Assembly (NCBI RefSeq): GCF_005845365.1
Contig: NZ_CP040509.1
Location: 868,001-932,000, forward strand
Direction of reading: 5' to 3'
DNA: 64,000 bases
Origin: Rhodoluna limnophila
GTDB taxonomy: Bacteria > Actinomycetota > Actinomycetes > Actinomycetales > Microbacteriaceae
This document shows, piece by piece, positions 1 through 64,000 of this stretch. Position 1 is the first letter of the stretch. The number at the start of each line of letters is the position of its first letter. The position numbers and the translations under genes are program-made. The notes under the pieces are model-generated. The model was not told where the DNA came from, searched no databases, and saw only the letters and a program-made list of their open reading frames with translations.

Positions 1-347
1 GTTTCTACGAATAGCGCAGCTGCATCGCTGCCGGTGACGATATTGAAACCACCGCGGGCAAACGAAATCTTTTGGGTGCTTGCGTAACCGTAAGTCTCTT
101 CAGGAGCAGCTTCATCGATGTCAAAAATTTGAATCGTGCTGGCACTGGCCATGGTGCCTGAATAAGGGTCAACGATGGTGACCAGGATGAAGCCTGCTGA
201 GAAGAGGAACCCCCACAGCGGCTGAAAAGCCCGCTTCTTGAGCCTCGGAAACCTAGGGCGCTTGAACGGGGTCTTCTCTAGAGCCTGATCAATCTTGGTG
301 CCCAATCGGTGCGACAGTTCTGGCCTATCAGCCTCGTGTCTACCCAT
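1..347 (-). CDS. membrane-anchored envelope protein, N-terminal part (truncated by window edge)
   Basis: An open frame runs from an ATG at 347 to the window edge, so only about 115 N-terminal residues are visible. A strong Shine-Dalgarno sequence (GGAGGTGA) sits just upstream and fixes the start. The first 40 residues are charged and basic (MGRHEADRPELS). They are followed by one hydrophobic segment (FLFSAGFILVTIV), giving a single-pass or signal-anchor topology with an exported C-terminus. The later part (AOR-like spacing is absent; SFARGGFNIVTG is visible) recalls the region ahead of the catalytic domain in actinobacterial M23 peptidases. The catalytic part is outside the window, so the M23 assignment is only a guess. 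Confidence 0.6.
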   Translation of the reverse strand, partial: MGRHEADRPELSHRLGTKIDQALEKTPFKRPRFPRLKKRAFQPLWGFLFSAGFILVTIVDPYSGTMASASTIQIFDIDEAAPEETYGYASTQKISFARGGFNIVTGSDAAALFVE

Positions 348-419
348 TGTTCACCTCCGCGTGCTAGTTACTCGCAATGTTTCAGTCTACCTTCGAGCCT
401 GTTTTATTACCAGAATCTG

Positions 420-1088
420 TTAACCAGGTAAACGCTGTGTTGGGCACTTCGACAGCACAGATACCATGGCAGTTTTCTCTGCCGAGGTTACCCAAAGTGC
501 GTATTTGCGCTTAACTGCGATCTGCCTGGCAACGTAGGCGCAACGATAACTCTTATTGGGCGGCAGCCAACTTGCGGCATCGGAATCACCCTTCTGGCTA
601 TTGGTTGGCCCATCCACCGCCAGCAAATTTAGCGGGTCGTTATAAAAGGCATACCTGCGTGCGTAAGTAAGCTTCTGAGCGCCCTTTTGCCAGGCATCAC
701 TGACGGCCACCACGTGGTCGATTTGAACTTTGATTGAGGTCGATTGACCTCGCACAAAATTTATCGTCTTGGCTGTGTAAGGGTCACGAAGAATGCCGGT
801 TTCGACGATGCAGCTGTAACCTCTACGCATAACTTCACTGCTCAGATCACGCTTGAGAATGTAATTTCTGAGATCGCAGCTGCCGATGTCACCCCAGCCA
901 TCCGAGAATTTCTCGCGAGAGTAGCCAGTCTTGGCGGCACGCCCCTTGACGCTTAGCTCTTGCAGTGCAGTTTTAGCCAAAGGGTTCAGAGCCGCCGCTG
1001 GTGCTGCTGAGCCGGCCGCCACAAACCCCGATGCGATCAGAGTGCCACCAACTAAACCGGCAAGTAGGGCTCTAGCGGTTCTTTTCAA
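420..1088 (-). CDS. secreted HNH-type nuclease (DUF1524-like)
   Basis: The product is a predicted exported endonuclease of about 222 residues. I place the start at a TTG (1088-1086) giving MKRTARALLAGLVGG. It has GAGGTG about 7 bases upstream and overlaps the preceding gene by only 17 bases; an upstream ATG would overlap by about 70. The N-terminus is a signal peptide: basic, then hydrophobic, ending in an Ala-rich stretch. The nuclease core holds the DHVV motif (about residues 124-127), then DPLNLL and NSQKGDSDAASWLPP, the pattern of secreted HNH/DUF1524 nucleases in actinobacteria. It may degrade extracellular DNA for nutrients or during competition. It is downstream of, and probably co-transcribed with, the DivIVA-repeat gene. 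Confidence 0.85.
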   Translation of the reverse strand: MKRTARALLAGLVGGTLIASGFVAAGSAAPAAALNPLAKTALQELSVKGRAAKTGYSREKFSDGWGDIGSCDLRNYILKRDLSSEVMRRGYSCIVETGILRDPYTAKTINFVRGQSTSIKVQIDHVVAVSDAWQKGAQKLTYARRYAFYNDPLNLLAVDGPTNSQKGDSDAASWLPPNKSYRCAYVARQIAVKRKYALWVTSAEKTAMVSVLSKCPTQRLPG

Positions 1089-1623
1089 TCTGCAGCACCT
1101 CGACCACTCGATCGATGAAGGCATCAACCTGACTTTCGACATAACCGGCGCGGGACGCTTTGAAAATAGTGCGTCGAACAGCGGTGAGGTCGAGTGGTGT
1201 CTCTGAATCTAGGTGGCGGGCAACTGAATCGCAAAGTGCATCTACTTGCTTGCGGTTGTAACCGCGAAGCAAGAACGAAACCTTAGTAAATTTCTGATTC
1301 TTTGGTCGTTCAACCCGGCCGCGAAGAATTTCTTGGATACGGGCCAAGCGGTCTGCAACGGCATAGTCACCAGACTTGGCAATCTGGCGCTGAATTTCTC
1401 TAGATGCAAAAGTATCTTCTAGTCGATCTAGGGCAGAATCAACCGGACCGATGAGGTAGCCACCGCGAATCAAATCGAAGTGAGTATTGCGAATTAGATC
1501 AGATGTGACTTGATCGGCATCCGGGCTATTGAATTGCTCGCGAGCTTGGTCGATAAAAGCGTTTACCTGCTCGGGCACATAGCCAAGTTCTTTGGGCCCG
1601 GCGACTGGAAAAGAAAAACTCAT
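1072..1623 (-). CDS. DivIVA-like repeat protein
   Basis: This 183-residue protein carries several copies of a short DivIVA-type motif. They are GYVPEQVNAFID near residue 14, a degenerate GGYLIGPVDSALD near 54, GYNRKQVDALCD near 120, and GYVESQVDAFID near 160. Each resembles the N-terminal membrane-curvature motif of DivIVA/Wag31, but the long coiled coil of true DivIVA is missing. The family is found in actinobacteria as 'DivIVA domain-containing protein', with unknown role and possible polar or septal localisation. It lies 12 bases after cdsA and overlaps the next gene, suggesting one transcript. Function beyond the repeat is not known. Confidence 0.75.
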   Translation of the reverse strand: MSFSFPVAGPKELGYVPEQVNAFIDQAREQFNSPDADQVTSDLIRNTHFDLIRGGYLIGPVDSALDRLEDTFASREIQRQIAKSGDYAVADRLARIQEILRGRVERPKNQKFTKVSFLLRGYNRKQVDALCDSVARHLDSETPLDLTAVRRTIFKASRAGYVESQVDAFIDRVVEVLQIEKNR

Positions 1624-1635
1624 TTTGCTTCCAAA

Positions 1636-2493
1636 CTAGAGGGCAGTTACCAGCTGCATGAAGAGGTAGGTAATTAGGGCAGAAGGCAGGATTGAATCCA
1701 AACGGTCCATGACGCCGCCATGCCCCGGGAGAATTGACGACATGTCTTTGACGCCTAGGTCGCGTTTGATTAGCGACTCGGCTAGATCGCCGAAGACTGC
1801 CGCGAGAAGCAGGGCCGCAGCAAATACGACACCAAGCCACCACGGTAGGCCGAGTGCAAAAATACTGAACAGGACTGCTGATACTGATCCGGCTGTAATT
1901 GAAGCGAGCAGGCCTTCCCAGGTTTTCTTTGGGCTTACCCCTGGGGCAAGTTTGTGTTTGCCAAATTTGCGACCAAACAGGTATCCGGCCGTATCGATCA
2001 GCGCAACCGTAACCACAAAGGCTATGACCCAGCTGGCACCATCGGGGCGGCGCAGCAGAAGCATTGTGAAACTGGTCATTAGTGGCAGGTAAATGACCAC
2101 AAATGCCGCAGCTGCGTAATCGCGAAGGGTGTGCTGAATGGCTTGGATCGGTTTTTCACGCCGTTCCCAAAGCAAGTGCACTGTTCGCCACAGAATCAAT
2201 GCGGCAACAATGGCCAAGGCCACAAGCCACTGCAGTTGTGCTCCCCCATAAAAGGCAGCCGGCATGATTAGGACTGAGCCGACAACCGAAGGAACTCGAG
2301 GAACGTACCAACCTTTGAGCCTCAGTGCGGTAGATAGCTCCCAGGCACCGAAACCGGCAGCCATAGCTGCAAACACCATGAAGAGCTCTTTGTAGATGAG
2401 TACCGAGAGCAAAAATGCAGCGCCCAGCACTAATCCGACCGCAACCGACTTAGATAGGCTGCGCCCACCTGAAGTTGGCTGCTGAGTAGTCAA
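1636..2493 (-). CDS. cdsA: phosphatidate cytidylyltransferase
   Basis: CdsA makes CDP-diacylglycerol from phosphatidate and CTP in the membrane, the entry to phospholipid synthesis. The 285-residue protein has about eight hydrophobic segments. The family signature is near the C-terminus (KRDLGVKDMSSILPGHGG, then MDRLDS). The start is a TTG at 2493 that lies one base after the frr stop codon. The order pyrH-frr-cdsA is the standard actinobacterial arrangement and supports the call. The soluble N-terminus is short and polar (MTTQQPTSGGRS), as usual for this family. Confidence 0.97.
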   Translation of the reverse strand: MTTQQPTSGGRSLSKSVAVGLVLGAAFLLSVLIYKELFMVFAAMAAGFGAWELSTALRLKGWYVPRVPSVVGSVLIMPAAFYGGAQLQWLVALAIVAALILWRTVHLLWERREKPIQAIQHTLRDYAAAAFVVIYLPLMTSFTMLLLRRPDGASWVIAFVVTVALIDTAGYLFGRKFGKHKLAPGVSPKKTWEGLLASITAGSVSAVLFSIFALGLPWWLGVVFAAALLLAAVFGDLAESLIKRDLGVKDMSSILPGHGGVMDRLDSILPSALITYLFMQLVTAL

Positions 2494-2494
2494 A

Positions 2495-3055
2495 TTAGAC
2501 CTCTAGAAGTTCGGCTTCTTTGCGCTTTAGAGCGTCGTCGATGGCATCCACGTGGGTCTTGGTGATTGCATCCAGCTCTTTTTCGCCACGGGCGATTTCA
2601 TCATCGCCGGCAAGGCCATCCTTCTTCAGCGCAGCCAAATCATCGTTGCCCTTGCGGCGAATGTTGCGAACTGCCACTCGGTGGTCTTCAGCCTTTGCCT
2701 TCACTAGCTTTACGTAGTCGCGACGGCGTTCTTCAGTAAGGTCTGGCAAAGTCACACGGATTAGGTTTCCGTCATTCTGTGGGTTTGCGTCAAGGTTTGG
2801 CATCTCACGCAGAGCGGTCTCAATAGCCTTCAGCGCGCCCTTGTCGTAAGGGGTGATAACGATGGTGCGAGCCTCCGGGTTGGCCAACTGACCGAGCTGA
2901 CCAAGTGGAGTTGGGGTGCCGTAGTAGTCAACCATTACCTTCTGGAATAGCTGAGGGTTTGCGCGACCGGTGCGGACGTTCGCGAAGTCTTCGCGGGTTG
3001 CGTCAACGGCCTTAGCCATCTTTTCGGTGGCGGCTGCCAAAATCTCTGAAATCAC
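2495..3055 (-). CDS. frr: ribosome recycling factor
   Basis: RRF splits post-termination ribosomes together with EF-G in the cytoplasm. The 186-residue length is normal. Recognisable blocks are [11 protein letters not shown] at about residues 27-37, the [12 protein letters not shown] loop, and [14 protein letters not shown] in the three-helix bundle. It follows pyrH by about 34 bases and is followed directly by cdsA, so it is part of the rpsB-tsf-pyrH-frr-cdsA block. The ATG at 3055 is preceded by AGGAG. Confidence 0.98.
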
Positions 3056-3089
3056 TTTTTCTCCTGTTTTGATTAATTCTTTACCGCGA

Positions 3090-3800
3090 TTAGGCGGTTA
3101 CGAAAGTTCCAATTTTCTTGCCGAGAATTGCATCGGTTACGTTGCCGGCCGGCTGCATTCCAAATACGCGCATCGGCATCTTGTTGTCCATGCATAGGCT
3201 GAACGCAGTCGCGTCGACCACCTTTAGGCCCTTTACCAAGGCATCCTGGTAGGTGATCTCATCGAGGCGCACCGCGGTTGGGTCTTTCTTTGGATCCGCC
3301 GAGTAGACGCCGTCCACGCCGTTCTTAGCAACCAAAACCTCATCGGCCTTGATTTCTAGGGCACGCTGCGCGGCCACTGTGTCGGTAGAGAAGTATGGCA
3401 AGCCTGCGCCAGCACCGAAGATTACAACTCGGCCTTTTTCTAGGTGACGAATTGCACGAAGCGGGATGTAGGCCTCAGTTACCTGTGCCATGTTGATTGC
3501 AGACTGTACGCGGGTGCTAACGCCGGCTTGCTCCAAGAAGTCCTGAAGCGCCAGTGCGTTCATAACCGTTCCAAGCATTCCCATGTAGTCAGCGCGTGAT
3601 CTCTCCATGCCTCGCTGTGATAGCTCGGCTCCGCGGAAGAAATTGCCACCACCAACCACGATTGCGATTTCAGCGTGCTTGGCGCCCTCTGCGATTTCAC
3701 GCGCCATCTCGGCCACAATGTCAGGGTTCACACCAAGGGTGCCGCCACCGAACGCCTCACCCGAAAGCTTTAGCAGTACACGGCGTTTTTTGTTTGGCAC
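3090..3800 (-). CDS. pyrH: uridylate kinase
   Basis: PyrH phosphorylates UMP to UDP and belongs to the amino-acid-kinase fold; it is the bacterial hexameric UMP kinase. The protein is 236 residues long. It starts [11 protein letters not shown] with the Gly-rich ATP site, contains [10 protein letters not shown] and [16 protein letters not shown], and ends with an ATP-site block containing [15 protein letters not shown]. The start is a GTG at 3800 with GGAGGG 8 bases upstream. A transcription terminator lies between tsf and this gene, so pyrH-frr-cdsA may need its own promoter or read-through. Confidence 0.98.
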
Positions 3801-3852
3801 GAAACCCTCCTGGATTGTTGCTTTTGTCTCTGTCTATCCTAAACCGAGCAAC

Positions 3853-3883
3853 AAAAAAGGCCCGGTCGAAATGACCGAGCCTT
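3853..3883 (-). terminator. Rho-independent terminator after tsf
   Basis: An 11-bp stem is formed by 3857-3867 and 3873-3883 with the loop GAAAT. Read on the minus strand it is followed by six T residues. It lies 22 bases past the tsf stop and would end the rpsB-tsf transcript. Confidence 0.9.
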
Positions 3884-3904
3884 CCTTGTTTTTAAGGCTT
3901 TTTG

Positions 3905-4732
3905 TTATGCACCGACGCGTAGGCGAACGAATGCAGAAACGGTTACTCCAGCGTTCTCAAGAACCTTAGCAACAGTCTGCTTGGTGTCCTTTGCGAAGTC
4001 CTGCTCAAGAAGCACGTTCTCCTTGAAGAAGCCGGTTACGCGGCCTTCAACGATCTTTGAAAGCGCAGCCTCAGGCTTGCCTTCGTTACGTGCGGTCTCT
4101 TCAGCAATGCGGCGCTCGGTTGCTACAACTTCAGCGTCAACGTCATCGCGGGTTAGCACGCTCGGTGAGAATGCTGCGATGTGCACCGCAACGTCGTGTG
4201 CGGTGGTTGCGTCTGAACCGCTGTAGGCAACAAGCACGCCAACCTGTGGAGGAAGGTCCTTGCTGGTGCGGTGTAGGTAAGCGTCAACAGCGGCATCCTT
4301 GATTGAAACTACCTTGCGAAGCTCAACCTTCTCGCCCATGATCGCGGCTTCGTCGTTGATTGCGTCTAGAACTGACTGACCGTTTAGGTCTGCAGCAAGT
4401 GCAGCCTCAAGGGTCTCGGCGCCAGCGGCAACAACAGCGTCTGCAACGCGGTCAGCAAGCTCAACGAACTTTGGAGCCTTAGCAACAAAGTCAGTCTCGC
4501 AAGCAAGCTCGATTAGGTAGCCGGTGCCACCCTCAACACGAGCAACGATCAAGCCGTTGCTGGTGGTGCGACCTTCGCGCTTGGTAACGCCCTTTAGGCC
4601 CTTTAGACGTAGGACTTCCATTGCCTTGTCGATGTTGCCATCGGCTTCGTCAAGGGCGCCCTTGCAGTCCATCATGCCGGCGCCTGACTTCTCGCGAAGC
4701 GCCTTTACATCTGCGGCGGTGTAGTTAGCCAT
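3905..4732 (-). CDS. tsf: translation elongation factor Ts
   Basis: EF-Ts recycles EF-Tu by exchanging GDP for GTP. The 275-residue protein begins with the UBA-like domain (VKALREKSGAGMMDCK, residues about 9-24). The core carries the second signature ELACETDFVAK near residue 75. It ends with the C-terminal helical region (FVRLRVGA). It starts two bases after the rpsB stop and is clearly cotranscribed with it. A terminator follows immediately downstream. Confidence 0.98.
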   Translation of the reverse strand: MANYTAADVKALREKSGAGMMDCKGALDEADGNIDKAMEVLRLKGLKGVTKREGRTTSNGLIVARVEGGTGYLIELACETDFVAKAPKFVELADRVADAVVAAGAETLEAALAADLNGQSVLDAINDEAAIMGEKVELRKVVSIKDAAVDAYLHRTSKDLPPQVGVLVAYSGSDATTAHDVAVHIAAFSPSVLTRDDVDAEVVATERRIAEETARNEGKPEAALSKIVEGRVTGFFKENVLLEQDFAKDTKQTVAKVLENAGVTVSAFVRLRVGA

Positions 4733-4734
4733 CT

Positions 4735-5589
4735 TTACTTTGCTTCCTCTACTGCAACAGCCTCAGCAGCTGGTGCCTCTACAGCCTCTGCTGCAACAGC
4801 AGGAGCTTCTTCGGTCTTGGCAGCAGCCTCGGCAGCGCCCTGCTCTAGAAGCTCGCGCTCCCACTCAGCTAGTGGCTCTGCTGCTGCTTCTGGCTTTGCG
4901 TGACGAGCGATTAGACCCTCAGCAACTGCATCTGCGATAACGCGGGTTAGCAGCTGAACTGAACGGATTGCGTCGTCGTTTCCTGGAATACCAATGGTTA
5001 CCTCGTCTGGGTCACAGTTGGTGTCCAAGATACCGATTACTGGGATACCCAGCTTCTTGGCCTCGGTGATTGCTAGGTGCTCTTTGTTGGTGTCTACAAC
5101 CCAGATCGCAGATGGAGTCTTGGTGATGTTGCGGATACCGCCTAGAGCCTTCTCTAGCTTGTCCTTCTCGCGGCGAAGGATAAGGAGTTCCTTCTTGGTT
5201 AGACCAGTCTTGGTCTTACCTGAGAAGTCCATAACCTCAAGTTCCTTTAGGCGTGAAAGACGCTTCTGGATGGTCTGGAAGTTGGTCAAAAGACCACCCA
5301 ACCAACGCTGGTTGATGTATGGCTGGCCAACGCGAAGAGCCTGCTCAGCAATTGCTTCCTGTGCCTGCTTCTTGGTACCAACAAACAGGATGCTTCCGCC
5401 GTGAGCAACGGTCTCCTTGACGAAGTCGTATGCCTTGTCAATGAAAGCAAGTGACTGCTGAAGGTCGATGATGTAGATGCCTGAACGGTCGGTCAGAATG
5501 AAACGACGCATCTTTGGGTTCCAACGACGGGTCTGGTGCCCGAAGTGAACGCCGCTGTCGAGCAGCTGGCGAATTGTTACTACTGCCAT
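4735..5589 (-). CDS. rpsB: 30S ribosomal protein S2
   Basis: Ribosomal protein S2 of 284 residues. The frame is open for another 54 codons upstream, but the conserved N-terminus ([19 protein letters not shown]) and an AGGAG site 7 bases ahead place the start at ATG 5589. S2 blocks such as [19 protein letters not shown]-like and [15 protein letters not shown] are intact. After about residue 240 the protein carries a long Ala/Glu-rich acidic tail ([17 protein letters not shown]). Such tails are common in actinobacterial S2 and are probably unstructured. tsf follows after two bases. Confidence 0.98.
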
Positions 5590-5787
5590 GAGCAGTCTCC
5601 TTTTTCGGCGCGCAAAGGCGCCACTCAGTTTTCTGTTCGAGCGGTTGCCCGAAACACCTGGTGCCGGATCCTTCTCGCCAAATTGCTTTGGACTGAGTGA
5701 GAAGTAAATCTGATTCGGCACGCGAAGTCGGCAAGCGTAAACAACCTTCAAAAAAATGAGGATTGTCGCGAGCCTGCCGCTTCGATA

Positions 5788-5817
5788 ATTCTAGCAGTCG
5801 AGGGGCCGAGTTATCCA
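5788..5817 (-). promoter_or_regulatory. candidate rpsB-tsf promoter
   Basis: On the minus strand TGGATA and TAGAAT are separated by 18 bases. The -10 matches five of six consensus positions and the -35 four of six. The start of transcription would be near 5781, leaving a leader of about 190 bases before rpsB. That leader holds a hairpin at 5678-5691 (CCAAA/TTTGG) and a GC-rich one at 5607-5622 just ahead of the ribosome-binding site. No such signal has been tested. Confidence 0.4.
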
Positions 5818-5869
5818 CCATTTAGCAGTGATTTATTGGGCAAGAGAGGCAAAGCCTCAAAGTGGAAAC

Positions 5870-6406
5870 ATGAGATGGGTCACCTTCGCACTTTCCCTGC
5901 TGCTTAGCTGCGTAATTCCCTTTGGCATAGCACGAGGTCAAGGCCGGGAATGGACCTTGCCATTCGAGGAAAGCGACACAGGAACCAATACCGTTACTGG
6001 CAAAGGATTGCAATTGGTCAATCAGTATCGCCAACCAAATAGCGAATACTCCGCTGGCCATCGAGGGGTGGACTACCGGGTCTCGTTAAACCAGACCGTA
6101 TTAGCACCGGCGGATGGACAAGTTAGATTTGTCGGCGTGGTCGTTGACCGCCCACTTTTGACTCTCAGCCATCCCGGCGGAGAAATTACCGAGTTTGAAC
6201 CGCTCTGCACCGACCTAAAAGTCGGTGATTTAGTGAGAAGGCAAGATCCAATCGGATGGGTGTGCGATGCCAAACCTTCTTATCGGCAACACTGTCAAGC
6301 CGTTCGATGCCTGCATTTCTCTCTGCGAAAAAACGATTGGTATCTGTCGCCACTGGCTTTGATTGGCGGCCTGAATCCCAGCCGATTGCTACCGACCATT
6401 GACTGA
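5870..6406 (+). CDS. secreted M23-family (LytM-like) peptidase
   Basis: This is a small exported protein with one M23 metallopeptidase domain, likely cutting or binding peptidoglycan peptides. I place the start at ATG 5870, giving 178 residues that begin with a signal peptide (MRWVTFALSLLLSCVIP). The zinc-site motif GHRGVDY is near residue 63. The C-terminal motif CLHFSLR is near residue 147, where many families have HxH; actinobacterial members often show Cys-Leu-His as here, keeping the second histidine. It sits between rpsB and xerC, which is the usual actinobacterial location for this M23 gene, and converges with xerC at a 2-base gap. Confidence 0.88.
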   Translation: MRWVTFALSLLLSCVIPFGIARGQGREWTLPFEESDTGTNTVTGKGLQLVNQYRQPNSEYSAGHRGVDYRVSLNQTVLAPADGQVRFVGVVVDRPLLTLSHPGGEITEFEPLCTDLKVGDLVRRQDPIGWVCDAKPSYRQHCQAVRCLHFSLRKNDWYLSPLALIGGLNPSRLLPTID

Positions 6407-6408
6407 AA

Positions 6409-7323
6409 TCAGGCCCGAGGGTGGGCGTTTTTGTAGCTATCTTTGAGTCGTTCTACAGATACATGGGTATAAATCTGCGTGGTTCCAAGGCTTGAGTGTC
6501 CGAGGAATTCTTGCACCGCCCGAAGGTCAGCTCCCCCATCAAGAAGGTGAGTTGCTGCACTGTGCCTCAATGAATGTGGGCCCGCAGATCCGGTTGGAGT
6601 GCCTTCTAGTAGTTTTGCCACCAGGGCGTAAACCTGTCTGACTCCAAGCCGGCGGCCTCTTGAATTTAGGAGCAGCGCTGTGGCGCTGGACTCATTTGCC
6701 AACTGTCCTCGACCGGCGCGAATCCAGAGGTCAAGTGCTTCCGCTGCCGGGAGACCGTAGGGAACCATTCGCTGCTTTGACCCCTTACCGGTCACTCTTA
6801 GAAGCCTTCGGTCGTAGTCAACATCCTCCAGGTTCAAACCAACCAACTCGCTTACGCGAGCACCAGTGGCATAAAGGAGTTCGATAACTAGTAGGTCCCT
6901 CAACCCCTGAGGGTTATCGATTACCGCCAGCGGCCTCAGGTGTTCAAAAATCATTTCGAGGCTCTCGCGCGAAACCACTGTTGGAAGAGACCGCGAAGCC
7001 CTCGGAGATCGCAGCCGCTGACCAGGGTCCGAGTTTGATATACCCGCCTGGTGCAACCAGGATGTGAACGACCTGATGGCTGCGCTCTTCCTGGCCAAGG
7101 TGGTCTTAGTAAGACCACGCTGATTTAGGTGCCACAGGAAATCTCGGATGAGTTCGAGATCTAGGTCAGCGGGGCGGTTTAGGCCCCGACCCTCACCGAA
7201 AGCTAAAAGTTCAGATATGTCGGACAGGTAAGCCCGCATGGTATTCGGCGAGCGCCCCCGACCTGAACCCAAATGGGTTTCAAATTTATCCAGGGTCTGC
7301 ACAAAGGCTTCGTTCACAATCAA
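6409..7323 (-). CDS. xerC: tyrosine recombinase XerC
   Basis: XerC and XerD resolve chromosome dimers at dif during division. The 304-residue protein has an N-terminal SAM-like core-binding domain and a C-terminal catalytic domain. The catalytic residues are all visible: Arg156 (TGARVSEL), Lys180, His250-x-x-Arg253 (HSLRHSAATHLL), His276 (LGHSSLGTTQ) and the nucleophile Tyr285. The start is TTG 7323 or GTG 7317; the first overlaps the dprA stop by 4 bases. No integrase-like neighbours are present, so it is the housekeeping XerC and not a phage enzyme. Confidence 0.95.
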   Translation of the reverse strand: MIVNEAFVQTLDKFETHLGSGRGRSPNTMRAYLSDISELLAFGEGRGLNRPADLDLELIRDFLWHLNQRGLTKTTLARKSAAIRSFTSWLHQAGISNSDPGQRLRSPRASRSLPTVVSRESLEMIFEHLRPLAVIDNPQGLRDLLVIELLYATGARVSELVGLNLEDVDYDRRLLRVTGKGSKQRMVPYGLPAAEALDLWIRAGRGQLANESSATALLLNSRGRRLGVRQVYALVAKLLEGTPTGSAGPHSLRHSAATHLLDGGADLRAVQEFLGHSSLGTTQIYTHVSVERLKDSYKNAHPRA

Positions 7324-8558
7324 AGGTTAGTTTGCACTTGGCGCCAATCGGAACCGCGGCGCTCAACGAGTCCGGCTAATTCAAGTTGAGCTAAACCAAA
7401 TTTTGCTTCGTTGCGAGTGAGGCCTGCCTCTCGGCAAATAATTTCAAGGGATTCATGGCCGAACCCGATTGCATCGAGGACCCGCGTTTCAATAGCTCCA
7501 AGACCGGCTATCGGCTGATCCACTTCAAAGGCCCCACTGAGCGGGAGTAGGTCCCTGAGGCCTGCCGTTCCGCTCACCAGTGATGCCTGCCCTGCCTCAA
7601 TAAGTTGATTGCACCCCGCTGACTTGGGCGAGTAAATTGGCCCCGGCACAGCACCCACCGTGCGGTTTAGAGCCAAGGCGTGGCGGGCTGTGCTGAGGGC
7701 GCCAGATCTCCAGTTGGCCTCGGTAACCAAGGTGGCGTGCCCCAGCGCAGCAATCAACCGATTTCGCTGCAAAAAGCGCCACTTGCTCGGAGCAGAACCT
7801 GGAGGTAATTCACCAACTACCGCGCCTTCTGAGCAAATTCTCTCCAACAGAAGGCGGTTTGCACTTGGATACAACCGGTCTACCCCTCCAGCTAGCACGG
7901 CAATGGTCCCTGGCTCCGACGCAAGCGCAGTTTGATGGGCAACAGCGTCAACCCCAAGAGCCCCTCCCGATACGATTACCGCACCCAGCTGACTTGCTGT
8001 GTAAGTGAGTTCGGCTGTAACCCTGCGACCGTATTCGGTCACTCCCCTGGACCCGACAATGGCCAGACTTAGGTTTGAACCGAGCAGGTCGGTGCGACCT
8101 CTAACCCAGAGCGCAAACGGAGCAAAACTTCCGAGGTCAGCAAGACCGTTGGCCCATATCCCCTCATCTGGAACCAAGAGGCTCCCTCCGACCGACCGGA
8201 TGTATTCAAGGGCTCTAAAGACAGCCTGGGAGCTAAGTCTTTGACTCCATCTCGCACGAGCGTCATCCAGGTATTTTTGACCGTTTTCAAAGTCCGGCAG
8301 TGTATCCAGTGAGAACCCCACCTGATTCAAACTGCGCTCAACGGAGTTGGATTCGAGTCCCGCAATCAGTAATTCAAGAGCCCTGACCGGCCCAAGAATA
8401 GACACCAGACAGCCAGCGAAACCATCCCCCGGCTCGCAGATTGTGCTCCACGCGGCTCGGGCAAAGATGTCAAAATTGGCCGAGTGGTCCGTAGCCATCC
8501 CGACAAGGGCTAAATCGACCTCTTTTGGGTTCATCCGCAAGGTTGTATCGGTGGCCAT
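7320..8558 (-). CDS. dprA: DNA-processing protein DprA
   Basis: DprA binds single-stranded DNA taken up by competent cells and loads RecA. The 412-residue protein has an N-terminal helical region, then the Rossmann-like DprA core around residues 165-330. Core motifs include AIVGSRGVTEYGRR, IVSGGALGVDAVAHQ and RFLQRNRLIAALG. The C-terminus has a winged-helix-like DML1 segment (ETRVLDAIGFGHESLEII). It sits between comM and xerC with overlapping stop/start codons on both sides. DprA is widely kept in bacteria not known to be competent, so it does not prove competence. Confidence 0.95.
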   Translation of the reverse strand: MATDTTLRMNPKEVDLALVGMATDHSANFDIFARAAWSTICEPGDGFAGCLVSILGPVRALELLIAGLESNSVERSLNQVGFSLDTLPDFENGQKYLDDARARWSQRLSSQAVFRALEYIRSVGGSLLVPDEGIWANGLADLGSFAPFALWVRGRTDLLGSNLSLAIVGSRGVTEYGRRVTAELTYTASQLGAVIVSGGALGVDAVAHQTALASEPGTIAVLAGGVDRLYPSANRLLLERICSEGAVVGELPPGSAPSKWRFLQRNRLIAALGHATLVTEANWRSGALSTARHALALNRTVGAVPGPIYSPKSAGCNQLIEAGQASLVSGTAGLRDLLPLSGAFEVDQPIAGLGAIETRVLDAIGFGHESLEIICREAGLTRNEAKFGLAQLELAGLVERRGSDWRQVQTNL

Positions 8559-10123
8559 CAGGCAGCCTCCAACGGATTATCGCCGCCACGTAGGATCAGT
8601 GCTTCGCAGATGTTTTCGACTGTAGGTGATTGGTTGCCGGCCAGGTCGGCAATGGTCCAAGCCAACCGCACGCAACGGTCGTAACCTCGCATGCTCAGCA
8701 AACCCCGCTCAAGAGCACGGTCGAGTTCTTTAGTGACTGCCCGTCCTAGTTTTAGTTGCCTCCTGAGGTAAGGCCCAGGCACCTGCGCGTTTAGTTTCCA
8801 AGGTGTGCCGATAAGCCTTGATTCAGCTGCCGCACGCGCCTGTGAAACCTTGGCCCGCAGTTCGGCAGAGCTTTCGCGAGGAACGGCCGAATCTCGATGA
8901 AGCGCTATCTCTGCCGAACTAACCGGTAAAAGCGGGAGGCGAATGTCGATACGGTCCAGCAGGGGGCTTGAAAGCTTCGAGGCGTATCGGTGCTTTTGGA
9001 GATAGCTGCAGGTGCACTGCGCGCCCCTACCAAAGCCTCGACCGCAAGGGCATGGGTTAGCTGCCATCACCAATTGAAAACGAGCCGGGAACCTAGCCGT
9101 GCCAGCCGAGCGATTGATCATTACCTCGCCGGACTCAAGTGGTTGCCGAAGAGCCTCGAGCACCGGCAGCATAAATTCAGGAGCCTCGTCCAGAAAAAGG
9201 ACCCCGTGGTTTGCCAGAGAAATCAAACCCGGCCGAGGAAGACCGACACCACCACCGACCAGTGAAGCCACCGAGGCGCTGTGATGAGGTGACTCGAATG
9301 GTGGCCGCCGGATCAGGCTTGTGGCACGCACTTCAGGGGTTGCTGCTGAAATTGAATGAACCGCTGTGGTCTCTAATGCAGCCTCAAGCTCTAGATCGGG
9401 CAACAAAGTTGGTAGGCGCTCGGCCAGCATGGTTTTACCAGCACCGGGTGGCCCAACCATGAGCATGTGGTGACCTCCAGCGGCCGCCACGGTCAGAGCC
9501 TCGACAGCAGAATCCTGACCGACCACATCTGAAATGTCCACACCACTTTGATGCATAGACTCCAAAACGGTCTGCACCTCAAAGGTTTGCGCGAACGAAA
9601 CATCGTCTGTTCGAACCTCAGCACCATGAATAGCAGCAACCTGCCTCAGGTGCTCGACACCAGTTACCTCAATGCCATCGATAAGGCTGGCCTCAGCAAA
9701 GTTCACCTGGGGAACAAAGGCTCGGGTGCATCCGGCTGCCTTAGCCGCCAGCAGCGCCGGCAACACTCCTCGAACACCACGAATCAAGCCATCCAGGCCA
9801 AGCTCACCTAAGAAAATTTGCCCCGGATTTATAGACACCTTTAGGTTTGCAGCCAAAATAGCCATCGCGATGGCTAGGTCAAAACTTGCGCCGTACTTGG
9901 GCACTGAGGCTGGCGAAAGATTGACCGTGACTCGACGCGCGGGCATTTCTAGACCACTGTTCTGGATGGCCGAGCGGACTCTATCTTTGGCCTCGCTCAG
10001 CGAAGCATCGGGCAAACCGACCAGGACAAACGAGGGTAGATTACTTGAAATTTCAGCTTCAATTTCAACCAGGGTGCCGGCTAAACCGAGCAAACTGATG
10101 GCAAAAGTTTTTGCAACCGGCAT
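8558..10123 (-). CDS. comM: YifB/ComM-type Mg-chelatase-like AAA+ ATPase
   Basis: ComM-family helicases promote branch migration of incoming DNA in natural transformation; in many bacteria the gene is called yifB. The 521-residue protein has an N-terminal ChlI-like domain (residues 1-170). The AAA+ core contains Walker A GPPGAGKTMLAE near residue 225, Walker B VLFLDEAPEF near 310, and a C-terminal region (LSMRGYDRCVRLAWTIADL). The zinc-like cysteine cluster ANPCPCGRGFGRGAQCTC is typical of the family. Its stop overlaps the dprA start by one base and its start overlaps the yraN stop by one base. Confidence 0.95.
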   Translation of the reverse strand: MPVAKTFAISLLGLAGTLVEIEAEISSNLPSFVLVGLPDASLSEAKDRVRSAIQNSGLEMPARRVTVNLSPASVPKYGASFDLAIAMAILAANLKVSINPGQIFLGELGLDGLIRGVRGVLPALLAAKAAGCTRAFVPQVNFAEASLIDGIEVTGVEHLRQVAAIHGAEVRTDDVSFAQTFEVQTVLESMHQSGVDISDVVGQDSAVEALTVAAAGGHHMLMVGPPGAGKTMLAERLPTLLPDLELEAALETTAVHSISAATPEVRATSLIRRPPFESPHHSASVASLVGGGVGLPRPGLISLANHGVLFLDEAPEFMLPVLEALRQPLESGEVMINRSAGTARFPARFQLVMAANPCPCGRGFGRGAQCTCSYLQKHRYASKLSSPLLDRIDIRLPLLPVSSAEIALHRDSAVPRESSAELRAKVSQARAAAESRLIGTPWKLNAQVPGPYLRRQLKLGRAVTKELDRALERGLLSMRGYDRCVRLAWTIADLAGNQSPTVENICEALILRGGDNPLEAA

Positions 10124-10476
10124 CAGAACACCTGCTTCAGGTGTTCGATTGCGACTCTGCCCTGATTGACCAGCACCGCTATTGCATCAAGCCTCACCTT
10201 GACACCAGAAACCTCGTGGTCTCGGCACCATTCGGCAACGAGTTTGCGCATGCGAGAAACTTTAAGCGGGGTGATTGCCTCAAAAGGATGCCCGAAACCA
10301 GTTCCATTTCTGGTCTTGACTTCGACAAACACGTATCGCCCCTTTTCTAGGGCGATCAGATCTATTTCACCGCTCGCACCTCGCCAATTGCGATCTACTA
10401 TTTCGTAACCGCGGTCGGTGAGAAATTGCGAGGCGCGGTCTTCGCCGTATTTGCCCAAGAGTTGTTTTTGATTCAC
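10123..10476 (-). CDS. yraN: YraN family (UPF0102) nuclease-fold protein
   Basis: This 117-residue protein belongs to UPF0102, a restriction-endonuclease-like fold of uncertain function often found next to comM, dprA and rnhB. The family core is visible: GEDRASQFLTDRGYEIVDRN at the N-terminus, then GEIDLIALEKGRYVFVEVK with the Asp and Glu-x-Lys of the PD-(D/E)xK pattern. It starts with GTG at 10476. A terminator lies just upstream (10504-10527), so yraN-comM-dprA-xerC probably has its own promoter or depends on read-through. Confidence 0.95.
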   Translation of the reverse strand: MNQKQLLGKYGEDRASQFLTDRGYEIVDRNWRGASGEIDLIALEKGRYVFVEVKTRNGTGFGHPFEAITPLKVSRMRKLVAEWCRDHEVSGVKVRLDAIAVLVNQGRVAIEHLKQVF

Positions 10477-10496
10477 CCAAACAGACTGCCCCGGTT

Positions 10497-10527
10497 AAAT
10501 AAAAGATGGTCACCGCAGTGACCATCT
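10497..10527 (-). terminator. Rho-independent terminator after the DUF2469 gene
   Basis: A perfect 10-bp stem (10504-10513 with 10518-10527) encloses the loop CGCA. On the minus strand it is followed by TTTATTT. It lies 34 bases past the DUF2469 stop and would end the rplS-lepB-rnhB-DUF2469 transcript. Confidence 0.9.
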
Positions 10528-10560
10528 GTGTAAAAGGGTGCCCAAATCTAGGCTGTGGAT

Positions 10561-10884
10561 TTACTCGCCGACTGCAAGTTCTTTTGGCAGATCAAAAGCT
10601 GCACCAGTGAGTTCTTCAACGTTCACGTCTTTGAAGGTCAGCACACGAACACTCTTAACGAAGCGATCCGAGCGGTATATGTCCCAGACCCAAACATCTT
10701 TCATGTTCAACTCAAAGTAAAAATCGGTGCCAGCATCAACACGTTGCAGATCAACCTCGTTGGCCAAATAAAAGCGGCGCTCAGTTTCGATTACGTACTT
10801 GAAGGTTCCAACGATGTCGCGATACTCCCGATACAAAGCCAATTCAGCTTCGCGGTCGTAGTCTTCAAACTCGTTTTCTTCCAT
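10561..10884 (-). CDS. DUF2469 domain protein
   Basis: This 107-residue acidic protein belongs to DUF2469, a family restricted to actinobacteria and conserved beside rnhB and lepB. The N-terminus (MEENEFEDYDREAELALYRE) and the centre (ETERRFYLANEVDL, then DVWVWDIYR) match the family as I know it. It has no signal peptide or membrane segment. Its function is unknown. It follows rnhB by 9 bases and ends at a strong terminator, so it is the last gene of the unit. Confidence 0.93.
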   Translation of the reverse strand: MEENEFEDYDREAELALYREYRDIVGTFKYVIETERRFYLANEVDLQRVDAGTDFYFELNMKDVWVWDIYRSDRFVKSVRVLTFKDVNVEELTGAAFDLPKELAVGE

Positions 10885-10893
10885 AACTAAAGT

Positions 10894-11595
10894 CTATTCA
10901 CCAATGCCCTCAAGCTGCCCATCGGCCAAAATCTTTGTCAACCAGGTCTGCCTGTGATGCACCGAGGAGCCAAGCGTGCGAATTGCGTCAATGTGAGCCC
11001 CCGACGCATACCCCTTGTGGCCTTCGAAGAGGTATCCCGGTGTCTCATTAGCCAACCGAATCATGAAATTGTCTCGTTGAACCTTTGAAATCACCGATGC
11101 TGCTGCGACCGAAACACAGTCGCGGTCGGCTTTAGTTTGCACTAAGACTGGTATTCCACTGGCCATAGCTCCCAACCAGTTATGTGAACCATCAAGGATG
11201 ATTGTGGCGCCGTCTTGAACAATTTGGGCACGCAGGTGTGCTTCGGCAAGCAGATCATCCAGAGCCAGTGCACCGGCCTTTGCCAGGGCCGCGATGATTC
11301 CGTTTGAATCAATTTCTGCCGCGGAAACCATACCAACAGCCGATCCGACCACCCATTCGGTTACGGGACCCACAATTTGATTCCGAATTTTTTCGCTGAT
11401 TAGTTTCGAATCGCAGAGCTGCGCAGGCCACGGCGCACTTGCACGGGGGTCTGAACGGTCGATCAGCGCGACGCCAACTGCAACCGGTCCGGCAATGGCG
11501 CCGCGACCAACTTCATCCATGCCGATTACAAACCGTGAACCGCTGGCCCACAGTTCTTTTTCTCGACTAAGGGTTGGGAACGTCTTTGAAGACAT
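10894..11595 (-). CDS. rnhB: ribonuclease HII
   Basis: RNase HII cuts RNA in RNA-DNA hybrids, including single ribonucleotides in DNA. The frame is open upstream, but the most family-like start is ATG 11595, giving 233 residues and a 29-base overlap with lepB. The active site is visible: Asp and Glu in FVIGMDEVGRGAIAGPVAVG near residue 25, Asp in LDGSHNWL, and the late KADRDCVSVAAASVISKVQRD block. The C-terminal segment YASGAHIDAIRTLGSSVHHR is also typical. Confidence 0.96.
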   Translation of the reverse strand: MSSKTFPTLSREKELWASGSRFVIGMDEVGRGAIAGPVAVGVALIDRSDPRASAPWPAQLCDSKLISEKIRNQIVGPVTEWVVGSAVGMVSAAEIDSNGIIAALAKAGALALDDLLAEAHLRAQIVQDGATIILDGSHNWLGAMASGIPVLVQTKADRDCVSVAAASVISKVQRDNFMIRLANETPGYLFEGHKGYASGAHIDAIRTLGSSVHHRQTWLTKILADGQLEGIGE

Positions 11596-12319
11596 CTGGA
11601 AAATTATCCAAGTATTGCCAGTTTTCAAATGGCCAGCTGACCACAAAAGCGCGACCTACGACAAAGTCTTTAGAGACAAAACCCTTGCTGGGTAGGTCAC
11701 CGTGGAAGCGAGAATCCTGACTGTTATCGCGGTTATCACCCATGACCCAGACCGAGCCCTCTGGGACAACCACATCGAAGTCGATCAGTGAAGGTTCAGA
11801 ACCCGGGGCAATGTAGGTTTCGTCGATGGCAACCCCATTTACGGTGAGTTTTCCATCAACGTCACAGCAAACCACATGGTCACCCGGCAATCCGATGACC
11901 CGCTTTACCAAGTGTTGACTGCTATCAGGCGCGGTCAAGCCAAATGCTGACAGGAACCATTCGATGCCCGAAGCAACCGGATCTTTTTCAACTTCAATGG
12001 GAGAACCAAGCCAGCCACCTGGGTCCTTGAACACGACCACATCTCCGCGCTGAAGCGGAATCAGATCGGGAACTAATTCATTCACGATGATTCGGTCATC
12101 GATCTGCAGGGTCTCGAGCATTGAGCCCGAGGGAATGAAAAACGAACGAATTAGGAATGTCTTGATTAACAAAGAAAGCACCAACGCAAACCCAACAATC
12201 ACGACCAAATCGATCAGGAAGGAGACGAAAACGTTCTTCCGGAACCGCTTCAATTTTGATTGATAGAAGTTGCGTGGTGCTTTTCTTTGCGGGCTTTCAA
12301 ACTGCCCGAGGTCTGTCAT
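11567..12319 (-). CDS. lepB: signal peptidase I
   Basis: LepB removes signal peptides from exported proteins at the outer face of the membrane. The 250-residue protein has one N-terminal membrane segment (residues about 32-58). The catalytic serine is Ser66 in FIPSGSMLETLQIDDR. The catalytic lysine is Lys139 in HLVKRVIGLPGDHV. The family box GDNRDNSQDSR follows near residue 195. A polar cytoplasmic N-terminus of about 30 residues is normal for actinobacteria. It lies 12 bases after rplS and overlaps rnhB. Confidence 0.97.
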   Translation of the reverse strand: MTDLGQFESPQRKAPRNFYQSKLKRFRKNVFVSFLIDLVVIVGFALVLSLLIKTFLIRSFFIPSGSMLETLQIDDRIIVNELVPDLIPLQRGDVVVFKDPGGWLGSPIEVEKDPVASGIEWFLSAFGLTAPDSSQHLVKRVIGLPGDHVVCCDVDGKLTVNGVAIDETYIAPGSEPSLIDFDVVVPEGSVWVMGDNRDNSQDSRFHGDLPSKGFVSKDFVVGRAFVVSWPFENWQYLDNFPDVFKDVPNP

Positions 12320-12331
12320 ACGTAGAGCGTA

Positions 12332-12682
12332 TTAGATGTTGTCGCGCTTTTCAGCAATCTTTGCCTTCTTACCGCGAAGGTCGCGCAAGAAGTAAAGCTT
12401 CGCACGGCGAACGTCACCGCGGGTTACAACTTCGATCTTCTCAAGTACTGGTGAGTGCACTGGGAAAGTACGCTCAACGCCAACCTGGAAAGAAACTTTA
12501 CGAACGGTGAAGGTCTCGCGAACTGACTCGCCTGAGCGGCGGATAACGATGCCCTGGAAAACCTGGACACGGCTGCGGTTACCTTCGATGATGTTTACGT
12601 GAACCTTGACGGTGTCACCAACGCGGAAAGCTGGGATGTCTGAACGTAGCGACGCTGCGTCTACTGAATCAAGAATGTGCAT
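12332..12682 (-). CDS. rplS: 50S ribosomal protein L19
   Basis: Ribosomal protein L19 of 116 residues. Visible blocks are [33 protein letters not shown], and [14 protein letters not shown], ending in [15 protein letters not shown]. It is separated from trmD by about 150 bases that hold a candidate promoter, and is followed closely by lepB. The ATG at 12682 is preceded by GAGAG. Confidence 0.98.
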
Positions 12683-12795
12683 TTTGAATCACTCTCTGTT
12701 ACTGCACGCAGGTCAACAACGGGTTAGGTTTCGATTTGTTGTTCTTTTAGCCAAACTCCCCTGCGGCAGAGCATCATGTGGCAAACAACTTTTCT

Positions 12796-12824
12796 AGTTT
12801 AGCCGGAACCCAGCGAACAAGCAA
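12796..12824 (-). promoter_or_regulatory. candidate rplS promoter
   Basis: On the minus strand TTGCTT and TAAACT are spaced by exactly 17 bases. The -10 fits the TAnnnT pattern common in actinobacteria. It lies 10-35 bases after trmD and about 115 bases before rplS, so rplS-lepB-rnhB could be expressed separately from the rpsP-trmD genes. Confidence 0.4.
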
Positions 12825-12833
12825 AGGTAGGGG

Positions 12834-13520
12834 TTATTTATCCAGCAGGTCTGGCCGCACCCGGCGCGTGCGTTCGATTTGTTGCTCACGTCGCCACGCG
12901 GCAATTGCGGCGTGATTTCCGCTGGTCAAAACCTCAGGTACGTCAAAACCCCTCCAAGAAGCGGGCTTCGTGTAACTTGGGTATTCCAAAAGACCGTCAG
13001 AGTGAGATTCCTCAATCAGGCTCTCGGCATTTCCAATCACGCCAGGAATCAGACGGACTATGGCCTCAGTCATTGCAATCGCAGCAACCTCACCGCCGTT
13101 CAACACGTAGTCGCCCAAGCTAATAAGTCGAACCTTCGCTTTTGTAGCGGCGTAATCAACGACACGTTGGTCAATGCCTTCGTAGCGTCCGCAGGCAAAA
13201 ACAATCTGCTTTTCGTTAGCAAGCTCATAAGCGGTGGCCTGCTTAAACTGCTCTCCCGCAGGAGAGGTAAAAATCACGGTGCAGTCGCCATCGGCCGGAA
13301 GAATCGCATCGAGTGCCTCACCCCAAGGCTCGGGCTTCATTAGCATTCCGGCCCCGCCGCCGTACGGGCTGTCGTCAACAGTGCGGTGCTTGTCATGTGT
13401 ATAGTCGCGCAGATCATGTGCGGTGAATTCAATCAGATTCTTTTCACGGGCCTTACCCAGCAGTGAAAGATCCAGTGCATTGAAGTAGTCAGGAAAAATC
13501 GTGACGGCATCGATGCGCAT
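12834..13520 (-). CDS. trmD: tRNA (guanine-37-N1)-methyltransferase
   Basis: TrmD methylates G37 of tRNAs with SAM, preventing frameshifts. The 228-residue protein begins [13 protein letters not shown]. It contains the deep-knot elements [24 protein letters not shown] and [17 protein letters not shown], and a C-terminal helical domain ([16 protein letters not shown]). The ATG follows the rimM stop by 2 bases. The family-typical loop [17 protein letters not shown] is intact. Confidence 0.98.
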
Positions 13521-13522
13521 TT

Positions 13523-14065
13523 TTAGGCCTCTGAAAGCTCTTCGAAAAGTCCGCCAGGAGGCGTTACAACCACTTCACCGGCTTTTACATCCACGGTCGG
13601 CACGAAGGCCTTGATGAAAGGTAGAAGAACCTCACCGGTCTCGGTCTTGATTGCCAGGCAGTCCTGGGCTGGCAGGTGATCAACACGGATTACCTGACCG
13701 ATCAGTGCACCATCTCTGATGACCTTAAGGCCAATCAGTTGGTGGTCGTACCAGGCATCTGGCTCTTCAGGTAGAACCTCTACATCGGCATCAACCAGCA
13801 GAATTGCCTTGATCAGAGTCTCAGCAGCGGTGCGGTCTTCGGCCTCATTTAGGAATAAGACCGGTGCTTGGTTGTAGTAGCGCAACTCTTTTACGGTTAC
13901 GGTTTTACCGAACCATGGGGAGGAGTCAGGTACCTGAAGTTTCAGCACAGCACCTGGTGCAAAACGCACATCTGGGCTGTCTGTATATAGTTCGAGTTTG
14001 AACGCTCCCTTTAGGCCGTGGGCCTTGACCAAACGGCCAACTCGGAGCGTAGTCTTGCTAGAAAT
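13523..14065 (-). CDS. rimM: 16S rRNA processing protein RimM
   Basis: RimM assists assembly of the 30S head through S19. The C-terminal PRC-barrel is visible ([19 protein letters not shown], then [21 protein letters not shown]). The N-terminal barrel normally begins with a strand like [14 protein letters not shown]. In this sequence no ATG, GTG or TTG precedes that strand: the first usual start is a TTG at 14032, which removes LRVGR. An ATT codon at 14065, overlapping the khpA stop region, gives [13 protein letters not shown] and a 180-residue protein. I give the ATT start as the more complete model; the TTG start (169 residues) is the alternative. Confidence 0.85.
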
Positions 14066-14294
14066 CTGTGTCCACCACGTCTACGCGGACTTTTTTACCG
14101 TCGGCTAGGGCGTTCACTAGCGTACGGAGCGCTTTGGCAGTGCGGCCGTTGCGCCCGATCACACGACCCAGATCATCTGGGTGCACGTGAACCTCTAGCA
14201 AGTCTCCTCGCGAGGTTGATCGTGCAGTCACGGTTGCATCGTCTGGATTGTCAACGATGCCTTTGACTAGGTGTTCGAGCGCAGCGGCTAGCAC
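14058..14294 (-). CDS. khpA: KH-domain RNA-binding protein KhpA
   Basis: KhpA is a small RNA-binding protein with one KH domain, 78 residues long, often paired with KhpB and conserved between rpsP and rimM. The KH signature VHPDDLGRVIGRNGRTAKALRT (split here for length as VIGRNGRTAKALR) is intact near residues 40-60. The start is GTG 14294, four bases after rpsP. The gene's stop region overlaps the probable start of rimM. Confidence 0.95.
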   Translation of the reverse strand: MLAAALEHLVKGIVDNPDDATVTARSTSRGDLLEVHVHPDDLGRVIGRNGRTAKALRTLVNALADGKKVRVDVVDTDF

Positions 14295-14297
14295 TTA

Positions 14298-14834
14298 TTA
14301 AGCCTCTTCGTTAACAGCAGCTTCTTCAGCAGCAGGAGCCTCAACGGCCTCGTCTGCTGCGTCTGCAACTGCATCTTCGATTGACTGGACTGCTTCTTCA
14401 GCTGCGTCAGCAGCCTCTGCAATTACGTCCTCAGCTGCGGCCTCAGCTGCTGGAGCTGCTTCCTCAACTGGTGCAACCTTGATCTCAGCCTTTGGGCGAA
14501 GAACGGTCTTCTTGGCACCGTCAACGATGAACTCAGCCTTTGGAGCCTTGGTCTGAACGGTGTTCTTTGCTGACTTGTCGCCCTGTGAAGCCTGTAGGTC
14601 ACCGGTGAGCTTTAGTAGCACTGCTACCTGCTCAGTTGGCTGTGCGCCAACGCTTAGCCAGTACTGAGCACGCTCAGAGTTGACCTCGATAAGTGATGGG
14701 TTCTCGGTCGGAATGTAACGACCAATTTCTTCGATGGCACGACCGTCACGCTTGGTGCGTGAGTCTGCTACAACGATGCGGTAGTGCGGCGCGCGGATTT
14801 TACCCATGCGCTTCAAGCGGATTTTTACAGCCAC
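14298..14834 (-). CDS. rpsP: 30S ribosomal protein S16 with acidic C-terminal extension
   Basis: The first 80 residues are a normal S16 ([49 protein letters not shown]). The remainder, to residue 178, is an Ala/Glu/Asp-rich low-complexity tail ([18 protein letters not shown]), longer than in model bacteria where S16 is about 80-90 residues. Tails like this are known in Microbacteriaceae and other actinobacteria. The start is GTG 14834 with AGGAG 7 bases ahead. khpA follows after three bases. Confidence 0.97.
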
Positions 14835-14997
14835 GATTGCTCCTGATTTTCGTAATGGTGCGAACGTTCAACCGTGAGCGTGGGGGCACACTCGGTGAAA
14901 AAGCTCTAGGGGTTGTCGTAATCGTTTGGTTAGAGGGTCAAACGGCGACAACCGCTCTATTCTGCCAGAAATTCGCCTCTGGCGCTAGTTTCTCGGG

Positions 14998-16503
14998 CTA
15001 GTTTCCCAATCCAAATGCAGAACCGGCAGAACCCGTTGCATCTGAACCAGGTTTATTGCCCGCCAGACGCGCCGCCTCCTCAGCCGCGCGCTTGGCTGGG
15101 TTTCCAGACTTGGAACCTTTTTTCTTGTCCTTTGACTTTGACTTCCCGCCACCAAACGAGCCCATGCCCGGCATCTGCGGCATACCCGGCATCTGTGGCA
15201 CACCTCCCTTGGCAACCGTCTTCATCATCTTGGCTGCCTGTTCAAACCGGTTGACCAGAGAGTTAACATCAGTCACGGTCATGCCGGAACCCTTTGCAAT
15301 ACGGGCGCGGCGAGAACCATTCAAGATCTTTGGCTGGCGACGTTCTGCAGGCGTCATCGATCTGATGATTGCCTCGGTACGGTCAATTTCTCGCTCATCG
15401 AAGTTATCAAGTTGCTGACGCATCTGACCTGCACCCGGCATCATTGCGAGCATGCTCTTGAGTGAGCCCATTTTGCGCAGCTGCTGCATTTGCTCCATGA
15501 AGTCTTCAAGTGTGAAAGCATCTTTGGCCAGCTTTTCAGCCATGGCCCGTGCTTCGGCCTCATCGAAGGTTTTCTGAGTTTGCTCAATCAGGGTAAGAAC
15601 GTCACCCATGTCCAGAATTCGGCTGGCCATGCGGTCTGGGTAGAACGGCTCGAAGGCATCAATGCCCTCGCCATTCGACGCAAAAATAATCGGTTTGCCG
15701 GTAACTGAGGCAACCGAAAGCGCAGCACCACCACGGGCATCGCCGTCAAGCTTGGTCAAAACAACGCCGGTGATTCCAACACCCTCGTCAAAAGCCTTGG
15801 CAACGTTCACGGCATCCTGGCCCAACATTGAGTCCACGACAAACATGACTTCATCTGGGTCAACGGCCGCACGGATGTCTGATGCCTGCTGCATCAGTTC
15901 TTCGTCAACACCCAGGCGACCGGCTGTGTCGACAATCACCACGCTGAACATCTTTTGCTTGGCGTGCTTGATTGAATCTTGGGCAACCTTTACCGGATTA
16001 CCTACGCCGTTGCCTGGCTCGGGCGCAAATACGGGAACATCTACGCGTTCGCCAACCACTTGTAGCTGGTTTACAGCATTTGGGCGCTGAAGGTCGGCTG
16101 CAACCAAAATTGGGGTTTGCCCCTGGTCCTTCAACCACTTAGCCAGCTTTCCGGCAAGCGTGGTTTTACCGGCACCCTGGAGACCGGCCAGCATGATGAC
16201 AGTCGGTGGGTTCTTAGCGAAAGACAGCTTCTTTTGCTCGCCACCAAGAATTTGCACCAACTCTTCGTTCACAATTTGAACTACCTGCTGAGCCGGGTTT
16301 AGTGCTTTAGAAACCTCGTCACCCAGCGCACGGTCGCGAACCGAACTGGTGAAGGCCTTGACTACGTCTAGAGCTACGTCAGCCTCGAGCAGTGCGCGGC
16401 GAATTTCGCGCAGGGTGGCATCGATGTCAGCCGGGCTTAGCTTTCCCTTGCTGCGAAGGTTCTTGAAAGTATCGATCAAGCGATCTGAGAGATTTCCGAA
16501 CAT
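14998..16503 (-). CDS. ffh: signal recognition particle protein Ffh
   Basis: Ffh is the SRP54 GTPase that binds 4.5S RNA and signal sequences and delivers ribosomes to FtsY. The 501-residue protein has the N domain, the G domain with GLQGAGKTTLAGKL near residue 106, DTAGRLGVDEEL and TKLDGDARGG, then the Met-rich M domain (FMEQMQQLRKMGSLKSML). The tail is rich in Gly, Pro, Met and Lys (PQMPGMPQMPGMGSFGGG). ftsY lies just upstream (16515), so both SRP partners are encoded together. Confidence 0.98.
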   Translation of the reverse strand: MFGNLSDRLIDTFKNLRSKGKLSPADIDATLREIRRALLEADVALDVVKAFTSSVRDRALGDEVSKALNPAQQVVQIVNEELVQILGGEQKKLSFAKNPPTVIMLAGLQGAGKTTLAGKLAKWLKDQGQTPILVAADLQRPNAVNQLQVVGERVDVPVFAPEPGNGVGNPVKVAQDSIKHAKQKMFSVVIVDTAGRLGVDEELMQQASDIRAAVDPDEVMFVVDSMLGQDAVNVAKAFDEGVGITGVVLTKLDGDARGGAALSVASVTGKPIIFASNGEGIDAFEPFYPDRMASRILDMGDVLTLIEQTQKTFDEAEARAMAEKLAKDAFTLEDFMEQMQQLRKMGSLKSMLAMMPGAGQMRQQLDNFDEREIDRTEAIIRSMTPAERRQPKILNGSRRARIAKGSGMTVTDVNSLVNRFEQAAKMMKTVAKGGVPQMPGMPQMPGMGSFGGGKSKSKDKKKGSKSGNPAKRAAEEAARLAGNKPGSDATGSAGSAFGLGN

Positions 16504-16514
16504 ACGGGCTTTTC

Positions 16515-17552
16515 CTAACTAACTAGTCCGCGTGCAAATTCGCCGGCATCGAAGAAGGCAAAATCATTAATGCCCTCGCCAACTCCGACCAGTTTCACTG
16601 GTATGCCAAGCTCGCGCTGGATTGAGAAGACAATGCCGCCTTTGGCGGTGCCATCAAGTTTGGTGAGCACTACGCCGGTAACTTTGGCTACTTCGGCAAA
16701 GGCCTTGGCCTGGGCCAGCCCATTTTGACCAGTAGTGGCGTCGAGGACCAAAAGAACCTCAGAAATTTGAGCCTGCTTCTCAATCACCCGGCGAATTTTT
16801 TCAAGTTCGCCCATGAGGTCGATTTTGTTTTGAAGCCGCCCAGCGGTGTCAATGATGACGATGTCGGCATCGGCTTTAATCGCTGCCTCGACCGACTCAA
16901 ATGCCACCGAAGCAGGGTCCTGCCCCTCTTGCTTAGGCCTAATCAGCTGAGCTCCGGCTCGCTCAGCCCAGGTAGCAATCTGATCAACAGCAGCAGCCCT
17001 AAAGGTATCTGCCGCTCCGATAAACACCGACCACTCGCCTTCGGTCAGCCAGTTTGCGAGCTTGCCGATAGTTGTGGTTTTACCAACGCCGTTCACACCC
17101 ACGACTAGAAAAACGTAGGGAAGTTTTCCATCGCTTAGGTTTAGTGCTGCGTCGTCACGCTGCAGCGCACCCGCAATTACACCGGCAAGTATGTCCTTGA
17201 GCTCCTGCTCAGACTCTGCACCTGATGCCTTGGCCTGGCGCTTTACTTCGTCAACAATTTCAACTGCGGCGTCTAGTCCAAAATCGGCTTGAATCAGAAT
17301 GTCTTCAAGTTCATCGAGGTTTGCTGGGTCAAATTTGACCCGACTAAAAAGCGACCTAATTCCCTTGCGAGAGCTCCGTTTTGGAAGCTCTACTGCAACC
17401 AGTTCAGGTTCAATAGCAACCAGTTCAGGTTCAACAACAATTGGTTCGTCAACTATTAGTGATTCAGAGGAATCTGGCGCGTCCAATGCCACGCGGACTT
17501 CAACCGGCGCCTCTTCCCCGCGCTTCTTCTTCCAGAACATAAAGCCGGCCAC
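16515..17552 (-). CDS. ftsY: signal recognition particle receptor FtsY
   Basis: FtsY is the membrane-associated SRP receptor GTPase. The 345-residue protein begins with a short hydrophobic/basic patch (AGFMFWKKKRG) and an acidic A domain rich in Glu/Val that includes a duplicated EPELVA motif. The NG domain follows with GVNGVGKTTTIGKLA near residue 152, DTAGRLQNKIDLM and TKLDGTAKGG. The start is GTG 17552, one base after the smc stop, so smc-ftsY-ffh form one unit. Confidence 0.97.
   Translation of the reverse strand: MAGFMFWKKKRGEEAPVEVRVALDAPDSSESLIVDEPIVVEPELVAIEPELVAVELPKRSSRKGIRSLFSRVKFDPANLDELEDILIQADFGLDAAVEIVDEVKRQAKASGAESEQELKDILAGVIAGALQRDDAALNLSDGKLPYVFLVVGVNGVGKTTTIGKLANWLTEGEWSVFIGAADTFRAAAVDQIATWAERAGAQLIRPKQEGQDPASVAFESVEAAIKADADIVIIDTAGRLQNKIDLMGELEKIRRVIEKQAQISEVLLVLDATTGQNGLAQAKAFAEVAKVTGVVLTKLDGTAKGGIVFSIQRELGIPVKLVGVGEGINDFAFFDAGEFARGLVS
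17395..17436. repeat. 21-bp tandem duplication in ftsY
   Basis: Two adjacent 21-bp copies (17395-17415 and 17416-17436) differ at one position. Together they encode the duplicated EPELVA motif of the FtsY acidic linker. This is a small in-frame duplication in a tolerant region. Confidence 0.9.
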
Positions 17553-17553
17553 T

Positions 17554-20500
17554 TTATTTGCTCTTCTCTAGCAGACGTTGACCGACCACGGCAGAAACAC
17601 CGTCTTGGCGCATCGAGACTCCATAAAGCGCATCGGCAATCTCCATGGTTCGCTTTTGGTGCGTAATGATGATCAACTGCGAGTTAGAGCGAAGGTCTTC
17701 GAAAATTTGAAGCAACCGGCCAAGGTTGGCATCGTCCAGCGCAGCTTCAACTTCGTCCATGACGTAGAACGGCGAAGGGCGCGCTTTGAAAATTGCCACC
17801 ATGAGAGCCACAGCAGCCAATGAACGCTCACCACCAGAAAGCAAAGACAGGCGCTCGATGCGCTTGCCGGCTGGCTTGACTGTAACTTCCAAGCCAGTGG
17901 TGAGCATGTCATCTGGGTTGGTCAGGAATATCGAGCCGGTTCCGCCTGGGAACAGCGTTGGGAATACCTGCTCGAAGGCTTTGCGGGTGTCCTCAAAGGC
18001 GTCGGCAAAAATCACCTGCATTTTTGCATCCAGGTCTTCGATGATCTGCATTAAGTCTTTACGAGTCTGGGTTAGGTCTGCCAACTGTTCGGTGAGGAAC
18101 TTATGTCTTGCTTCAAGAGCTGCGAATTCTTCAAGTGCGAGTGGGTTTACTCGACCCAATTTTTCAAATAGTCGCTCGGCTTCGCGTAGGCGCTTCGACT
18201 GCTCATCGCGGTTAAAGGACTTGAACCCACCCTCGGCAGTTTCGTCTGGAATCGGCAACTCTGGATTGTATTCAGCCAGCAGAATCGACTGCTCCATACC
18301 GAGCTCATCGTTAGCTCGCGAAACCAGGTTCGATAGGTTTAGACGCTTTTCATGGTTTGCCAATTCCATGTCGTGAACGTTTTGGGTGAGCGCTGCGAGT
18401 TTCATCTGAATCTCGGCAGTTTCTCCGCGAAGCTTAACCAGTTCAGCGTTTTGATTGGCGCGTGCGGTTTCCAGCTCGTGAAGTCGGACTCTCGCCTGGG
18501 TTGCGCTTTCTGCTACGGCTTCCATGACGATCGGTAGAGCGTCCAAAACTCGCTGGGCTGAGTCAAGCTGTGCCTTTTGTGCAGCTGCAGCCGCCTTTGA
18601 CTTTTCGATGGCAACTTGAGCTTCACGTACCTGCGATCGGAGGTTACGACCCCGCTCAGTCTCGACCCGAACTCGCTCAACTGCAGCGCCCAAATCCACG
18701 CGCAACTCAAGTTCGCGCTGGCGCTCCTGCTCCAAGTTTTCAGCCAGGGTCTGACGGTTTGCCAAATCGAGAGTTGGTCGCTCGCGCGCTGCAAATTCAT
18801 CGTGATCGACGATTGCTTGGTTTAGTTGACGTTCGGCCTCGCCAATTCCAAGCGCTGCCTGTTCGGCAACTCGGCCAAGTCTGGCAACTTCGGCTTCTGA
18901 AGCCTCAACCTGAACTCGCAAACGGCCTAGGCGCTCAGCATTCGTTGCCAGGGCTGCATCGTGCTCATTCAGGGCCGCCAGTGCATCTTTGGAGCTTTGC
19001 TTTGCTGCCTCTTCAGTCGAACGCGCCTGAGCAAGTTCAGCACGGCCCTTTTCAACTAGATCGGTAACCTCAGCCAAACGCTTTTCAGCTGCATCGCGTT
19101 GAGCAACAAGCTCAACTTTTGAAGGCTTATTAGAAGACCCACCACGGATGATGTTGTCCGAGAGGACGTCACCCTCGAGCGTAATAAGAGTGAACTTGTT
19201 GGCGTTGGCGTCCGAGGCATACAAGGCTCTGGCTGCATCGATGCTGTCAACAAGGACCACACCGGAAAGCAGGTTTAGGATGCCCTGAGGGGCCTCGACA
19301 ACTTCTGAGGCGGCGCGGGAACCGGCAAGTTTTGGCACATCAGGGCTGTTTTTGCCACCATCCACGTCAGCAATAATCAACTCAACTCGACCACCCTGAG
19401 ATTTCTTGAGGTGCTCGATGGCCGACAGGCCTTCGTCGCGAGAATCGGCGACCAAGGCATCAGCCAGTGAACCGAGTGCCGCAGCAACAGCAACTTCAAA
19501 CCCTTTTTGAATCTTCATGTGGCTTGCTACTAGCCCACGGATACCGCGCAATCCCGCAGCGCTCAGCTCGGTAGTGCCATCTTTTTGTTCCAGGGTTAGG
19601 TTCAAGGCCGAGCGTTTTGCCGCAAGCGAATCACGCTCGCGCTCTGCCACATGGATTTCATCCCGAAGTACTTCAATTCGAGCCTGCGATTCCGAAACCG
19701 CCTTTTGGGCCGCTTCGTACCTAAGTTCGAGACCATTGTCAGCCGGTGACTGTTGGTTTTGCAGCTGACTTTCGAGATGTTGGTACTCGGCTTTACGAGC
19801 TTCCAAGCGCTCATTGGCTTCGGCGAGCGCCTGTTGGTGACGAACAACCTCTCCCCTTAGGCTGGCAAGCCGCGATTCTGCAATATTTGCTTCATTGGCC
19901 AGTCTGGCCTTGTCTAGGTCAAACTTCGAGATCAGCGCGTTGGCCTCGGCAACTTCGTTGTCAAACTTTTCCAGAACATCGCGCGCTTCACTTCTAGACT
20001 TTTCAGCCTCGTGGAGTGCTTTTTGCAAGACCTCGACCGATTGCGCTAATTCGACTGCTGTTGCCTCTGCAGCAAGCGCCTCGGCTTCAATTGATGCTGG
20101 GTCGACCTGCGCACCAGAGACCTCAGCCTGCGAGCCCAAAAGAGCAACCTTTTGATTTGCGATAGAGAGCAGAGACCGGAGACGTTCCGCCAGCGAGTCG
20201 AACTGGTAAGCCAAATTGCGAGCCTGGTCGAGTTCGGTCGATACTTGGGCTGCCTCCAGCTGAGCCAAGCGAGCTGTGTTTTCTGAGAGCAATTCCTGCA
20301 GGATGTTGCGCTCACCGCGTCGATCCGACTCACTCTTGGCGGTTTCCTCGAGTGCTCGGTGGAGCTCTGTGATGTCTGCCGCCAAAATACGGGCTTTTGC
20401 ATCTCGGACAACGGCGGCGATGCCCTGCGCTTCTCGGGCAACTTCTGCCTGCTGGCCAAGCGGCTTGAGCTGCCTGCGCACCTCGCCCGCTAGATCGTTG

Positions 20501-21072
20501 AGTCTGGTCAGGTTAGCCTGCATCGCCTCAAGCTTGCGCTGAGTCTTTTCTTTGCGGCGGCGGTGCTTCAAGATTCCAGCAGCCTCTTCGATGAATCCGC
20601 GGCGTTCTTCTGGCGTGGCACGAAGAACTGAATCCAGCTGACCTTGCCCGACGATAACGTGCATCTCGCGACCAAGACCTGAGTCGCTCAGCAATTCTTG
20701 AACGTCCAACAACCTGACCGGCTCGCCGTTGATCGCGTATTCGCTTCCACCGTTGCGGAACAGGGTTCTCGAAATGGTTACTTCGGTGTAGTCAATCGGT
20801 AGAGCGCCATCGGAGTTATCGATGGTCAAAATTACTTCGGCTCGACCAAGCGGACCTTTGGTGCTGGTGCCAGCAAAGATAACGTCTTCCATCTTGCCAC
20901 CGCGAAGGCTCTTGGCGCCCTGCTCACCCATCACCCAGGCAAGCGCGTCAACTACGTTGGATTTACCGGAACCATTTGGCCCAACTACCGCGGTTACGCC
21001 AGGTTCAAAGGCAAATGTGGTCGGCTGTGCGAATGACTTAAATCCCTTGAGGGTGAGGCTCTTTAAGTACAA
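17554..21072 (-). CDS. smc: chromosome segregation protein SMC
   Basis: SMC is the condensin ATPase that organises and segregates the chromosome with ScpA and ScpB. The protein is 1172 residues. Walker A is GPNGSGKSNVVDAL near residue 32. Long coiled coils run at about 170-500 and 660-1000, split by a hinge with GLRGIRGLVASHM near 510. The C-terminal ATPase half has LSGGERSLAAVALM and YVMDEVEAALDDANL. The start is a TTG at 21072 (LYLKSLTLKGFKSF), which fits the conserved N-terminus. mutM-rnc-rpmF genes lie upstream. Confidence 0.98.
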   Translation of the reverse strand: MYLKSLTLKGFKSFAQPTTFAFEPGVTAVVGPNGSGKSNVVDALAWVMGEQGAKSLRGGKMEDVIFAGTSTKGPLGRAEVILTIDNSDGALPIDYTEVTISRTLFRNGGSEYAINGEPVRLLDVQELLSDSGLGREMHVIVGQGQLDSVLRATPEERRGFIEEAAGILKHRRRKEKTQRKLEAMQANLTRLNDLAGEVRRQLKPLGQQAEVAREAQGIAAVVRDAKARILAADITELHRALEETAKSESDRRGERNILQELLSENTARLAQLEAAQVSTELDQARNLAYQFDSLAERLRSLLSIANQKVALLGSQAEVSGAQVDPASIEAEALAAEATAVELAQSVEVLQKALHEAEKSRSEARDVLEKFDNEVAEANALISKFDLDKARLANEANIAESRLASLRGEVVRHQQALAEANERLEARKAEYQHLESQLQNQQSPADNGLELRYEAAQKAVSESQARIEVLRDEIHVAERERDSLAAKRSALNLTLEQKDGTTELSAAGLRGIRGLVASHMKIQKGFEVAVAAALGSLADALVADSRDEGLSAIEHLKKSQGGRVELIIADVDGGKNSPDVPKLAGSRAASEVVEAPQGILNLLSGVVLVDSIDAARALYASDANANKFTLITLEGDVLSDNIIRGGSSNKPSKVELVAQRDAAEKRLAEVTDLVEKGRAELAQARSTEEAAKQSSKDALAALNEHDAALATNAERLGRLRVQVEASEAEVARLGRVAEQAALGIGEAERQLNQAIVDHDEFAARERPTLDLANRQTLAENLEQERQRELELRVDLGAAVERVRVETERGRNLRSQVREAQVAIEKSKAAAAAQKAQLDSAQRVLDALPIVMEAVAESATQARVRLHELETARANQNAELVKLRGETAEIQMKLAALTQNVHDMELANHEKRLNLSNLVSRANDELGMEQSILLAEYNPELPIPDETAEGGFKSFNRDEQSKRLREAERLFEKLGRVNPLALEEFAALEARHKFLTEQLADLTQTRKDLMQIIEDLDAKMQVIFADAFEDTRKAFEQVFPTLFPGGTGSIFLTNPDDMLTTGLEVTVKPAGKRIERLSLLSGGERSLAAVALMVAIFKARPSPFYVMDEVEAALDDANLGRLLQIFEDLRSNSQLIIITHQKRTMEIADALYGVSMRQDGVSAVVGQRLLEKSK

Positions 21073-21145
21073 GCTGCCACCTGCCCCTCATTGCTAAAAA
21101 TCGACTTTCGACAAAATTGCCGTAAAGGTCAAAAATACCCCACTT

Positions 21146-22075
21146 TTAGCGCAGTTTTTGGCACTTTGGACAGAAGTGCGAACCTCGGTTCATCCAGCTA
21201 TCGCGCCGAATTGGTGTTCCACAACGCTTACACGGATTTCCGGTCATGCCGTAGGCGTTGAGCGAAACGGCAAAATAGCCGCTCTCTCCATTTACATTCT
21301 TGTATTGCTCATCAAAACTTGTTCCGCCCTCAGCAACGGCGTCAGTCAGAATTTCGTGCACGTGCGCCAAAAGCTCACTGGACTTAGCCGGCGTCAAGGT
21401 AGCGGCAGGTTGGTCATAATGAAGTTTGGCCCGCCACAGGGCTTCATCAGCATAGATGTTGCCAATTCCGCTAAGTGTCTGCTGGTCTAACAAGACCCGC
21501 TTGATTCCAGAGTTCTTTTTCTTGAATTTTGCTGTCACCTGCTGTACATCAAAATTCTCGTCCAGCGGGTCTCGCCGGATGTGCGCCGCTTGTTCCGGAA
21601 TCAGGTTTTGCCACCACTGCCCCTCACCAACTCCAGCACTGAAACCGCCAGGCTTGCCATCGTCGGTCGGCACTAAGCGGTCGATAGCCAGCGAACCAAA
21701 GAGGCGCTGATCTACAAATCTAAATTCATAGGGGCTACCGTCCAGACTCCGGACATGAATTACAACGCGCGTCAATTTGTCTTCGGTGAAACCAGGGGTA
21801 CGCAGCAACATTTGACCGCTCATACCCAGATGTCCGACTAGGGCAAGGTTTTGTTCAGAGTTTTTGGTTGTCTCGAGCGGGTACCAGAGAAATTTTCCAC
21901 GACGGACAACACCCAGAATTTTTGAACCAATTAGCGTGGCCTTGAAATCATCTGGTCCACCCGGATGACGCTTGAGCGACCTCACATCCAGGATGTCGAT
22001 AGCGGTGATAGTTGCGTTGGTTAGCGCTGGCGCCAAACCAGCACGGACAGTTTCAACTTCTGGTAACTCAGGCAT
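21146..22075 (-). CDS. mutM: formamidopyrimidine-DNA glycosylase
   Basis: MutM (Fpg) removes 8-oxoguanine and other oxidised purines and nicks the abasic site. The 309-residue protein has the catalytic N-terminus PELPEVETVR (Pro2 and Glu3 after Met removal). The H2TH region holds DQQTLSGIGNIYADEALWR. A C-terminal zinc finger has Cys pairs in CKRCGTPI and FCPKCQ. The ATG overlaps the rnc stop (TAATG), so translation of the two is likely coupled. Confidence 0.98.
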   Translation of the reverse strand: MPELPEVETVRAGLAPALTNATITAIDILDVRSLKRHPGGPDDFKATLIGSKILGVVRRGKFLWYPLETTKNSEQNLALVGHLGMSGQMLLRTPGFTEDKLTRVVIHVRSLDGSPYEFRFVDQRLFGSLAIDRLVPTDDGKPGGFSAGVGEGQWWQNLIPEQAAHIRRDPLDENFDVQQVTAKFKKKNSGIKRVLLDQQTLSGIGNIYADEALWRAKLHYDQPAATLTPAKSSELLAHVHEILTDAVAEGGTSFDEQYKNVNGESGYFAVSLNAYGMTGNPCKRCGTPIRRDSWMNRGSHFCPKCQKLR

Positions 22076-22752
22076 TATTTAGCAACGAGTTTTGCTAGAG
22101 CATCGATGGCGGCCTCGGTTTCAGCGCTCTTTCGTGACCGCCCCTGACCTTCACCTAGCAAGCGATCCCCTGAAGAAACCTTCGCAAAAAAGACTCGGTC
22201 GTGATCGGGCCCCTCATGAGTGGTGACATAGGCCGGCACTGGCTTGCCTGACGCTTGAAACCGCTCTTGCAGGGTTGTTTTTGGATCGCTGTTTTCACGC
22301 AGAGAATCAGTGTCGCTCAACAGCGGAAACACAAATCGGGCAACAAATTCTTGGGCAGCGTCTAGACCCTTAGAAACGTAAATTGCCCCGAGGATTGCCT
22401 CAAAGGCATCGGCAAGCAAATTTAGTTTGGTACGCCCACCGGTTTGCTCTTCGCCTTTGCCTAGCCTCAAAAAATCGCCGACACCCAGCTCTGCGGCTAT
22501 GCCGCTGAGGGCACGCGCTGAGACGACTGCGTTTTTTACTTTGGTGAGTTCGCCCTCTGATAGGTCGGTTAGAAGATCGTGAATGTGAGATGTAACAACA
22601 AAACCCAACACTGAGTCGCCTAGAAACTCTAGGCGCTCGTTGTTGGGTAGGTTGCCGTTCTCGTACGCATACGAGCGGTGAGTCAGTGCGAGCTCGAGCA
22701 GCTGAGGCTCGAGGTCAACGCCTAAGCGATTGCATAGAACGTTGAGGTTCAT
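22075..22752 (-). CDS. rnc: ribonuclease III
   Basis: RNase III cleaves double-stranded RNA, including rRNA precursors. The protein is 225 residues. The signature NNERLEFLGDSVLGFV near residue 37 carries the catalytic Glu and Asp. The metal-binding block DAFEAILGAIY is near residue 115. A C-terminal dsRNA-binding domain follows (LQERFQASGKPVPAYV, ending SAETEAAIDALAKLV). rpmF lies 19 bases upstream, the usual rpmF-rnc-mutM order. Confidence 0.98.
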   Translation of the reverse strand: MNLNVLCNRLGVDLEPQLLELALTHRSYAYENGNLPNNERLEFLGDSVLGFVVTSHIHDLLTDLSEGELTKVKNAVVSARALSGIAAELGVGDFLRLGKGEEQTGGRTKLNLLADAFEAILGAIYVSKGLDAAQEFVARFVFPLLSDTDSLRENSDPKTTLQERFQASGKPVPAYVTTHEGPDHDRVFFAKVSSGDRLLGEGQGRSRKSAETEAAIDALAKLVAK

Positions 22753-22771
22753 CGCGTGACCTTAAAAAGTT

Positions 22772-22975
22772 TTACGCGTCAGCGACCTTGCGGCCCTTGT
22801 ACTCCATGAACAGCGCGTTGCCGGCTGAGTCGGTTACAAGCTTTGCGCGGTGAGGCAGGCTGTAGACGGTCTTGCCGTTTTCAATGGTCTTGACGAGAGT
22901 AACCTCGGCAGCCTTCCACTGTGAACGACGTGCGTGAGTGCGTGCTCGTGAGAGGCGTCTCTTTGGTACTGGCAT
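22772..22975 (-). CDS. rpmF: 50S ribosomal protein L32
   Basis: Ribosomal protein L32, 67 residues from ATG 22975 ([19 protein letters not shown]). The frame extends upstream by 15 codons, but the family start is unambiguous. There are no zinc-binding cysteines in the C-terminal half, so this is the zinc-independent form; the C-terminus is KGRKVADA. It is directly behind the DUF177 gene and ahead of rnc. Confidence 0.97.
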
Positions 22976-22980
22976 GGTAC

Positions 22981-23496
22981 TTACTCTTCCTTTTTTATGA
23001 AGCTTTCCAGGGCACTCCAACGCGTATCTACAGCGGCTTCGTGCACGTGATGAGGATTCTCAGCCAACTTCACACCGCATTCTGGGCACAGGCCAAGACA
23101 GTTTTTTCTACAAACCGGGTGGAACGGGAGGCTTAGAACAACCGCATCACGGATAACTTGTTCAAGATCGATTTCTTCGTCTTCGACAACATAGTCATCC
23201 TCGTTAGTTAAAGAATAGGCGAAAAGCTCTTGAAAATCTACCTCAATCGGCAGTGTCAGCGGTTCTAGGCATCTGCTGCACTCGGCATCGGCATCGACAA
23301 ACACTTCGCCGGTGGCCAAAATACCCTCGTGAACTGACTCGACACGGATGTCTAGATCGAGTTCAACGCCCTCAACGACCTTGGCGATACCCTCGCCAAA
23401 CTCAGAGTTTGTGATGATGTCCAACTTGTATTCGCGCATGGCGCCGGGTTTGTGCATGATGTCACGCACTGAAATTAGGTACGGAGAAGCAGCCAT
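22981..23496 (-). CDS. DUF177 (YceD-like) protein
   Basis: This 171-residue protein belongs to DUF177/YceD, which in many bacteria sits directly ahead of rpmF and is linked to 23S rRNA accumulation. Four cysteines form two pairs: CSRCLEPL near residue 73 and [16 protein letters not shown] near 130, a likely metal site. The N-terminal part is acidic. The ATG overlaps the coaD stop as TAATG. Its exact role in actinobacteria is not established. Confidence 0.92.
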
Positions 23497-24005
23497 TAGC
23501 CCTTTGCCTTTCTATTCGCCGAAGAAGAGGCTAACGCACGGGCAACTACCTCGGGAACATATTTCTGAACCGAGCCTTCAAGGTCAGCAACTTGCTTGAC
23601 CAGGGTGCTCGAAATGTGACCGTGGATTGGATCGGCCGGAATGAAGCAGGTTTCGACATCAGCCAAATCGCGGTTTACCTGAGCCATCGGCAATTCGTAG
23701 TCGAGGTCAACACTGGTTCTAAACCCTTTTACCAAAGCTGCAGCGCCTACCATGCGGCAATAATTGACCAGCAATCCTGAGTCCAGAGTATCGACAGTGA
23801 TTTTCTTGGATTCAATACCAACCTCAGCCAGGCTTGCTCGAACAAGTTCCACACGCTCTTCACTGCTGAATCTTGGTGACTTTGCCGGGTTATGAACCAC
23901 CAGGATGTGCAGTTCATCAAAAAGCTTGGCCGCGCGCTCAGCGATATCAAGGTGCCCGAACGTTATTGGATCAAAAGACCCCGGATACACGGCAATTGTT
24001 GGCAT
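23496..24005 (-). CDS. coaD: phosphopantetheine adenylyltransferase
   Basis: CoaD adenylylates 4'-phosphopantetheine, the fourth step to coenzyme A. It is 169 residues. The nucleotidyltransferase motif GSFDPITFGHLDIAERA is at residues 8-24. The KGFRTSVDLDYELPMAQVNRDL block and ISSTLVKQVADLEGS are typical of the family. It is downstream of recG by 13 bases and overlaps the DUF177 start. Confidence 0.98.
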   Translation of the reverse strand: MPTIAVYPGSFDPITFGHLDIAERAAKLFDELHILVVHNPAKSPRFSSEERVELVRASLAEVGIESKKITVDTLDSGLLVNYCRMVGAAALVKGFRTSVDLDYELPMAQVNRDLADVETCFIPADPIHGHISSTLVKQVADLEGSVQKYVPEVVARALASSSANRKAKG

Positions 24006-24018
24006 AGGACAAGGTTAC

Positions 24019-26220
24019 CTAAGACTTGGCCAGGTTGGCCTGTCGCACAGAATCTTGATTAGCCAGAACTTGCGCTATTGCCGGTGACTTTTCGAGAGTT
24101 GGATCAGCCTCAAGCAGTTGTTCAGCGTCGACCCTTGCTGCCTGAATCAGCTTGGCGTCTTGAATCACTCGAAGTAGCCGAAGACTCGAGCGCCCGCCCG
24201 ACTGGTTCTGACCGAGCACATCACCTTCGCGCCTTAACTCGAGGTCAATTTCACTTAGTTCAAAACCGTCAAGAGTAGACGCCACTGCCTTTACTCGTTC
24301 AAGAGCAAGCGATCCCTCCTCTGCGGAGGTGAGCAGAAGACACAAACCCGGATTTCCACCTCGGCCGACGCGACCACGCAACTGATGTAGTTGACTCACC
24401 CCGAATCGGTCGGCATCCAAGACAACCATGACCGTGGCATTCGGAACGTCAACTCCAACTTCGATCACGGTAGTGGACACCAGAACATCGATCTCGCGAG
24501 CCGCAAATTTGGCCATGACATCGGCCTTTTCTTCCGCTGACATTCGACCATGCAGGGTCTCAATTCGCAGCCCCTTGAGAGCGGGATTTAACCGAAGCGA
24601 GTCTGTCATTCCAATGGCTGACGAAAGCATCTGACGTGGTTTCTTGGCCAGCTCCAGTGCAGCCTGGTCAGCGCCATCCGAGAAGGTAAGTTCATCCTCA
24701 GCGGCACCGCCCGATTCAAGGAGTTCCTCTCCCGGGTCGTCCTCATCAATTCTTGGACACACCACAAAGGCCTGACGCCCATTTGAGACCTCTTCGGCAA
24801 TCCGTTGCCAAGTCCGGGCCACCAGCGGCGCCTGGGCTAGTTGAACCACGTGCGAGGTGATGCCCTGTCTTCCGGCAGGGAGTTCCGTGAGCGTAGACAC
24901 ATCGAGGTCACCGAATACCGTGACTGCTAGGGTTCTCGGAATCGGAGTGGCTGTCATAGTTAGAACATGTGGCGGTAATTTGCCCTTTAGTCTCAGGGCT
25001 TCGCGCTGATCAACCCCGAATCGATGTTGTTCGTCGACAACAATAAGGCCGAGGTCTAGGAATTCAACTTTGTCAGAAATCAGCGCGTGGGTGCCGACCA
25101 CGATTTGAGCCTTGCCACTGACCAACTGCAAGAGTGCCTTCTTGCGGTCAGCTACCGGCATTTGGCCGGTTAGCAAAGTGAGCCCCAACTCCTTACTAAG
25201 GTCTTCACCCAGAGTTTTCTGAATCGAGCGAAAATGCTGCGCAGCAAGTACCTCAGTAGGAGCTAGGAGCGCTGACTGGCCCCCGGCATCAGCTACAACC
25301 AACATGGCCCTAAGCGCCACCAACGTTTTTCCTGAACCAACCTCACCCTGCAGCAAACGATTCATCGGATGAGCTCGAGCAAGGTCATCGGCAATTTGAT
25401 TGCCCACGGATACCTGACCATTTGTGAGGGTAAAGGGCAAGGTCGCATCAAATTTGGCAAGCACGCCATTGGCTCTAGCGACTCTAGGAGTGGCCCGCAC
25501 ATGTTGGTTTTGAATTCTGCGGGTTAGCAGCGTGATCTGAAGCATAAAAGCCTCGTGATACTTGAGAGTGTCGCGGGCGGTGCGCCAATCCTCATGAACT
25601 TCTGGACGGTGAATCTTTTGAATGGCCTCATGAAGGGGCAACAGACCAAGTCGTTGCACCAGGGCATCCGGTAATTCATCAACGATTGGCGCGAGAGTGT
25701 CTAGAACTATTGCCAAACTGCGCTGAATGGCCCACGTGGTTACGGCTGAGGCTGCCGGGTAAATCGGAATCGGTAAATCAGCCCAGCGCTTGGCCTCGGC
25801 ATCTGAGATCTCTTCGGGGAAGAGTTCGTAATCCGGGTGAGCCAGCTGCAGACGTCCCTGATAACTTCCGATTTTTCCGGCAAACAGCCCCCGCTGACCT
25901 GGCCTTAGCTCTTTTTGCCGCCAGGCCTGATTGAAGAACGTGAGGGTCATTTTGCCGTGACCGTCAGTAATTAGAACTTCTAGGATGCTGCCGTTGCGCC
26001 CTTTCATGCGGCGCTCTTTGACTTCCAAAATATCGGCAACAACGGTGGCCGGCTCCCCCAAAGGAATTTCGCTGATCGGGGTTAGCGTACCTCGGGATGC
26101 ATACCGCCGGGGAAAATGCATGAGGAGGTCACCGACGGTTTTCAAGCCGAGGTGTTTGGCAAACGACTTGGCCGTGCGGTCCCCGAGGACTCGGTCTAGT
26201 GGCTCAGTCGGCAGTAGCAT
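24019..26220 (-). CDS. recG: ATP-dependent DNA helicase RecG
   Basis: RecG reverses stalled forks and branch-migrates Holliday junctions. The 733-residue protein has the N-terminal wedge/OB domain (residues 1-180), then a superfamily 2 helicase core. Walker A is QGEVGSGKTLVALRAM near residue 292. The DEQH box is VVDEQHRFG near 397. Motif III is TATPIPRTLAVTVF and motif VI is QLRGRVGRGGNPG. The length is normal. It is divergent from rsmD with about 50 bases between the two starts. Confidence 0.98.
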   Translation of the reverse strand: MLLPTEPLDRVLGDRTAKSFAKHLGLKTVGDLLMHFPRRYASRGTLTPISEIPLGEPATVVADILEVKERRMKGRNGSILEVLITDGHGKMTLTFFNQAWRQKELRPGQRGLFAGKIGSYQGRLQLAHPDYELFPEEISDAEAKRWADLPIPIYPAASAVTTWAIQRSLAIVLDTLAPIVDELPDALVQRLGLLPLHEAIQKIHRPEVHEDWRTARDTLKYHEAFMLQITLLTRRIQNQHVRATPRVARANGVLAKFDATLPFTLTNGQVSVGNQIADDLARAHPMNRLLQGEVGSGKTLVALRAMLVVADAGGQSALLAPTEVLAAQHFRSIQKTLGEDLSKELGLTLLTGQMPVADRKKALLQLVSGKAQIVVGTHALISDKVEFLDLGLIVVDEQHRFGVDQREALRLKGKLPPHVLTMTATPIPRTLAVTVFGDLDVSTLTELPAGRQGITSHVVQLAQAPLVARTWQRIAEEVSNGRQAFVVCPRIDEDDPGEELLESGGAAEDELTFSDGADQAALELAKKPRQMLSSAIGMTDSLRLNPALKGLRIETLHGRMSAEEKADVMAKFAAREIDVLVSTTVIEVGVDVPNATVMVVLDADRFGVSQLHQLRGRVGRGGNPGLCLLLTSAEEGSLALERVKAVASTLDGFELSEIDLELRREGDVLGQNQSGGRSSLRLLRVIQDAKLIQAARVDAEQLLEADPTLEKSPAIAQVLANQDSVRQANLAKS

Positions 26221-26270
26221 GCTTCTATCTTCGCCGACCCGAGCGCTACAGAAGGTAGGCTTGGCAAGTT

Positions 26271-26846
26271 ATGACAAGAATCATCGGCGGAATAGCTGGC
26301 TCGAGACAACTCGCCAGCCCAGCAAAATCAACCCGGCCAACCAGCGACCGCATCCGTGAGGCAATTTTCAACCGCCTTGAAGCTCGCGACATGGTGGACA
26401 ATAAACGTGTTTTGGATCTTTATGCCGGAACCGGCGCACTTGCCCTTGAGGCCATCAGTCGCGGAGCTATTTTTGCCATGATGGTCGAGCGCGATGGCAA
26501 AGCCGCTGCGGTCTGTGTAAAAAACACGCAGATGATCCAGAAGGCCATGGAAAAAGAGGGTTTCTACGACCAGGTAACCAAGGTTGCCAACAAAGCCGTT
26601 TCTTCATTCTTGAGCACCGATGCCCTCGAATACGATGTGGTTTTCATCGACCCGCCTTATGAAATAAGCAACGAAGAGGTTTCCGAAAACCTCACCGCCC
26701 TGGTTCCGCGACTTGCTTCAGACGCAATCGTCATGCTGGAGCGATCAAGCCGAAGTGGTTCGGTTGAACTACCAGCAGGCCTTGAATTGGACGAAGAAAA
26801 GAACTACGGCGACACCACGGTTTTTTGGTTGAACAAGTCAGAATAA
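26271..26846 (+). CDS. rsmD: 16S rRNA (guanine-966-N2)-methyltransferase
   Basis: RsmD methylates G966 of 16S rRNA with SAM. The 191-residue protein begins TRIIGGIAGSRQLASP. It has the SAM motif DLYAGTGALALEAISRGA near residue 47 and the catalytic FIDPPYE near residue 127. It is the only plus-strand gene between 6.4 and 32.9 kb and is divergent from recG. A bidirectional terminator follows it. Confidence 0.97.
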   Translation: MTRIIGGIAGSRQLASPAKSTRPTSDRIREAIFNRLEARDMVDNKRVLDLYAGTGALALEAISRGAIFAMMVERDGKAAAVCVKNTQMIQKAMEKEGFYDQVTKVANKAVSSFLSTDALEYDVVFIDPPYEISNEEVSENLTALVPRLASDAIVMLERSSRSGSVELPAGLELDEEKNYGDTTVFWLNKSE

Positions 26847-26854
26847 GTTCATAA

Positions 26855-26883
26855 AAAAAGACCTCCCGCTGGGAGGTCTTTTT
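26855..26883. terminator. bidirectional terminator between rsmD and gltA
   Basis: A 13-bp perfect stem (26855-26867 with 26871-26883, loop GCT) has A-runs on the left and T-runs on the right. It can therefore end both rsmD on the plus strand and gltA on the minus strand. Confidence 0.93.
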
Positions 26884-26890
26884 TTATTGG

Positions 26891-28180
26891 CTAGTGGAAA
26901 AACCCTTTTAGGTTTCGTTCCTCTTGGCCGATGTAAATCTGCTGTGGGCGGCCAATTTTGGTCGCTGGATCCACATTCATTTCGCGCCAGTGAGCGATCC
27001 ATCCAGGTAGTCGACCCATCGCGAACAGTGCGGTGAACATGTGCGGAGGGAAACCAAGCGCCTTGTAGATTACACCGGTGTAGAAATCCACATTCGGGTA
27101 AAGCTTGCGCTCCTGGAAATAAGGGTCAGCCAGCGCAACGCCCTCAAGTTCCTTAGCGATGTCCAGCAGAGGGTCCTGCACACCGAGCTCAGCAAGGACC
27201 TTATCGGCGGTTGCCTTAACGATGCGAGCACGCGGGTCTAGGTTCTTGTAAACGCGGTGACCGAAGCCCATCAGACGAATTCCGTCTTCTTTGTTCTTTA
27301 CTCGGTTGACGAATGACTGAACACCCTCTCCCGATTCACGGATTTGAGTAAGCATCTCAAGAACAGCCTCATTGGCACCGCCGTGAAGCGGACCAAACAG
27401 GGCGTTGATGCCAGAAGAGATAGATGCAAACAGGTTTGCCTGGCTTGATCCAACAAGGCGGACCGTTGAAGTTGAGCAGTTCTGTTCGTGGTCTGCGTGC
27501 AGCACCAAGAGCGTGTCGAGAGCCTTGGTTACCACTGGGTTCTGAACGTATTCCTCGGCCATGTTGCCAAAGTTCAGGCGCAAGAAGTTCTCAACGTAAG
27601 AAAGTGAGTTATCTGGGTAAAGCAAAGCCTGACCCATGCTGTTCTTGTGTGCGTAGGCAGCCAAAACTGGCAACTTTGCCAGCAGGCGAATCGTTGACAG
27701 CTCAACCTGCTCTGGGTCGTGCGGATCCAAAGAATCTTGGTAGAAAGTTGATAGCGCAGAAACACCAGCAGCAAGCACAGCCATTGGGTGAGCGTTCTGA
27801 GGCATTGCCTGGAAAAGGTTTTTAAGGTCCTCGTGAACCAGCGTGTGTCGTCGGATGCGCTCTTCGAAGCCGCCTAGTTCTTCGGCGGTAGGTAGTTCAC
27901 CGTAGATGAGCAACCAGGCAGTTTCTAGAAAGCTCTTATTGCCGGCCAATTGCTCGATTGGGTAACCGCGGTGACGCAAAATGCCATTGGCACCGTCGAT
28001 AAAGGTGATGGCTGACTTGGTTGATGCGGTGTTAACGAAACCCTGGTCATAAGCGGTAAGACCGGTTGTGGCTGTCAACTTTGAAATGTCGACAGCATCA
28101 GGTCCGTCTACGGCTGAAATAACTGGAAACTCGGCGGTGGTATTGCCGTAAGTAATCGTTACTTTGTCGCTCGAGGTCAT
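26891..28180 (-). CDS. gltA: citrate synthase
   Basis: Citrate synthase condenses acetyl-CoA and oxaloacetate, the entry step of the TCA cycle. The 429-residue length and N-terminal extension fit the long, NADH-sensitive type II form. Catalytic-site motifs are LVLHADHEQNCSTSTVR (about residue 237), GPLHGGANEAVLEML (about 268) and GHRVYKNLDPRARIV (about 309). dapC lies upstream-adjacent on the other side of 28200 and is transcribed the same way. A strong terminator follows. Confidence 0.98.
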   Translation of the reverse strand: MTSSDKVTITYGNTTAEFPVISAVDGPDAVDISKLTATTGLTAYDQGFVNTASTKSAITFIDGANGILRHRGYPIEQLAGNKSFLETAWLLIYGELPTAEELGGFEERIRRHTLVHEDLKNLFQAMPQNAHPMAVLAAGVSALSTFYQDSLDPHDPEQVELSTIRLLAKLPVLAAYAHKNSMGQALLYPDNSLSYVENFLRLNFGNMAEEYVQNPVVTKALDTLLVLHADHEQNCSTSTVRLVGSSQANLFASISSGINALFGPLHGGANEAVLEMLTQIRESGEGVQSFVNRVKNKEDGIRLMGFGHRVYKNLDPRARIVKATADKVLAELGVQDPLLDIAKELEGVALADPYFQERKLYPNVDFYTGVIYKALGFPPHMFTALFAMGRLPGWIAHWREMNVDPATKIGRPQQIYIGQEERNLKGFFH

Positions 28181-28210
28181 CGAAGCTCCTACTGCTGGTG
28201 TTATGCCTTT

Positions 28211-29329
28211 TTAGGCGTTCTTCAAGCCTATGGCATCGCGCAACCTGCGCGCTCCCTCAGCGATTTTGTCGTCGGTTGCCGTGATAGAAAAACGAACGTG
28301 CTCTGTGCTGTGTTCGCCATAGAAGGTTCCTGGAACCACGACGATTCCTAGCTCAGCCATTCGGTCAACGGTTTGCCAGCAATCCTCGTGAAGGGTTGCC
28401 CATAGGTACAGGCCAGCGTCGCTGTCTGAAAGCTCAAAACCGTAATCGCGAACCGCTGCCAAAAGGATATCGCGGCGCTCTCGATAGATCTCTTTCTCAG
28501 CAGCTACGTGGTCTTCATCTCCGAGGGCTACCACCATGGCACGCTGAACCGGGCCTGGTGTGTTGAGGCCGGAATGCATACGAAGGTTTACTAGGCCTTT
28601 GATAAGCGAGGCCTCGCCAACAGCAAATGCAGCGCGGTAGCCCGCCATGTTGGACTGCTTACTCAGCGAATAAACAGCCAAAACACCTTCGTGAGAGCCG
28701 CCACAAACGCGAGGATCAAGAACGGATGGGATTAACTTTTCTGACCATTCATTCCAGCCCAGCTCGGCATAACACTCGTCGCTGGCGATCAGGGCACCCA
28801 ATTCGCGAGCGCGGTCAACGGCGGCCTTCATCTCGGCAACGTCAAGAACTCGACCATCCGGGTTGCCCGGAGAGTTGATCCAAATTAACTTTGCGTTGCT
28901 TGGCCACTTGGCAGGGTCATCCTCAGAAATAATCTCGGCCCCACATAGTGCAGCACCAACCACATAGGCCGTGTAGGCCACCTTTGGCTGGACCACGACA
29001 TCGCCCGGACCAAGCCCCATCAACAGCGGCAACCAAGAAATCAACTCTTTAGAACCGATGGTCGGCATGACCTGTTCAGGCTTTAGACCTGGAACTCCTC
29101 GGCGGCGCTCAAACCACTCGACCACGGCGGCTTTGAACTCTGGCGAGCCACCGGTTGAAGGGTATCCGGGTGCGTTTGAAGACGCGTTGAGAGCATCTTG
29201 AATAATCGATGGAGTTGGATCAACCGGGGATCCAACAGATAGGTCGACTGCGCCACCTGGGTGAAGAGCTGCTTTGGCCGCGAATGGCTTTAGCTGCTCC
29301 CACGGATACTCGGGCAGTCGATCGAACAC
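28211..29329 (-). CDS. dapC: succinyldiaminopimelate aminotransferase
   Basis: DapC is a PLP enzyme making N-succinyl-diaminopimelate for lysine and peptidoglycan. The 372-residue protein is a class I aminotransferase. It has the NPDGRVLD substrate block, the SDECYAELG segment, and a PLP-lysine in YSLSKQSNMAGYRAAF near residue 222. In actinobacteria this gene is typically next to the ferredoxin fdxA, as here (2-base gap). Assignment to DapC rather than another class I aminotransferase rests on that context and on overall similarity. Confidence 0.93.
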   Translation of the reverse strand: MFDRLPEYPWEQLKPFAAKAALHPGGAVDLSVGSPVDPTPSIIQDALNASSNAPGYPSTGGSPEFKAAVVEWFERRRGVPGLKPEQVMPTIGSKELISWLPLLMGLGPGDVVVQPKVAYTAYVVGAALCGAEIISEDDPAKWPSNAKLIWINSPGNPDGRVLDVAEMKAAVDRARELGALIASDECYAELGWNEWSEKLIPSVLDPRVCGGSHEGVLAVYSLSKQSNMAGYRAAFAVGEASLIKGLVNLRMHSGLNTPGPVQRAMVVALGDEDHVAAEKEIYRERRDILLAAVRDYGFELSDSDAGLYLWATLHEDCWQTVDRMAELGIVVVPGTFYGEHSTEHVRFSITATDDKIAEGARRLRDAIGLKNA

Positions 29330-29331
29330 TA

Positions 29332-29652
29332 TTACTCGCCCTGTGGCGGAAGGGCGGTGATTACCGAGTGGTCTAGGTCAAGCTTGCCGACTTTGGCAGC
29401 TCCGCCTGGTGAACCAATCTCGCTGAAAAACTCTACGTTGGCCTTGTAGTAGTCAGACCACTGCGATGGCAGGTCATCCTCGTAGTAGATTGCCTCGACC
29501 GGGCAAACAGGCTCACAGGCACCACAGTCAACACACTCATCCGGGTGGATGTAAAGCATGCGGTCACCCTCGTAAATGCAGTCGACTGGGCACTCTTCAA
29601 TACATGCCTTGTCCTTGACGTCAACGCAAGGTAGCGCGATTACATAAGTCAT
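29332..29652 (-). CDS. fdxA: 7Fe ferredoxin
   Basis: A 106-residue ferredoxin with two iron-sulfur sites. The N-terminal cluster pattern is C-x6-C-x3-C-P (CVDVKDKACIEECPVDC), and the second is CVDCGACEPVCPVEAIYY. Spacing is that of the 3Fe-4S plus 4Fe-4S FdxA type of actinobacteria. It serves as a cytoplasmic electron carrier. It is followed by dapC after two bases, a conserved pairing. Confidence 0.97.
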   Translation of the reverse strand: MTYVIALPCVDVKDKACIEECPVDCIYEGDRMLYIHPDECVDCGACEPVCPVEAIYYEDDLPSQWSDYYKANVEFFSEIGSPGGAAKVGKLDLDHSVITALPPQGE

Positions 29653-29681
29653 GGGTGATCCTTTCGCTTCTAAGTTCTAGT

Positions 29682-30812
29682 TTAACGATGCCCGCGCGAA
29701 CTTCTGCGCCAAGCACCCGGTTGAACACGGGGAAAAAGAATAATAAAGGCACAAATTCCGATCGAGCCAAAGGCCCAAAAGGTTCCAATGTCATTGCCCG
29801 GAATGAAGAGCTCCCCGCCGGGTTGCCTCTGAGATAGCCAAAAAATAGTCGCGCTCAGGCCCGCGGTGAGCAAATACAGGGCTCCCCTGGATCGACGCAT
29901 AAGACGCAGGCCCAGCGCGATCGATGCTGTCATGATCAGAGCCACGATGAGCCCCAGCTGCGTTTGAGCTGGGTCATTGGCCCGCACCTGGTGAAGCATC
30001 GTGCCAGCAAAGGCAAAAAGCACACCCAGAGGGAGGGCCCAGAACGACGAAAGGAATGGCTTCCAGTGAGCAAACCGACTAATTGTCTGTCTGCGGAGCC
30101 GCTCAGGGCGGTCATAACGGATTTCTTTGCCCGGCACGACCGAATATGTCTCTGCGTGTACTGCGACCTGGCTAGCGTGCGCCTCTAGAGCCGCCTTCTT
30201 GACCAACGCGGTCTTGGCATCACCGATTTCAATGTCAAAGCGCTCACGCGGTTCTGCAATTACCCAAAACTCAGGCGCACGACCACGTTTCTGCTTGATG
30301 ATTCGGCGAATAGCCATCGAAGTTGCTTCAAATGCCATTTTGTGGTCCGGGTGGCCAAAGCCGCCTCGACTGTTGTAGGTCAAGACCACATCGGGGTTGA
30401 AATCTGATATTGCCTTGGCGATGTCATCGGCAATCACCGATGTTGCTGCGGCAGACAACGCCATTTCATCTAGGTCTCGAGGTTTTGCAGGCTTACCCAT
30501 CGAGTTAATCCGAAGGCCCGAATCAAGATAGGCGCGAGTTCCGGCGAATCCATGGCGCACATTTCCAAAAGCAGCCAAGGCTTCGCGTAATTCGGTGGCT
30601 CGGAAGGAGCCCATGGCCTGCAGGTTACCTTCGAGGGCGCGAAGCTCATCAAGCTTCACCTTGCCTCGCTCACCGCGAGTGAGCGTGAAAACCATTACCT
30701 CGGCCTTCTTGGCCACAGTGTCTGCAATTACATGGCCGGTGAAGAGGCTTTCGTCATCTGGGTGCGCATGCACGATGAAGAGACGTTTTGGATTGAACTT
30801 TGCCTTTGCCAT
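29682..30812 (-). CDS. PIG-L family deacetylase with C-terminal membrane domain
   Basis: The first 250 residues are a LmbE/PIG-L zinc deacetylase. The metal motif HAHPDDESLFTGHVI is at residues 14-28, and GFGHPDHKMAF near 130 carries the second histidine. MshB and Mca of mycothiol metabolism belong here, so an N-acetyl-sugar or mycothiol-conjugate substrate is plausible but unproven. The last 130 residues hold four hydrophobic segments (about 256-274, 287-303, 310-330, 345-365). They would anchor the enzyme in the membrane, with the deacetylase probably cytoplasmic. This fusion is unlike the soluble MshB and Mca proteins. Confidence 0.88.
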   Translation of the reverse strand: MAKAKFNPKRLFIVHAHPDDESLFTGHVIADTVAKKAEVMVFTLTRGERGKVKLDELRALEGNLQAMGSFRATELREALAAFGNVRHGFAGTRAYLDSGLRINSMGKPAKPRDLDEMALSAAATSVIADDIAKAISDFNPDVVLTYNSRGGFGHPDHKMAFEATSMAIRRIIKQKRGRAPEFWVIAEPRERFDIEIGDAKTALVKKAALEAHASQVAVHAETYSVVPGKEIRYDRPERLRRQTISRFAHWKPFLSSFWALPLGVLFAFAGTMLHQVRANDPAQTQLGLIVALIMTASIALGLRLMRRSRGALYLLTAGLSATIFWLSQRQPGGELFIPGNDIGTFWAFGSIGICAFIILFPRVQPGAWRRSSRGHR

Positions 30813-30833
30813 ACAAACACTTTAGGCGATTAC

Positions 30834-30866
30834 AAAAAAATCCCCGACCACCTAAGCGGCCGGGGA
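30834..30866 (-). terminator. Rho-independent terminator after typA
   Basis: A 9-bp GC-rich stem (30841-30849 with 30858-30866) encloses ACCTAAGC. On the minus strand it is followed by seven T residues. It lies 15 bases past the typA stop. Confidence 0.92.
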
Positions 30867-30880
30867 CTTTTCGAGATTTA

Positions 30881-32794
30881 CTACTTGCCTTCGCTGGCGT
30901 TCTTGCGCTGCGAGGCTAGACGAGCACGAAGGTTTGAGTCCAGCTCAACCTTGCGAATGCGGGTAGCCTCAGGGGTTACCTCAACACACTCATCTTCGCG
31001 AGCAAACTCTAGACACTCCTCAAGTGAAAGTGTGCGTGGCGGGGTCAGTGACTGGAACTCATCTGAAGAAGAAGCACGCATGTTGGTGAGCTTCTTTTCT
31101 TTGGTGATGTTGACTTCCATGTCGTCTGCTCGTGAGTTCTCGCCGATAACCATACCTGCGTAAACCTCGCTGGTTGGCTGAACGAAGAACGAACCGCGCT
31201 CCTGCAGACCGATCATTGCAAACGGAGTTACCACACCGGCACGGTCAGCTACAAGAGAGCCGTTGTTACGGGTAGTGATGTCGCCAGCCCAAGCGTCGTA
31301 TCCAGCTGAGATCGCGTTGGCGATACCGGTTCCCTTGGTTTGAGTTAGGAACTCGGTGCGGAAACCGATTAGACCGCGGCTTGGCACACGGAACTCCATG
31401 CGGGTCCAGCCGGTTGCGTTAGCCACCATGTTGGTCATCTGACCCTTGCGGGCAGCAAGCAACTGGGTCATTGCACCCAAGAACTCTTCTGGCACGTCGA
31501 TGGTTAGGTCTTCGTAAGGCTCGTGCAATTTGCCGTCGATACGCTTAGTAACTACCTGCGGCTTACCAACGGTTAGTTCGTAGCCTTCGCGACGCATCTG
31601 CTCAACAAGAATTGCAAGTGCAAGCTCTCCACGACCCTGAACTTCCCATGCGTCTGGACGCTCGGTAGGCAAAACCTTCAGCGAAACGTTACCGATTAGC
31701 TCCTTGTCAAGGCGGTCCTTTACAAGTCGAGCGGTAACCTTTGCACCCTTAACACGACCGGCCATCGGGGAGGTGTTGATACCAATAGTCATCGAGATGG
31801 CTGGGTCGTCAACGGTAATCATCGGCAGCGGACGAACATCGTTCGGGTCGGCCAGAGTTTCACCAATGGTGATCTCTTCGATACCCGCAACAGCAACGAT
31901 GTCACCTGGGTTGGCTTCTTCGGTCGGGAAGCGCTCAAGCGCCTTGGTCTTTAGAAGCTCGGTGATCTTCACGTTCTGAGTAGTGCCATCTTGGCGAACC
32001 CACGCAACCTGCTGGCCCTTACGAAGGGTGCCGTTGAAAATACGTAGCAGCGCCAAACGACCCAAGAACGGAGAAGCATCTAGGTTGGTGACGTGCGCCT
32101 GTAGCGGAGCCTCGTCGTCGTACTGCGGTGCAGGAATGTACTGCATGATTGCGCCGAATAGCGGCTCTAGGTTTTCACCCTCAGGCAGGGTGCCATCAGC
32201 AGGCTTGGTTAGCGATGCGATTCCGGCTCGTCCTGATGCGTAAATGATTGGCAACTCGAGGATGCCATCGATGTCTAGGTCTGGAACGGTGTCGTGGAGG
32301 TCAGAAGCTAGACCCAAAAGCAGGTCGTGGGTTTCTTCAACGACCTCGTCGATGCGAGCATCGGCACGGTCTGTCTTGTTAACCAAGAGGATTACAGGAA
32401 GCTTGGCTTCTAGAGCCTTGCGAAGAACAAATCGGGTCTGTGGCAATGGGCCTTCAGACGCGTCAACCAAAAGAACAACGCCGTCAACCATTGATAGACC
32501 GCGCTCAACCTCGCCACCGAAGTCAGCGTGACCCGGGGTGTCAATTACGTTGATGGTGATTTCTTTACCGTTTGAGTGGTCGCCCTTGTAGGCAATCGCG
32601 GTGTTCTTGGCGAGGATGGTAATACCCTTCTCGCGCTCAAGGTCACCCGAGTCCATAACGCGCTCGCCAACGGCGGCGTGGTCACTGAACGAACCGGTCT
32701 GGCGAAGCATGGCATCAACCAAAGTGGTCTTACCGTGGTCTACGTGGGCAACAATCGCAACGTTGCGCAAATCATCTCTGGTGGCCTGAGCCAT
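30881..32794 (-). CDS. typA: GTP-binding translation factor TypA/BipA
   Basis: TypA is a ribosome-binding GTPase of the EF-G family, involved in stress and low-temperature growth. I place the start at ATG 32794 (MAQATRDDLRNVAIVAHVDHGKTT, trimmed from a longer frame), giving 637 residues. The G1 motif is AHVDHGKTTLVDAML, the effector loop REKGITILAKNTA, DTPGHADFGGE and NKTDRAD follow, and the C-terminal BipA-specific domain is present (RGLIGFRTEFLTQT). It ends in a strong terminator. Confidence 0.97.
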   Translation of the reverse strand: MAQATRDDLRNVAIVAHVDHGKTTLVDAMLRQTGSFSDHAAVGERVMDSGDLEREKGITILAKNTAIAYKGDHSNGKEITINVIDTPGHADFGGEVERGLSMVDGVVLLVDASEGPLPQTRFVLRKALEAKLPVILLVNKTDRADARIDEVVEETHDLLLGLASDLHDTVPDLDIDGILELPIIYASGRAGIASLTKPADGTLPEGENLEPLFGAIMQYIPAPQYDDEAPLQAHVTNLDASPFLGRLALLRIFNGTLRKGQQVAWVRQDGTTQNVKITELLKTKALERFPTEEANPGDIVAVAGIEEITIGETLADPNDVRPLPMITVDDPAISMTIGINTSPMAGRVKGAKVTARLVKDRLDKELIGNVSLKVLPTERPDAWEVQGRGELALAILVEQMRREGYELTVGKPQVVTKRIDGKLHEPYEDLTIDVPEEFLGAMTQLLAARKGQMTNMVANATGWTRMEFRVPSRGLIGFRTEFLTQTKGTGIANAISAGYDAWAGDITTRNNGSLVADRAGVVTPFAMIGLQERGSFFVQPTSEVYAGMVIGENSRADDMEVNITKEKKLTNMRASSSDEFQSLTPPRTLSLEECLEFAREDECVEVTPEATRIRKVELDSNLRARLASQRKNASEGK

Positions 32795-32889
32795 AGGAAC
32801 ATCCTCTTTTGAGCGCGCCAAGCAAATCAAAGCTGGCACAGAAATTAATTAGGGGGTGCAGAATTGCATCTTTGAGCCCCTGCCCTCTT

Positions 32890-32895
32890 ATTCTA
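32890..32895 (-). promoter_or_regulatory. candidate typA -10 element
   Basis: TAGAAT on the minus strand matches the -10 consensus at five of six positions, about 95 bases upstream of the typA start. No good -35 is visible. The leader between it and typA contains a GGGG/CCCC hairpin around 32852-32880. Confidence 0.3.
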
Positions 32896-32945
32896 TCGGG
32901 ACAAAGGCAGTTAGCCTAGGGATGTGACGGACGACGCGGTGAACC

Positions 32946-33692
32946 ATGAGTAAATCTTCAAACTTCAAAGTTGAGATCTGGATCGTGCTGGCCCTTAGTT
33001 TAGGAGCCTCGGCTGTTTACTCAACTGTCTCGCTGATCAACAAACTGACTGCTCCATCTGGCCTGGCTGGTCAGACCACCAGCATCAATCCATCTCTGGC
33101 GCGGGCCGAGTGGCTTGATTTCACGTATCAAATACTGGGAATCACGTTTGGTCTGGCCCCGGTTGCGCTGGCCTTGTACTTGGTTTGGCAATCTGACGGC
33201 AACCCGCTCAAACGCCTTTCGCTAACTTTCGAAAAACCATCGTTTTGGATCACCCGAGGCTTTGGCCTAGCCGCACTTATTGGCATACCCGGAATCGGCC
33301 TTTACGTAGCTGCTCGACTATTGGGGCTTTCGAGCAAGATTTTGCCAGCCGAGTTGCCCGATTACTGGTGGGTTGTTCCGGTGCTTCTCTTGGCCGCAGT
33401 CAAAGCTGCCCTGGTTGAAGAGGTCATAGTGGTTGGATTCTTATTCGACCGTCTCGAAAAAATTGGTTTTAGTTGGGATAAACAGCTTTGGATTAGTTCG
33501 ATCCTTCGAGCCAGCTATCACCTCTACCAAGGTTTCGGCGGTTTTGTCGGCAACTTGTTAATGGGATTGGTTTTCGGACTGGCATACAAAAAATGGGGTC
33601 GCCTAACACCCTTGGTCGTGGCGCACTTTTTGCTAGATGCGTTTTCCTTTGTTGGCTTTGCACTAATCGGTAACAATCTGCCGCTGCCGTAG
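32946..33692 (+). CDS. CPBP family intramembrane protease
   Basis: This 248-residue protein has about seven hydrophobic segments and the CPBP (Abi/CAAX) active-site pattern. The glutamate pair is in LVEEVIVVGFLFDR near residue 158, the histidine is in SYHLYQGFGGF near 191, and VVAHFLLD near 227 is the third motif. CPBP proteins are membrane endopeptidases linked to self-immunity or prenyl-protein processing in other organisms; no substrate can be inferred here. It is just ahead of the cobalamin riboswitch but outside that control region. Confidence 0.88.
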   Translation: MSKSSNFKVEIWIVLALSLGASAVYSTVSLINKLTAPSGLAGQTTSINPSLARAEWLDFTYQILGITFGLAPVALALYLVWQSDGNPLKRLSLTFEKPSFWITRGFGLAALIGIPGIGLYVAARLLGLSSKILPAELPDYWWVVPVLLLAAVKAALVEEVIVVGFLFDRLEKIGFSWDKQLWISSILRASYHLYQGFGGFVGNLLMGLVFGLAYKKWGRLTPLVVAHFLLDAFSFVGFALIGNNLPLP

Positions 33693-33715
33693 AGCTGTCG
33701 CAGGCAAGACTGCTA

Positions 33716-33841
33716 CATTGGACGCAGTTGCCCTAAACCAGCAACCCTTTTGCCTAGAGCAGGGAAAGTCCGGTGAGAATCCGGCGCTGACCCGCAACCG
33801 TAAGCCTTTTTGGTAAGTCGGAATGCCTGCCTGACAGCAAT
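33716..33841 (+). ncRNA. cobalamin (B12) riboswitch aptamer
   Basis: The region holds the conserved B12-box GCTGACCCGCAACCG (33786-33800). Before it lies the paired element AGTCCGGTGAGAATCCGG, with arms CCGG and CCGG near 33770-33784, after GGGAAAGT. After it, GCCTGCCTGAC (near 33825) follows the usual spacing. Aptamer boundaries are approximate. A -10-like TACATT (33714-33719) sits just ahead. It precedes a five-gene operon of putative B12-uptake genes, which it would repress when cobalamin is abundant. Confidence 0.93.
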
Positions 33842-33842
33842 T

Positions 33843-33937
33843 GACTCCTTATTCACCGTCGAGGTCTACGGTCGGAGTCGAATGGTTCCATACCTTTCGT
33901 CTTCGCATTCAGATCGCATAAAGCGAAAGGTTTCAAA
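33843..33937 (+). promoter_or_regulatory. expression platform of the B12 riboswitch, with Shine-Dalgarno sequestering stem
   Basis: Two hairpins follow the aptamer. The first pairs GACTCC (33843-33848) with GGAGTC (33874-33879), helped by CCGT/ACGG. The second pairs CCTTTCG (33893-33899) with CGAAAGG (33924-33930). The 3' arm of the second contains GAAAGG, the ribosome-binding site of the ATG at 33938. Formation of this stem would block translation. There is no T-run, so control is probably translational. The exact switching pairing with the aptamer is not resolved. Confidence 0.7.
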
Positions 33938-34924
33938 ATGTTTGGAACTAAATCTGGATTGCGCAAACTTGTTGCAATCACATCAATAACCACCACACTC
34001 TCACTCGTTGCGCCAACGGCGGCAGTTGCGGCTCCCCCATACCAAACCACCGTTTCATACCTGAGCGGCAAGTTTGTGAGCGGAAAATATCTAGCCGGCT
34101 TCAGCGCAGGGTCAAAAGATTTTGGCATGTCGATCGAGGCCTTGCTTCAGCTGAATGCTGGCGGGCACGATCTGGCCAAACTTGGCACCAAGGCACAGTA
34201 CTTGCTCAACACAAAATCGGTGGTCGGTGACGTGGTCACCCGCACAGGTTATGTTTTCAACACCGATGCCAACAAAACCCTAAATGTCGGTTTGGCGGGC
34301 AAGTACCTGTTTGTGTCTCGAGCACTTGAAGTGCCAGCTGAGTATCTGCAGTACCAGATCTTCAAAGAACTAAAGACCCGAATTGCTGCCGACGGCACCG
34401 TCTACGGCGCAACCAACGACTTTGACTACGCCTGGGTTGCTTTGGGTTTGAACGCCTACCTCGAGCACACTCTGGCCAACAAAGTAATTCAAAAGCTGAT
34501 CACTCGCCAAAACACAGATGGCGGCTTTAGCTCGTTCGGAACCGCCAGCTCGGCTGAAGCCACCGGCCTTGCACTGCAGGCCCTGTCACTACGCCGCTGG
34601 TTCGGCAACACCACAGAAGACAAAGCTCGTTCGACAGCAATTGGCAAGGCGCTTAGCTATGTCCGTAAAACCGACTCTGGCGACAGCCACATTGAGTCCG
34701 ACTACGGATATGACGTAAACGGCACGGCATACGTGGCAATGGGACTGAAGGCTGCCGGAAAACTAGTGGAGGCTAAGCCTTACCGAATCTGGCTCAAATC
34801 TAAGCTGGCCTCGACCGGCGGATTCACCGTACCCTGGAGCTCTGGCAGCGCTGACGTAATGGCCACTTCTCAGGCATACGTACCGCTGATTGCCAAGAGC
34901 TACCTAGATCTTCTTAACGACTGA
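33938..34924 (+). CDS. secreted alpha/alpha-toroid protein resembling the intrinsic-factor/transcobalamin barrel domain
   Basis: A 328-residue exported protein with a signal peptide (basic, then TTTLSLVAPTAAVAA, cleaved near residue 35). The body is a repeated helical-hairpin fold of the squalene-cyclase/prenyltransferase type: TTNDFDYAWVALGLNAYL, NTDGGFSSFGTASSAEATG, YDVNGTAYVAMGLKA and GGFTVPW mark successive repeats with Gly-Gly-Phe turns. No catalytic DxDD or zinc motif of the terpene enzymes is seen, so binding rather than catalysis is likely. The last segment (ATSQAYVPLIAKSYLDLL) recalls the end of the vertebrate intrinsic factor barrel. It is first in the B12-riboswitch operon, so cobalamin or a corrinoid is the inferred ligand. 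Confidence 0.75.
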   Translation: MFGTKSGLRKLVAITSITTTLSLVAPTAAVAAPPYQTTVSYLSGKFVSGKYLAGFSAGSKDFGMSIEALLQLNAGGHDLAKLGTKAQYLLNTKSVVGDVVTRTGYVFNTDANKTLNVGLAGKYLFVSRALEVPAEYLQYQIFKELKTRIAADGTVYGATNDFDYAWVALGLNAYLEHTLANKVIQKLITRQNTDGGFSSFGTASSAEATGLALQALSLRRWFGNTTEDKARSTAIGKALSYVRKTDSGDSHIESDYGYDVNGTAYVAMGLKAAGKLVEAKPYRIWLKSKLASTGGFTVPWSSGSADVMATSQAYVPLIAKSYLDLLND

Positions 34925-34926
34925 GC

Positions 34927-35463
34927 ATGCCAAAAGGCTTAGTGCTGACCCTAGGCCTACTGCTAGCCGCAGTAGGCCTATTCGGGGTCCTCTCGAAAAA
35001 CCCAGCATCCACGCCAGCACCTGAATCGAGTGCTGTCAGCAGTGGGCCTTGCCTGGATTCTGGGGTGACTCTAGTGATTGATTTTGGGTCTGAATCAGCT
35101 CTGGAAAGCAAAGTTTCATGCCTACAAGATTTTGCGGGCAATGGCTGGCAATTGTTAGAAGAAGCTGATTTGGCACCAACCGGAACAAGTCAATACCCAG
35201 CAGCGTTTGTTTGCCGCATAGGCGGATGGCCTACCGAAACTGCACAGGATTGCCTTGACACCCCCAGCTATCAAGAGGGCACCTGGGTCTACTTCAAATC
35301 TCTAGCCGGTGAGTGGGTCAGAAGCGGACAGGGTGCAGCTGACCCGAACAATCGAGTTGCCTGCGGAGCGGCGGAGGGCTGGGTGTTCATCACGCCGAAC
35401 ACACCTGAATCCGAGCAGTCACCATCGGCGTCCGTTCCACAACTCACCTGTGACACCAAATAG
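34927..35463 (+). CDS. membrane-anchored beta-domain protein (DUF4430/transcobalamin C-domain-like)
   Basis: A 178-residue protein starting two bases after the toroid gene. A hydrophobic N-terminus (LVLTLGLLLAAVGLFGVL, residues 5-22) has no lipobox, so it is a signal anchor or signal peptide. Residues about 45-170 have the pattern of the DUF4430-type domain: VTLVIDFG, then GWQLLEE, FVCRIGGWPTETAQDC, TWVYFKSLAGEW and GAAEGWVFI. Its spacing recalls the C-terminal beta domain of intrinsic factor and transcobalamin. Cysteines at VSCL, VCR, QDCL and ACGA could form disulfides. It lies between the toroid gene and the ECF transporter under one riboswitch, so it may hold the toroid protein at the membrane. 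Confidence 0.62.
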   Translation: MPKGLVLTLGLLLAAVGLFGVLSKNPASTPAPESSAVSSGPCLDSGVTLVIDFGSESALESKVSCLQDFAGNGWQLLEEADLAPTGTSQYPAAFVCRIGGWPTETAQDCLDTPSYQEGTWVYFKSLAGEWVRSGQGAADPNNRVACGAAEGWVFITPNTPESEQSPSASVPQLTCDTK

Positions 35464-35466
35464 GGC

Positions 35467-36420
35467 ATGTTCAAGACTTTGACCGCACAGGTACACCCCG
35501 GAGTTTGGTGGCTACTTGGCCTGTCCTTTGCTGTCGCAGCAAGCTTGCAGGACTATTGGCTCCCGCTTGCAATTATTTGCCTGACATCCGTTGCCCTCGC
35601 ATCTGCTGGAGCGGCCGAAAACGCAGTGCGGCAAACCCTTCGGCTCTACCTAATCCTGGCAATCCTGGTGATTTTGGTCCGAGTTTCTTTTCGAGTAATT
35701 TTCAATTTTCCAGACCCCACTAAGCCGGTCTTTTTGAACCTTCCTCTAATCAACCTAGATCTAGGATTTGGCACGCTTACCTCGCTCTTCGGTCCGGTAT
35801 CGCTGGCGTCAATTACTTTAGGCCTAACCGATGGCTTGCGACTGGCAGCGATAATCCTGGCCGTGGCCATGGCAAACACCTTGGCAAACCCAAAACGACT
35901 TTTGAAGAGCACGCCGGCAGCACTCTACGAGCTGGCCACAGCAGCCGTAGTGGCTATTAATCTTGCGCCCCAACTTATTTCAAGCCTCCAGAGAGTCAGA
36001 AAAGCTCGCGAGCTTAGAGGGCGAAGTCGAAAAGTCACCACCCTGACTGGCACGATTATTCCGGCGCTGGAAGACACGATTGACAGCTCTCTAGATTTGG
36101 CCGCCAGCATGGCATCTCGGGGCTTCGGAAGGCGTGGGCCAGTGCCAGCTGGTCAGCTCAGGGAGACTCGTCTCCTAACATTCACAGCGCTGGTTGCGAT
36201 GATTTTTTCCATTTTCTCGATGCTGAGTGTTGGGCTGAGTGACCTAGTAACCCCAATTAGCTTTTTTATCGCCTTGATAGCCAGTCTTACCTCTGTGAAA
36301 CTTGCTTCGCGACACGGAGTTAGAACTCGATTTCGGGCCCACACCTGGGCAGCAGCTGATTTTGCAATCATGGGACTGAGCGCCTCAATAGTGTTCGTTG
36401 GCTTCTGGCTTGGAGGCTAA
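35467..36420 (+). CDS. ECF transporter T component (EcfT/CbiQ-like)
   Basis: This 317-residue membrane protein has five or six hydrophobic segments and the coupling helices that identify T components: KARELRGRSRKV near residue 180 and MASRGFGRRGP near 213, each with the short Arg-containing motif that contacts the ATPases. It follows the beta-domain gene by 3 bases. It joins the ATPases and S component encoded downstream into one energy-coupling factor complex. The T, A-A, S order resembles the predicted actinobacterial CbrTUV-type cobalamin transporters as I recall them. Confidence 0.9.
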   Translation: MFKTLTAQVHPGVWWLLGLSFAVAASLQDYWLPLAIICLTSVALASAGAAENAVRQTLRLYLILAILVILVRVSFRVIFNFPDPTKPVFLNLPLINLDLGFGTLTSLFGPVSLASITLGLTDGLRLAAIILAVAMANTLANPKRLLKSTPAALYELATAAVVAINLAPQLISSLQRVRKARELRGRSRKVTTLTGTIIPALEDTIDSSLDLAASMASRGFGRRGPVPAGQLRETRLLTFTALVAMIFSIFSMLSVGLSDLVTPISFFIALIASLTSVKLASRHGVRTRFRAHTWAAADFAIMGLSASIVFVGFWLGG

Positions 36421-36421
36421 T

Positions 36422-38005
36422 GTGATCAAGACTTCAAACCTGACGCTTAGGTATAAATCGAGCGAAACTCCGATCCTAAGAAACGTCAACTTAGCTATTA
36501 GTGCTGGCCAGATGGCGCTTGTTTGCGGCCCGACCGGGAGCGGAAAATCAACGCTCCTGAAATGCCTGAATTCAATTGCTCCTGCATTCACCGGAGGGAC
36601 TCTCACCGGGTCGGTTTCAATAGACGGACAAACCACCTCCGGTACTGCTCCACACGAAATTGCTCACCTGGTTGGCTATGTGAACCAGCAGCCAGAAGGT
36701 GGTTTTGTCTCAGAAACCGTTGAGGATGAGCTGGTTTTCGGCATGGAGCAACTAGGTGTTACGCCAGCTGAAATGGGCAATAACCTTGCTCGGGTAGCCG
36801 AGATTTTTGATCTCGCTCCGGTGCTGGATCGACGACTAACTGAGCTTTCGGGCGGGCAACAGCAAAAAGTCGCTATTGCAGCCGCCGTTGCAGCAGGCCA
36901 AAAGATTTTGTTGCTCGACGAGCCGACCTCGGCGCTTTCACCTTCGACAGCCGCCGAGTTGCTGTCCCTTCTAAAAAAACTGAGCACCGATGAGGGCATC
37001 ACGGTGATTCTCGTAGAACATCGAATCGAACGGGTACTTGAGTTGGTTGATTCCGTGGTCATGGTGCACGGTGACGGTTCAGTGACTCAGGGCGACAAAA
37101 CAACCCAATTCAGCGACTCCAGATGTGCCCCACCACTCATCGAACTAAGTCAAAAACTGGGATGGGCCCCGGTGGCCACCAACGTCTCAGAGGCACGAAA
37201 TCACTGGCGTGAATCGGCTCCGAGATTCCGCAGTCGCGTTCCTCTGAGTCCTAATCCAGAAATGGCCCTGAGCATTCGAGAGCTCGATGTTCATTACGGC
37301 AGTGAAGCCGCCGTATCGGGAGCCACGTTTGACCTAGCATTCGGCTCTATCACAGCACTTATGGGGCAAAACGGAGCGGGAAAAACCAGCCTCATCAGCG
37401 CCCTCAGGGACCCGAAATTAATCTCCTCCGGAACGGTAGCTTTGGGTGAGCGCAGCACCACCGACCTGTCGTTGCAAGAGCTGCTTCGAGCAGTGACCAT
37501 GGTTCCACAGAAGGCCTCTGACCTGCTTTTTCTGAATTCGGTCGGTAAGGAGTTGCAGGAGTCAGATGCGTTCGGGGGCCTTGCGACAGGCACAACAGCT
37601 CGTTTGCTGACTAGATTGAACGGCCGGCTGGACCCGAATCAGCACCCACGAGACCTCTCAGCAGGACAAAAACTTTCGTTGGTTCTGGCCATGCAGTTGG
37701 CGAATGGGGCACGCGTCCTGCTGCTAGACGAGCCGACTCGTGGTCTCGATTATTTTGCCAAGCGTCAACTGGCCGAACAGTTACAGGTGCTGCAGACCTC
37801 TGGTGCATGCATCTTGGTGGCTTCGCATGACGTGGAGTTCATCTCTCAAATCGCCGACCGCGTGCTGCTCCTAGATCAGGGCAAACTTATCCAGGACAGC
37901 GCCCCAGAAGAACTCCTTGGATTTCAAAAGCCATTCGAAACCCAAATTGCGCAGGTCTCAGAATTGCCCGACCTCATTTCAATTAGTCAGGTGGTCGAAC
38001 TCTGA
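36422..38005 (+). CDS. ECF transporter ATPase with two fused ABC domains
   Basis: A 527-residue fusion of two ABC ATPase domains. The first has Walker A CGPTGSGKSTLLKCL near residue 40, signature LSGGQQQKVAIAAA, and Walker B LLLDEPTSALS. The second has MGQNGAGKTSLISAL near 325, signature LSAGQKLSLVLAMQL, and LLLDEPTRGLD. I place the start at GTG 36422, with GGAGG eight bases ahead, rather than at an upstream ATG overlapping the T gene. It overlaps the S gene by one base (TGATG). Both ATP sites look intact, so it would act as the whole ATPase pair. Confidence 0.93.
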   Translation: MIKTSNLTLRYKSSETPILRNVNLAISAGQMALVCGPTGSGKSTLLKCLNSIAPAFTGGTLTGSVSIDGQTTSGTAPHEIAHLVGYVNQQPEGGFVSETVEDELVFGMEQLGVTPAEMGNNLARVAEIFDLAPVLDRRLTELSGGQQQKVAIAAAVAAGQKILLLDEPTSALSPSTAAELLSLLKKLSTDEGITVILVEHRIERVLELVDSVVMVHGDGSVTQGDKTTQFSDSRCAPPLIELSQKLGWAPVATNVSEARNHWRESAPRFRSRVPLSPNPEMALSIRELDVHYGSEAAVSGATFDLAFGSITALMGQNGAGKTSLISALRDPKLISSGTVALGERSTTDLSLQELLRAVTMVPQKASDLLFLNSVGKELQESDAFGGLATGTTARLLTRLNGRLDPNQHPRDLSAGQKLSLVLAMQLANGARVLLLDEPTRGLDYFAKRQLAEQLQVLQTSGACILVASHDVEFISQIADRVLLLDQGKLIQDSAPEELLGFQKPFETQIAQVSELPDLISISQVVEL

Positions 38006-38781
38006 TGAACTTCAAACACCAAGCCATGAGAGCCCTGGCTCTGTCACTCGCTTCCGTGGCGGCGCTGATGATGTTTACCTGGCCACTGGTTATTGGGGTA
38101 ACTGCCCAGAGCGAATCTGAAATTGCCCAAACCGCATTTTTGATACTGATGCCGCTGGTTCTTGTTTTGCTACTGATTGAATTTTCAACCGGCGGAATCG
38201 ATGCCCGACAGATTGCCCTACTGGGTGTACTAACTGCGCTCAATGCTGTGATTCGAATGCTGGGCGCCGGAACGGCCGGTGTGGAGACAGCATTTTTTCT
38301 GATTATTATCGCTGCCTACGTTTTTGGGCCAAGTTTTGGATTTCTCTTCGGGGCGCTGTCGCTTTTGGTTTCGGGTCTTCTCACGGGCGGTATCGGCCCG
38401 TGGTTACCATTTCAAATGATGGCCGCTGCCCTGGTTGGACTAGCAGCTGGTGCATTGCCAAAAGTTAGCAGAACCTGGCTCCAATTCCTGATGCTTTGCG
38501 GGTACGCATTCGTCGCCAGTTTTTTCTATGGCGGATTGATGACTCTTTGGAATTGGCCATTTCTTGCCGGCAGTGGGACTTCAATTTCTTACGTAGCCGG
38601 AGCCAGTCTCATCGAAAACCTAACGAGGTTTTTACAGTATGAAATCTTCACCGGCGGCTTGCTCTGGGACTTTGGGCGAGCGATTACGACCTCAGTTTTG
38701 ATCTTGTTAACGGCACCAGCCCTGCTGGCCACTCTGAATCGAGCAGCAAACAGGGCTGGTTTTGTGAAGCTACCGGATTAG
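38005..38781 (+). CDS. ECF transporter S component, cobalamin-type
   Basis: A 258-residue membrane protein with about seven hydrophobic segments. The block ARQIALLGVLTALNAVIR, with Ala-rich small residues for packing on the T protein, and the later GGIGPWLPFQMMAAALVGL are characteristic of ECF S components in this actinobacterial subgroup. The cobalamin specificity is inferred from the upstream riboswitch; Lactobacillus CbrT is the best-studied S component for B12. The end of the gene overlaps the DoxX-like gene's stop by 4 bases, and no terminator is visible between them. Confidence 0.85.
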   Translation: MNFKHQAMRALALSLASVAALMMFTWPLVIGVTAQSESEIAQTAFLILMPLVLVLLLIEFSTGGIDARQIALLGVLTALNAVIRMLGAGTAGVETAFFLIIIAAYVFGPSFGFLFGALSLLVSGLLTGGIGPWLPFQMMAAALVGLAAGALPKVSRTWLQFLMLCGYAFVASFFYGGLMTLWNWPFLAGSGTSISYVAGASLIENLTRFLQYEIFTGGLLWDFGRAITTSVLILLTAPALLATLNRAANRAGFVKLPD

Positions 38782-39194
38782 AAAACCGGAAGAATTACCA
38801 CTGCCTGAAGAACCGCAGCTGCAGCACTGAACAGGAACAGCTTTGAAGTCATCTTCCAGGTGTATTTGTTCTCACCACGAACTGTGTGCATGATGTGCGC
38901 TACTGCCATGGTTAGAGCCAAACCAGCCGCTGCCAATACACCCCAAATTTGTGCCCAGGCAAAACCTGGAACAAAGTAGGCAGCCAGTGGCGCCAGGATG
39001 ATGCCAACCGCACCAAGAAGCTCAACCCAAGCAATTAGACGAACCAAGCCAAACGGAATGTTTGCAACCCAGCCAAAACCTGCGCCAAGCAGGGTCTCTT
39101 TAGTTGCAGTGGCCTTGAACTTACCGGCCTTGTAGAAGCTGAACGCGACCAAAGCTGAAAGTGCCAGACCCGCGAGTGCATAAACGATGTTCAT
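38778..39194 (-). CDS. DoxX-like membrane protein
   Basis: This 138-residue protein has four hydrophobic segments (residues about 3-23, 47-70, 80-98, 117-136) and the DoxX-like core around RLIAWVELLGAVGIILAP. DoxX-family proteins are small membrane proteins tied to thiol/redox or quinone stress in some bacteria. It is convergent with the S component, overlapping it by 4 bases at the stop codons. A perfect inverted repeat sits in its promoter region (39260-39276). Confidence 0.85.
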   Translation of the reverse strand: MNIVYALAGLALSALVAFSFYKAGKFKATATKETLLGAGFGWVANIPFGLVRLIAWVELLGAVGIILAPLAAYFVPGFAWAQIWGVLAAAGLALTMAVAHIMHTVRGENKYTWKMTSKLFLFSAAAAVLQAVVILPVF

Positions 39195-39259
39195 TGAAGT
39201 TCCTTTTATAGTCTTGAGTTTCGGATCATTCCGATTTACAGTAGTTAGTAAAGCATGGG

Positions 39260-39276
39260 TTGACTAAATTAGTCAA
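39260..39276. promoter_or_regulatory. inverted-repeat operator candidate between divergent genes
   Basis: TTGACTA-AAT-TAGTCAA is a perfect 7-bp inverted repeat. On both strands the outer TTGACT can serve as a -35, with TTTACT or TTTACA 18 bases downstream as a -10. One protein bound here could control both the DoxX-like gene (minus) and the HicB-like/HTH gene (plus). Confidence 0.55.
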
Positions 39277-39313
39277 GTAGCCCTTTACAAAAAGTTACGA
39301 GTTAGGAGTCGCG

Positions 39314-39706
39314 ATGGAAATCAAGGCACTTTGCGAACGCCAGGATGACGGCTGGTTGATTGCCGTGCCCGAACTCGGCAACTTTAAGACCACTGCGAAG
39401 CGCCTAGATAAGGCAACCGAGCAAATCAAACTGCTTGCCGAGCAAACCACCGGCGAGTCCAAGTGTGACATCGTGGTCAAGGTTGAAGCGGTTATGCCGG
39501 GAATCATCTGCGACATCGAATCAGCTCAAGCAAAAATGCGTGAGGCAACCCGTCTTCAAGAAGAAGCATCTAACGAGATTCGCGATGTGGTCGGACGCAT
39601 GCGTGATCGTGGCCTGACGATGCGAGACATCGCGGTGTTGCTTGGTGTTACCCCTCAGCGTGTGGCCCAGTTGGCGCCTTGCACCGAAGAATCAGTAGTC
39701 GCCTAG
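39314..39706 (+). CDS. HicB-like protein with a C-terminal helix-turn-helix
   Basis: A 130-residue soluble protein. The first 80 residues look like a HicB-type beta fold: ERQDDGWLIAVPELGNFKTTAKRLDKATEQIKLLAE has the PELG-like and periodic pattern of HicB. Residues about 95-120 form a helix-turn-helix (LTMRDIAVLLGVTPQRVAQL). No hicA toxin is nearby, so it is an orphan. It may be a free regulator, possibly of itself or of the DoxX gene. The start ATG has AGGAG 8 bases ahead. Its function is not established. Confidence 0.7.
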   Translation: MEIKALCERQDDGWLIAVPELGNFKTTAKRLDKATEQIKLLAEQTTGESKCDIVVKVEAVMPGIICDIESAQAKMREATRLQEEASNEIRDVVGRMRDRGLTMRDIAVLLGVTPQRVAQLAPCTEESVVA

Positions 39707-40357
39707 CTAGACTCGCCAGGTTGGTAGTCGCCAACCCAGCCCAACCGCGATCATTCGGAGTGCAACGATTGCTGCGGCCGAAATACTGACCGACCAGAAC
39801 GCACCCCAGTTGAGAGCGTTGAGCAAAACCACTAACCAGGCCCCGGCGAACGCCACCACTGCATATGGTTGGTGGTCATTGAAAGCGCGTGGAATTTCAT
39901 TCACCACCACGTCTCGCAAAACCCCACCAAAGACCGGTGTGATCACACCCATAATTACCGCGATGATTGCCGGCATTCCAGCCTCGATCGCAATTTGAGT
40001 GCCCGTTGCGGCAAAAATTCCAAGCCCAAGCGCATCTGGCCACTGCATCGAGCGTTCGGTCAGTTCAATGTGACGGGCGCGCATAAAGAGCAGCGCCAGC
40101 GCGCAGAGACCAAGAATCACCCAAATCCAGCCCCAGTTTTCAACCCAAAAGAATGGCCTACGGTCCAAGAGAATGTCACGAAGCGTTCCGCCGCCAAAGG
40201 CAGCCAGCGCGGTGACAATTGCCATGCCAACAAGATCAAGCCGCTTACGCGCAGCCTCGATCAAACCAGATAGGGCAAACGCCAATGTACCAATGACCTC
40301 GAAGGCTAGGGTGCCATAGGAGACTAACCATTCGGCAACGGAAGAGGCTGAGGACAT
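39707..40357 (-). CDS. TRIC-type (UPF0126/YicG-like) membrane protein
   Basis: A 216-residue protein with two repeats of three transmembrane segments. Each repeat carries a Gly-Arg-rich element: GGGTLRDILLDRRPFFWVE near residue 55 and FGGVLRDVVVNEIPRAF near 140. This pattern is that of trimeric intracellular cation (TRIC) channel homologues in bacteria. It abuts the HicB-like gene stop-to-stop with no gap. Transport of K+ or another cation is inferred from the family. Confidence 0.93.
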   Translation of the reverse strand: MSSASSVAEWLVSYGTLAFEVIGTLAFALSGLIEAARKRLDLVGMAIVTALAAFGGGTLRDILLDRRPFFWVENWGWIWVILGLCALALLFMRARHIELTERSMQWPDALGLGIFAATGTQIAIEAGMPAIIAVIMGVITPVFGGVLRDVVVNEIPRAFNDHQPYAVVAFAGAWLVVLLNALNWGAFWSVSISAAAIVALRMIAVGLGWRLPTWRV

Positions 40358-40428
40358 AGGTTAATCGTAGAGCAAGGCCAACCGCCACTCCCCTGCTTTA
40401 CCACCAGGATCAAGAACGACAGGTGCGC

Positions 40429-40460
40429 AAAAGCGCCCCGCATTTCTGCGGAGCGCTTTA
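40429..40460. terminator. terminator after the 74-residue gene
   Basis: A 13-bp stem (40430-40442 with 40447-40459, loop TTTC) contains one mismatch or G-U. The minus strand has a run of T residues next to it. It lies 10 bases past the stop of the gene at 40469-40693. It could also slow plus-strand transcription. Confidence 0.8.
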
Positions 40461-40468
40461 CGACTGGC

Positions 40469-40693
40469 TTACCAGAGGGTTGTGATGGCGAGGGCTAGGA
40501 AATAGCAACCTAGACCTGTAAAGGCAAAGCCAAGACCGAGCCCAACTGGCGAGCCGAAACCATGCCAGCGTTCTTGGTAATCGAAGCCCTTTCGGCGCAT
40601 CTTGTCTAGCATCTGGCGCGTGGCCACAGCGTCTTCAAGTTGGGCTTTTGATTCTTCGATGTGCTGTTGCTTTTTTGCTTTTTTGTCGATCAT
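40469..40693 (-). CDS. small membrane protein, unknown function
   Basis: A 74-residue protein that I do not recognise. The N-terminal 45 residues are charged and helical (MIDKKAKKQQHIEESKAQLE), and the C-terminus is a hydrophobic segment (LGFAFTGLGCYFLALAI). It is thus probably a single-pass, tail-anchored protein. The start ATG at 40693 follows a purine-rich stretch, and a strong terminator follows the gene, which supports it being real. No informative neighbour. Confidence 0.6.
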   Translation of the reverse strand: MIDKKAKKQQHIEESKAQLEDAVATRQMLDKMRRKGFDYQERWHGFGSPVGLGLGFAFTGLGCYFLALAITTLW

Positions 40694-40841
40694 TTTTCTT
40701 CATTTCTCTAAATGGAATAGTGGAATGAAGCCAAAAAATAATAATTATCAACAATGCTTCTTGCCCAGTTTACTCGAGCACTGAGGTGGCAACTTGAGGA
40801 TCGAGGCTTGCCAATGCTTTTAGCGGATTCAGTTAAACACT

Positions 40842-40867
40842 AAAACCCCCTATTACTAGGGGGTTTT
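40842..40867. terminator. terminator after tmRNA
   Basis: AAAACCCCCTA (40842-40852) pairs with TAGGGGGTTTT (40857-40867) around TTAC. It is symmetrical; on the minus strand it ends the ssrA transcript, about 47 bases past the mature 3' end. Confidence 0.9.
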
Positions 40868-40913
40868 GCGCTATGGGATGACTCGTAGCCTCTTGCCGAA
40901 ACAAAAGCCTGAG

Positions 40914-41283
40914 TGGAGATGGGGGGAATTGAACCCCCGTCCAATACAGAGTTTCTGACTCTTCTACGGGTGTAGCTTCAATAAGGTTCTACTCGGCCCC
41001 GGCACTAGCTTGAAGCGACACATCCGACGGGCCCAGCCAAAGTGAAAGTCCCGAGCAGCCCTTAGGCACAACTACTCAGCAAGATCTCTAAATGACGCTA
41101 GGGTTCAGAACGAAATCAAATCTGATCTAACGGACTTCGGGGCTAGCGCTATTAAGCAGCTAGGGCGAAGTCGGTGCGTGATGATTTAGCACCTATAGTT
41201 TGCAGCGGACATTAACGAGTTGACGCTACATTCTCGACCCGCTTCTTCCAGTTACACATGCACTGTCGAAACCGATCATCCCC
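40914..41283 (-). ncRNA. ssrA: transfer-messenger RNA
   Basis: tmRNA rescues stalled ribosomes with SmpB. The acceptor stem pairs GGGGATG at the 5' end (41283) with CATCTCC at the 3' end, and the T arm GGACGGGGGTTCAATTCCCCCC is present (about 22 bases at 40921-40945). No CCA is encoded. The tag's end is clear: the frame ACC GAC TTC GCC CTA GCT GCT TAA gives TDFALAA, with KSSR before it. The resume codon is uncertain, because the usual GCA at the expected place is in another frame. smpB lies just upstream, the standard pairing. Confidence 0.95.
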
Positions 41284-41412
41284 ATATTTAGTTATCATCA
41301 CCCCGAAAGACCTAACCTAAACGTCTGGGCCTTGATCTTTTGGGGTTATCTCAAGAATAAGCCCTACCGCCGACAATAGGCTGTGACTTCCCTGAGAGTG
41401 CTGGATGCCCTG

Positions 41413-41886
41413 TTACCAGTCCTTGCCCTTGGTGGACATTGCACGGGCAGCCTCACGTTTATCGGTCTGCTCCTTGAGGGTCTGGCGCTTATCGTACTCG
41501 CGCTTTCCCTTGGCCAAGGCAAGCTCGACTTTGGCACGGCCGTCTTTGAAGTAAATCGATAGCGGCACCAATGTAAAACCGGATTCCTTGATTTTGCCCA
41601 TCAGTTTGTAAATCTCATGCCCGTTCAAAAGCAACTTGCGCTTGCGACGAGCTGGATGGTTGTTCCAGGTGGCCTGGGTGTACTCAGGAATATGCACATT
41701 CTCTAGCCAAACCTCGCCACCCTCGATGGTGGCATACCCGTCTACAAGAGAGGCTCGGCCAGCCCTCAGCGACTTAACCTCTGGACCGGTTAGCACCATG
41801 CCAGCCTCGTACACGTCAATAATTAGGTAGTCGTGACGGGCTTTGCGGTTGCTGGCAACAACCTTCTGTCCACGTTCTCTTGGCAT
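41413..41886 (-). CDS. smpB: SsrA-binding protein SmpB
   Basis: SmpB binds tmRNA and takes part in trans-translation. I place the start at ATG 41886 ([20 protein letters not shown]), giving 157 residues; the frame is open further upstream but overlaps ftsX. The core [23 protein letters not shown] is intact, and the C-terminal tail is basic ([20 protein letters not shown]). It is followed by ssrA after a gap of 130 bases, and preceded by ftsX with 7 bases between them. Confidence 0.97.
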
Positions 41887-41893
41887 AAGGGTT

Positions 41894-42802
41894 CTATATT
41901 CGCAGGTATCTGCGGATAGCCAAACCAGAGGCACCGGCAGCAAGAACTATTCCAGCAGCAATCAGCAGCGGAACAACAAGCAATCCATCGGCAAGAGTTA
42001 CAAAGCTGGTGAACGGTAGACGCTCGGCCAGGTAACCCTGCACAAAGAATTGAACGATTCCGAGAACCGCACCGCCAGCCAATACCGATCCAATAGTGGC
42101 CGCGACAACACCCTCAAGGATGAATGGAAGTTGGATGTAGAAGTTGCTGGCACCGACAAGACGCATGATTCCAAGCTCGCGCCGGCGACTAAACGCACTC
42201 AGTCTGATTGTGGTTGAAATCAGCAGGGCAGCTGAGAAAAGCATTAGAACCGCAACACCGATGGACGCGATTGACGCGGCATTCAGAATGCTAAAGATTT
42301 GATCTAGGTACGTTCGCTGATCCCGCACTTCTTCAACGCCGGCCACGCCACCAAAACTCTCGGCAATGATTTGGCTCTGAGTTGAATCTTCAAGCTTTAC
42401 CCAGAATGTCTCGTTTAGCTGGTTCTTCGAGACGTACTTAGCAACGGCGTTGTCCTTGAACTGCTCTTGGAAAGTCGCGTAGGCCTGATCGTGATCCTCG
42501 AAGTAGTACTTTTCAACGTAGGCAGCCAAAGTCGGCGACTGGAGCTTCTCTTCGACAGCAGCCTTCAGGTCATCCGAAGCCTCACCCTGAGGGCAAACAT
42601 CCGCCGGCGAAACCTCACTGCAGAGGTAGATTGCCACCTGGGCTCGGTCGTACCAGTAGTTCTTCATCTGGCCAATTTGAAGCTGTAGCAGCGACGCGGT
42701 TCCGACGAAGGTCAACGAAATAAAGGTGACCAAAATCACCGATACCACCATCGATAAGTTGCGGAACAGACCCTGGCGAATCTCGCTCAAAAGAAATTTC
42801 AT
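41894..42802 (-). CDS. ftsX: cell division protein FtsX
   Basis: FtsX is the membrane partner of FtsE; the complex activates cell-wall hydrolases in division. The 302-residue protein has four transmembrane segments: residues about 18-40, 172-195, 220-245 and 270-290. A long extracellular loop (about 45-165) fits the family. The block [26 protein letters not shown] near residue 205 is typical of FtsX permeases. It overlaps the ftsE stop by 4 bases. Confidence 0.97.
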
Positions 42803-43479
42803 CGGTAAGAACCGCCCACTTCATCACGAATAATCACACCGTGCTGAAGCTCAACCACGCGCTTCTTGAGACGGTCTACTATGCCCCGGTCGTGGGTTGC
42901 CATAACCACCGTCGTGCCATTTAGGTTGATGCGCTCGATCAGAGCCATAATCTCTTCTGAAGTCGACGGATCAAGGTTTCCGGTCGGTTCGTCAGCAAGC
43001 AAAATCGCAGGTTTGTTGACAATCGCGCGGGCCAGAGCAACTCTCTGCTGCTCTCCACCCGATAGCTCACTTGGCAGGCGGTCTGCTTTACCCTCAAGCC
43101 CAACAAGCCTCAAAACATCTGGCACTGCCTCTTGAATGAAACCCTGAGACTTACCAATAACCTCGAGGCTAAACGCTACATTTTGCGCGATGGTCTTGTT
43201 TGGCAACAACCTGAAATCCTGAAAAACAACTCCAAGGCGCCTGCGGAAGAATGGGATTCTACGGCTCGGAATACCGACTAGGTTTTCACCGAGCACATGG
43301 ACTGAGCCTGATGTCGGAACATCCTCGCGCAACATTAGGCGCATAAGCGAGGATTTGCCAGAGCCAGAGGCTCCAACCAGAAAGACAAAATCACCCTTCT
43401 CAATTTCAAGAGAAACAGCATTCAAAGCCGGCCGAGGCGAGCCCTTGTACTGTTTGGTGACGTTCGAGATGCTAATCAT
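42799..43479 (-). CDS. ftsE: cell division ATP-binding protein FtsE
   Basis: FtsE is the ABC ATPase driving FtsX. The 226-residue protein has Walker [16 protein letters not shown] near residue 36, signature [15 protein letters not shown] near 138 and Walker [12 protein letters not shown] near 160. It is downstream of prfB by about 38 bases, and the stop overlaps the ftsX start. The gene order prfB-ftsE-ftsX-smpB-ssrA is conserved in actinobacteria. Confidence 0.98.
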
Positions 43480-43517
43480 GATGCCTCCAGCCTAAGTTGA
43501 GGCTTTGGAATCAGGGC

Positions 43518-44630
43518 CTAAGCGCCGAGTTGTGTCTGCTTGCGCCAGCGAATGCCCGCAGCGATAAACCCGTCAAGATCTCCGTCGAAAACCGCGGAAG
43601 GGTTGTTGACTTCGTAGTCAGTGCGCAGGTCTTTGACCATTTGGTATGGCGCCAAAACGTATGACCGCATCTGCTCACCCCAACTTGCCTTGACATCACC
43701 GGCAATTTGCTTCTTTTTAGCTTCTTCTTCGCGTCGACGAATCTCGAGCAATCGAGACTGCAAAACGCGCATCGCAGCAGCTTTGTTTTGAATTTGGCTT
43801 TTTTCATTCTGGCAACTCACGACAGTTCCGGTTGGCAGGTGAGTGATGCGCACAGCTGAATCAGTCGTGTTAACCGATTGCCCGCCCGGTCCAGATGAAC
43901 GGAAAACATCGATGCGAATTTCATTCTCGGGAATCTCGATAGCTTCAGTTTGCTCAACCAAAGGAACAACTTCGACTGCAGCGAATGAGGTCTGGCGCTT
44001 GCCAGCAGCATTGAATGGACTCATTCGAACCAGTCGATGCGTGCCAGCCTCGACAGAAAGTGTTCCAAAAGCGAATGGTGCATCGATCTCAAAAGTTGCC
44101 GACTTGATACCAGCACCCTCCGCGTATGACGTGTCGAGAACTTGAACCGGCATTTTCTGTTTTTCTGCGTAGCGCAGGTACATGCGCATGAGCATCTCGG
44201 CAAAATCAGTGGCATCGTCACCGCCGGCACCTGACCGAATGGTCACCACGGCAGCTCTGGAATCGTATTCACCATTCAGCAAGGTTTGAACCTCGAGCTC
44301 TGAAACCAGCTTTTGCAACGACTCGAGTTCAGATTTGGCCTCTGATTGAACACTGGCATCCGCGGCATCATTGGCCAACTCAACTAAAACTTCAAGGTCA
44401 TCTAGACGCGATTGAACCGATTCGAGTTTGTTGATCATGTTTTGCTTGTGGGAAAGCGCACTGGTGACCCGCTGAGCATTGGCGGCATCGTCCCAAATGT
44501 TCGGGTCAGAGGCTTGTTCCTTCAGCTCCAGAACCTCGCGGGCCAGCTTCTCGACATCTACAACATGGCCGATGTCGGCAAAAGTTGCGCGTAAGTCGCG
44601 TATTTCTTGAGTGAGGTCCAGGTCTGCCAT
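43518..44630 (-). CDS. prfB: peptide chain release factor 2
   Basis: RF2 ends translation at UGA and UAA. The 370-residue protein has the GGQ motif in [18 protein letters not shown] near residue 247 and the stop-codon recognition region with the SPF motif ([14 protein letters not shown]) near 200. The reading frame is continuous from ATG 44630, so there is no programmed +1 frameshift near codon 25 as in E. coli. A candidate -10 (TAAACT) sits so close to the start that the 5' leader would be only a few bases. Confidence 0.97.
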
Positions 44631-44639
44631 TTCTCCCCT

Positions 44640-44660
44640 AGTTTAGGCGAGGGGCATAAT
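44640..44660. promoter_or_regulatory. overlapping divergent -10 elements of prfB and the MFS gene
   Basis: The 36-base gap between the prfB and MFS starts holds TAAACT (minus, 44645-44640) and CATAAT (plus, 44655-44660). Both match the -10 pattern. For each gene, transcription starting seven bases on would begin at or within a few bases of the start codon, implying leaderless or nearly leaderless mRNAs. Confidence 0.45.
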
Positions 44661-44666
44661 TGAAAG

Positions 44667-45842
44667 GTGCCGGCCAAGAAGAACTTTCAGATTAGAGAGC
44701 TTGTTCTGCCGGTTTACCTACCGGCGATGCTGTTCTCAATCGGTGAAGCAGGTCTGATTCCGATTATTCCGGCGAGCGCGGAACGCCTGGGCGCCGACAT
44801 CCCTACGGCTGGCCTCATCGCAGGATTGGTCATGATGGGCACCCTTGCCGCAGACCTACCCGCTGCGAAATTTGTGAATCGAGTCGGCGAACGCAAATCG
44901 ATGATTTGGGCTTCAGCGGCGGCCGCACTGGGCATCCTGTTTGCGGTTTTTGCTGCGAATATCTTCATGATCGGCCTCGGAGTTTTCATCCTAGGCGGTT
45001 CTGCTGCGATTTTTGGTTTGGCTAGGCACGCCTACATCGCTGAAACTGTGCCAGCAAATCAACGAGCTCGAGCCCTATCGGTTTTGGGTGGAATGTTTCG
45101 AATTGGAACATTCATTGGCCCGCTCCTTGGCGCTTCAGTTATCGCCACCCTCGGTATCGAATTTGTTTACTGGAATGCCGTTATTTTTTGCGGTGCAGCC
45201 GGCATTGTGCTGCTATTCACCCACCCAGAGAAAATGCTCAACACTCCCCCAGACAATGGTGGAAGCGTTTGGAAGATTGCGAAGCTGCATCGACGCACCC
45301 TATTGACGCTGGGAACAGCATCGATGATCGTGGCAATGTCGCGCACCGCAAGATTTATCGGACTCCCACTTTGGGCTCTATTTATTGGACTTGATGCCGC
45401 TGAGACCTCTCTTTACATAGGCATCGCGGGGGCAATTGACTTCACCCTCTTTTATCTGGGTGGCCAAATTATGGATAAGTACGGCCGAAAAGCTGCCGCA
45501 ATTCCAACCCTGTTAGGCATGAGCCTTTGCCTAACGCTGGTTCCCTTTACCAGCGATGGCAGTGCTTTTCTAACCGTGGCAATCATGATGGCCTTGGCCA
45601 ATGGAGTTGGTAGCGGCCTTGTGATGGTTATAGGGGCAGACGCTTCGCCGGCAGTTGGACGCAATGAATTTTTAGCCGGCTACCGCTTTTTGATGGATGC
45701 AGGAGTGGCTGCAACCGCCCCCATAATGTCGCTAATCACCGTGATTGCCTCGCTATCGGGCGCCATGTTTTTCATGAGTGGACTAGCGGTAATCGGTGCG
45801 GTCTTTATGTATCGCTATCTACCTACTCACAAGCGCACCTAG
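44667..45842 (+). CDS. MFS transporter
   Basis: A 391-residue major facilitator superfamily protein with 12 hydrophobic segments. The motif A-like loop RVGERKSMIWAS lies after the second segment, near residue 73, and the repeat at DKYGRKAAAIPTLLG near 270 is the second-half equivalent. Substrate cannot be told; small drug-efflux-type MFS proteins are similar. The start is GTG 44667, with a -10 element seven bases upstream, suggesting a leaderless mRNA. It is divergent from prfB. Confidence 0.88.
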   Translation: MPAKKNFQIRELVLPVYLPAMLFSIGEAGLIPIIPASAERLGADIPTAGLIAGLVMMGTLAADLPAAKFVNRVGERKSMIWASAAAALGILFAVFAANIFMIGLGVFILGGSAAIFGLARHAYIAETVPANQRARALSVLGGMFRIGTFIGPLLGASVIATLGIEFVYWNAVIFCGAAGIVLLFTHPEKMLNTPPDNGGSVWKIAKLHRRTLLTLGTASMIVAMSRTARFIGLPLWALFIGLDAAETSLYIGIAGAIDFTLFYLGGQIMDKYGRKAAAIPTLLGMSLCLTLVPFTSDGSAFLTVAIMMALANGVGSGLVMVIGADASPAVGRNEFLAGYRFLMDAGVAATAPIMSLITVIASLSGAMFFMSGLAVIGAVFMYRYLPTHKRT

Positions 45843-45851
45843 CCCCCTCGG

Positions 45852-46238
45852 CTAGCCAGCCCGCGCTGATGCATGGCTGCAAACCATCAGATTCGATGGA
45901 GTTATTGAAATCGATATAGGCGCCTGCCACCGACCACAGACCTGAACCGTGACGGTTTTCCCGTCGCTGACCTCTATGTCGCTCAGCACCAAGTCCAAAC
46001 CGGCATCCTCTGGCAGTTGACCGAAGTAATTGTCTGCCGGAAGACCCTGCTGAGCCGACCAAATAGCCGCACCCTCGGCCAAGCTAGTCAGCCTCTTTTG
46101 AAAAATGATCAGCGATGTTGCCGTGACAATCACCAACAGCGTGGCCGTTGAAAACATCAGCAACCCAATAAACATCGGCGCCATCGACCCCCGCTCAGAT
46201 CGAACACCTTGCGGACGCAAGCTAAATCGGGGTCGCAT
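45852..46238 (-). CDS. Tad-cluster pilin-like/Rv3654c-like protein
   Basis: A 128-residue protein with the pattern of a secretion-type pseudopilin. The N-terminus is basic and carries SERGSMAPMFIGLLMFSTATLL near residue 16, a Glu-Arg-Gly-Ser processing-like site followed by a hydrophobic helix. I start it at ATG 46238, which overlaps the previous stop as TGATG. It is the last gene of the Tad cluster. Similar proteins at this place are called Rv3654c-like or TadG-like in actinobacteria. Cysteines in QVCGR and MVCSH could form a disulfide. Confidence 0.75.
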   Translation of the reverse strand: MRPRFSLRPQGVRSERGSMAPMFIGLLMFSTATLLVIVTATSLIIFQKRLTSLAEGAAIWSAQQGLPADNYFGQLPEDAGLDLVLSDIEVSDGKTVTVQVCGRWQAPISISITPSNLMVCSHASARAG

Positions 46239-46585
46239 CACGGCACCGGCAGGTATGAGGTAGCCGAGACGGCACCGATTTGCACCCTTAGTGCTGCAAT
46301 GCTGCCAGAGTCAGCGCAACTTCCATCGCAATCCAATACCCAACTCACCTTTGATCCAACCTGAAACTGAGTAGTTAGGTCGTCAACGGTTTCTTGGATT
46401 GGCAATCCATGCAGCAGGTGTGACCTGAGAGCGTGCCTAGATATCGATTCAGATGCAATCTGGTCATGCTGCCAAGCAAGCAGAGCGGTGCCAGAGGTCA
46501 GCAGGGTCAGCTGAAGCAGTAGGCCCAGGACAACAAACTCAATCAGGCTCGATCCTCGCTCATCATTCAGCCTCACGCTGAGCAT
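46238..46585 (-). CDS. TadE-family pilus protein
   Basis: A 115-residue minor-pilin-like protein. I start at ATG 46585 (MLSVRLNDERGSSLIEFVVLG), which has GAGG six bases ahead, rather than four codons further up. The ERGSSLIEF site and following hydrophobic helix (VVLGLLLQLTLLTSG) are the TadE signature. A disulfide-forming Cys pair (LDCDGSCAD) lies near residue 86. It overlaps the previous TadE-like gene by 23 bases and the following gene by one. Confidence 0.82.
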   Translation of the reverse strand: MLSVRLNDERGSSLIEFVVLGLLLQLTLLTSGTALLAWQHDQIASESISRHALRSHLLHGLPIQETVDDLTTQFQVGSKVSWVLDCDGSCADSGSIAALRVQIGAVSATSYLPVP

Positions 46586-46952
46586 GTGACACCTCATTCA
46601 GCTCCAGGCCGGGTGCTAAAAAACCCAACGTTGGAATCCTGATAGAGGCTTGGACTCTTTCAGTGCTAATTCCTTCAGAATCCAATCGACTGCAAAGAAC
46701 CGTGGTCGACCATTCCGGACCAAACGTGTGGGCAAGCAACTCCCGGCTGCGAGCGCACCCGGTGGCGGAGGTCTGATCAGCTAGTGCAGCGAAACGAGCC
46801 CCTTCAACAGCAGCATCCAGCAAAAGCGAACGACTAAAACCAGCGAGGAGCACGCTGATTACAGTTAGGCTGAGCAAAATCGCGGGTGCGGCGAGAAGAA
46901 CGAATTCCACCACCGATGAGCCACGCTCTGGATCTGCTTTAGAACGCGACAA
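46563..46952 (-). CDS. TadE-family pilus protein
   Basis: A 129-residue TadE-like protein. The site PERGSSVVEFVLL near residue 8 is followed by a hydrophobic helix (LAAPAILLSLTVISVLLAG). A Cys pair (SATGCARSRE and TVLCSRL) lies in the extracytoplasmic part. The start is TTG 46952, which overlaps the small pilin-like gene by 14 bases. Together with the next gene it forms the TadE/TadF pair of the cluster. Confidence 0.82.
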   Translation of the reverse strand: MSRSKADPERGSSVVEFVLLAAPAILLSLTVISVLLAGFSRSLLLDAAVEGARFAALADQTSATGCARSRELLAHTFGPEWSTTVLCSRLDSEGISTERVQASIRIPTLGFLAPGLELNEVSHAQREAE

Positions 46953-47091
46953 CTTTATTCATAGCCTGCTGGAACACGCCCTGCAGAGCTGGGCCGGCAA
47001 CAGTCCACATCAGCACAACCAACCCTGCGGTCATCAGCGTGATTAGGACCCAGCCGGGAACATCCCCGCGGTCATCGATTAGTTTCTTCAT
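46939..47091 (-). CDS. small Flp-pilin-like/DUF4244-like protein (50 residues)
   Basis: A 50-residue gene between tadC and the TadE genes. The start ATG at 47091 has a perfect AGGAGG seven bases upstream. It reads MKKLIDDRGDVPGWVLITLM, then TAGLVVLMWTVAGPALQG and QQAMNKVVAF. A short charged N-terminus with Asp-Arg-Gly, one hydrophobic helix and a short tail match the Flp/DUF4244 pilin subunits found at this location in actinobacteria. The Glu at +5 of true Flp pilins is not obvious. It is too short for many gene finders. Confidence 0.8.
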   Translation of the reverse strand: MKKLIDDRGDVPGWVLITLMTAGLVVLMWTVAGPALQGVFQQAMNKVVAF

Positions 47092-47101
47092 TTTTTTCCT
47101 C

Positions 47102-47755
47102 CTAGATGTAATTCAGATTGAGCAGTTGCAAACTTGGGTAAATCGCAAAGAGGACGGTGACCGGCAGGATCAAGAACACCAAGGGAATAAGCATCCGTGT
47201 TTCGTTTCGGCCAGCAAGTCGTGACAGCTGGTTGCGCATGTCACCGCGGCTGGCAGAGGCCTGCTCGGCCAAAACTGAGACCAGCGGTGTGCCCCGCTCA
47301 AAAGACCACAGCAATTTGTGACAAAACTCCTGAACCTGTCTCGAAGGTAGCCGCTGCGAAAGCGCGGTGATTTCGCGCTCGAGACTTGAGCCCTGATCCA
47401 GGCTCACCACAATCCGGTCCAGCTCCGCAGCCAAGATTCCGTTCATTCGCCCGCGCAAATGGGACATAGCAGCATAGAGCCCAGACCCGGAGAACACGGC
47501 TACCCAGAGCAAATCGATAAAATCCGGCAATTCCAGATTGACCCGATCGAGCCGCCGCTTGGCAATAACCTTCTGCCTCAGCCACATTGATAACTGGTCA
47601 AATTTGGTTGCAAAACTGCCATCTTTGGCCGAATCCAGCTGAGTACTAGATGGATTAATGCGTGCCATCAACCTGTTTCCACTCGCGGGTTTGAGCGCGA
47701 GGGCAGTCAAGTAAAAGGCTGCGCCCAGCAACCCTGAAGCAAACCAAATCACCAT
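47102..47755 (-). CDS. tadC: Tad pilus membrane protein TadC-like
   Basis: A 217-residue type II secretion F domain protein. I place the start at ATG 47755, which overlaps the tadB stop as TAATG; the frame itself is open far upstream inside tadB. Hydrophobic segments are at the N-terminus (VIWFASGLLGAAFYLTALAL), around residue 85 and at the C-terminus (LIPLVFLILPVTVLFAIYP). The RLPSRQVQEFCHKLLWSFERGTPLVSVLAEQA block is the T2SF hallmark (split here for length). It pairs with TadB as the pilus platform. Confidence 0.9.
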   Translation of the reverse strand: MVIWFASGLLGAAFYLTALALKPASGNRLMARINPSSTQLDSAKDGSFATKFDQLSMWLRQKVIAKRRLDRVNLELPDFIDLLWVAVFSGSGLYAAMSHLRGRMNGILAAELDRIVVSLDQGSSLEREITALSQRLPSRQVQEFCHKLLWSFERGTPLVSVLAEQASASRGDMRNQLSRLAGRNETRMLIPLVFLILPVTVLFAIYPSLQLLNLNYI

Positions 47756-48513
47756 TAGCCAAACACCCTCGGTTGCTGCGGTAGTACTGCCATGACGTGA
47801 ATGAGCCGATAGGCACCGAGCGAGACTATGAAGCCAACGAGCAATACCGCCGAGCCGTTCGACGTGTTGTAAATCGCTGCGTTTTCGGGCCTGCTCGACA
47901 ACAGAGCGACAATTATCCACGGAGCAGCGACAGCCAACTTGGCCGTGCCGGCAACCCAACTTTGTTTGGATTCAAGCTGCCCTATCAGCAGTAGATCTTC
48001 TCTCAATTGCTTGGACTGGGCTTTTAGAGCCGGCGCCAGCCCCTCGCCGCCGTTCAAACTAGATAGGCGAAGTAATTCGATGAGTCGGTCGGAGTGGGCC
48101 TCGCCGAATTGAGACTTTAGCCAATCGAGAGAATCTAAATTTGACCAACCTGAATCGAGCCTCCGATTGAAACCGGCAAAAGCCTGTCGAAACCTCATGG
48201 GGCCGCGTTGGGCGAGGGCATCAAATGCTTCTGGGATGGAGATTCCTGCCGAGACCGCCGAGGACATCGAGTCAACTACCTCAGGCCACGCCTTTATGAG
48301 CTCCGACCTTCGGTTTTTGGCAATAAGCGCAAGCGCCTCAAACCCCAAACCAACTAAACCCAAGGTTGCAAAAACCGCAAGAGCTGCCACTTTCGATGCC
48401 AAGAACATCGCGTAGCCCACGAAACCTGACAGCAAAATCAAGCCCGATAAGAAGCCTGAAACACCAACGCGATGCAAACCTGCGCCCTCGAGAGTCGATC
48501 TAAGCCAACGCAT
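47755..48513 (-). CDS. tadB: Tad pilus membrane protein TadB-like
   Basis: A 252-residue type II secretion F domain protein, the other half of the Tad inner-membrane platform. Segments near residues 18-60 are two hydrophobic helices. The T2SF core has AWPEVVDSMSSAVSAGISIPEAF near 77, and C-terminal helices are near 190-240. The start overlaps the tadA stop by 14 bases. Length is short because the long N-terminal part of some TadB proteins is absent. Confidence 0.9.
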   Translation of the reverse strand: MRWLRSTLEGAGLHRVGVSGFLSGLILLSGFVGYAMFLASKVAALAVFATLGLVGLGFEALALIAKNRRSELIKAWPEVVDSMSSAVSAGISIPEAFDALAQRGPMRFRQAFAGFNRRLDSGWSNLDSLDWLKSQFGEAHSDRLIELLRLSSLNGGEGLAPALKAQSKQLREDLLLIGQLESKQSWVAGTAKLAVAAPWIIVALLSSRPENAAIYNTSNGSAVLLVGFIVSLGAYRLIHVMAVLPQQPRVFG

Positions 48514-49603
48514 CTGTTGCTTCTATCTTTGAAACTTTAATGTCTCCGGAAACCCATTCCACGCGAGAGATCTCCCGCACGCTTCTAGCGCCACTGGAAG
48601 CCAGCTCACAGTGCACCACCAACTGAATGCAGTTGGCTACTGTCGGATCAACAAAGCTACTGGTGATGTTCTGGCCGGCCAGGAGAGGCAGCGTACACAG
48701 CTTGGAAATCGCCTCAGCGGCTGAATTGGCATGAATGGTGCATAGGCCCGGTAGCCCAGAATTTAGGGCAATCAGAAGGTCAAGGCTCTCGGCCTCGCGG
48801 ACCTCTCCGACCACCAAACGGGTTGGCCGCATTCTGAGTGACTCTTTGACAAGCCGCCTAAGGGATACCTCACCGACGCCTTCAAGGTTTGACTGACGAG
48901 TCTGCATAGCCACCCAATCGGCACCCTGAATTCGAATTTCAAAAGTCTCCTCGACCGAGATAATGCGTTCGCTAACAGGAAGTTCGGCTAGCAGGGCGCA
49001 GAGCATGGTGGTCTTCCCAGATTGAGTGGCCCCAGACACCAAAATGTTTTGACCTACTCGAACCGCCTGGGATAGAAAGTGCGCCTGATTCTCGCTTATG
49101 GCACCTCGGACAACCAGGTCGGCGAGCGAGATAATCCGCTTGGGAAACTTACGGATATTTAGCGACCAATGCTGCCTTGTGATGTCTGGGATAACTACGT
49201 GCAGGCGTGATCCATCCGGGAGCGACGCATCAACGAATGGTGATGACCGGTCCAGCCTTCGGCCAGTTGAGCGCAGCATTCTCTCTATGACGTTCCTGAG
49301 TTGGTCATCGGTGAATTCAACCGAGTACTTCTCAGGCCTGCCACCCCTTGCGCAATGGATCTCTCCCGGTCGGTTAATCCAAACCTCTTCAATCCCATCG
49401 TCTGACAGGAAATCCTGCAGAAAACCGAACCCAAAAAGTTCATTGCTAGCTCGGGTGGCTAACCATGATTCTTGACTAACTAAGGCTGGATCGGCCTCAA
49501 TTAGTTCATCCAGCGCTAATTCGAGCGCTTGATCCGCGGGAAGACTGTTTTCGTGCGCAAGCAATCGGGCTTTTGACCCGATTTTCTCAACGATTGAGCT
49601 CAC
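48500..49603 (-). CDS. tadA: Tad pilus assembly ATPase TadA/CpaF
   Basis: The 367-residue secretion ATPase drives Tad/Flp pilus assembly. Walker A is VSGATQSGKTTMLCAL near residue 197. The Asp/Glu box RIISVEETFEIRI and Walker B region RLVVGEVREAESLDLLIAL follow. The late HANSAAEAISKL (His box) is present. The start is GTG 49603 with GGAGT just ahead. It is first in the operon tadA-tadB-tadC-pilin-tadE-tadE-like. The TadZ/CpaE and peptidase genes are not in this window. Confidence 0.95.
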   Translation of the reverse strand: MSSIVEKIGSKARLLAHENSLPADQALELALDELIEADPALVSQESWLATRASNELFGFGFLQDFLSDDGIEEVWINRPGEIHCARGGRPEKYSVEFTDDQLRNVIERMLRSTGRRLDRSSPFVDASLPDGSRLHVVIPDITRQHWSLNIRKFPKRIISLADLVVRGAISENQAHFLSQAVRVGQNILVSGATQSGKTTMLCALLAELPVSERIISVEETFEIRIQGADWVAMQTRQSNLEGVGEVSLRRLVKESLRMRPTRLVVGEVREAESLDLLIALNSGLPGLCTIHANSAAEAISKLCTLPLLAGQNITSSFVDPTVANCIQLVVHCELASSGARSVREISRVEWVSGDIKVSKIEATDALA

Positions 49604-49628
49604 TTTTACTCCGATTTTGGATGGCTGC

Positions 49629-49642
49629 TCAATATTTATTGA
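49629..49642. repeat. perfect palindrome upstream of tadA
   Basis: TCAATA-TT-TATTGA is a perfect inverted repeat 26 bases before the tadA start codon, between the divergent tadA and tRNA-Leu genes. It could be a regulator site. Confidence 0.4.
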
Positions 49643-49700
49643 CTTTTTTTGCGATTACCGAAGTTATCCACAGAGACTATCCCTTATGCTTATAAGGCAT

Positions 49701-49785
49701 GCGGGAGTGGCGAAATTGGCAGACGCACTGGATTTAGGTTCCAGCGCCGCGAGGCGTGTGGGTTCAAGTCCCACCTTCCGCACCA
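49701..49785 (+). tRNA. tRNA-Leu (anticodon UAG)
   Basis: The acceptor arms GCGGGAG and CTTCCGC pair, and the 3' CCA is encoded. The anticodon arm CTGGA-TTTAGGT-TCCAG gives UAG, reading CUN leucine codons. A long variable arm (GCGCCGCGAGGCGT) confirms a type II tRNA such as Leu. The T arm GGGTTCAAGTCCC is regular. A terminator follows. Confidence 0.96.
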
Positions 49786-49793
49786 GCTAGAAC

Positions 49794-49826
49794 AGCCGGA
49801 CAAGTTTTTACTTAGTCCGGCTTTTT
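49794..49826 (+). terminator. terminator after tRNA-Leu
   Basis: AGCCGGAC (49794-49801) pairs with GTCCGGCT (49815-49822), followed by a T-run on the plus strand, nine bases past the tRNA end. Confidence 0.9.
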
Positions 49827-49852
49827 CTTTTAACTGGTTTGGCTTCTGCTTT

Positions 49853-51280
49853 TTAGCGGCTATGGATTTTATTGGCGCGGACGTAATCGGCTATCAATAG
49901 GGCAAATGCCACCGTGTGAACAATTACCACTAGCCAGACAACCCATTCGAGCCTTGCCCAATCAGCTGGCATCCTCACCCACTCAATACCCAGCGAAGCC
50001 GGGTCGGCTGCCCTCGGACTGACCAATGCGGCAATTGGGGAAACCAAACCGTGCCCGGCTGACGCCGAAGCCTGAACCTGCGCGTTGTACACCTGCAGGT
50101 TTGCGGCCAGGATGGCGTGAAGATTCACAGTGTTAGCCGCAGCCAGTGCCACAAGTATGAGTCGACGCCCAAGTTTTACTGCCCAAACAAGCGCTAGGAC
50201 TGCAAATGCCTGTGCCAGATACCGCTCATGCACCCGCGTCGGCAGCATAAAGAAACCAAAAAGGAGAAGCGCGAATGCCGTCAGCACTTGCTCGGGGTTA
50301 TGCCTTTTTATCAGCATCCAAAAAATACCCGCAGCCAAGAGCAGAAACAGAACGGACCCCCAGATACCGGCTGGAACGCCGAAAATCGGCAAATTATCCA
50401 TGCGCCAATAAACTGTGCCGGTATCAATCTGCTGCGCCAACGAAGGTGAACCAATTAGAGCCCATGGGTTGTAGGCATTTGCGGTAAGAACTGGAAACAG
50501 GCCGGCGGTTGCAAAGTACTGATACAGCAGCCCAAGCAGGTCGCCAAGGATAGGAACGTCCCTAAGTCCACTGTTGACGTAGGACTCCATCGACCAAGGA
50601 ACAGCAATCAGGGTGAACGTTAGCAAACCGGCACCGATTGTCGATGCGAATCTTCTAGCCCTCAGTTCACGATGAACAACCTGCCCAATCAGAACCGGCA
50701 GCAGGATCAGCACCACCAGCGCACCCTGCGGCTTGGTGAGGACAGCGAGGACCAAAAACACGGATGAAAGTTCGGGTTTTTTATCGATAACAAATATGAC
50801 GGCCAGCAGCATAGGCAAGGCGGCTAGCGAATCAACTTGACCCCAAATCGCTGAGACGTACCAAGTGACTGGAACAAATAGATAAAGCCCAGCCGCGATC
50901 AGGCCAATTTTGGAGCCAAACCATTTACGTCCAGCAAAAGCCAGCGCTCCGGCTACTCCGAGGTCGGCAAATATAGATGGCAACTTCAGGAGAGTCCAGG
51001 TGTTGGCCGCCCCCAAGACCTCGCCATAGGGCCGAATTTCCCTACCGAGCCACAAAAGCCCCTGCAAAACGTCGGCAAAAACCGGCGGGTAATTCATGGC
51101 CGGCAGGTAGGTATAAGCGTCATAACCCCACTGGTCTATTTCAATCATCCAGTCGACGAACGTGGCAAGGTCCCACGCGAAACCTTGATTTAGAAATACG
51201 CCAAAAGCCAGATACCAGCGCAAAATCAAACCGGCGGACATCAGCCCAGTAAGAATGAGCCAAAATCTGCGAATCGACAT
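49853..51280 (-). CDS. GT-C-type membrane glycosyltransferase (Gpi18-like mannosyltransferase family)
   Basis: A 475-residue protein with about ten or more hydrophobic segments. An N-terminal catalytic-like loop contains FAWDLATFVDWMIEIDQWGYDAY (about residues 35-55, cited in part) and NYPPVFADVLQGLLW, where GT-C enzymes keep acidic residues. It resembles the Gpi18-like and GT87 mannosyltransferases of actinobacteria, which use polyprenol-phosphate sugars. The donor and acceptor are unknown. It follows the beta-galactosidase gene by 18 bases, so it is probably cotranscribed with the galactoside operon, though a functional link is not evident. Confidence 0.75.
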   Translation of the reverse strand: MSIRRFWLILTGLMSAGLILRWYLAFGVFLNQGFAWDLATFVDWMIEIDQWGYDAYTYLPAMNYPPVFADVLQGLLWLGREIRPYGEVLGAANTWTLLKLPSIFADLGVAGALAFAGRKWFGSKIGLIAAGLYLFVPVTWYVSAIWGQVDSLAALPMLLAVIFVIDKKPELSSVFLVLAVLTKPQGALVVLILLPVLIGQVVHRELRARRFASTIGAGLLTFTLIAVPWSMESYVNSGLRDVPILGDLLGLLYQYFATAGLFPVLTANAYNPWALIGSPSLAQQIDTGTVYWRMDNLPIFGVPAGIWGSVLFLLLAAGIFWMLIKRHNPEQVLTAFALLLFGFFMLPTRVHERYLAQAFAVLALVWAVKLGRRLILVALAAANTVNLHAILAANLQVYNAQVQASASAGHGLVSPIAALVSPRAADPASLGIEWVRMPADWARLEWVVWLVVIVHTVAFALLIADYVRANKIHSR

Positions 51281-51298
51281 TTTGACTCCTAAACCAAC

Positions 51299-53200
51299 CT
51301 AGATAACTGAAACGGTGTCGGAATTGTGGTCAATTGTGAATGTGCGACCGCCACGCTTAATCACTTCAACCCCACTGCCACCCTCGGTTTCAATTCCCAA
51401 CTCACTGATAATCCCAGCGAACAGGCTCTCCAACGAATCTCCGTCTAGCGAAGTAGCCACGTACCAAGATGGATGCACTTCGCCGCATCGGGCAACTGCC
51501 ACCGAGTCCTTTGCTGCACCGGAGGTAAAACTTGCCAGCACCTGCGCACCTCGTGCCGAGGAAACCTCTGACCAGGTTTTGGCATTCATGCCATTGCTTA
51601 GTTGCGCGATTTCGCCGGCCCTGAGCGGCGCAAATTCTTCAACGAACACTCCGAGTACATCGCGAACAAGACGCCCGCCATAACCGCCCAGCTTCACTGC
51701 ATCACGCTCATTGGAGATTCCGCTGAAGTAAGAAACCACTAGGCTTCCGTGCATGCTTGCGTACTCAATAAGCTGCGCCTCGGTGTTTTCGCTAATCAGA
51801 TAAAGCATCGGAGCCAGGACTACCTTGTAGCGCGAAAGCTCCTCGACCGATGAATTGGGCTTTACAAAATCAACTCGAGCACCCAACTTCCAAAGTGCCG
51901 CGTACCACTCATGTGCGACATCGGTATATGAAAGGTTTTCAGACGGAAGGTTCTTTTGCGACAGCGCCCACCATGACTCGTAATCAAACATGATCGCAAT
52001 CTCGGCAGGTTCTGTTTCGGAGCCAACCAAATCAGCCAGCTCGCCGAGCTTCGAACCAAGTTCAACAACATTTCGCCAAGTTCGGCTGTCGGTTCCGGTG
52101 TGAGGAACCATTGCCGAGTGGAACTTCTCTGAGCCGCTGATTGACGCACGCCACTGGAAAAACATGGCGCCATCAGAACCGCGTGCCACGTGCGATAGTG
52201 AGTTTTTCAGCATCTGCCCAGGCTCTTTGGCCAGGTTGTTTGGCTGCCAATTCACTGCGCTGGTTGAATGCTCCATGAGCAACCAAGATTTACCCTTAGC
52301 CCAGCCGCGGGTTAGGTCAGCTTCAAAGGCCAAATCGATGTGGTTCTCAGGATCTTCTGCAATCAGGTAGTGATCGGTCGATACAAAATCAACCTCCTCA
52401 GCCCACTTCCAGTAGTTCATGAACTTGGTGTGCTTCATGGTCATAAAGTTCGTGGTGATTGGGTGAACTTCATCAATCCCACGGATAGCGTCCCGCTCCA
52501 TGGTGAAAAGCGACAAAATCTCATCGTTGGAGAAACGGAAGTAGTCGAGCATCATCGATGGGTTTGGATAGGTGCCGTCCGGAGTCTGGCGGGGTGGCAG
52601 GATTTCATCCCAGTGGTGATAGCGCTGGGACCAAAAACTGGTTCCCCAAGCCTTATTCAACTCATCTAGCGCACCGTACTTGTCACGCAGATAGCGACGC
52701 CACGAGGCTGCGCTGACATCACAGAAACACATTGGATTGTGGCAACCGTATTCATTATTTACGTGCCACATCTTTAGTGCCGGGTGTTGACCGTACCTTC
52801 GCGCCAACTGTTCAGCCAAAGCCTTGGCCCGCTCACGGTAAATCGGTGAGCTAGCGCAATAGGCCTGACGGCCTCCCTGAGAAAGACGGGTGCCGGATTG
52901 GTTTACTGGCAAAACCTCTGGATATTTAACTGTCAACCATGCCGGCGGCGAAGCCGTGGCGGTGGCAAGGTCAATTCCGATTCCGTTTTCGTGCATAATT
53001 TCGAAAACTTCGTCTAGCCAATCAAAATGGTAATCACCTTCGGCAAACTCCAAATTTGCCCAGGCAAATACGCCCAGCGTCACGAGATTTACGCCTGCTT
53101 CGCGCATCAACCGCGCGTCCTCCAGCCAAACCTCTCGGCTCCACTGGTCAGGGTTGTAGTCCCCGCCGTACTGCAGTTGGCTTGGTTTGAATTGAGGCAT
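51299..53200 (-). CDS. GH42 beta-galactosidase
   Basis: A 633-residue cytoplasmic beta-galactosidase of family GH42. The start is ATG 53200, one base after the alpha-galactosidase stop region; the frame also has a TTG upstream. The TIM-barrel N-terminus reads YNPDQWSREVWLEDARLMREAGVN. The acid/base glutamate is in HVNNEYGCHNP near residue 155 and the nucleophile glutamate in WLLMEHSTSAVNWQP near 315. Cysteines in CHNPMCFCD form the usual GH42 metal-binding site. A trimerisation domain and C-terminal beta domain follow. No signal peptide, so the substrate is imported first. Confidence 0.95.
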   Translation of the reverse strand: MPQFKPSQLQYGGDYNPDQWSREVWLEDARLMREAGVNLVTLGVFAWANLEFAEGDYHFDWLDEVFEIMHENGIGIDLATATASPPAWLTVKYPEVLPVNQSGTRLSQGGRQAYCASSPIYRERAKALAEQLARRYGQHPALKMWHVNNEYGCHNPMCFCDVSAASWRRYLRDKYGALDELNKAWGTSFWSQRYHHWDEILPPRQTPDGTYPNPSMMLDYFRFSNDEILSLFTMERDAIRGIDEVHPITTNFMTMKHTKFMNYWKWAEEVDFVSTDHYLIAEDPENHIDLAFEADLTRGWAKGKSWLLMEHSTSAVNWQPNNLAKEPGQMLKNSLSHVARGSDGAMFFQWRASISGSEKFHSAMVPHTGTDSRTWRNVVELGSKLGELADLVGSETEPAEIAIMFDYESWWALSQKNLPSENLSYTDVAHEWYAALWKLGARVDFVKPNSSVEELSRYKVVLAPMLYLISENTEAQLIEYASMHGSLVVSYFSGISNERDAVKLGGYGGRLVRDVLGVFVEEFAPLRAGEIAQLSNGMNAKTWSEVSSARGAQVLASFTSGAAKDSVAVARCGEVHPSWYVATSLDGDSLESLFAGIISELGIETEGGSGVEVIKRGGRTFTIDHNSDTVSVI

Positions 53201-53201
53201 T

Positions 53202-55319
53202 TTAGACTCGCTCAACCTCTACCAAGAAGCCATTTTCTGGAGCAAGGATTGGTGGGCGAACACCGATCTTTGAAAGAGCAGCACCCGACAATTCGACGCC
53301 CTCAATCCAGGTAGGCATTCTTCGCTGAACGTACTCAGGTGCACCGGCAGGCTGGACCATCTTGATTCGATAGTTGGCCTTCGGGTCCAGACCCTCTAGG
53401 CGCAGTGCGGTAGGTGTCATACCGGGAATCGCACGAAGTGTCACGTAGGCAAAAATTGCCTTGGACTTATCCTGCGAGACCACGCCGTGAACAAATGAGC
53501 TGTCGTCAGGTTGCTCAACACGAATCATTTTTCCGGTGTGTAGCAGCGATCGGTTGGCCTTGTAGTAGCTTGCCCAACTCTTTAGTGCAGCGCGCTCTTC
53601 AGGAGTGGTTTCAGTGACATCCCACTCCAGTCCAGCGTGACCAAACAGTGCCGAAATAGCGCGGAACGAGAGCGAGTGTGTGCGATGAGTGGTGTGCGAG
53701 TGGGTTGGGCCGATGTGCGATCCGAGCATCTCAGGTGGAATCGCAAACTGGGTGTATCGCTGAATGTATTGACGCTCCAGCGCATCATTACAGTCACTGG
53801 TCCAGAAACGGTCAGCGTGTTCGACCATACCTAGGTCAATACGGCCACCTCCAGATGAACAAGATTCAATCTCTAGGCCAGGGTGGTTGGCTTTCAGTTG
53901 GTCAAACAGACGATAAATTGCCTTGGTCTGCTCGCGAACAGCAGCCTGCCCCAGGTGAGCCGCCTCGGTCAAGGTTCGGTTGTGATCCCACTTGATGTAA
54001 GCAATGTCGTACTCGCTGAGAATTGCATCAACTTGCCCGAATACGTGGTCGTAAGCACCCTGGTGAGTAAGGTCAAGTACCTGCTGGAATCTACCCTCAG
54101 GCGGCACTCGGTCGCCAACGTGCAGAATCCACTCTGGGTGCGCACGGTAAAGGTCTGAATCTGGGTTGACCATTTCTCCTTCAAACCAGAGGCCAAATTC
54201 CATTCCGCGTGACTTAACAACGTCGATGAGCGGCTTCAAACCATTCGGCCAAACATCCTTAGAAACCACCCAGTCCCCCAAGCCTGAGTGGTCGTCGCGT
54301 CGAGAGCCAAACCAGCCGTCATCAAGAACAAATCGTTCAACACCGATTTCTTGCGCAACGTCAGCAAGCTGCTCCAGCTTCTCAAGATTGTGGTTGAAGT
54401 AAACCGCTTCCCACACATTCAGAGTCAATGGACGCGGGCGAACATTACTTGGGTGGGTTGGGCGCGAGCGCAACCAGCGGTAGTGGCGGTCGGTTATGCC
54501 ATCAACACCTTCGCCTGAGTAGCTGGCCACAACAGTTGGAGCCTCATAGGTCTCACCCGAAGCCAGGATGACTTCGCCTGGGAGCAAAAGCTCGCCGGCA
54601 CCCATAGTGGTGCGGCCGGTTGGCTGGCGTTCTACTAGGTGACGGGTATTTCCACTCCACTGCAGACCAAGAGAGAAAACCTCTCCGCGCTGGTAATCCG
54701 CGTCTTTGGTCATAGCCAACTGGACGATGGTGTAGTCATGGCCAGAGCGACCTTCGCGAATTTCGCGAGCCCAGGTTCCGACCTGAATCTCGCGTCGCTG
54801 AGGCTGGCGCTCCTTAACCCAGCGACCAGTAAAGTCAACAGTCTCAGAAACGTAATCCGGAATTGGCAACCAGGTGGTTAGCTCGCCGAGCGAGAACGAA
54901 GTTGCTCCAAGGTTTTTGATGGTCTGAGAAATTTTTAGTATGCCCGAGGCGCCCAATTCAAAGTTGGCAGTAACTTCAAGCCCCGCGGCAAGATCCGCAC
55001 TGCGGACAAATAGAGTGTTGTCACCTGCCGAAACTTCGGTGATGTCAAACATTTGCGACCAGTCCTGGCCATCGCGGTGCCCCTGCACTGCTGGGCGGCC
55101 TAGGTAGCCACGTGAATTTTCACGCCAGATGCCTGGGTTCTGAAATGCATCCAAATCTGCGTGAGGAACACCCTCCTGCATCGCGCTCAAAAGACTCTTT
55201 GCATCGATGGCGCTGCCGAGGTCAGAACCCCAGTGCAACACCACAGGCGTGCCTGTAGACAAATCAATAATTACTGAGACGCCGTCGGCTGACAGAGTGT
55301 AAAAAGTTTGAGCGGTCAT
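53202..55319 (-). CDS. GH36 alpha-galactosidase
   Basis: A 705-residue alpha-galactosidase of family GH36. The catalytic nucleophile is Asp in IKWDHNRTLTEA, near residue 440, and the acid/base Asp is in FWTSDCNDALERQ near 508. SCSSGGGRIDLGM is the family substrate-site block. The N-terminal beta-supersandwich domain is complete. It has no signal peptide, so it acts on imported alpha-galactosides such as melibiose or raffinose. It sits between the binding protein gene and the GH42 gene. Confidence 0.96.
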   Translation of the reverse strand: MTAQTFYTLSADGVSVIIDLSTGTPVVLHWGSDLGSAIDAKSLLSAMQEGVPHADLDAFQNPGIWRENSRGYLGRPAVQGHRDGQDWSQMFDITEVSAGDNTLFVRSADLAAGLEVTANFELGASGILKISQTIKNLGATSFSLGELTTWLPIPDYVSETVDFTGRWVKERQPQRREIQVGTWAREIREGRSGHDYTIVQLAMTKDADYQRGEVFSLGLQWSGNTRHLVERQPTGRTTMGAGELLLPGEVILASGETYEAPTVVASYSGEGVDGITDRHYRWLRSRPTHPSNVRPRPLTLNVWEAVYFNHNLEKLEQLADVAQEIGVERFVLDDGWFGSRRDDHSGLGDWVVSKDVWPNGLKPLIDVVKSRGMEFGLWFEGEMVNPDSDLYRAHPEWILHVGDRVPPEGRFQQVLDLTHQGAYDHVFGQVDAILSEYDIAYIKWDHNRTLTEAAHLGQAAVREQTKAIYRLFDQLKANHPGLEIESCSSGGGRIDLGMVEHADRFWTSDCNDALERQYIQRYTQFAIPPEMLGSHIGPTHSHTTHRTHSLSFRAISALFGHAGLEWDVTETTPEERAALKSWASYYKANRSLLHTGKMIRVEQPDDSSFVHGVVSQDKSKAIFAYVTLRAIPGMTPTALRLEGLDPKANYRIKMVQPAGAPEYVQRRMPTWIEGVELSGAALSKIGVRPPILAPENGFLVEVERV

Positions 55320-55376
55320 TTTGAAAAATCCTCAGGATGTTTGGATGTTGCTTTGATTTTGAAACGGGGATTAAAG

Positions 55377-55413
55377 AAGGCCCGGTGTCGCCAATGTTGC
55401 ACGCCACCGGACC
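55377..55413 (-). terminator. intercistronic hairpin after the sugar-binding protein gene
   Basis: A 9-bp stem (55379-55387 with 55405-55413, one G-U pair) follows the binding-protein stop by 19 bases. On the minus strand TTCTTTAA comes next. It may be a weak terminator or an mRNA-stabilising hairpin that gives more binding protein than alpha-galactosidase. Confidence 0.6.
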
Positions 55414-55431
55414 TCCCTTGTAATCAACTCA

Positions 55432-56772
55432 CTACTGGAATAGTGCCTTTACCTGGTCGTTCGCTGCAGTTAGCGAGTCGGCCTTTGCCTTGCCTGACAT
55501 GATGGCTTCCATTGCTGGGGTCATGATGTCGTTGATCTTTGACTTCTTGTCTGCAATTGGGAACAAGAAGGTGGTGCCGTTGTCGATGTGGGTTGAGAAT
55601 GCTGAAACGTCAACACCCTTTGCCTGCATCGCCGCTACAGCCTTGTCGGTTGCAGCTGGGATAGCTGGGAATACAACAGCTGCCTCAGCAACAACGTCCT
55701 GACATGCAGCTGAACCTAGGTACTTAACCCACTGCCATGCAGCTTCTGGGTTCTCGGTGGTTGCAGAGATGTTGTCTGCTAGACCGTTGTACATAGATGC
55801 ACGTGAACCGGTTGGGCCAACTGGGGTCGCAGCAAGTGCTGGCTCAAAAGTGTCGCTCTTCGCGCCAAAGATTGAACCGGTCATCCATGAACCGTTTGAG
55901 GCCATTGCAACAGTTCCTGCAGCTAGCTGGTCTGACCAGCCCACACCCTGCTGCTGGTCGAATGAAGGCATGTAGCCCTTCTCAACTAGGCTGTACCACC
56001 AGTCGATGGTCTCCTGTAGCTTGATGTCGTCGTAGTGGTAGTTGGTGTCCCAAGGACCGTCGTTTACCTTCCAGCCGTTAGCAGCTGCTAGGAATGACCA
56101 CTGAGTCTGACCATCGCCACCGCCTGAGCCTTCCATCCAGATACCGTAGGTCTTGACCTTGCTCTTGTCGAAGCCAGCCTCGTCACCGCGAACGCCGTTT
56201 TCGTCAACGGTTAGGTGAGCAATTGCCTTCTCGTAGGTTCCACCGTCGGTTGGGTTCCAGTCAAGGTTGCTCATGTCCACGCCAGCTGCATCGGTTAGCT
56301 GCTTGTTGTAGAACAAAGCGATGGTGTCAAAGTCCTTTGGAAGACCGTACTGAACACCCTCAGGTGAGGTCCAAAGTGATGCAAGACCTGGCTGGTAGGT
56401 GTTGTCTACGTCTACGCCGTCACGAGCGATGTACTCGTCAAGGGCAAGAATGGTGCCGTTGGCAACGAACTCTGGGTAGAACGCAAGGTGTGAAGTGAAA
56501 ACGTCATAGCCATCGCCTGATACGAAGCCTGCGTTAACCTTCTTCCAGTAGTCATCCCAACCAATCTGCTCGATCTCGATGGTGATGTCTGGGTTAGCTG
56601 CGGTGAAGTCATCAGCACACTGCTGGTAAGCAGGCAACTGGTTTGAGTCCCATAGACCGTAGCTGATGGTGCCCTTTGCCTCAGGCGCTGCTTCTGGAGC
56701 ACAACCAGCTAGCACTAGAGGAAGAGATGCTACTGCAGCAACTGCTACAGCCTTCTTCATAATCTTCTTCAT
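55432..56772 (-). CDS. ABC transporter sugar-binding lipoprotein
   Basis: A 446-residue extracytoplasmic solute-binding protein of the family 1 (MalE/UgpB) type. It has a lipoprotein signal (MKKAVAVAAVASLPLVLAGC, Cys24 in the LAGC lipobox), so it is anchored outside the membrane. The mature body has the ABC sugar-binding pattern (ISYGLWDSNQLPAYQQC, GIWMEGSGGGDGQTQW). It is the third gene of the operon after two permeases. The neighbouring GH36 and GH42 enzymes suggest galactosides as ligand. Confidence 0.95.
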   Translation of the reverse strand: MKKIMKKAVAVAAVASLPLVLAGCAPEAAPEAKGTISYGLWDSNQLPAYQQCADDFTAANPDITIEIEQIGWDDYWKKVNAGFVSGDGYDVFTSHLAFYPEFVANGTILALDEYIARDGVDVDNTYQPGLASLWTSPEGVQYGLPKDFDTIALFYNKQLTDAAGVDMSNLDWNPTDGGTYEKAIAHLTVDENGVRGDEAGFDKSKVKTYGIWMEGSGGGDGQTQWSFLAAANGWKVNDGPWDTNYHYDDIKLQETIDWWYSLVEKGYMPSFDQQQGVGWSDQLAAGTVAMASNGSWMTGSIFGAKSDTFEPALAATPVGPTGSRASMYNGLADNISATTENPEAAWQWVKYLGSAACQDVVAEAAVVFPAIPAATDKAVAAMQAKGVDVSAFSTHIDNGTTFLFPIADKKSKINDIMTPAMEAIMSGKAKADSLTAANDQVKALFQ

Positions 56773-56819
56773 TGAATTTCCTTTTTATATAGTTGTCGGC
56801 AGCTAGTAGGCAGCCTGTA

Positions 56820-56838
56820 GCTCGTCCGGCGAACGAGC
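56820..56838. other. intergenic hairpin between permease and binding-protein genes
   Basis: GCTCGT (56820-56825) pairs with ACGAGC (56833-56838). It lies in the 86-base gap ahead of the binding-protein gene, which has AAGGAAA as ribosome-binding site. A processing or stability role is possible. Confidence 0.4.
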
Positions 56839-56858
56839 CCCCTGTTGTCAAATACTGG

Positions 56859-57794
56859 TTACTTGACTCCAGAAGCTTGGATGGACCCGACGATCTTCTT
56901 ACCGAAGAAGATCATGAGTAGAACCATTGGAATGGCAGCCACAAGGGCACCTGCCATTAGGCCACCCCAGTCGGGGCTTCCCTGAGGTGTCTGCGATTTG
57001 AAGACACCCAATCCAACGGTCAAAACAGTGGAGCTTGGTTTTCCTGATCCCACATAGAACGGCCATAGATAGTCGTTCCAGTAGTTGATGAACTGCAGGA
57101 TTGCCAAGGTGATGATTTGTGGCCAAGCTAGTGGCGCAACAATCTTGAAGAAAATACGGATGTGCGATGCGCCATCGATGATAGCCGCCTCAATAATGCT
57201 TAGGTTTGTTCCCAAGAAGAACTGACGCAGGAAGAAAATCGCGAATGGCGACATCAGAAGGTTTGGAAGCATCACACCTAGAAGTGTGTTGAGCAAACCT
57301 AGCTCGCGAATCAATAGGTAGTTTGGCAGCACCAAGAAGATGCCGGGCACGGTCATCGAGATCAAGAAGACAAAGAATAGAGCGTCTCGACCGCGGAACT
57401 TCAAGATGGAGAATGCATACGCTGCTGCGGCACTGAACAGAACCTGCGAGACGGTAACCACGGTACAAACGATGACCGAGTTGATCGCGTACTGACCAAA
57501 GTTAATGTCAGCACCTGAACCACCTTCGGCCAAGGCATCGGCGTTTGAAGCCAAACCAAGGACTCGCTCAAATCCACCCCAGGTGAAGTTGACCGGCAAG
57601 AGACTAAACGGGTCACTGAACAGGGTCTTTGTGGTGCTAAGTGCGGTGCGCAGCATCCAGTAGATCGGAAACAGCGTGGCTAGAACAGTGATACCGAGTA
57701 GGACGTATCCAACAACTCGAGCTGGGACGCTCTGAGACTGAACCTCGTCTGGCTGCTCGCGCATGCTCTTGGCTTTTAGTTTTAGAAGACTCAT
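56859..57794 (-). CDS. sugar ABC transporter permease (MalG-type)
   Basis: A 311-residue binding-protein-dependent permease with six hydrophobic segments. The EAA motif is EAAIIDGASHIRIFFKIVAPL near residue 220 (cited in part: EAAIIDGASH). The N-terminal tail is polar and rich in Arg and Gln. It is paired with the upstream MalF-like permease (3-base gap), and together they form the channel. No ATPase gene is present in the operon. Confidence 0.95.
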   Translation of the reverse strand: MSLLKLKAKSMREQPDEVQSQSVPARVVGYVLLGITVLATLFPIYWMLRTALSTTKTLFSDPFSLLPVNFTWGGFERVLGLASNADALAEGGSGADINFGQYAINSVIVCTVVTVSQVLFSAAAAYAFSILKFRGRDALFFVFLISMTVPGIFLVLPNYLLIRELGLLNTLLGVMLPNLLMSPFAIFFLRQFFLGTNLSIIEAAIIDGASHIRIFFKIVAPLAWPQIITLAILQFINYWNDYLWPFYVGSGKPSSTVLTVGLGVFKSQTPQGSPDWGGLMAGALVAAIPMVLLMIFFGKKIVGSIQASGVK

Positions 57795-57797
57795 GGC

Positions 57798-58694
57798 TTA
57801 TCGGTCCATATCTGACTGGTTGGCACCAAGAAGCTTGGTTTGAGCAAAGGCAATCAACGACAGCATGACCATGAGTGCAACTGAAATTGCTGCAGCGTAA
57901 CCGAACTCGTTGTTACCCCAAGCGGTGTCGGCAATCAGGATGCTGAAGGTTCGGGTGGCGTGGATTGGTCCACCGCCGGTTGTCACTGCGATGGTGTCGA
58001 AAATCTGGAAGGCTCCAGTAACTGTGATGACCATAACGAAGGCCATAACTGGACGAAGCAAAGGCAAGGTGATGCTGCGGAAGGTTCTCCACTCGCCAGC
58101 TCCGTCGATAGCCGATGCCTCGTAGATGTCTTTTGGAATTGCCTGTAGGCCGGCAAAAATCAGAAGTGCGGTGTAGCCGAGGTGGCGCCAAACGTTGATC
58201 ATGGCGATGGTCGGCATCGCTAGCTCACCCGAGAAGAATGTGACGCGGTCGATGCTAAAGAAATCGAGGGCAGAGTTGATGAAACCTAGGTTGTAGTCGA
58301 GCAGCCAGAACCAAACCATTGCGACGATTACGTTCGAAATCAAGTAAGGAAGCAGAACAATTCCACGGATCACTACTGATTTGGTGAATCGGTGCAATAG
58401 GACTGCCAGGCCTAGAGCTAGCACTGTCTGGAAACCGATGTTGATAACCACGTACTGCAGAGTCACCCAAAGTGCGTTCCAGAAACGCTCATCGGCAAAC
58501 ATGCGCTCGTAGTTCTCAAGGCCGGTGAATACCGGTGGACGGAAGATGTTGTACTCGGTGAAGCTGAGGTAGACACCGCGAGCGCCAGGGATCAGAACGA
58601 AGATCAGAAGCCCCAGAAAAGCCGGCGCAATGAACGGAATAGCAGTAAGAAACTCGCTCTTACGCTTTCTGCGGGTTGCAACCGTCTTTGCCAA
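57798..58694 (-). CDS. sugar ABC transporter permease (MalF-type)
   Basis: A 298-residue permease with six hydrophobic segments. The EAA motif is EASAIDGAGEWRTFR near residue 195, the loop that contacts the ATPase. The start is a TTG at 58694 with AGGAG eight bases ahead. It is the first gene of the operon and is divergent from the DeoR-type regulator. The order permease-permease-binding protein-GH36-GH42 indicates a complete galactoside uptake and hydrolysis unit. Confidence 0.95.
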   Translation of the reverse strand: MAKTVATRRKRKSEFLTAIPFIAPAFLGLLIFVLIPGARGVYLSFTEYNIFRPPVFTGLENYERMFADERFWNALWVTLQYVVINIGFQTVLALGLAVLLHRFTKSVVIRGIVLLPYLISNVIVAMVWFWLLDYNLGFINSALDFFSIDRVTFFSGELAMPTIAMINVWRHLGYTALLIFAGLQAIPKDIYEASAIDGAGEWRTFRSITLPLLRPVMAFVMVITVTGAFQIFDTIAVTTGGGPIHATRTFSILIADTAWGNNEFGYAAAISVALMVMLSLIAFAQTKLLGANQSDMDR

Positions 58695-58744
58695 AATAAC
58701 TCCTAGTTCGTGTTGTTGGGTTCACGCTATCCGAAGAATTTTGC

Positions 58745-58805
58745 AAAAGTTCACAAAAACTAACAAAAGTAATCAAGTCGTTACAAAATTCGTAACATTC
58801 GTTAT
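58745..58805. promoter_or_regulatory. divergent operator/promoter region of the galactoside operon
   Basis: The 167-base gap between the permease and regulator genes holds an AT-rich block with repeated AAAAGT/AACT units (58746-58774) and the inverted repeat GTTAC-N7-GTAAC (58780-58796). On the minus strand TTGTTA and CAAAAT are spaced 17 bases apart and overlap this block. It is the natural target of the DeoR protein encoded next to it. Confidence 0.45.
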
Positions 58806-58861
58806 TTTTTGCTTTTAGAGTTAGTTACAGATCCACCCGTACCGAAGAGAGAGAAACGGAA

Positions 58862-59641
58862 TTGCTAGCTGCACAACGCCAGGGGCTAATCCTCAAAGAG
58901 GTTGCCGACCGCGGAGCTGCGCGAATCTCAGAACTGGCCGAAGAACTCAATGTTTCTGAGATGACAGTTCGACGCGACATCGACCTGCTTGCCGAACAAG
59001 GATTGGTCGACAAAGTCCACGGAGGCGCTACCGCCATCGGTTCTAGCTCAGTTTCTGAGCCTCCATTTACTGCCAAATCATTGCTTGAGTCAGCCAACAA
59101 GGATGCAATTGCAGCCCAGGCAGCAAAGCTTGTGCAGCCGGGCGCGGCTATTGCCCTGATGGGAGGAAGCACAGTCTATTCACTTGCCCGGAAACTTGCG
59201 GACATCCCACTACTGACTGTGGTTACCAACTCTTTGCCAGTCTCTGATTTCTTGCACCGCGAGGGCCGAAGCGACCAAACGGTCATTCTCACCGGCGGTA
59301 TCCGCACCCCTACCGACTCATTTGTTGGTCAGGTCGCAGTCAACGCGTTTGCTGGCTTCAATCTTGACTTGGTGTTTATGGGTACCCACGGCATGCACCC
59401 ACACGCTGGTTTTAGCTCACCGAATTTGATCGAGGCAGAAACTAACCGCGCTGTATTGGCTCAGGCTAGAAAACTCGTAGTTCTTGCCGACCACACTAAA
59501 TGGGGCGAGATGGGCTTCAGTACCTTTGCTCGCATTGAAGACGCAGATATCCTGGTGACTGATGACGGCATGCCAGAGGATGCAATGGGCATTTTGCGCT
59601 CCCGCATCTCCCAGATTGAACTGGTCAAGCGCCCGCTCTAA
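58862..59641 (+). CDS. DeoR-family transcriptional regulator
   Basis: A 259-residue repressor-type protein. The N-terminal winged helix has ISELAEELNVSEMTVRRDID near residue 20 and the G-rich end VDKVHGGA. The C-terminal DeoRC domain (residues about 75-230) binds sugar phosphates in this family; TNSLPVSDFL, LTGGIRTPTDSFVG and LADHTKWGEMGF are its hallmark blocks. The start is a TTG at 58862 behind GAGAGAAA. Being divergent from the galactoside operon, it probably represses that operon until a sugar phosphate inducer is present. Confidence 0.93.
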   Translation: MLAAQRQGLILKEVADRGAARISELAEELNVSEMTVRRDIDLLAEQGLVDKVHGGATAIGSSSVSEPPFTAKSLLESANKDAIAAQAAKLVQPGAAIALMGGSTVYSLARKLADIPLLTVVTNSLPVSDFLHREGRSDQTVILTGGIRTPTDSFVGQVAVNAFAGFNLDLVFMGTHGMHPHAGFSSPNLIEAETNRAVLAQARKLVVLADHTKWGEMGFSTFARIEDADILVTDDGMPEDAMGILRSRISQIELVKRPL

Positions 59642-59661
59642 ACCGATCGGCAAGCACTTAT

Positions 59662-61509
59662 CTAGCCGATGTCGAAAATTAGGTACCTGAGTGCCTCGGC
59701 AGCGTTGGCAATACCGGTTCCACAGTTTCCCGAAGTCGCGCAAAGCGTGCCCGATTCAAAAGGCCTGGCCGAACTCATCAGAGCATCGGTGACTTGGTCA
59801 TAATTTGCGTTTGGGCGTACAGATAGCATCAGCGCAACTATGCCGGCAACTACAGGTGCTGCCATGCTGGTTCCCGAAATACCAAGGTAGGTGCCGGCTG
59901 CTTGCGCTGATGTTCCGGTATTCCAGGTAGACAATATCGTGCCGTTGAACGATCCAAACTGACTCAAGTTTGGTGCCCCGTTCGGGTTTTCATAGGTGCC
60001 GCCCGGAGCCGAGATGTCAACATCGAAGTTTGAATAGGGCGCAGCGTCGCCGTCAAAGTCGCTCGCACCGACAGTGATAGGTCCAATACAACTCGTAGGC
60101 GAAACGCCGGCACTTGAAACAGGATTTCCATTTTCATCACCATTTCCTGCCGCAGTAACTATGATTACCCCCCGCTTTTGGGCGGCATTCACAGCAGATT
60201 GAAGGGTATCGGGACAGCTGAGAGGCGCCTCAAGAGAAATGTTGATCACACGGGCTGGAGTTTTGTTGACCGGCACCCCAGAGAAGCTCTCGCATCCAGG
60301 AATGGGTTCATAGTCAACGCCAGCTGCCCAGCGAATGGCGTATGCCAAGTCGCAGGTGTTGCCGACCTTTGGGCCCACAACTCTAACCGGTTGAATCTTT
60401 ACCTTTGGTGCAACACCAATGACACCAGAGGTGTCTTGCTTGGCGGCAATAATGCCTGCCACGTGAGTTCCATGCCATTCAGCATCGTCATCGGGATTGT
60501 TCGGATCATCATATGGATTGCCCGGGTCAGTCGGGTTCGAATCCCAGCCATCGCCGTCACCAGACGGGTACCAGCCCTTGGTGCCCTCGGGTGCACTTAC
60601 GCGGTTTCCAACAAAGTCGTAACCGGCCACAGTTTGGCCGTCTAGGTCTGTGTGCCTGGTGATTCCGCTGTCCAGAACAGCAACTACCAGACTGGTTGAT
60701 CCCTTGCTGGCAGTCCAGGCTCGGGTTGCTGAGATTCCGTTCGATGCACCCAAGTACCACTGGAGACTGAACAGTGAGTCTGCCGGCAGGGCAACATCGG
60801 TGTTACTGCCTACTCCCCGATAGTTGCTGACCTGAAGTGCGATTTGATAAACCGACTGGCCGCTCAAACCGGTTAGATCGCAAGAATTGACCGGTGCCTC
60901 ATCTGAATAGAGCCTGGCGACCGAGCAGGTAGCCACCTGATTGCCGTTTAGCGAGGCGGTGGCTGTGTAGGTTACGTTGAGCCCACCGCGCTGCGAGTAA
61001 TTTTGAGGCAGCCAAACTGCCACGTAGGTGCCTGATGTTCCAGGCGCAATGGACGAGTCGCCAAGGAGAATTGGGTTGGTTGGCTTGGCCGTAGGTTTAC
61101 GAATAACCTCTGTCGAATAGGCGCCCCACATGGTTTTGGCATACCGCTTGGTGATTGCACGCACCCGGAAGTAGTTGTTAACGCCAACTGCCAAACCCTC
61201 AGAAACAGTGGCAACCGTCGCAGTGGACTTGGTATTCGAAACAATCGTTTTCCAGTCGCTGTACTTTGTCTTTGCCTGGATTGCGTAACCGATGGTTGCA
61301 GCGCCGTACGTGTAGGCCGGCTTGGTCCACGAAAGCTTGATCTTTGGAGCCCTCGGGGCATCGCTGGCCCACGCATCAACGCTCTTGACAGCCCGCACGG
61401 CGCTAGCTGCCTTGTAGGTGACTGCCTGGGCGCCCTGAGCGGGCACCAGTGTCGCAATGGCAATAAGTGCCGCAATTACTGCAGCAATACCAGTTCGCGA
61501 ACTCTTCAT
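59662..61509 (-). CDS. secreted subtilisin-like serine protease (S8)
   Basis: A 615-residue exported S8 protease. It has an N-terminal signal peptide (IAAVIAALIAIATLVPAQGAQA). A fibronectin-III-like region (about residues 50-140, PRAPKIKLSWTKPAY, then YFRVRAITKRY) and a second beta domain precede the catalytic domain. The triad is visible: Asp in VAVLDSGITRHTDL near 280, His in WHGTHVAGIIA near 344 and Ser in GISGTSMAAPVVAGI near 545. The Ca-site-like DDPNNPDDD insert is present. It is probably a scavenging protease in the medium or wall. It converges with the regulator gene at 20 bases. Confidence 0.95.
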   Translation of the reverse strand: MKSSRTGIAAVIAALIAIATLVPAQGAQAVTYKAASAVRAVKSVDAWASDAPRAPKIKLSWTKPAYTYGAATIGYAIQAKTKYSDWKTIVSNTKSTATVATVSEGLAVGVNNYFRVRAITKRYAKTMWGAYSTEVIRKPTAKPTNPILLGDSSIAPGTSGTYVAVWLPQNYSQRGGLNVTYTATASLNGNQVATCSVARLYSDEAPVNSCDLTGLSGQSVYQIALQVSNYRGVGSNTDVALPADSLFSLQWYLGASNGISATRAWTASKGSTSLVVAVLDSGITRHTDLDGQTVAGYDFVGNRVSAPEGTKGWYPSGDGDGWDSNPTDPGNPYDDPNNPDDDAEWHGTHVAGIIAAKQDTSGVIGVAPKVKIQPVRVVGPKVGNTCDLAYAIRWAAGVDYEPIPGCESFSGVPVNKTPARVINISLEAPLSCPDTLQSAVNAAQKRGVIIVTAAGNGDENGNPVSSAGVSPTSCIGPITVGASDFDGDAAPYSNFDVDISAPGGTYENPNGAPNLSQFGSFNGTILSTWNTGTSAQAAGTYLGISGTSMAAPVVAGIVALMLSVRPNANYDQVTDALMSSARPFESGTLCATSGNCGTGIANAAEALRYLIFDIG

Positions 61510-61550
61510 CAGTCCAGACTATGGCTCAAAACTGAAAATGCGCTGAATAA

Positions 61551-62123
61551 CTAGAGGCTCTTTTGCATCAGGATGGTTCCGAGCCAGCGGCCGAACTTGA
61601 AACCGACCTTGCCGAGATGACCCTGGTGTTTAAAGCCAAATCGCTCGTGAAGAGCGATTGACGACTCGGCGCCTTTATCTGAGATCACAGCGACAATTTC
61701 TTTAACACCGGCTGCTCGCGACTGCTCAATCAGCTCACCCAACAATTTCGTACCCACTCGCTTACCAATGGCTGCGGGGCGCAAATATATGGAATCTTCA
61801 ACCGTCTTTCGGTAAGCGGCCTTTTGACGCCACGGCCCCACGTAGGCAAATCCAAGAGTCTGGCCGCCTGCTGACTTGGCAACCAAAAAAGGCATACCCA
61901 AGCTGGTCAGCCAAGTAAATTTTTCTCGCCACTGCTCGACAGTCATCGAGTCTTCATCGAAGGTGACAACACTGTTGCGAATGTAATAGTTGTAAATCTC
62001 AGCGCATTGCGGAATGTCTTGGAGAGTCGCAGCCTGAATCGTGATTTCATTTGACTCCGGGACTTCACCCTTGGCTTTTTTCAGTCGAACTAGACGCCAG
62101 CGTGATTCTGAATCAAGTGCCAA
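61551..62123 (-). CDS. GNAT-family N-acetyltransferase
   Basis: A 190-residue protein with a GNAT fold similar to phosphinothricin/aminoglycoside-type acetyltransferases. The acceptor region is NYYIRNSVVTFDEDSMTVEQW near residue 45 and the acetyl-CoA loop is AAIGKRVGTKLLGELIEQ near 118. The start TTG at 62123 gives a longer N-terminus (about 30 residues) than usual, and an internal start is possible. The acceptor is unknown; family members acetylate amines such as phosphinothricin or methionine sulfone. Confidence 0.85.
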   Translation of the reverse strand: MALDSESRWRLVRLKKAKGEVPESNEITIQAATLQDIPQCAEIYNYYIRNSVVTFDEDSMTVEQWREKFTWLTSLGMPFLVAKSAGGQTLGFAYVGPWRQKAAYRKTVEDSIYLRPAAIGKRVGTKLLGELIEQSRAAGVKEIVAVISDKGAESSIALHERFGFKHQGHLGKVGFKFGRWLGTILMQKSL

Positions 62124-62132
62124 TTCGAATTC

Positions 62133-62789
62133 CTAACAGGACCAATCGACAGGCGAAATACCAGCCGAGATGAGTGCAGCATTTGCAGTTGAATATGGTT
62201 TTGAACCAAAGAATCCGCGGCGAGCCGAGAGCGGGCTCGGGTGGGCCGATGTGATTACGGTGCAGTCACACAGCGCACCTTTTAATTCTTGAGCCTGATT
62301 ACCCCACAAAATAGCAACCAGATTTCTACCAACCTGCCGATTCAACACAGCAATCACCCTGTCGGTGAAATGCGCCCAGCCTAGGTTCGAGTGGGCACCA
62401 GGTTCAGACAGGTCCGTAGTCAGGTGACGGTTTAGAAGGAATACACCCTGCTTAACCCAGCGACTGAGGTCGCCTTCGCTCGATACGCCTTTACCTAGAT
62501 CATCTTTGAGCTCAATCATCATGTTTTTGAGGCTGCGCGGGAGCAGCTTTACGTCATTGGCAACCGCAAACGACAATCCGATGGCATGACCGGCAGTCGG
62601 GTAAGGGTCTTGGCCAACAATCAACACCCGCACCTGATCAAGCGGCATCTCAAAAGCCTTCATGACCTGCACCATGGCCGGAACCATTTCAGTTTCTCTA
62701 GCCGCTACCTTTAGCTCAAGTTCATCGAGCAAGGGTTTGCTTGTGGCCAGTGCCTGCTGCCAAGTTGGGTGCATTTGCTCGAAAAACAT
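62133..62789 (-). CDS. ung: uracil-DNA glycosylase
   Basis: Ung removes uracil from DNA. The 218-residue protein has the catalytic loop VLIVGQDPYPTAGHAIG with Asp near residue 61, the uracil-specific FLLNRHLTT near 118, and the Leu-insertion loop SAHPSPLSARRGFFGS near 180. It is divergent from metX with 54 bases between starts. The start ATG 62789 is followed by MFFEQMHPTWQQAL, and the length is normal. Confidence 0.98.
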   Translation of the reverse strand: MFFEQMHPTWQQALATSKPLLDELELKVAARETEMVPAMVQVMKAFEMPLDQVRVLIVGQDPYPTAGHAIGLSFAVANDVKLLPRSLKNMMIELKDDLGKGVSSEGDLSRWVKQGVFLLNRHLTTDLSEPGAHSNLGWAHFTDRVIAVLNRQVGRNLVAILWGNQAQELKGALCDCTVITSAHPSPLSARRGFFGSKPYSTANAALISAGISPVDWSC

Positions 62790-62843
62790 AGTTCAAGCAT
62801 ATGCTCCGCAACCGGGTTAGTGAGCCGATAGGCTTAAACCTCT

Positions 62844-64000
62844 ATGGAATTTCAAACCCCTGAGGACACCGTCCCATCGTCTTTCATCACGGATGAGCTG
62901 AGCCGACAACTAATCGGCCGCCCACCCGCAACTGGCGCATGGCGAGATGGCGACCCAGCGGGAGATCGACAGTTTGCCCCGCTATCAAATCTGAAACTTG
63001 AAAGCGGTCGAGTATTACCATCTGTTCGAATTGCATTCGAGACTTGGGGTGAGCTCAATCACGAGCACACCAACGCCATCCTGGTGCTTCACGCACTCAC
63101 CGGCGATTCACACGCAGCTGGCCCAGCCAGTAAGCAGCACCCGACCGAGGGCTGGTGGAGCGACCTAATCGGACCTGGCCTAGCCATCGACACCGATAAG
63201 TACTACGTCGTCGTGCCAAATATTCTTGGCGGCTGTCAGGGCACTACCGGACCTTCGTCACTAGACACCAACGGCCGTGAGTTCGGCGCGCTGTTTCCAT
63301 ACCTAACGATTCGCGACCAGGTTCACGCCCAGCACGAATTTGCCCACACCATTGGCATCAAGAAATGGGCAGCCATCATCGGCGGCTCGATGGGTGGCAT
63401 GCACGTGCTTGAGTGGGCGATTACCTACCCCGATGAAGTACGCAAGATTGCCGTGATTGCTGCACCTGCTGTCTCTTCGGCCGACCAGATTGCGCTGAAC
63501 TCGGTGCAGGTTGAGGCAATCAAGACTGACCCAGCCTTCAATGACGGCAACTACTATGACGCCAAGGCAGGCTTTGGCCCACACCGAGGCCTTGCACTAG
63601 CCAGACGAATGGCTCTCATCAACTACCGCTCACCGGGCGAGCTAAATGAGCGCTTTGCAAGAAGCTGGCAATCTGGCGTGAGCCCACTGGGCGGCGGCGG
63701 CCGTTTTGCAGTCGAGAGTTACCTTGACTTCCACGGAAATAAGTTCACTCGACGCTTCGACGCAAACAGCTACATCACCTTGGTTGAGGCCATGAACTCG
63801 CACGACGTTGGCCGCGGGCGCGGTGGCGTGGAAGCGGCGCTGGCAACTATCAAGGCCATTAGCCTTGTGGTCGGAATCTCTACCGATCGACTGTTTCCGA
63901 TTCAGGACCAAGCCCTAATTGCAGAGCACATCGGTGGCCCATTGATTGGTGGCGGACTCAGAACTATTGAATCGGCCTACGGTCACGATGGCTTTTTGAT
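62844..64000 (+). CDS. metX: homoserine O-acetyltransferase, N-terminal part (truncated by window edge)
   Basis: MetX acetylates homoserine in the methionine pathway by an alpha/beta hydrolase fold. The frame is open from ATG 62844 to the window end (385 codons and two bases), with no stop. The nucleophile Ser182 is in IIGGSMGGMHVLEW, and LVLHALTGDSHAAGP, PNILGGCQGTTGP and STDRLFP (catalytic Asp) are visible. The catalytic His is near the end (GHDGFL). It lacks a good Shine-Dalgarno site; TAGGCT ends ten bases before the ATG, so the mRNA may be nearly leaderless. It is the only visible methionine gene. Confidence 0.96.
   Translation, partial: MEFQTPEDTVPSSFITDELSRQLIGRPPATGAWRDGDPAGDRQFAPLSNLKLESGRVLPSVRIAFETWGELNHEHTNAILVLHALTGDSHAAGPASKQHPTEGWWSDLIGPGLAIDTDKYYVVVPNILGGCQGTTGPSSLDTNGREFGALFPYLTIRDQVHAQHEFAHTIGIKKWAAIIGGSMGGMHVLEWAITYPDEVRKIAVIAAPAVSSADQIALNSVQVEAIKTDPAFNDGNYYDAKAGFGPHRGLALARRMALINYRSPGELNERFARSWQSGVSPLGGGGRFAVESYLDFHGNKFTRRFDANSYITLVEAMNSHDVGRGRGGVEAALATIKAISLVVGISTDRLFPIQDQALIAEHIGGPLIGGGLRTIESAYGHDGFL

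Follow-up and report, generated by a model that had tools for sequence, protein, structure and literature searches.

A putative split, membrane-anchored transcobalamin-type binder encoded with a probable B12 ECF importer in Rhodoluna limnophila, and its circularly permuted sister form

In textbook ECF importers it is the S component that binds the vitamin, and no external binding protein is known to take part. The animal B12 carriers transcobalamin, intrinsic factor and haptocorrin combine an alpha/alpha toroid with a beta-grasp lid, and the predicted models of two neighbouring proteins described here are alike in this respect; in contrast to the single chain of transcobalamin, however, toroid and lid are here encoded by separate genes as two polypeptides, the lid is membrane-anchored and shares 14–17 % identity with the carriers in lid alignments, and the pair appears to serve an ECF importer, where the animal carriers rely on receptor uptake. 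Bacterial transcobalamin-like SLBB domains with toroid fusions and CbiO/CbiQ neighbours, for which B12 scavenging was proposed, have been described (Burroughs 2007, PMC1796856), and the present system resembles that clade in its extracellular SLBB domain and CbiO/CbiQ-type operon. The available sections of that paper list low-GC Gram-positives, planctomycetes and euryarchaea, not actinobacteria, and the term 'circular permut' is absent from its text; circular permutation is mentioned, in the accessible part of another paper, for a different beta-grasp domain, E1 UFD (PMC1949818). For freshwater actinobacteria of the acI group, an ECF module led by a cobalamin riboswitch has been proposed as a cobalamin transporter, in an account whose available part makes no mention of a lid protein (PMC5301498), and ECF transport of B12 is, by its title, the subject of work on ECF-CbrT (PMC5997447). 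A search of the open-access literature found no paper on SCO2322, actinobacterial lids, their permutation or toroid-free operons. What we judge to be new is a probable split, membrane-anchored transcobalamin-type binder, its place in a probable actinobacterial B12 ECF importer, and a permuted sister form.

The features of the locus within the window (the whole 64,000 nt stretch of R. limnophila DNA that was analysed) are as follows.

32946..33692, plus strand: CPBP (Rce1-like) membrane protein (PF02517), encoded upstream of the riboswitch; a possible member of the system
33709..33848, plus strand: cobalamin riboswitch aptamer RF00174, 31.7 bits against a gathering cut-off of 31.5, E-value 1.8e-6
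33938..34924, plus strand: toroid, an alpha/alpha toroid protein of 328 aa with a cleavable-type signal (AVA); putative alpha-domain partner
34927..35463, plus strand: lid, the subject of this report, a membrane-anchored protein of 178 aa with ATG start, transcobalamin-beta-like (SLBB, beta-grasp) by predicted fold
34936..34989, plus strand: N-terminal hydrophobic anchor helix of the lid, without lipobox, residues 4–21 of the predicted model
35164..35280, plus strand: long stretch of the lid from a helix to the next core strand, residues 80–118, at the position where transcobalamin has its B12-contacting hairpin
35467..36420, plus strand: ECF transporter T component, CbiQ family (PF02361, 33 bits against 25)
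36398..38005, plus strand: ECF double ATPase (A1A2), PF00005 in two stretches; best NCBIfam rows are ECF_ATPase, below their cut-offs
38005..38781, plus strand: ECF transporter S component (PF12822, 36 bits against 30.7; PF07155, 29.5 against 26.7)

The riboswitch and the toroid, lid, T, A and S genes all lie on the same strand and are predicted to form one operon, with the riboswitch match ending 89 bases ahead of the toroid ATG and a gap of two bases between the toroid stop codon and the lid start. The riboswitch is barely over its cut-off, and RF00174 matches nowhere else in the 1.40-Mb genome; only 25 of the 60 genomes of the genus have one over the curated cut-off. In 40 of the 47 genus genomes that bear the lid, a riboswitch nevertheless lies upstream of it on the same contig and strand, at a distance of 1023–1267 bases in 36, 620 bases in one (G022) and 99–117 bases in three; in the remaining lid genomes it is on another contig (two) or has no match at E 0.001 (five), and one genome (G036) has a riboswitch but no lid. 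The 620-base case coincides with a toroid (L201:2402-2908) that matches the first and last parts of the toroid profile only, as if its middle were missing. A match to RF00279 on the other strand (33927–33991; 20.2 bits, cut-off 42) was taken as chance. The CPBP gene also precedes the toroid in six of 23 fetched relatives, and is found in L198, L199, L201 and L203; elsewhere in the window, at 40911–41283 on the minus strand, there is an ordinary tmRNA gene.

The initial annotation, made from the sequence alone, had singled out the lid for its hydrophobic N-terminus without a lipobox, four spaced motifs and several cysteines, all of which are borne out. The ORF at 34927–35463 contains VTLVIDFG, FVCRIGGWP, TWVYFKS and GAAEGWVF; its N-terminus has a Kyte–Doolittle 17-residue maximum of 2.57 and is helical over residues 4–21 of the model; and the mature part holds six cysteines (42, 65, 96, 109, 146 and 175). 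C96, C109 and C146 are invariant in a 30-row lid alignment, whilst C42 and C65 are jointly absent from three rows (L018, L022 and L029), the pattern expected of a disulphide pair. The lipobox of a lipoprotein substrate-binding protein was not found in the window lid by our own pattern search, but is present in its relatives L022, L198 and L199 (the latter two by eye). The gene is encoded in 47 of 60 genomes of the genus, including that of the window, and among 30 lid loci drawn from these 47 a toroid gene lies directly ahead of it in 28 (partial in L005, L011 and L012), which marks it as a conserved gene rather than a chance ORF. Of the two exceptions, L029 begins at a contig start, and in L017 the interval from riboswitch to lid contains no toroid. 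Conservation is concentrated in the stretch of 39 residues that separates a predicted helix (73–79) from the next core strand (119–126), a long insert of the kind that marks the transcobalamin-like SLBB family (PMC1796856): 11 of the 16 residues invariant in the mature part (alignment A3) fall within residues 80–118 (hypergeometric 4e-4, with boundaries set by us). According to the available part of the same paper, a hairpin of this insert touches B12 in transcobalamin.

The lid was modelled from 24 sequences (pLDDT 86.2, pTM 0.76). Foldseek against the PDB ranked transcobalamin first, at E 0.04 with a probability of 0.97, and intrinsic factor second, at E 0.087 with one of 0.90; these E-values are weak, and no PDB match had E below 0.001. 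As a second look, VIA-align 2 was used to re-align the 823 top Foldseek-ranked chains, and its best 15 PDB entries comprise 14 of transcobalamin, haptocorrin or intrinsic factor together with 3u7z, which we take to be of the DUF4430 type. The last, from Ruminococcus, bears the PDB title 'putative metal binding protein'. These 15 entries score Z 9.0–9.7, with 93–104 residues aligned at an rmsd of 2.6–4.4, and the next row has Z 5.3. As best Z values of 7 to 8 are common by chance with this tool, we take the match as meaningful because one family fills the top ranks, well clear of the next row. The predicted model, a beta-grasp fold, superposes on the C-domain of transcobalamin, and the initial proposal of a DUF4430/transcobalamin-type beta domain accordingly agrees with a model that finds the lids of the animal carriers first. 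Sequence searches were silent on this point: 30 members of the lid family had no relevant Pfam match up to E 1, DUF4430 included, and a PDB sequence search with the lid gave no match, carriers included, so that the lid is filed in the transcobalamin-like family by fold and context only. In escaping the Pfam models the window lid differs from the clade of Burroughs 2007; a single CbiG_C match (E 0.1, in one of the 30 lids) was taken as chance. Taken as predictions, the models support both the fold and the membrane anchor of the lid.

The toroid model (pLDDT 90.0, pTM 0.87) is likewise an alpha/alpha toroid, but its best structural matches are terpene cyclases (Z 25.3), intrinsic factor following at Z 21.0 (rmsd 3.0, 238 aligned) with glycosidases at about the same score. 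The toroid fold is therefore unspecific, and by itself the toroid does not speak for B12. One might accordingly suppose that the lid is a stand-alone substrate-binding protein and that the toroid serves another purpose, a view that overlaps with our preferred explanation as far as the lid is concerned and that gains from the lack of a toroid match beside the lid in several lineages. We nevertheless consider it unlikely, given that the toroid stands directly ahead of the lid in nearly all genus loci, and that in L156 a single open frame of 1228 codons (6519–10202), directly behind a cobalamin riboswitch, contains a lid, an Ig-like region and two toroid regions. This frame has a signal-like start and, by eye, a C-terminal membrane helix, and is adjoined by a second lid gene; it is the sole lid–toroid fusion among the loci scanned with the toroid profile. 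A first contig scan using the toroid itself as query had found no relative.

Lids are also found on their own. At three loci of the same genus (L198, L199 and L200) the riboswitch lies 99–117 bases ahead of the lid, which leaves no room for a toroid gene. In L198 and L199 a lipobox-bearing lid comes straight after the riboswitch and the ECF genes follow, T and A sharing a single frame, with no toroid match; in L200, analysed on its upstream side, the lid retains its membrane helix. Small genomes of one family (f44), which from their size and from PMC5301498 are probably acI, have the order riboswitch-lid-T-A-S without a toroid match (L093 and L104), and the toroid profile found none at E 0.001 in 10 of these acI-like genomes (one at 0.014); toroid absence is here judged with a genus profile of weak sensitivity, to which other toroids score only 13–56 bits. 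L179–L181 (genus g105, with 1.2-Mb f44 genomes) have riboswitch and lid only, where the sister genus has lid-T-A-S, and no S component was found anywhere in these genomes. Separately, six genomes from the family or order of the window's own genome (L165, L170, L172, L175, L176 and L185) carry a lid beside a fused ECF frame (T-A-S in four, T-A in two), with no RF00174 match in the genomes and no toroid near the lids, and these operons may be differently regulated or carry another ligand. Two lid genes occur in one neighbourhood in L149, L151, L155, L163, L166, L169 and L183, several of these with more than one riboswitch.

These arrangements bear on the role that the initial annotation gave to the lid, that of a lid or docking partner keeping the secreted toroid at the membrane near the transporter. 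Its anchor and its toroid and ECF neighbours agree with such a role. Taken to its extreme, in which the lid binds no vitamin and just anchors the toroid, the idea would draw on the contrast between a lid with a membrane helix and an adjacent gene for a toroid with just a cleavable-type signal. Yet besides the lids without a toroid (L198, L199 and the acI-like loci), 11 of 24 toroids of the genus carry a lipobox of their own with their lids keeping the membrane helix (in L022 the lipobox is on the lid and not on the toroid), and the most conserved part of the lid is the long insert at the ligand site. A mere tether is thus improbable, and tethering, partly supported as it is, would be only part of the story. 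Toroid-free lids, lipobox-bearing toroids and the fused frame together make it more likely that B12 binding outside the cell falls to the lid, as core subunit of the ECF importer, with the toroid as a frequent partner.

Whether the ligand is B12 was approached through the genomes' need for it. The genome of the window has a MetH gene that scores 1251 bits against a cut-off of 1011, although the stretch read is truncated at one end; it also has a gene for a B12-dependent ribonucleotide reductase, at 1513 bits against 859, and one for a second, lower-scoring reductase. CobS, the synthesis gene searched, was matched in none of the 60 genus genomes and in 10 of 14 control genomes. Counting PF02310 or NrdJ over cut-off as a B12 enzyme, one was present in 43 and absent from four of the lid genomes, compared with six and seven of the lid-free genomes (60 genomes; Fisher p 0.00096); among the 20 genomes with completeness of 90 % or more and contamination of 5 % or less the counts were 16/0 and 1/3 (p 0.0035), both tests being weakened by their disregard of phylogeny and of incomplete assemblies. 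Counter-cases are thus six lid-free genomes with a B12 enzyme and four lid genomes with neither, and one of the former six (G009, 91 % complete) has both enzymes without lid, S component or riboswitch. It is conceivable that the system carries something other than B12, such as cobalt, another vitamin or a precursor of corrinoids, the riboswitch merely reporting B12 status: the T component is of the CbiQ family, the S component exceeds the cut-off of a riboflavin-type Pfam model (PF07155) and matches in the PDB 5d0y ('conserved hypothetical membrane protein', E 7e-6) and, weakly, the folate S component 5d3m (E 0.003), and some lid operons are without a riboswitch. We hold this to be rather unlikely, since the fold matches cobalamin carriers first, the lid co-occurs with B12 enzymes and, with CobS unmatched in all 60 genus genomes, the usual route for completing a corrinoid precursor would not be available.

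Weighing this evidence, we favour, with a probability of about 0.72, a reading in which an extracellular B12 binder of the transcobalamin type is split in two, with the lid as its membrane-anchored beta subunit. At low cellular adenosylcobalamin the riboswitch would allow the toroid, lid and ECF transporter genes to be expressed; anchored through its N-terminal helix, the lid would grip cobalamin with its beta-grasp face and long insert, and the secreted toroid, where present, would close on it from the opposite side, forming a sandwich from which the vitamin may be handed to the S component for ATP-driven import.

The same operon slot is occupied in other actinobacteria by SCO2322, one of two families (SCO2321, NF053823; SCO2322, NF040672) whose NCBIfam entries list no function, and which likewise occur with a riboswitch and T-A-S genes. 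The window lid scores 16.2 bits against the SCO2322 model, below its cut-off of 85, and the match is local, aligning lid residues 120–168 with model positions 9–55. SCO2322 proteins prove to contain the same two halves in the opposite order: profile comparison in native order scores 67–69 over 50–51 columns, whereas after rotation it scores 112–118 over 117–118 columns with the best cut between the halves, and 40 column shuffles used as a control score at most 23.6. Individually, the N half matches SCO2322 positions 73–137 (E 5.9e-10) and the C half positions 8–58 (E 1.6e-12). By profile alignment, then, SCO2322 is a circularly permuted form of this lid. Judged by eye, several SCO2322 proteins start with a signal peptide and carry their membrane helix at the C-terminus, as opposed to the N-terminal anchor of the window lid.

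Both forms are widespread. Among 296 genomes of the class, 102 have an SCO2322 match over the cut-off and 116 are matched by the window-order alignment at E 0.001. Some of the latter matches run in window order over almost the whole length, and many are confined to the C half, as permuted lids should be. We fetched 20 SCO2322 loci spread over families and 40 further loci chosen mainly by score, of which 39 were in window order by profile and one (L187, left out of the comparisons below) in SCO2322 order. A full T-A-S set lies near the lid in 17 of 20 SCO2322-order and 31 of 39 window-order loci, several others ending at a contig edge (L157 and L161). A riboswitch lies near it in 19 and 30 loci, respectively, at E 1 or better (18 and 29 at E 0.001), and the genus toroid profile, weak at this distance, detects a toroid in nine and 14.

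In a tree of A and S components (59 sequences), 18 permuted operons fall within one strongly supported part of 22 rows; on this quick, unrooted tree the order label needs three changes, of which the starred branches force at least two. A lid tree, with permuted rows rotated (141 columns, many open forks), places the permuted lids in one clade (support 97), beside which stand the window-order lids L167, L168, L177 and L186, and the two trees disagree on the sister group of the permuted forms. The simplest reading is a single permutation from window order, with later lid swaps or a reversal. The latter was considered for L167, L168 and L177, which lie inside the permuted clade in the transporter tree and beside it in the lid tree, and whose order-neutral scores are SCO2322-like by 14–29 bits. 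Permutation in place, suggested by two acI-like gene orders in which nine flanking genes match (39–83 % identity), was dropped: the window-order lids of L179–L181 group with those of the fused-ECF lineage, and on them the window-order profile outscores that of SCO2322 by 27–30 bits, so that replacement fits better.

We rate as an even chance the wider proposition that a large part of the actinobacteria has an ECF B12 importer with its own external anchored lid, to which the toroid is dispensable, and that this lid was permuted into SCO2322 in the same slot. If so, a function can be proposed for the widespread SCO2322 family, and a class of vitamin importers with external binding proteins is suggested. 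With the two forms, nature would also have supplied B12 lids that differ by a circular permutation and through which the grip on B12 can be studied; the system may bear, too, on the origin of the animal B12 carriers and on the way in which freshwater bacteria that depend on B12 acquire it.
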